DNA from: an uncultured Pseudomonadota bacterium
Lineage (GTDB): Bacteria > Pseudomonadota > Gammaproteobacteria > Steroidobacterales > Steroidobacteraceae
DNA length: 15,660 bases
Direction: 5' to 3'
NCBI GenBank assembly: GCA_946479515.1
Contig: CAMLGF010000078.1
Span: forward strand, 1-15,660
Position 1 is the first letter of the stretch. Each line of letters starts with the position of its first letter. The translations under genes were made by a program, and so were the position numbers. Shown one piece after another: positions 1 through 15,660 of this stretch. The notes under the pieces are model-generated. The model was not told the DNA's origin and ran no database searches. It was given only the letters and a program-made list of their open reading frames with translations.

Positions 1-61
1 CAAGGATGGCAGACAGGACAATGGGTGTGGCATTGCGCATGGCGTTCGATCTAACTCTCAT
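1..61 (-). CDS. Possible 5' end of a gene leaving the window (partial)
   Basis: On the minus strand an open frame starts with ATG at 61, or at the in-frame ATG at 40, and runs off the left edge without a stop. From position 40 it reads MRNATPIVLSAIL, a polar start followed by a hydrophobic stretch, as in a signal peptide. No good Shine-Dalgarno sequence precedes either ATG; GAGAG lies about 14 bases before the second. If real, it is divergent from the downstream dehydrogenase. With at most 20 codons visible, no function can be given and the frame may be chance. Confidence 0.3.
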   Translation of the reverse strand, partial: MRVRSNAMRNATPIVLSAIL

Positions 62-257
62 TTAGGAGACCGAAAGAAAACGTAGAAAGTGGACATCTCC
101 GTCGCATAACATTCCCCAGCTTCCTGCATGTCCTTGTTTTACTTCACCACACGCCCCTCGATGTCGTCAAACATTCCCGCCTCGTCTGCGACATGTCGCC
201 AAACTAGCTGTTCGCCGGATTGGACTGCCGGGCGAAACTGAAACACTGTGCCCGAAA
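62..257. other. Intergenic region upstream of the SDR gene
   Basis: This is 196 bases of lower GC than its surroundings, between the putative leftward gene and the rightward dehydrogenase. It contains no convincing open frame. A short dyad (TTCGCC at 211-216, GGCGAA at 231-236) lies 22 bases before the dehydrogenase ATG and could be an operator, but six-base arms are close to chance. No clear sigma-70 promoter was seen. Confidence 0.4.
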
Positions 258-1073
258 ATGCTGCCCGACGACGCGAACACAGTGTTGATCACCGGTGCCT
301 CCTCCGGCATTGGCGCCGGGCTCGCGCGCGAGTTCGCGCGCCGCGGTTGGCGGGCTGCGCTGGTGGCCCGCCGGTTGGAGAAGCTGGAGGTTCTGGCGGC
401 CGAAATCCGTGCCGCCGGTGGCAGGGCCAGCGTGCATCGCGGGGACGTCACGATGGAGGGGTCCCTGGCGGCGGTGGTGGCGGAGCTGGCGGGGCAGGGC
501 ATTCATCCTCGCGTGGTCGTCGCGAATGCGGGCTTCGGGGTCGTCGGCAATGCGCAGCGGCTCACGCTCGACGATTACCGTCGGCAGTTCGAAACCAATG
601 TCTTCGGTGTGATCCGCACGCTGCACGAGACGCTGCCGGCGCTGAAAATGACGCACGGGCGATTCGTGATCATGGGGAGCGTGGCGGGGCACCTGTCGGG
701 CGCGGGTAGTTCGCCCTATGCCATGAGCAAGTTCGCGGTGCGGGCGCTGGCCGAGGCGCTGCACGCGGATCTGAGTTCCGTGGGCGTGACCTGCACACTG
801 CTGTCGCCAGGGTTCGTCGATTCGGACATACGCCGTGTCGACAACCAGGGCGGGTTTCACGCGCAGGCGAAGGACCCGATTCCTCACTGGCTGCGCATGC
901 CCACCGGTACGGCCGCGCGCGCCATGGTGCGGGCCATCCTCGCGGGCAAGCGCGAGGCGATCATCACGGTTCATGGGCGGGTGATCATCTTCTTCGCGCG
1001 GCATTTCCCGCGTTTCACGCGTTGGGCATTGTTGCGGGCCGGGCAGAAGTCGCGCGCGGAACCCAAAAGTTAG
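258..1073 (+). CDS. SDR family NAD(P)-dependent oxidoreductase
   Basis: A 271-residue classical short-chain dehydrogenase/reductase with a Rossmann fold. The cofactor glycine motif TGASSGIG is at residues 12-19, NAG at 90-92, the active-site Asn at 114, Ser141 in the MGS turn, and the catalytic YxxxK pair at Tyr154/Lys158, followed by the PG motif near 184. The basic ARR sequence after the second strand (residues 37-39) suggests a preference for NADP(H). The C-terminal 40 residues are basic and partly hydrophobic (VIIFFARHF), so loose membrane contact is possible. The substrate cannot be told from sequence. The ATG at 258 keeps the whole first strand, although the ribosome binding site is weak. 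Its stop is 4 bases from the stop of the convergent amidohydrolase, with no obvious terminator between them. Confidence 0.9.
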   Translation: MLPDDANTVLITGASSGIGAGLAREFARRGWRAALVARRLEKLEVLAAEIRAAGGRASVHRGDVTMEGSLAAVVAELAGQGIHPRVVVANAGFGVVGNAQRLTLDDYRRQFETNVFGVIRTLHETLPALKMTHGRFVIMGSVAGHLSGAGSSPYAMSKFAVRALAEALHADLSSVGVTCTLLSPGFVDSDIRRVDNQGGFHAQAKDPIPHWLRMPTGTAARAMVRAILAGKREAIITVHGRVIIFFARHFPRFTRWALLRAGQKSRAEPKS

Positions 1074-1077
1074 GCGC

Positions 1078-2772
1078 TCAGCGCGCGTCGGGAGTGATCT
1101 CGTGTCCGTCGAAGAACACGCGGGCGGGGCGCGTGCGGCGCACTTCGTCGGCCGTGGTGCGTGGGGTGAAGTGACGATCCAGCACGATGAAATCGGCGCG
1201 GCGGCCGACGGCGAGCGAGCCGACCTCCGACGCGCGGCCGATGAGTTTCGCGGCGCCACGCGTGTAGGCGGCCAGCATCTCATCGAGAGTCAGGGCCTCG
1301 GCGGGATTGAGCGGCGGGCGGTCGGGCTGCCCGGGATTGCGGCGTGACATGGCGGTGGCCATGGCCTCGAAGGGGTTGAACGAGCTCACATCCCAATCGC
1401 TGCCGCCGGCGACTGTGGCGCCGGCAGCGATCAACGAGCGTGCCGGATACAGGCGCGCCAGCCGTTCGGGTCCCAGCCAGGGGGTGAGGGCGTCGACGCT
1501 GTAATTGTCCGGCTGGGCCCAGAGAAGCTGCAGCGAGGCCGCCACGTCGAGACTGGCGAACCGCGGCAGGTCGGAAGGGTCGATGAGCTGCAGATGCGCG
1601 ATGCTCAGCAGTTGGCGGCTGCCGGCGGCGCGTGCCTTTGCGAAGACGTCGAGCGTCTCACGTACGGCGCCGTCGCCGATGGCGTGCACGTGGATGTTGA
1701 AGTGGCGTCTGGCGGCCTCGTCGACGAACGACTGCATGTCGGACGGCGTGAGATACAGTTTGCCCCGCGAGACGCCGGGCCGGCCGTCGGCCTCGCGGTA
1801 TGGCGCGAGCAGAGCGGCGGTCTGGGTGGGGTACTCCATGACACCGTCGGCAAACAGCTTGATGAAATCGGCGCGGAAAAGCGGGTCGTCTGCCAGCTGC
1901 CGGCGCAGGGACTCCAGGCGCGCGAACTCCTCGGGGGTGTTCCGGCCGCTGCTCTCGAAAGCGACAGTGATGCGCGCGTTCAGCTCATCGAGAGCGGCGA
2001 GCCTGGCGTAGGCGGTGACGGTGGGCTCGTCGGTGTTGGCTTCGAGATAGCTGGTGATGCCCGCGGCGTGCAGCTGCGGCAGCACGCGGCGCAGGGCATC
2101 GAGACGCTGCGCGAGGGTGGGCGGGTCCATGGCCGAGAGCACGAGGCCGGTGGCGCCGTCGATGAGAAAACCGGTCGGCTCGCGGTGCGCATCGCGTTCG
2201 ATGCGGCCATCCTCGGGGTCCGGGGTGTCGCGCGTGATGTTCGCGAGTTCGAGCGCGCGGGTATTGACCCAGGCGGTGTGGCCATCGCTGCCCCACAGGA
2301 ACAGGGGGCGCTGGTGTTCGATGGCGTCCAGGTCCTTGCGGGTGACCCTGAAGCCGGCGGCGTTGACTTCGTTGACCACGATCCATTGGGACGTCGTGTC
2401 GGCCGCGATGCAGGCGCGGATGGGCGCGGCGGCCTGGGTCACTGTGAGCTGCCGATCGTGCAGCGAGCAGCCGCCCAGCGCGAGCGCGCCTGCGGCGGCA
2501 TGGATGTGACTGTCGATGAGGCCGGGCAGCACGGTGCGGCCGGCGGCATCGATCACGGTGGTTTGTGGAGCTATCCACTGGGCGATGTCGGTGTCAGTGC
2601 CGATGGCGACGATCTTGCCGTCCGCGACCGCGAAGGCGGTGGCCAGCGGCGCAGCGGTGTCCATGGTGCGCACGTCGCCGTTGCGCACGATGAGATCCGC
2701 GGCGTCGTGCGGCGCGCTGCAGGCGCAGAGCAGCGCGGCGATGAAAATGGGGGCAACTGAAAATGGGGACAT
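1078..2772 (-). CDS. Amidohydrolase family protein (YtcJ-like), putative lipoprotein
   Basis: A 564-residue metal-dependent amidohydrolase of the YtcJ/amidohydrolase-3 type. The metal ligands are visible: DSHIH at residues 87-91, a candidate bridging lysine in FIKLFADG (Lys305), HVHAIGD at 361-367, His393 in AHLQLI, and GGSDWD with Asp459. The family hydrolyses amide or related C-N bonds; the substrate here is unknown. The N-terminus has a hydrophobic segment and a lipobox-like LCAC ending at Cys18, so the protein is probably exported and lipidated. The n-region is odd because it has no basic residue. The only ATG (2770-2772) lies inside a palindromic repeat whose stem would cover it, and no Shine-Dalgarno sequence is present. 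The true or ancestral start may therefore have been replaced by the element. It lies downstream of DUF1761 and AraC on the same strand. Confidence 0.88.
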   Translation of the reverse strand: MSPFSVAPIFIAALLCACSAPHDAADLIVRNGDVRTMDTAAPLATAFAVADGKIVAIGTDTDIAQWIAPQTTVIDAAGRTVLPGLIDSHIHAAAGALALGGCSLHDRQLTVTQAAAPIRACIAADTTSQWIVVNEVNAAGFRVTRKDLDAIEHQRPLFLWGSDGHTAWVNTRALELANITRDTPDPEDGRIERDAHREPTGFLIDGATGLVLSAMDPPTLAQRLDALRRVLPQLHAAGITSYLEANTDEPTVTAYARLAALDELNARITVAFESSGRNTPEEFARLESLRRQLADDPLFRADFIKLFADGVMEYPTQTAALLAPYREADGRPGVSRGKLYLTPSDMQSFVDEAARRHFNIHVHAIGDGAVRETLDVFAKARAAGSRQLLSIAHLQLIDPSDLPRFASLDVAASLQLLWAQPDNYSVDALTPWLGPERLARLYPARSLIAAGATVAGGSDWDVSSFNPFEAMATAMSRRNPGQPDRPPLNPAEALTLDEMLAAYTRGAAKLIGRASEVGSLAVGRRADFIVLDRHFTPRTTADEVRRTRPARVFFDGHEITPDAR

Positions 2773-2864
2773 GCCTAATTATTGCTGTCACATTTGACCA
2801 GCATCTGCAGTGACCGCGGTTCGAACAAATGTGACAGCAATAATTAGGCATGTCCCCATTTTCA
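2758..2864. repeat. Palindromic element A (39-bp perfect inverted repeat)
   Basis: The left arm 2758-2796 and right arm 2826-2864 are perfect reverse complements over 39 bases, separated by a 29-base loop (2797-2825). The arm carries AATGGGGACATGCC, then an A/T-rich core, then GCTGTCACATTTG. Element B at 4186-4314 is a second copy with a related loop (17 of 27 aligned bases identical). Each end presents an outward-facing ATG (GGCATGTCC). The element separates the DUF1761 stop (8 bases away) from the amidohydrolase, whose ATG lies in the left arm. No transposase is nearby. Structure and repetition suggest a non-autonomous (MITE-like) or REP-type element moved in trans; the family assignment is inference. 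Confidence 0.85.
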
Positions 2865-2871
2865 TTTTCAT

Positions 2872-3270
2872 TCAAGGCATGAGCGAAAGCACCAGCCCGA
2901 ACAGGGTGAATTGCACGGTGTGGTATCCGCCATTGATGGCGAACAGCTTGAAGCTCCGTCGCTCGAACAGATAGTTGATACCGAAGCTGCCGGCCACCCA
3001 GAGCAGGCCGGCGGACGCGCCAGCGCCTAGTCCCAATGCCAGGGACGGTCGTGGTCCGAGGAAATTGGCGAAATTCCACGCGGCGAGCAAGGCGAGTACG
3101 AACGAGAGGCCGAAGATCCGGGCCATGTTGCCCTGCTTGAGCTGCTCGTCGGTGAGTCCGGCTTCGCGTTGCCACGCCTTGCCGAACAAGAGCGGTGAAT
3201 ACCAGAGTCCGCCGAGCACGAAACTCGCCACTGCGGCCACGACCACTGCGATCCAGTTGATTTCAGGCAT
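2872..3270 (-). CDS. DUF1761 domain-containing membrane protein
   Basis: A 132-residue small integral membrane protein that matches the DUF1761 family in length and pattern. The N-terminus reads INWIAVVVAAVASFVLGGLW, followed by YSPLLFGKAW, a polar stretch (residues 36-50) and then three more hydrophobic segments at about 51-70, 77-97 and 115-131. The function of the family is not established. The start at 3270 is chosen because GGAGGG lies just upstream (complement of 3274-3279) and the family begins this way; the open frame continues upstream but the extension is not protein-like. It is the second gene after the AraC-type regulator (70-base gap, same strand), so co-transcription is likely. 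Its stop sits 8 bases from palindromic element A. Confidence 0.88.
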   Translation of the reverse strand: MPEINWIAVVVAAVASFVLGGLWYSPLLFGKAWQREAGLTDEQLKQGNMARIFGLSFVLALLAAWNFANFLGPRPSLALGLGAGASAGLLWVAGSFGINYLFERRSFKLFAINGGYHTVQFTLFGLVLSLMP

Positions 3271-3273
3271 GAA

Positions 3274-3279
3274 CCCTCC
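3274..3279 (-). promoter_or_regulatory. Ribosome binding site of the DUF1761 gene
   Basis: GGAGGG on the minus strand lies 3 bases before the ATG at 3270 (a little close, but strong). It decides the start, excluding the longer open frame that continues toward 3537. Confidence 0.6.
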
Positions 3280-3340
3280 CTCTTGTACCGAGATTCTGCG
3301 CCCGACCGAGCAGCGAGTATTGGAAAAAAAGGAAGTGCCT

Positions 3341-4210
3341 TCAGCGCAGGACGACGCTGCCGGTGTCGGGCCGGTCCTTGCGCATGAGCTCGGTAGGGGA
3401 GAGGCCGGTGAAGCGCCGGAACTCGTTGGCGAGGTGCGCCTGGTCATAGAAACCGCAGTGTTCGGCCAGCGCGGTCCAGGGTACGGCGCCAGTTGTGCGG
3501 TTGACGAGGTCGAGGGCGGCTCGAAAGCGATGCACACGGGCCAGGGACTTGGGAGTCAGGCCCACCTGCTGCCGGAAAAGATTGCCGAGGTGGCGGCGCG
3601 TGAAACCGGTCTGCCCGGCGAGTTCCTCGATGGCCACGCGTCCGGCACTGCCGGCGATGCGATCGGCGGCCCAGCGCACGGAAGGATGCACTTCGAGCTG
3701 CGATTCGAGCCGCGCGATGAGCCAGCGCTCGACCATGCGGAAACGTTCCTCGAGCGCGGGCGTGTTGAGCAGGCGTTCGCGCAACGCCAGGACGCCGCCG
3801 CCCACGGCGTCCGCCAGCGCGACGATACGATCGGAGAATTCATCCATGCACTGGCCCAGCCAGGGAAAGACCCCGCGGGCGCTGAAGGCCACGCCTAACA
3901 AGGCGTTGCCGTGTGGAGCCTCGGTGTCGATCGGCCCCTGGTGCAGCCCCGAATACCAGACATCGATGAAGGGCACGCGAATCTCGGGGGGACCGGGATC
4001 GATGCGGTACTGCGGCGGGCCGAGGTTGATGAGCAGCTGGCTCTGGCCCGAGGGCAGGATGCGGTCGCGCTGATAGGCCGTCCTGCCTTCACCGAACCAC
4101 ATGCTGGCCACCATCCCGGCCAGGCGAGCGTGCGGGCGCCAGAGGCTGAGCTGCCAGTTGCCGATGGGCGAGTCGTGGTTGAAGCGGGAAAGAGGGGAAA
4201 ATCGGGACAT
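3341..4210 (-). CDS. AraC family transcriptional regulator (helix-turn-helix)
   Basis: A 289-residue regulator. Residues about 20-125 form a ligand- or sensor-type N-domain of the sort found in AraC proteins with a DUF6597-like N-terminus (WRPHARLAGMVASMWFGEG, ILPSGQSQLLINLG). Residues 180-275 form the AraC DNA-binding domain, with a first HTH around 194-215 (IEELAGQTGFTRRHLGNLF) and a second at about 245-272 (LAEHCGFYDQAHLANEFRRF), followed by GLSP. The effector and targets are unknown; the adjacent DUF1761 gene is the likeliest target or partner. The apparent ATG at 4210 lies inside palindromic element B, so about the first eight residues (MSRFSPLS) are element-derived. The next in-frame ATG (residue 33) would cut into the conserved N-domain. 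No good Shine-Dalgarno sequence is seen. Confidence 0.88.
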   Translation of the reverse strand: MSRFSPLSRFNHDSPIGNWQLSLWRPHARLAGMVASMWFGEGRTAYQRDRILPSGQSQLLINLGPPQYRIDPGPPEIRVPFIDVWYSGLHQGPIDTEAPHGNALLGVAFSARGVFPWLGQCMDEFSDRIVALADAVGGGVLALRERLLNTPALEERFRMVERWLIARLESQLEVHPSVRWAADRIAGSAGRVAIEELAGQTGFTRRHLGNLFRQQVGLTPKSLARVHRFRAALDLVNRTTGAVPWTALAEHCGFYDQAHLANEFRRFTGLSPTELMRKDRPDTGSVVLR

Positions 4211-4314
4211 GCCTAATTATCGCTGTCACATTTGACCGCGATCTCCAGCGCTCGCAACTCGCACACAAATGTGACAGCGATAATTAGGCATGTCCCGATT
4301 TTCCCCCCTTTCCC
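4186..4314. repeat. Palindromic element B (49-bp inverted repeat, one mismatch)
   Basis: Left arm 4186-4234 and right arm 4266-4314 pair over 49 bases with a single mismatch (4193 against 4307); the inner 41 bases (4194-4234 with 4266-4306) are perfect. The 31-base loop (4235-4265) resembles that of element A. The stem differs from A at two positions in the shared part, and both arms carry matching changes. The outer arms are purine/pyrimidine tracts, and a run of 33 pyrimidines (4299-4331) extends on the plus strand toward the esterase stop. The ATG used by the AraC-type gene lies in the left arm, at the same place as the amidohydrolase ATG in element A. Confidence 0.85.
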
Positions 4315-4333
4315 CTCCTTCCCCCTCCCTCAT

Positions 4334-6139
4334 CTAATCATTCGTCCAGATCCACCTGAGGATTTCGGGCAGCAGCACGCCGCCGTGCTGGTCGGAGTGG
4401 CCGCCGTCGCCCCACTGGTGCCGCACCTCGTAACGCGTGCCGAGCGTGCCGGCGCGATCGGCCTTGGCATTCGCATACTCGAACGCCGACAGCATCTGCT
4501 GGTTGGCCAGGAACCAGTTGCCGTGCTCGTTGGACAGATCGTGGTCCCCGTCCTGCAGGAAGATGCGGATGGGCTTGATCGGGTTCTTGCGGATCAGCGT
4601 GGGATACAGGTCGCCACCCGGCACCATGGGCCTGCCATCGGCCGCGGGCACGTAGCCGATCGACGTATAGCTGCCGATCATGCTGATCACGCGGCGGAAG
4701 TAGTCAGGCCGCTGCCAGGCCGCGGTGAATGCCGCGATCGCGCCGCTCGACGTGCCGCCGATGACGCGCTTCTCCGGGTCGTCGGTGAGGCGATACTTCT
4801 TCCCCACCTCGGGCAGCAGCTCTTCGATGAGCATGCGCACGTAGCTGTCATTGAGCGCGTCGTACTCCTGCGCCCGGTGATTCGGGTTGCGCATGTCGAG
4901 GTCGGTGGGGTAGGTCTCGCTGGTGTTCCCCGGCGTCACGAACACCCCGATGGTCACCGGCATCTGCCCCTTGCCGATGAGGTTCTCCATGACCTGCGGC
5001 ACGCGCAGCGAGCCGTGCGGATTCGTCGCTCGCTGGCCGTCCTGGAACACCAGCAGGTTCGCGGGCCGGGGCTTCTTCGCGTCGTACTGCGCAGGCACAT
5101 AGATCCAATAGCGGCGCACCGTGCCGGCGATGATCTGGCTCTTGAGCTCGAACGGCCCTTCGAGCCGCCCCTGCGGAATGCCCTCCTGCGGCAGCGAGTC
5201 CGGCATGAACGCGTACTCGCCGGGCCGGCGCATGGCGGGCTTCACGCCCTCGGCGAACTTGCAGTCCTCGGGCACGTGCTTGACGAAGTAGCGCTTGTAA
5301 TTGAGCGCATTGCGGTCCATGCAGCCGGCGAGATCGAGCAGTTCCACCTTGCGGAAGTCGATGGGATGCGACTCGCTCTGCAGCGAGATGTAGCCGCTGT
5401 CGAGCGGCTTGCCGTCGAGCTTGGTGGTGGTGTCGTAGTGGTCGACCTGGCCGCCGCCGAACTGTGGCTGCGAGTATTCGAGCACTTTCTCGCCGTTCAC
5501 GTAGTGGCTGATGGTTCCCGAACCGTGCACGACGATCTCGGCGCGCACCCACTGGTCGCCGTCGAAAGTGGGCGACGAGGAATTGAGGCAGTGGTCGGGG
5601 TAGATAGTGCCCTGGTATACGATCTCGGTGCCGGGGCTGCACATGTTCGCGGTCGGCCGCGGCTTGCCGTCGCCATTGCCGCCCAGCAGCTGCGCCTCGA
5701 TGGAGATCGGGAAAGTCTGGTCACGCGGCATGGTGCGCGGATCGGGTGAATGCAGCATGGCGCCCGAGTTGCGCAGCGCCCACGAGCCGGGGTTGCCGGG
5801 CGCCTGCGCGCCGACGAAGCGGTACTCGACCACCAGCTTGTAATAGGAGAACGGCTGCTTGTAGAAGAGATGGCCGAACTGCCCGTCGAAGCTCTTGTAC
5901 TGGTCGTAGCGCACCTTGAGAAGGCCGTCTTCCACGCGGAAGGTGTTGCCGAAGTTCTCGCCCAGCTCGTGCCGGGTGATCTTCGGCGTCCAGCCGGTCA
6001 GATCCTTGCCATTGAACAGGACGATCCAGTCCTCGCGGGCGGGGTCGCGTTCGCCGTTCGCGGCGGGCGGCGTTTGCGCGCCGGCCCAGGCGGTGGCGAG
6101 GACGAGCGAGGCGGTGAGGGCGAGCGTCTTGGAGCGCAT
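4334..6139 (-). CDS. DUF1080 (3-keto-disaccharide hydrolase fold) - esterase fusion protein
   Basis: A 601-residue exported two-domain protein. A Sec signal peptide covers about residues 1-22 (ends AGAQT). Residues 35-270 are a DUF1080/PF06439 domain, a concanavalin-like fold linked to glycoside processing (VLFNGKDLTGW at 40-50, then a GYISLQSE strand at 249-256). A linker follows with GCMDRNALNY at 272-281 and a second Cys at 293, probably a disulfide-stapled loop. Residues 330-598 are an alpha/beta-hydrolase of the Fes/enterochelin-esterase or feruloyl/acetyl-xylan-esterase type: nucleophile Ser464 in GTSSG, Asp near 530-534 (QDGDHD), His in GDGGHSDQHGG (581 or 585). The ATG at 6139 starts a proper signal peptide; the open frame continues upstream as non-protein-like sequence. 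The start is 2 bases after the GH43 stop, so translation is probably coupled. Deacylation of xylan or related glycans is inferred from context. Confidence 0.85.
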   Translation of the reverse strand: MRSKTLALTASLVLATAWAGAQTPPAANGERDPAREDWIVLFNGKDLTGWTPKITRHELGENFGNTFRVEDGLLKVRYDQYKSFDGQFGHLFYKQPFSYYKLVVEYRFVGAQAPGNPGSWALRNSGAMLHSPDPRTMPRDQTFPISIEAQLLGGNGDGKPRPTANMCSPGTEIVYQGTIYPDHCLNSSSPTFDGDQWVRAEIVVHGSGTISHYVNGEKVLEYSQPQFGGGQVDHYDTTTKLDGKPLDSGYISLQSESHPIDFRKVELLDLAGCMDRNALNYKRYFVKHVPEDCKFAEGVKPAMRRPGEYAFMPDSLPQEGIPQGRLEGPFELKSQIIAGTVRRYWIYVPAQYDAKKPRPANLLVFQDGQRATNPHGSLRVPQVMENLIGKGQMPVTIGVFVTPGNTSETYPTDLDMRNPNHRAQEYDALNDSYVRMLIEELLPEVGKKYRLTDDPEKRVIGGTSSGAIAAFTAAWQRPDYFRRVISMIGSYTSIGYVPAADGRPMVPGGDLYPTLIRKNPIKPIRIFLQDGDHDLSNEHGNWFLANQQMLSAFEYANAKADRAGTLGTRYEVRHQWGDGGHSDQHGGVLLPEILRWIWTND

Positions 6140-6141
6140 GT

Positions 6142-7791
6142 TCAATCCTGTCTTGCGTAGGGTCCCAATACCGTACCGACGAAGCCGCCGGCGATTTCCG
6201 TGGACAGAATGGAGCCGTCGTCGTGTTCGAGCAGCGGCTGCCAGCCCTGGCCGGCGTCGTAGTAGAAAGAATGGTCCTTGCCGGTGGCGCTGACGCGTAG
6301 CTTGAGTGCGTTCGGGGTCGCGGCGAGCTCCTCGAGCTCGATGCGAGTCCGGGCGCCGGCGCGCCGCTCCACGAACAGCTGTGCGCCCGCGCCCTTGCGC
6401 CGCAAGCCGACGAAATACCAGTGGGTCTCGTTCTGGAACAGCGCCAGGCCCGCCGACACGCCCGGCGGCGGCATGCCGAGCTCGGTGCTGGCGTCGAAGT
6501 TCATGTGCTGCTGGCGGCGTGCGAGGAATGACGGGTTGCGCATGGCGTCGAGCGCGACGTCCAGCGGCTGGATTTCGAGCGCGCCCTCGCGCGTCTCGTA
6601 CCACTGCCGCCGGGGTACGTGAATCTGCAGCCATTCGGGGCCGGGTGCGCCGTCGAACTCGTCGCGCCGCGTGAAGTTGCCGGTGAGATCGTCGCCGCCG
6701 GGGGCCATGCGCCGATCCGGCGCGCGCAGCGCGCGCGGTCCTTTCACCACGTAGGGGATCGGCTTGCCCGGGGCGAGGATCACGGGCCAGCCGTCGCGCC
6801 AGGTGACGGGCAGCAGAAAGGTCTCGCGCCCGGTGTTGAACTGCATGCCCTGGTAGGGGCGCGAGGCGAGGAACAGCACCCACCAGCTGCCGTCCTTCAT
6901 CTGGATGAGATCGGCGTGACCGGCATTGGTCACCGGGTCGGCGCGATCCGCCGGCAGATCACGCTGCGTGAGGATGGGATTGAGCGTGCCGGGCTCGAAC
7001 GGCCCCCAGGGCGACTTCGCGCGGAAGATCACCTCGGAATGGTTGCGTTCCGTGCCGCCCTCCGCGCACATGAGGTAGTACCAGTCATCGATGCGGTAGA
7101 GATGCGGACCCTCGATCCAGATGGGTTGCTGCGCGATGTCGACGCCGCCGTCCACCAGCACCTTGCGCGGCCCGATCAGCCTGCCGGCGGCCTCGTCGAA
7201 CTCCTGGATCCAGATCGCGCGGTGGCCGCCGTACTTGGGCGCACCCGCCGGCGGCCCATTGTTGACGATGTACGCCTTGCCGTCGCGATCGAAGAAGAAC
7301 GAGGGATCGATGCCATCGATCTCCTTGAGCCATATCGGCTTCGACCACGGTCCCGCGGGGTTCTTCGCGGTCACGTAGAAATTGCCGCCGGCATCGACCA
7401 GGGTGTTCACCACGTAGAACGTGCCGTCGTGGTGATGGATGGACGGAGCGAACACGCCCTTGGAGATCCGCAACCCGTCGAAGGAGACCTGCGCCGGATC
7501 GGACAGCGCGTGGCCGATGAGCTTCCAGTGCACGAGGTCGGTGCTCTCGTGAATGGGAATGCCGGGCCAATGCGCGAACGTGGAATTGACCAGGTAGTAC
7601 TTGTCGCCGACCCGCTCGACCGCCGGATCGGGGTAATACCCGGCGAGCACCGGATTGCGATAGCTGCCCGCGGGCAGCGGCAGCTCGTTGGTGGCGTCGC
7701 GGCCGGTGTATTCGAACCAGTGGAAGCGCACGGCGTCGGCCTGGGCGGCGGCCGGCAGCGATGCCAGCACGACTAACAACAATGAGCGCAT
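6142..7791 (-). CDS. Glycoside hydrolase family 43 protein (beta-xylosidase/arabinofuranosidase-like)
   Basis: A 549-residue exported glycosidase. A Sec signal peptide spans residues 1-20 (MRSLLLVVLASLPAAAQADA). Residues 45-350 form the five-bladed beta-propeller of GH43: the candidate catalytic base is Asp55 in GYYPDPAVER, the pKa-tuning Asp162 lies in GIDPSFFFD, and the acid Glu227 in WIEGPHLY. Residues about 370-545 form a C-terminal beta-sandwich of the GH43_C2/XynB type, a usual partner of xylosidases. Activity on xylo-oligosaccharides or arabinose side chains is expected from family and neighbours; exact specificity cannot be read. The ATG at 7791 is chosen because it begins the signal peptide; the frame stays open upstream to 7974 across the neighbouring acetyltransferase. 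The stop is 2 bases before the esterase start and the start is 19 bases after the acetyltransferase stop. Confidence 0.92.
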   Translation of the reverse strand: MRSLLLVVLASLPAAAQADAVRFHWFEYTGRDATNELPLPAGSYRNPVLAGYYPDPAVERVGDKYYLVNSTFAHWPGIPIHESTDLVHWKLIGHALSDPAQVSFDGLRISKGVFAPSIHHHDGTFYVVNTLVDAGGNFYVTAKNPAGPWSKPIWLKEIDGIDPSFFFDRDGKAYIVNNGPPAGAPKYGGHRAIWIQEFDEAAGRLIGPRKVLVDGGVDIAQQPIWIEGPHLYRIDDWYYLMCAEGGTERNHSEVIFRAKSPWGPFEPGTLNPILTQRDLPADRADPVTNAGHADLIQMKDGSWWVLFLASRPYQGMQFNTGRETFLLPVTWRDGWPVILAPGKPIPYVVKGPRALRAPDRRMAPGGDDLTGNFTRRDEFDGAPGPEWLQIHVPRRQWYETREGALEIQPLDVALDAMRNPSFLARRQQHMNFDASTELGMPPPGVSAGLALFQNETHWYFVGLRRKGAGAQLFVERRAGARTRIELEELAATPNALKLRVSATGKDHSFYYDAGQGWQPLLEHDDGSILSTEIAGGFVGTVLGPYARQD

Positions 7792-7810
7792 GATCCCCCT
7801 CGCGTCGTTC

Positions 7811-8332
7811 TCAGCCATCGACGGGTGTGGCCGGAGTGCGCAGTATGAGCTGATAGAACGCCAGGTCCAGCCAGCGACCGAACTTGAAACCCGCCTGCCG
7901 CACCACGCCGCAGGCCTTGAAACCCAGGCTCTCGTGCAGCTTGATGCTGACGGAATTGGCGGCGTCGATGCCACCCACCATCACGTGATAGTCCTGTCTC
8001 TCGGCTTCCAGGATGACGGCGCCCAGCAGCGCGCGGCCCAGGCCCTGCCCGCGACAGTGGGCGTTGACGTAGATCGAGTGCTCCACCGTGTATTTGTAGG
8101 CTGGCCAGGCGCGAAACGGTCCGTAGCTGGCGAAGCCCATGAGCTGGCCGCGGTCGTCCTCCACGCCGATCACCGGGTAGCGGCCGCGCGCCTTGGCCTC
8201 GAACCAACCCACCATGGATTGCGCGGTGCGCGGCTGGTAGTCGTACAGCGCGGTGGAGTTGGCGATGGCCTCGTTGAGTATCTCGAGGATGGCGGCCGAA
8301 TGCCGCGCGGGCTCGCACGCGACGATGTTCAA
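7811..8332 (-). CDS. GNAT family N-acetyltransferase (phosphinothricin acetyltransferase-like)
   Basis: A 173-residue cytoplasmic acetyl-CoA-dependent acetyltransferase. The N-terminus carries the substrate-side pattern of the Pat/Bar-type group (ILNEAIANSTALYDYQPRT, residues 17-36), then FASYGPFRAWPAY, the HSIYV strand, and the acetyl-CoA loop RGQGLGR at 94-100. The C-terminal half has VGGIDAANSVSIKLHESLGF and FGRWLDLAFYQ, all typical of the group. Such enzymes acetylate phosphinothricin, methionine sulfone/sulfoximine or related amines; the native substrate here is unknown. The likely start is TTG at 8332, overlapping the TGA of the upstream GH10 gene in a TTGA arrangement, which implies translational coupling. 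It is odd to find this enzyme between two exported xylan hydrolases. Confidence 0.88.
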   Translation of the reverse strand: MNIVACEPARHSAAILEILNEAIANSTALYDYQPRTAQSMVGWFEAKARGRYPVIGVEDDRGQLMGFASYGPFRAWPAYKYTVEHSIYVNAHCRGQGLGRALLGAVILEAERQDYHVMVGGIDAANSVSIKLHESLGFKACGVVRQAGFKFGRWLDLAFYQLILRTPATPVDG

Positions 8333-9492
8333 GCGGGCTCGCCCTGGGGAATGGCCGGACGTCGGAACGGCGCGGCCCGGAATGCCGCGGCGATCGCGTC
8401 TCGCAGGGGCTTGGGCTGGAAACTGGCGTCGAAGGGCGTGGGGCGCTTGGGCAGGCCGTCGGCGCGCGGCGTGCGGCCCTGCAGCCACGAGTAGTTGTCC
8501 GCCAGTCCCCAGCACAGCACGGCCGTCACCTCGCGGAAATCGAGCGTGAGGTCGAGGAAGCCGCGGCCGAGCGCGGCGACTTCGCGGTCGCGCTTGCGGA
8601 TCTCGGCGGTGAGCGGCGCGTCGTGCACGTCGAACTCGGTGATGATCAGGCGATAGCCCATGCCCGTGACCTCGCGCAGGAACTTCCGCCAGGCCTTCTC
8701 GTCGCGTGCGTCGAAGGCGCGGCCGGCATTGGCATCCTGGTTGCCGGCGCCGATGTGCGCCTGGATGCCGAGCGCGTTCACCGGGGCGCCGTTGCGACGC
8801 AGGCGCTCCAGCAGACGCAGCACACCGTCGCGGTGCGGCGCGTTGTCCTTCTCCCAGCCCATGTAGTCGTTGTAGACCAGCTCCGTGTCGGGTAGTTGGT
8901 CGCGCGCGATGTGGAAAGCCATTTCCACCACCTGGTCGGAAGTGCCGATGGCGCGCGAAAAGAGGGTTTCGCGCATCTCGCCGGTGAGATTGTCCACGGC
9001 CTCGTTGACCACGTCCCAGGAAACGATGCGCTTGCCGAATTCCGCCGTGGTCTTGCGGATGTGCGCCTCGAGCAGCCCGGCCGCGGCGGTCGCGGGCTCG
9101 TTGCCGAAGTCGTAGCCCTGCAGCCAGCGCGGCAGCCAGCGGGGGTGATGCCACAGCAGCGTGTGGCCGCGCATCCGCATCTGGTGCTCTTCGGCGAATT
9201 GCAGCACCCGGGCCGCGGGCGCGAAATCGAACTCGCCCGGCTTGCGCTGGATGTACGCCATCTTGAGCTCGTTCTCGGGCACCAGGATGCCGCACTGCGC
9301 GGCGATGAGCTCGAGATATCGCGGGTCGCGCAGCCCGCGGCCGCCGAGCGCGCTGCCGAAGCGCAGGCCGCGCTTGCGCGCGATCACGTGCAGCGAGTCG
9401 TCGGGACGGGCGGCCAGGGCCGGGCCGGCGCAGGCCGCGGCGGCGGCCGCGAGGCCGGTACCGATGACGTGTCGACGCGACCAGCGTGCCAC
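8329..9492 (-). CDS. Glycoside hydrolase family 10 endo-1,4-beta-xylanase, Tat-exported
   Basis: A 387-residue xylanase cutting internal beta-1,4 bonds of xylan. The N-terminus is a twin-arginine signal (SRRHVIG, residues 5-11, then an alanine-rich core and an AxA-like site near residue 28). The TIM-barrel GH10 motifs follow: VPENELK at 71-77, GHTLLWHHPRWLP at 109-121, the acid/base Glu164 in DVVNEAVD, NDY at 208-210, QAHIG at 244-248, and nucleophile Glu286 in IITEFDVHD. The WGLADNYSWL block at 328-337 is the conserved end of the barrel. The start is GTG at 9492, three bases after the upstream gene's TAG. The 3' end overlaps the acetyltransferase start by 4 bases. A Tat signal is notable because the neighbouring GH43 and esterase carry Sec signals. 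Confidence 0.95.
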   Translation of the reverse strand: MARWSRRHVIGTGLAAAAAACAGPALAARPDDSLHVIARKRGLRFGSALGGRGLRDPRYLELIAAQCGILVPENELKMAYIQRKPGEFDFAPAARVLQFAEEHQMRMRGHTLLWHHPRWLPRWLQGYDFGNEPATAAAGLLEAHIRKTTAEFGKRIVSWDVVNEAVDNLTGEMRETLFSRAIGTSDQVVEMAFHIARDQLPDTELVYNDYMGWEKDNAPHRDGVLRLLERLRRNGAPVNALGIQAHIGAGNQDANAGRAFDARDEKAWRKFLREVTGMGYRLIITEFDVHDAPLTAEIRKRDREVAALGRGFLDLTLDFREVTAVLCWGLADNYSWLQGRTPRADGLPKRPTPFDASFQPKPLRDAIAAAFRAAPFRRPAIPQGEPA

Positions 9493-9495
9493 TTT

Positions 9496-10320
9496 CTAAC
9501 TACCGGAGAGATGCGCGGCGAACTCGCCGCTGGTCATGGTGCGATCCAGGTAGCCGAAGGTGCCGGCGGCGACGATCTCGCGCGCGGCATCGGCGAGGCC
9601 GGTCATGGCGGCGCGATACAGGGAAGTGGCCAGGCTGATGCGCCGCACGCCGGCAGCGGCGAGTTCACCCACGCTGAAGGATTTGCCGCGAATCGCCACC
9701 ATGAAGTTCACGGGGCGGGTCACGGCCTGGCACACGGTGCGTATCGCCTCGAGCGAGGGCAGGCCGGGTGCGAACAGCACGTCCGCGCCGGCTCGCTCGA
9801 AGGCCTGCAGGCGCCGGACGGTGTCATCGAGATCCGGGCGCCGGTGCAGGAAGTTCTCGGCGCGGGCGGTCAGCGTGAACGGGAAGGGCAGCGCGCGCGC
9901 GGCTTCGGCGGCGGCGGCCACGCGCTCCGTGGCCTGGGTCAGGGAGAAGATGGGATCGTCCGGGCGACCGGTGGCGTCTTCGATGGAGCCGCCGACCAGC
10001 CCGACGCCGGCCGCGAGCCGGATCGCCTTGGCGGTGGCTTCGGGCGCGTCGCCGAAGCCCTTTTCGAGATCGGCGGACACGGGCAAGGAGGTGGCGCCGC
10101 AGATGAGACGGGCGTGCGCCAGCGCTTCGTCCAGGGAGATCTGGCCGTCGAGACGGCCGTAAGTGCCGGCGGCCGCGCCGCTGGACGTGGCCAGTGCGGG
10201 GAAGCCCAATGACTGCAGGAGGCGCGCCGAGCCGCCATCCCAGCAGTTGGCGATCACGAACGTGCCGTGTTCATGCAGCGCGCGGAATGTGCGCGCGCGA
10301 GATGCCTGTGCTTCGTCCAT
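9496..10320 (-). CDS. Isocitrate lyase/phosphoenolpyruvate mutase family protein
   Basis: A 274-residue cytoplasmic TIM-barrel enzyme of the ICL/PEPM superfamily. Visible motifs: WDGGSARLLQSLGFPALATSSG (near residues 27-48), PVSADLEKGFG with Asp84 and Glu86 in the metal-binding region, GGSIED at 110-115, and TARAENF at 151-157. It lacks the KKCGH motif of true isocitrate lyase, so it more likely acts on another 2-oxo acid or phosphonate-type substrate; the exact reaction cannot be assigned. The start at 10320 has GGGGA about 5 bases upstream; an in-frame ATG at 10344 is less favoured. It is probably the first gene of the xylan cluster, 3 bases before the xylanase GTG. Its role there is unclear, and simple co-localisation is possible. 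Confidence 0.88.
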   Translation of the reverse strand: MDEAQASRARTFRALHEHGTFVIANCWDGGSARLLQSLGFPALATSSGAAAGTYGRLDGQISLDEALAHARLICGATSLPVSADLEKGFGDAPEATAKAIRLAAGVGLVGGSIEDATGRPDDPIFSLTQATERVAAAAEAARALPFPFTLTARAENFLHRRPDLDDTVRRLQAFERAGADVLFAPGLPSLEAIRTVCQAVTRPVNFMVAIRGKSFSVGELAAAGVRRISLATSLYRAAMTGLADAAREIVAAGTFGYLDRTMTSGEFAAHLSGS

Positions 10321-10428
10321 TGCGTCCCCGGCTGCGAGGGGCACAGTTTATCGGGAGTGGTGCGTCAGGTCACAACGCGCTGGGGGAGGAGGCCTGTCCC
10401 CATATGCAGCAAATGAGGAATGTCCCCA
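10321..10428. other. Intergenic region between the ABC operon and the xylan cluster
   Basis: This is 108 bases between the permease stop and the ICL/PEPM-family start, on the same strand. The first third should hold a promoter for the xylan cluster if that cluster is transcribed separately, but no clear -35/-10 pair was found. The right-hand part is occupied by short repeat C. Confidence 0.45.
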
Positions 10429-10430
10429 TT
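10395..10430 (-). repeat. Short repeat C, related to palindromic elements A and B
   Basis: On the minus strand this begins AATGGGGACATTCCTCATT, matching the outer arm of element A at 17 of 19 positions, then shares TGCTG. It has no opposing arm. Instead TGTCCCCA occurs twice in the same orientation on the plus strand (10395-10402 and 10421-10428). It directly abuts the stop codon of the ABC permease gene. It may be a half element or a sister family of A and B. Confidence 0.6.
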
Positions 10431-11559
10431 AGTCCAGGCGCTTCTTGAAGCGGGCGACGGCGATGGCGAGCATGATGGTGATGAAGGCGGCGAGCTTGGC
10501 GATCTGGGGCCAGACCTCGGGCAGGTCTGCACCGCGCAGCATGATGCCGCGGATCATCACATTGAAATGGGTGAGTGGCAGCACCTGCGCGAGCCATTGC
10601 GCCGCCTGCGGCATGCCCTCGAAGGGGAACATGAAGCCCGACAGCAGTATCGACGGCAGCATGGTGACGAAGGCGAGCTGGAAGGCCTGGAACTGCGTCT
10701 GCGCCAGGGTGGAGACGAACAGTCCGAGACCCAGCGACGCCGCGATGAACATCAGCGCCGCCGCGTACAGCTGCCACAGGCTGCCCACCACCGGCACCGT
10801 GAACAGCGCGGAGCCCACCACCAGGATCAGCGTGGTCTGGATGAGGCCGATGCCCACGTAGGGAAGTAGTTTGCCCACCATCAGCTCGAGCCGGCCGAGC
10901 GGCGTCGCGATCAGCAACTCGAGGTTGCCGCGCTCGCGTTCGCGCACGATGGCTCCCGAGGTGAACAGCACCATGGTCATGCTGAGGATCACGCCGATGA
11001 GCGCCGGCACGATTTGCACGGCGGTGCGCTTCTCTGGGTTGTACAACGTGCGCACTTCGATGCGCCGGGGCGCCATGCGCTTGCCACCCGCGTACGGACC
11101 GGTGCCGTGGCGCGTGAGCAGGGGCATCTGCGCGATGCCGGCCGCCACGCCCGACAGGCCGGTCTGCGAACCGTCCACCAGGATCTGCACCACGGGCCGC
11201 GTGTCCGATTGCAGCCGGCGCTCGAAATCGCCCGGGATCACCACGCCCAGGCTGGCGCGGCCCTCGCGCATGAGCCGGTCGAGCTCCTCGGCCGAATCGG
11301 TGACGTACTGGACGTTCACCACCTGCGTGGCCGTGAGCTGCGCCAGCAGCTCGCGCGACATCGAGGTGTTGGCCTGGTCCTGCACCACGGTGGCGAGATT
11401 GCGCACGTCGAAGTTGATGGCGTAGCCGAACAGCAGCATCTGCATCATCGGCACGCCGACGATCATGCCGAAGGTGACGCGGTCGCGGGAGAGCTGGCGG
11501 ATCTCCTTGACGGCCACGGCGCGCAGTCGACGCAGGGCGGCGGCGAGTCGGTCAGTCAT
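10429..11559 (-). CDS. ABC-2 type transporter permease
   Basis: A 376-residue inner-membrane permease of the ABC-2 class (YhbR/YhhJ-like exporters). TM1 lies at about 28-48 after a basic N-terminal helix. A large periplasmic domain covers about 50-178, and five membrane segments follow between about 180 and 372. The cytoplasmic VRERERGNLELL motif (205-216) couples to the ATPase. The start at 11559 overlaps the end of the ATPase gene by 8 bases; an earlier ATG at 11586 in the same frame would add nine residues. Together with the ATPase and the membrane-fusion lipoprotein it forms an exporter. Only one permease gene is present, so a homodimer is likely. The substrate is unknown. Short repeat C begins at its stop codon. 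Confidence 0.9.
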   Translation of the reverse strand: MTDRLAAALRRLRAVAVKEIRQLSRDRVTFGMIVGVPMMQMLLFGYAINFDVRNLATVVQDQANTSMSRELLAQLTATQVVNVQYVTDSAEELDRLMREGRASLGVVIPGDFERRLQSDTRPVVQILVDGSQTGLSGVAAGIAQMPLLTRHGTGPYAGGKRMAPRRIEVRTLYNPEKRTAVQIVPALIGVILSMTMVLFTSGAIVRERERGNLELLIATPLGRLELMVGKLLPYVGIGLIQTTLILVVGSALFTVPVVGSLWQLYAAALMFIAASLGLGLFVSTLAQTQFQAFQLAFVTMLPSILLSGFMFPFEGMPQAAQWLAQVLPLTHFNVMIRGIMLRGADLPEVWPQIAKLAAFITIMLAIAVARFKKRLD

Positions 11560-12499
11560 CGCGCGGCGCTCCGGCGCGGTCCGCATCCTTGCGCGTGGCG
11601 ACCACGAACACGTCTTCGAGGCTGGCGTGTGTCGGGACGATGGTCGAGGAAATGCCGTGCTGCGACAGCAGGGTGCGCAGCGCCGCCGCGGCGTCGCCGT
11701 GGCCGCGGTCCGCCAGCACGCGCAGGCGGATGCCGAGCTGCGTCACCCCATGCACCCAGGGCAGCTCGCGCAGCAAGCGCGGCGCCTCGCTGCCATCGGC
11801 GCCTTCGATCTCGTACACGTCCGCCTCGACGGCGGCCATGAGGTCGCGCGGCGAGCCCTCGGCCACCAGTCGTCCCTCGGCGAGGATGGCGAGCCCGTGG
11901 CAGCGCTCGGCCTCATCCATGTAGTGCGTGGAGACGAGAATGGTCGCGCCCTGTTCGGCGAGCTGGAACAGGCGCTCCCAGAAATCGCGGCGGCTCTGCG
12001 GATCGACGGCGCTGGTCGGCTCGTCGAGCAGCAGCAGTTCGGGCGAATGCAGCGTGGCCGCGGCCAGCGCCAGGCGCTGCTTCTGGCCACCGCTCATGGT
12101 GCCGGCGCGCTGCGTGCGCAATGCCTCGAGGTCGTATGTGGCGCGCTGGCGCGCGATTCGGCCGGCCACGTCGCCCTTGAGGCCGTACAGATCGGCGATG
12201 AATTGCAGGTTCTCGTCGGTGGTCAGGTCTTCCCACAGCGAGAATCGCTGCGGCATGTAGCCCAGGCGGCGGCGGATGGCCTCGGCATCCTTCACCACCG
12301 ACAGCCCGAAGACCTCCGCGTGGCCATCGCTCGGCAGCAGCATGCCGCACAGCATGCGCAGGGTGGTGGATTTGCCGGACCCGTTGGGCCCGAGGAAGCC
12401 GTAGATGCGCCCGGAGGGAATGTCCAGGTCGATGTGATCCACCGCCGTCTTGTGGCCGAACTTCCGCGTGAGTCCCCGCGCCGAGATAGCCGCGGCCAT
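11552..12499 (-). CDS. ABC transporter ATP-binding protein
   Basis: A 315-residue cytoplasmic ATPase that powers the neighbouring permease. Walker A is GPNGSGKST at residues 37-45, the Q-loop is Gln84 in YMPQRFSLWE, the signature is MSGGQ at 135-139, Walker B is LLLLDE at 155-160, and the H-loop is His192 in STHYMDEAE. About 90 residues after the nucleotide-binding domain form a C-terminal extension, as in CcmA/YhbF-type exporter ATPases. It holds one nucleotide-binding domain, so two copies are needed per transporter. The ATG at 12499 begins 5 bases after the membrane-fusion gene's stop, and its 3' end overlaps the permease start (ATGACTGA). Substrate unknown. Confidence 0.94.
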   Translation of the reverse strand: MAAAISARGLTRKFGHKTAVDHIDLDIPSGRIYGFLGPNGSGKSTTLRMLCGMLLPSDGHAEVFGLSVVKDAEAIRRRLGYMPQRFSLWEDLTTDENLQFIADLYGLKGDVAGRIARQRATYDLEALRTQRAGTMSGGQKQRLALAAATLHSPELLLLDEPTSAVDPQSRRDFWERLFQLAEQGATILVSTHYMDEAERCHGLAILAEGRLVAEGSPRDLMAAVEADVYEIEGADGSEAPRLLRELPWVHGVTQLGIRLRVLADRGHGDAAAALRTLLSQHGISSTIVPTHASLEDVFVVATRKDADRAGAPRDD

Positions 12500-12504
12500 C
12501 GGGC

Positions 12505-13482
12505 TCAGGGCTCCGCGAGTGTCAGCGAGACGTTGACCGGGACGCCCGAGGGCAGGTCGCGCGCGTCCGGGTCGTCGAAGGCCACTTCGGCGAGGAAGGA
12601 GAGGCGAGAGCGATCCGCGGCGGTGAGCGAGTAGTAAGGCGTGAACTCGGCCTCGCTGGAAACGAAGCGCACTTTGCCGGCGAAGGCCCGCTCGATGCCA
12701 TCGACGTGCAGCGTGGCCGCAGTTCCCTGCCGGACGCGCGCGCGCAGCGGCGCCGGCACGTGGATGCGCGCGTACGGCGCATCGTCGGCCAGCAGCACCG
12801 CCACCGTGGCGCCGCGCGCCGGCTTCTCGCCGACATGGAAGGGCAGCGCATCGAGCGTGCCGGAAATGGGGGCGCGCACTTCCAGGCGGGCCGAGGACGT
12901 CTCCAGTGCCCGCAAGCTGGCCCGCGCGCTGTCGGCGGCCTGGCGCGCCTGCGTCAATTGCTCCGCGCGCGTGCCTTCCTGCAGTTCGCGCAGGCTCGAC
13001 TCGGCCTCGCGCAGACTGGCTTCGGCGGCGTTGGCCGCGGCCACCTGCTGATCGGCCTGCGAGCGGCTGACCAGGTTCTGCCTGACCAGGTCCAGCAGCC
13101 GATCGCGCTCGCGCACGGCGTCATCGCGCTCGGCGCGGGCCCGATCGCGGCGCGCCGCGGCGGCACGGATGCTGGTGAGGCGCGGCCCGTTCTGCAGTTC
13201 TTCGACCCGGGCCTCCGCCTCGGCGAGCTGTGCGCGCGCGGCGTCGAGCTCGGCCGCGGAAATCGCGCGATCCTGGACCACGATCACGTCGCCGGCCTTG
13301 ACGTGCGCGCCCTCGGCGAAGGGCCGCGAGACGATGAACTCATCGGCTTCGGCGGCGAGCTCGATGCGGTCGCGCTCGACGGTGCCGGGCAGCAGGTTTT
13401 CGTCGTGACCGGCGCAGCCGGCCAGGAATGCACACGAGGCGGTGACCGCGCCCAGGTACGTGAAGGCGCGGCGCGCGTTCAC
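12505..13482 (-). CDS. HlyD-family membrane fusion protein (efflux periplasmic adaptor), lipoprotein
   Basis: A 325-residue periplasmic adaptor for the ABC exporter encoded just downstream. The N-terminus has basic residues (NARR), a hydrophobic core and lipobox LAGC with Cys23, so it is probably lipid-anchored. Residues about 34-72 and 199-225 form the split lipoyl/biotinyl-like domain (EGAHVKAGDVIVVQD; LEVRAPISGTL). Between them, about 74-198, is an alanine/arginine/glutamate-rich coiled-coil hairpin. The remainder is a beta-barrel-type C-terminal domain. No outer-membrane TolC-type gene is in the window. The start is GTG at 13482, overlapping the nadC TGA as GTGA, which points to coupled translation with nadC. 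Confidence 0.9.
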   Translation of the reverse strand: MNARRAFTYLGAVTASCAFLAGCAGHDENLLPGTVERDRIELAAEADEFIVSRPFAEGAHVKAGDVIVVQDRAISAAELDAARAQLAEAEARVEELQNGPRLTSIRAAAARRDRARAERDDAVRERDRLLDLVRQNLVSRSQADQQVAAANAAEASLREAESSLRELQEGTRAEQLTQARQAADSARASLRALETSSARLEVRAPISGTLDALPFHVGEKPARGATVAVLLADDAPYARIHVPAPLRARVRQGTAATLHVDGIERAFAGKVRFVSSEAEFTPYYSLTAADRSRLSFLAEVAFDDPDARDLPSGVPVNVSLTLAEP

Positions 13483-14333
13483 GTGCCGAACTCGAAGCGC
13501 ATCGAAAGGTCGACGGCCTGCACGTGCTTGGTGATGCTGCCGATGGAGATGAAGTCCACGCCCGTGGCGGCGATCTCGCGCACGTTGTCGAGCGTCACGC
13601 TGCCCGAGGCTTCGAGTCGGGCTTTCGACCCCGCGGCACGATTGCGCGCCACGGCCTCGCGCAGCTCGGTGGTGCCGAGCTCATCGAGCAGGATGATGTC
13701 GGCGCCGGCGAGCAGCGCCTGATCGAATTCCGCGAGGGTCTCCACCTCCACTTCGACCGGAATGCCCGGTGAAGTTCGCCGCGCCGTCTCTATCGCACGG
13801 GCGATGGAACCGGCGGCGATGATGTGGTTCTCCTTGATGAGCACCATGTCATAGAGCCCGAGGCGATGGTTGCGGGCGCCGCCGCAGCGCGTGGCGTACT
13901 TCTGCGCGAGGCGCAGCCCCGGCAGGGTCTTGCGCGTGTCCAGGATGCAGCAGTTCGTGCCTGCCACGGCCTGCACGTAGCGGTGCGCGGCCGTCGCGGT
14001 CGCCGAAAGAGTCTGCAGGAAATTGAGCGCGGTGCGTTCGCCGGTGAGGATGGCCCGCGCAGGCCCGGCGAGCTTGAGCACGGGCTGGTCGGCGGCAATG
14101 GCCCCGCCGTCATGCGCCTGCCAATCGAGGCGCACCGAAGCATCGAGCTGGTGGAAGGTGGCTTCTACCCAGTCGGTGCCGCAGAGGATGGCAGGTTCGC
14201 GCGCGATGATCTGCGCGCGAACCTGCTGCCCCTCGGGAACCAGCGCGGCGGTCACGTCGCCCGCGCCGAGGTCTTCGGCGAGGGCAGTGGCGACCTGCCG
14301 CGTGATGACGTCGTTAGGGACCCTTTCGATCAC
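13479..14333 (-). CDS. nadC: Nicotinate-nucleotide pyrophosphorylase (carboxylating), quinolinate phosphoribosyltransferase
   Basis: A 284-residue cytoplasmic enzyme of de novo NAD synthesis that joins quinolinate and PRPP, releasing CO2 and pyrophosphate to give nicotinate mononucleotide. Hallmarks seen: AEDLGAGDVT at 19-28, GERTALNFLQTLSATAT at 98-114, LDTRKTLPGLR at 131-141, GGARNHRLGLYD at 151-162, KENHI at 167-171, EVEVETL at 194-200, EASGSV at 241-246 and ISIGSITKH at 262-270. Length and motif order are normal. The start appears to be GTG at 14333, with AAGG immediately before it and spacing too short for an ideal site. It lies 7 bases after the PuuD-like gene's stop and overlaps the membrane-fusion gene by 4 bases. 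Confidence 0.96.
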   Translation of the reverse strand: MIERVPNDVITRQVATALAEDLGAGDVTAALVPEGQQVRAQIIAREPAILCGTDWVEATFHQLDASVRLDWQAHDGGAIAADQPVLKLAGPARAILTGERTALNFLQTLSATATAAHRYVQAVAGTNCCILDTRKTLPGLRLAQKYATRCGGARNHRLGLYDMVLIKENHIIAAGSIARAIETARRTSPGIPVEVEVETLAEFDQALLAGADIILLDELGTTELREAVARNRAAGSKARLEASGSVTLDNVREIAATGVDFISIGSITKHVQAVDLSMRFEFGT

Positions 14334-14340
14334 CTTCTGT

Positions 14341-14973
14341 TCAGAACGGCAGGCCGTGGCCCGCCGAGATCATGCACAGAAGCATCGGAAACGACAGGAT
14401 GAAGTTGGTGCGCGAGGCGTAGAGCGCGACCTTGCGCGCCTTGGCCTTTTCTTCATCGGAGGCGGGCTTGAGGCCGAGGATCTTCTTCTGGTTGGGCCAG
14501 ATCAGTCCCCAGACGTTGAACAGCATGATGGTGCCCAGCCAGGCGCCGATGCCGATCACGAAGAGCTTGAAGTCGAGAGCCGGCAGCAGAAGGCTGAGCG
14601 TGAAGGCGTTGACGAAGCCGCGCGGTCCGATTTCCTCCAGCAGCCAGGCGCCGACCACCCAGGTGGCGAGAGCCGACCAGCGGAACCAGAACAACGCGCG
14701 CGGGGCGACGTACTTGCCGATGGCGGCGGGACCGGGGCCGCCCTTGTCCTCGGTGGCGGCGGCCTGTGCCGGCACCTGCACGGCATTGAAGTAGTAGAGC
14801 AGCCCGATCCAGAAAATGCCGGCGCCAATGTGCAGCCAGCGGCCGAAGGACTGGGCGTTCAAGGTGTAGGAGGTCTGCGGGTCATTGAGCGAGGCGTGCA
14901 GCACCCAGGCCAGGACCGCCGTCAGGATGATGCCGGTGACCAGTGCGACGCGATGATTCGTGAATATTTTCAT
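14341..14973 (-). CDS. PuuD-like (urate oxidase N-terminal type) membrane protein
   Basis: A 210-residue inner-membrane protein resembling the membrane domain of the PuuD urate hydroxylase family. Hydrophobic segments lie at about 9-28, 46-65, 93-112, 120-158 (two segments) and 190-205. Family-like features are the histidine in RWLHIGAGIFWIGLLYYFN (45-63) and MLFNVWGLIWPNQKKILG (150-167). The usual cytochrome-c-like C-terminal domain is absent, and no purine-catabolism genes are nearby, so urate oxidation should not be assumed. The start at 14973 is backed by GGGGAG 9 bases upstream. It is the probable first gene of the run continuing into nadC and the exporter, with a candidate promoter at 15003-15031. 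Confidence 0.8.
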   Translation of the reverse strand: MKIFTNHRVALVTGIILTAVLAWVLHASLNDPQTSYTLNAQSFGRWLHIGAGIFWIGLLYYFNAVQVPAQAAATEDKGGPGPAAIGKYVAPRALFWFRWSALATWVVGAWLLEEIGPRGFVNAFTLSLLLPALDFKLFVIGIGAWLGTIMLFNVWGLIWPNQKKILGLKPASDEEKAKARKVALYASRTNFILSFPMLLCMISAGHGLPF

Positions 14974-14982
14974 TGTTTTAAT

Positions 14983-14988
14983 CTCCCC
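14983..14988 (-). promoter_or_regulatory. Ribosome binding site of the PuuD-like gene
   Basis: GGGGAG on the minus strand, 9 bases before the ATG at 14973. It fixes the start of this gene. Confidence 0.6.
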
Positions 14989-14998
14989 TGTGAGCGGT

Positions 14999-15031
14999 TT
15001 GAAGAATAGGGGACGAGCCCCCATAATTCAA
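14999..15031 (-). promoter_or_regulatory. Candidate sigma-70 promoter overlaid by a dyad
   Basis: On the minus strand TTGAAT (15026-15031) is followed after exactly 17 bases by TATTCT (15003-15008), each matching the sigma-70 consensus at four of six positions. A transcript would start about 25 bases before the PuuD-like ATG. The same stretch forms an imperfect dyad: TTGAA at 14999-15003 with TTCAA at 15027-15031, and GGGG at 15009-15012 with CCCC at 15018-15021, 11 of 14 arm positions pairing. This would suit a repressor operator, but no experiment supports it. Confidence 0.4.
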
Positions 15032-15067
15032 CGCGCCCACGCCGCAGGATCCGATTGCGGCAGGACC

Positions 15068-15556
15068 ATGGAACGCCCGCAATCTCCCTGCATCAAAGTC
15101 TGTGTGCTGCACCCCGGCGGCCGATGTTCAGGTTGTTTGCGCACCCTCGATGAGATCGCCGCGTGGAACTCGATGAGCGCCGTGCAGCAATGGGCCGTGG
15201 TCAGGGCGCTCGAAGACAGGAGACGACAAGTGGCTGAAGACGTACTGAATCGCATCAAGACTCATATTTCCACGAACCCGGCCGTGCTGTTCATGAAGGG
15301 CACGCCGGACTTTCCGCAGTGCGGCTTCTCGGCGCAGGCCGTGCAGGCGTTGCGCGCCTCGGGCGCGAATTCGTTCCACGCGGTGAACATCTTCGAGGAT
15401 CCGGAGCTGCGTGAAGCGCTCAAGAAGTTCTCGAACTGGCCTACCTACCCCCAGCTGTACGTCAATGGCGAACTGGTCGGCGGTTGCGACATCGTGCTGG
15501 ATATGCACCGGAGCGGGGAGCTCAAGAAGCTGCTGTCCGAGGCCGGGGCTGTTTAA
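15068..15556 (+). CDS. DUF1289 domain in frame with Grx4-type monothiol glutaredoxin
   Basis: A continuous 162-residue frame from ATG 15068 to TAA 15554-15556. Residues 1-54 are a DUF1289 domain: cysteines at 8, 12, 20 and 23 in the C-x3-C-x7-C-x2-C pattern, then RTLDEIAAWNSM (25-36). Residues 55-162 are a complete glutaredoxin. No stop separates them. DUF1289 proteins are usually short free-standing proteins of unknown function that may bind metal or Fe-S. AGGAG and GTG at the junction (15218-15232) suggest that glutaredoxin is also made separately. The product may thus be a fusion, two nested proteins, or two genes whose separating stop was lost. A weak AGGA precedes the ATG by 2-5 bases. 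Confidence 0.7.
   Translation: MERPQSPCIKVCVLHPGGRCSGCLRTLDEIAAWNSMSAVQQWAVVRALEDRRRQVAEDVLNRIKTHISTNPAVLFMKGTPDFPQCGFSAQAVQALRASGANSFHAVNIFEDPELREALKKFSNWPTYPQLYVNGELVGGCDIVLDMHRSGELKKLLSEAGAV
15218..15222 (+). promoter_or_regulatory. Internal ribosome binding site for the glutaredoxin start
   Basis: AGGAG, 7 bases before GTG 15230-15232 and inside the DUF1289 reading frame. Its quality is better than that of the upstream ATG, which supports independent initiation of glutaredoxin. Confidence 0.6.
15230..15556 (+). CDS. grxD: Grx4 family monothiol glutaredoxin
   Basis: A 108-residue protein if initiated at GTG 15230, the usual length for Grx4/GrxD. The active site is CGFS at residues 31-34 preceded by MKGTPDFPQ; the glutathione-binding WPTYPQLYVNGELVGGCDI is at 70-88. 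Monothiol CGFS glutaredoxins bind [2Fe-2S] clusters with glutathione and help Fe-S transfer in the cytoplasm rather than mainly reducing disulfides. The start agrees with family length and with AGGAG 7 bases upstream. The same frame extends upstream into DUF1289 without a stop. It is divergent from the PuuD-like/nadC run. Confidence 0.85.
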   Translation: MAEDVLNRIKTHISTNPAVLFMKGTPDFPQCGFSAQAVQALRASGANSFHAVNIFEDPELREALKKFSNWPTYPQLYVNGELVGGCDIVLDMHRSGELKKLLSEAGAV

Positions 15557-15560
15557 GAGC

Positions 15561-15649
15561 GGTGGGGGGGGGGGGGGGGGGGGGGGTGTTGTGGGTGGGG
15601 GGGTGGTGGGGGGGGGGGGGGGGCGGGGGGGGGGGAGGGGGGGGGAGGC
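15561..15649. other. G-homopolymer tract at the window end, probably artefactual
   Basis: About 90 bases almost entirely G with a few T, A and one C, including an uninterrupted run of 23 G (15564-15586). No coding or regulatory structure is visible. Such strand-biased poly-G is typical of no-signal calls in two-colour sequencing that end up at a contig edge, so the sequence after the glutaredoxin stop should not be trusted. Confidence 0.7.
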
Positions 15650-15660
15650 ACGGACACAAG

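Follow-up and report, generated by a model that had tools for sequence, protein, structure and literature searches.

How did two neighbouring palindromes come to have stems that differ only where both arms have changed together, and what kind of element are they? The question is raised by elements A and B of the window, that is, the whole stretch of 15,660 nt analysed here from an uncultured member of the Steroidobacteraceae. Element A (2758-2864) consists of a 38-nt left arm on the forward strand (2759-2796), a loop (2797-2825) and a right arm on the reverse strand (2826-2863), which is the left arm inverted and identical. Element B (4186-4314) carries the stem common to both at 4197-4234 (forward) and 4266-4303 (reverse) around a loop at 4235-4265, and outside that stem it has a left (4186-4196, forward) and a right (4304-4314, reverse) outer extension, paired at 10 of 11 positions. 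Outward of the stem of A there is one more pair, then a mismatch, then two pairs; that B has an extension of its own is a side observation in favour of the reading preferred below.

The arms pair at 38 of 38 positions in A and likewise in B, and the two elements differ at arm positions 7 (G in A, C in B) and 25 (T in A, C in B), each time in both arms. The stem observation of the preliminary description, namely two stems of about 38 bp with two compensated pairs and no uncompensated difference, is thus confirmed. Such a double compensation has a probability of about 1.6e-4 if changes in the right arm are assumed to be independent of those in the left. The loops (29 nt in A, 31 nt in B) are identical at 18 of their first 29 positions in an ungapped comparison, close to the 17 of 27 counted earlier. 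Folded as single-stranded DNA, A (2755-2867) reaches -47.6 kcal/mol (z -14.7) and B (4183-4317) reaches -60.4 kcal/mol (z -16.9), with 0 of 200 shuffles as good in either case.

Each element sits between tandem genes of the same direction, all on the reverse strand. The amidohydrolase gene (1078-2772) has its listed start codon (2770-2772) inside the left arm of A, and the homologue in relative G096 starts differently from this listed ORF; the AraC-type regulator gene (3341-4210) has its listed start codon (4208-4210) inside the left arm of B, and alignments to its homologues begin at residue 3, 6 or 7. The DUF1761 ORF as listed (2872-3537), the 3' end of which adjoins A, is 10-11 residues shorter than its counterparts in relatives G097 and G096. 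The window holds 74 listed ORFs of at least 80 aa, mostly in overlapping frames, and no transposase was found among the 15 of them scanned with Pfam, for which the earlier statement that the window has none holds true.

Relatives of the arm and their Y1 genes

Relatives of the arm were searched for in 217 genomes of the same family, and only G097 gave matches: 47 to a near-identical arm with one mismatch, against 0 for the reversed arm pattern. Palindromes were present at 12 of 15 distinct places among the G097 matches listed. The likeness covers the outer ~26 of the 38 nt of the A/B arm, the inner 12 nt, CTGTCACATTTG, not being shared. In the 2.4 Mb of G097 sampled, 114 arms form 41 innermost inverted pairs and 10 outer or long-spaced ones, 51 altogether. 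The family in G097 is thus dispersed and often takes the form of inverted dimers; the window has two copies. The further copies that had been predicted therefore exist in a relative, as a sister family that has only those outer nucleotides in common with A and B.

Other searches returned little. A 28-nt arm pattern with up to three mismatches had 0 matches in 24 relatives, and the exact palindrome had 0 in genome_contigs, a query too strict given the single-letter difference of the arm prevalent in G097. Among viral contigs a 17-mer had four matches, none with an inverted arm within the next 150 nt and two of them (L002 and L004) within ORFs of phage contigs, and a 31-mer had 0; among plasmids element A as query had no match. 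The null results in genome_contigs, viral contigs and plasmids, together with very stable folds between genes of the same direction, would suit immobile cellular RNA or DNA structures, such as terminators, mRNA hairpins or protein-binding sites, with a fold selected in place.

Several observations speak against such fixed structures, which we regard as very improbable at A and B. No Rfam family was found at the gathering score. The site of B is without an element in G097 and is occupied in G001 by a different palindrome, which is decayed, and further orthologous sites where a relative lacks the element or carries another class were also found. Moreover, in G097 the GGGGACATGCC arm of the dispersed family stands in inverted orientation on both sides of the Y1 tyrosine transposase gene of locus L113. 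The predicted Y1 transposase with the same termini is in this way found in a relative, with termini of the sister class.

The L113 gene is one of six Y1 genes in G097, each of which lies between inverted repeats 13 to 32 nt long; five of these repeats match a palindrome class of the sampled DNA, and the sixth matches a similar one. Across 15 relatives, the Y1_Tnp profile was matched in five and unmatched in ten. In Pfam the L113 enzyme (231 aa, L113:1468-2163) shows Y1_Tnp and an AT_hook below cut-off at E up to 1, with no HTH or DnaA-C domain found, and a second G097 enzyme, L112, shows Y1_Tnp only at E up to 0.1. With NF047646 the two score 79.6 and 73.3 bits, respectively, the REP-transposase cut-off being 80, and a G097 Y1 enzyme matches PDB 4er8 with an E of 0.001.

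Arm likeness and pairing in the flanks

The G097 family allows the likeness of arms to be followed over many elements. Arms are more alike within elements than between them, with 84 of 96 inner-stem cells paired within elements as compared with a mean of 53 and a maximum of 70 in 1000 shuffles. This supports the earlier suggestion of selection for the folded form or replication through a hairpin insofar as arms match within elements, a pattern that selection, copying and descent from matched sources share. Of 32 elements, moreover, 10 continue their pairing into unique flank sequence, versus 1.3% of cross-pairs (0 of 50,000 permutations). From an initial 43 elements the test left out 11 with the motif of another element in their 40-nt flanks, according to a motif list that we chose after inspecting those flanks; the extensions of these 11 are 29, 22, 18, 15, 15, 6, 4, 3, 3, 1 and 1. 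We rejected the view that all outward pairing is unique flank, the long cases at 4310314 and 4200193 looking nested in other GGGGAC palindromes.

Both the arm likeness and the flank pairing are compatible with one arm having served as the template for its partner. The G097 pattern may also have arisen by common descent from sources with matched arms and by insertion into palindromes already present, and the amplification of such matched sources, which likewise yields likeness within elements, is a counterweight to arm copying. An explanation without copying would accordingly take the elements as mobile, their pairing either selected, in that recognition and movement are limited to well-paired hairpins, or inherited from a few matched sources, and their flank pairing as the result of insertion into the middle of palindromes that were there before. 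Eight GGGGACAGATC elements do lie nested within further elements of the two classes in G097, the insertion of REP dimers into palindromes has been published (PMC3733652), and at site 230674 G096 reads CTGA beside TCAG, a natural 8-nt palindrome. At the same site, however, G097 has 10 bp more of paired flank that is missing from G096; of 15 flank stems of at least 6, 11 begin right at the core with zero loop bases left; only five palindromes in 2.4 Mb combine a loop of 0-2 nt and arms of at least 14 with the absence of any element motif; and at site 704698 both outer arms end at the same letter. Considering this evidence, we hold mobility without arm copying to be rather unlikely, if a good deal more credible than structures fixed in place.

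The corresponding sites of the relatives leave arm copying unsettled, because the comparators are only ~75% identical. Both flanks have diverged at 2636337, other sequence stands in the relatives at 2634343, 2628244 and 2639068, the outer palindrome of 4310314 is in neither relative, and no relative spanned both flanks of 4467299 or 4200193.

Known systems and the preferred reading

MITEs, which end in terminal inverted repeats, are small, non-autonomous and moved in trans. A and B resemble them in their size, their non-autonomous nature and their terminal inverted repeats, and differ in that the transposase type found to match is Y1/HUH; inspection by eye revealed no target duplication at either element. 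With REPINs, or GTAG REPs and their RAYTs, they have in common a small, palindromic, non-autonomous and intergenic nature, the pairing with a Y1 enzyme and inverted doublets, whereas the A/B hairpin is the entire element, about 107-129 bp, as opposed to a REP unit of 20-50 nt. Neither GTAG nor GTGG occurs in A and B plus 10 nt on each side, on both strands. The term REP used in the preliminary description does not fit them, as there is no such foot and their termini resemble the GGGGWSAS of certain TIRs.

In TIRtrons and TIRYT, a RAYT-like Y1 gene stands between inverted repeats that bear no relation to GTAG REPs, and these TIRs form dispersed families, often as dimers, with GGGGWSAS common to many TIRs but not all (Di Nocera 2013, PMC3733652, available text). 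The sister class of G097 is similar in having inverted repeats, not of the GTAG kind, around the Y1 gene L113. By eye, GGGGWSAS is fitted at 7 of 8 positions by A (GGGGACAT), at 6 of 8 by B (CGGGACAT), and at 8 of 8 by G097 (GGGGACAG) and G001 (GGGGTCAG). There are differences as well: the available text of PMC3733652 and PMC6006769 describes no nested palindromes or flank pairing for TIRs. TIRtrons have been linked to TnpA-Y1 subclass 2.1, the enzymes of which carry a C-terminal Bac_DnaA_C, HTH_23 or HTH_28 domain (Quentin 2018, PMC6006769, in the text available); L113 and L112 have none of these three in Pfam and are not assigned there. Weighing against our main reading, given below, are this lack of an HTH or DnaA-C domain in L113, its score just under the REP-transposase cut-off, the occurrence of the arm, at one mismatch, in only one of 217 family genomes and with the inner 12 nt unshared, the 0 of 24 relatives for the 28-nt pattern, and the nesting in other elements to which several long flank extensions were traced.

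A and B fit best among the terminal-inverted-repeat palindromes of TIRtron type, and not among the GTAG REPs. Our main reading, to which we give a probability of roughly 0.6, is that they are non-autonomous TIR palindromes moved in trans by a Y1 enzyme, their arms being likely kept identical by copying. Each would be built from a single terminus, present twice in inverted orientation with a short spacer in between, and the mover would be a Y1 tyrosine transposase (HUH, IS200-like) such as TIRtrons have; we infer that A and B moved in the window's own host, presumably via folded single strands, as the enzyme family suggests. The arm-copying step may have been a template switch at the hairpin or, alternatively, DNA synthesis with the folded element as its own primer. 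Through such copying, single changes would become compensated pairs, and pairing could reach into the flank. Template switching is described as giving compensated changes in one step and as able to create stems (Monttinen and Loytynoja 2022, PMC8794818), although in the available text for RNA genes and not for a mobile DNA element. The interpretation offered earlier is, on the whole, partly supported.

A bolder version, which we consider doubtful, has a self-primed fold-back in each replication or insertion cycle, in which the 3' end released by the Y1 enzyme would use the opposite arm and some of the flank as template. If this were true, the elements would correct themselves, lengthen, absorb flank as stem and grow into nested palindromes.

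Compensated stem changes are commonly taken to point to selection on RNA folding; in the present case mobile DNA palindromes show them, and there they can result from arm copying or from sources whose arms already matched. G097, where each of six Y1 genes has its own kind of flanking repeat, would be a compact system for studying the discrimination of repeats by their enzymes, and it would also be suited to asking whether palindromes grow by copying their flanks.

Elements A and B and their neighbouring genes

The arms of element A (2759-2796 and 2826-2863) and of element B (4197-4234 and 4266-4303) are inverted and identical at 38 of 38 positions, and the two elements differ only at arm positions 7 and 25, each difference being present in both arms; the view of the preliminary description, that these stems differ by compensatory changes only, is thus borne out. 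Both elements fold far more stably than shuffled sequences. Outside the shared stem, 10 of 11 further positions are paired in B, and in A a single pair is followed by a mismatch and then by two pairs.

Matches to the window AraC protein at E <= 1e-40 came, among 217 family genomes, only from G001, G096 and G097 (74-77% identity), and these three relatives served as comparators. The membrane protein at 14341-15024 has its top match (71%) in locus L005 of G001, with Steroidobacteraceae genomes among the next-best.

A and B each lie between tandem minus-strand genes, and among the listed ORFs, which take the first possible start codon, that of the downstream gene falls within the stem in both cases. 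Because the G096 homologues begin differently (amidohydrolase, MRITAGFL; AraC regulator, MHHNRLQTF), it may be that the elements supply the start codons of the window genes. The window DUF1761 protein ends in LMP, with 11 residues more in G096 and 10 more in G097, as if truncated by A. The carbohydrate gene cluster at 4334-9492 (esterase with 3-keto-disaccharide hydrolase, GH43, GNAT and GH10) probably has a role in xylan use. The contig end (15545-15650), with long G runs and a few T, has the appearance of a sequencing artefact.

A sister repeat family and the Y1 genes of G097

With at most one mismatch, GGGACATGCCTAATTAT matched G097 alone among the 217 genomes (27 forward, 20 reverse), and the reversed control pattern gave 0 matches there and 1 in one other genome. 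The G097 matches listed represent 18 places, 15 of them distinct, comprising 12 palindromes and 3 single arms, one of which is the end adjoining a transposase gene. The common arm is AAAAGGGGACATGCCTATTTATTG, the window-type CCTAATTA standing at 3 places among the matches listed. Further copies and a Y1 gene with the same termini, which the preliminary description would seek in the window's own genome, were found in this relative (47 arm matches; gene L113), except that the inner CTGTCACATTTG of the window arm has no counterpart in the G097 arms.

Six Y1_Tnp (tyrosine transposase domain) genes occur in G097, each flanked by inverted repeats: GGGGACAGATC (L112, 22 nt), GGGGACATGCC (L113, 19 nt), GGTGCCGGGGTGCAATT (L114, 32 nt), GGTGCCGGGAAGGGGG (L115, 28 nt), GGGTGCCGGGTG (L116, 13 nt, plus 10 further in) and AAGTCGGTGCCGGGT (L117, 17 nt). 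In the first 1.2 Mb of G097, five of the six repeats match a palindrome class, that of L115 has only a similar palindrome (2800269), and the class GGTGTCAGG, with 2 copies, is without an assigned Y1 gene. The L113 enzyme (231 aa) scores 48 bits for Y1_Tnp against a cut-off of 23, 79.6 for REP_Tyr_transpos, just below the cut-off of 80, and E 0.001 against PDB 4er8; Y1_Tnp was also matched in 5 of 15 other relatives searched. The Y1 genes L103 (G024), L105 (G021) and L107 (G017) carry flanking inverted repeats of 16-29 nt of GGTGCCGGG or GGTACCGGG type, a second terminus type beside GGGGAC. Domesticated bacterial transposases are reportedly the subject of a 2017 paper.

Arm calling in 2.4 Mb of G097, with a tolerance of 4 mismatches in 19 nt, gave 114 arms for the classes GGGGACATGCC and GGGGACAGATC together. 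They form 41 innermost pairs and 2 long-spaced pairs, and a further 8 outer pairs enclose nested elements. Two long-spaced copies with GGGGACATGCC ends lie at G097:C1:2603989-2604242 and 2609668-2609927 (core spacers 215 and 221), and the interior of the second forms a long palindrome.

In the broad sense, A and B belong to the known Y1-linked inverted-repeat palindromes. They are classed neither as REPs nor under TnpA-Y1 subclass 2.1, and in working and resemblance stand closest to the TIRtron repeats (flanking a Y1 gene) with GGGGWSAS termini, as excerpts of the 2013 publication (PMC3733652) and of a 2018 discussion (PMC6006769) present them. The term TIRYT appeared, in the literature searched, only in these two papers.

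Filling of sites and likeness of arms

Because relatives are without the element or carry another class at matching sites, we conclude that the sites were filled independently, as mobile DNA would be. At site B, alignments judged by eye place no element in G097, a different palindrome with mismatched arms in G001 and a downstream rearrangement in G096. The G001 palindrome L304 is missing from the corresponding place in G097, the G097 element 230674 is missing from G096, and at the site of L303 the classes differ between G001 and G097. G097:C1:2625168 and L211 of G096 are the same intergenic site, occupied by different classes, each with another palindrome inside; this site has been repeatedly filled.

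In 24 G097 elements whose spacer is at least 30, 84 of 96 inner-stem cells were paired; when right arms were re-dealt within class, 1000 shuffles averaged 53 and never exceeded 70. Compensated departures numbered 24 (shuffled mean 9.8, maximum 18), while 5 cells had changed in one arm only and 7 in both arms but remained unpaired. In the core of G097 elements 649 of 656 cells were paired, a figure biased because arms were chosen by core match; the changes there were compensated in 5 cases and one-sided in 7. Seven of nine G001 loci carry GATC where the other two have GACC or GAGC in each of their arms. Such likeness within elements could also come from amplification of sources whose arms already matched.

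Pairing into the flanks and a possible copying step

Setting aside those nested in the GGGGACATGCC and GGGGACAGATC classes leaves 43 G097 elements, of which 17 have at least 4 bases paired beyond AAAGGGG; for cross-element pairs the proportion is 1.8%, and none of 20,000 permutations reached the total. After removal of 11 elements with another element's motif in their flanks, the figures were 10 of 32 and 1.3% (0 of 50,000 permutations). Of flank stems of at least 6, 11 of 15 begin immediately at the core. At the 230674 site, G096 has CTGA adjoining TCAG and G097 has 10 extra paired bases per side. The 2.4 Mb of G097 contain 5 palindromes free of element motifs (loop 0-2 nt, arms at least 14).

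Eight nested GGGGACAGATC elements were found, seven inside GGGGACATGCC and one inside GGGGACAGATC, and no nested GGGGACATGCC element in the same 2.4 Mb. Insertion into existing palindromes has precedent in REP dimers, and of three families one had hundreds of unoccupied targets and the other two had none, according to excerpts of PMC3733652. At G097:C1:704698-704815 both outer arms of a nested palindrome end at the same letter (CATGCCTGG), an equal truncation that simple insertion into a loop hardly explains.

Cleavage of single-stranded repeats by TnpA-REP yields a phosphotyrosine together with a free 3' OH, and this 3' OH might, by analogy with other HUH enzymes, prime synthesis or perform strand transfer (PMC8266576, in excerpt), and template switching is given as a source of compensated changes and new stems (PMC8794818, in excerpt). 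Joining the two, we infer an arm-copying step that could operate as follows: the element would fold, its 3' end would be positioned against the opposite arm, and copying from that arm would correct the arms and extend into the flank. The literature matches listed for transposable elements or tyrosine transposases in connection with nested palindromes contained nothing relevant in their titles and abstract openings. Within these Y1-linked palindromes, the part that may be new is the pairing that extends into the flanks.
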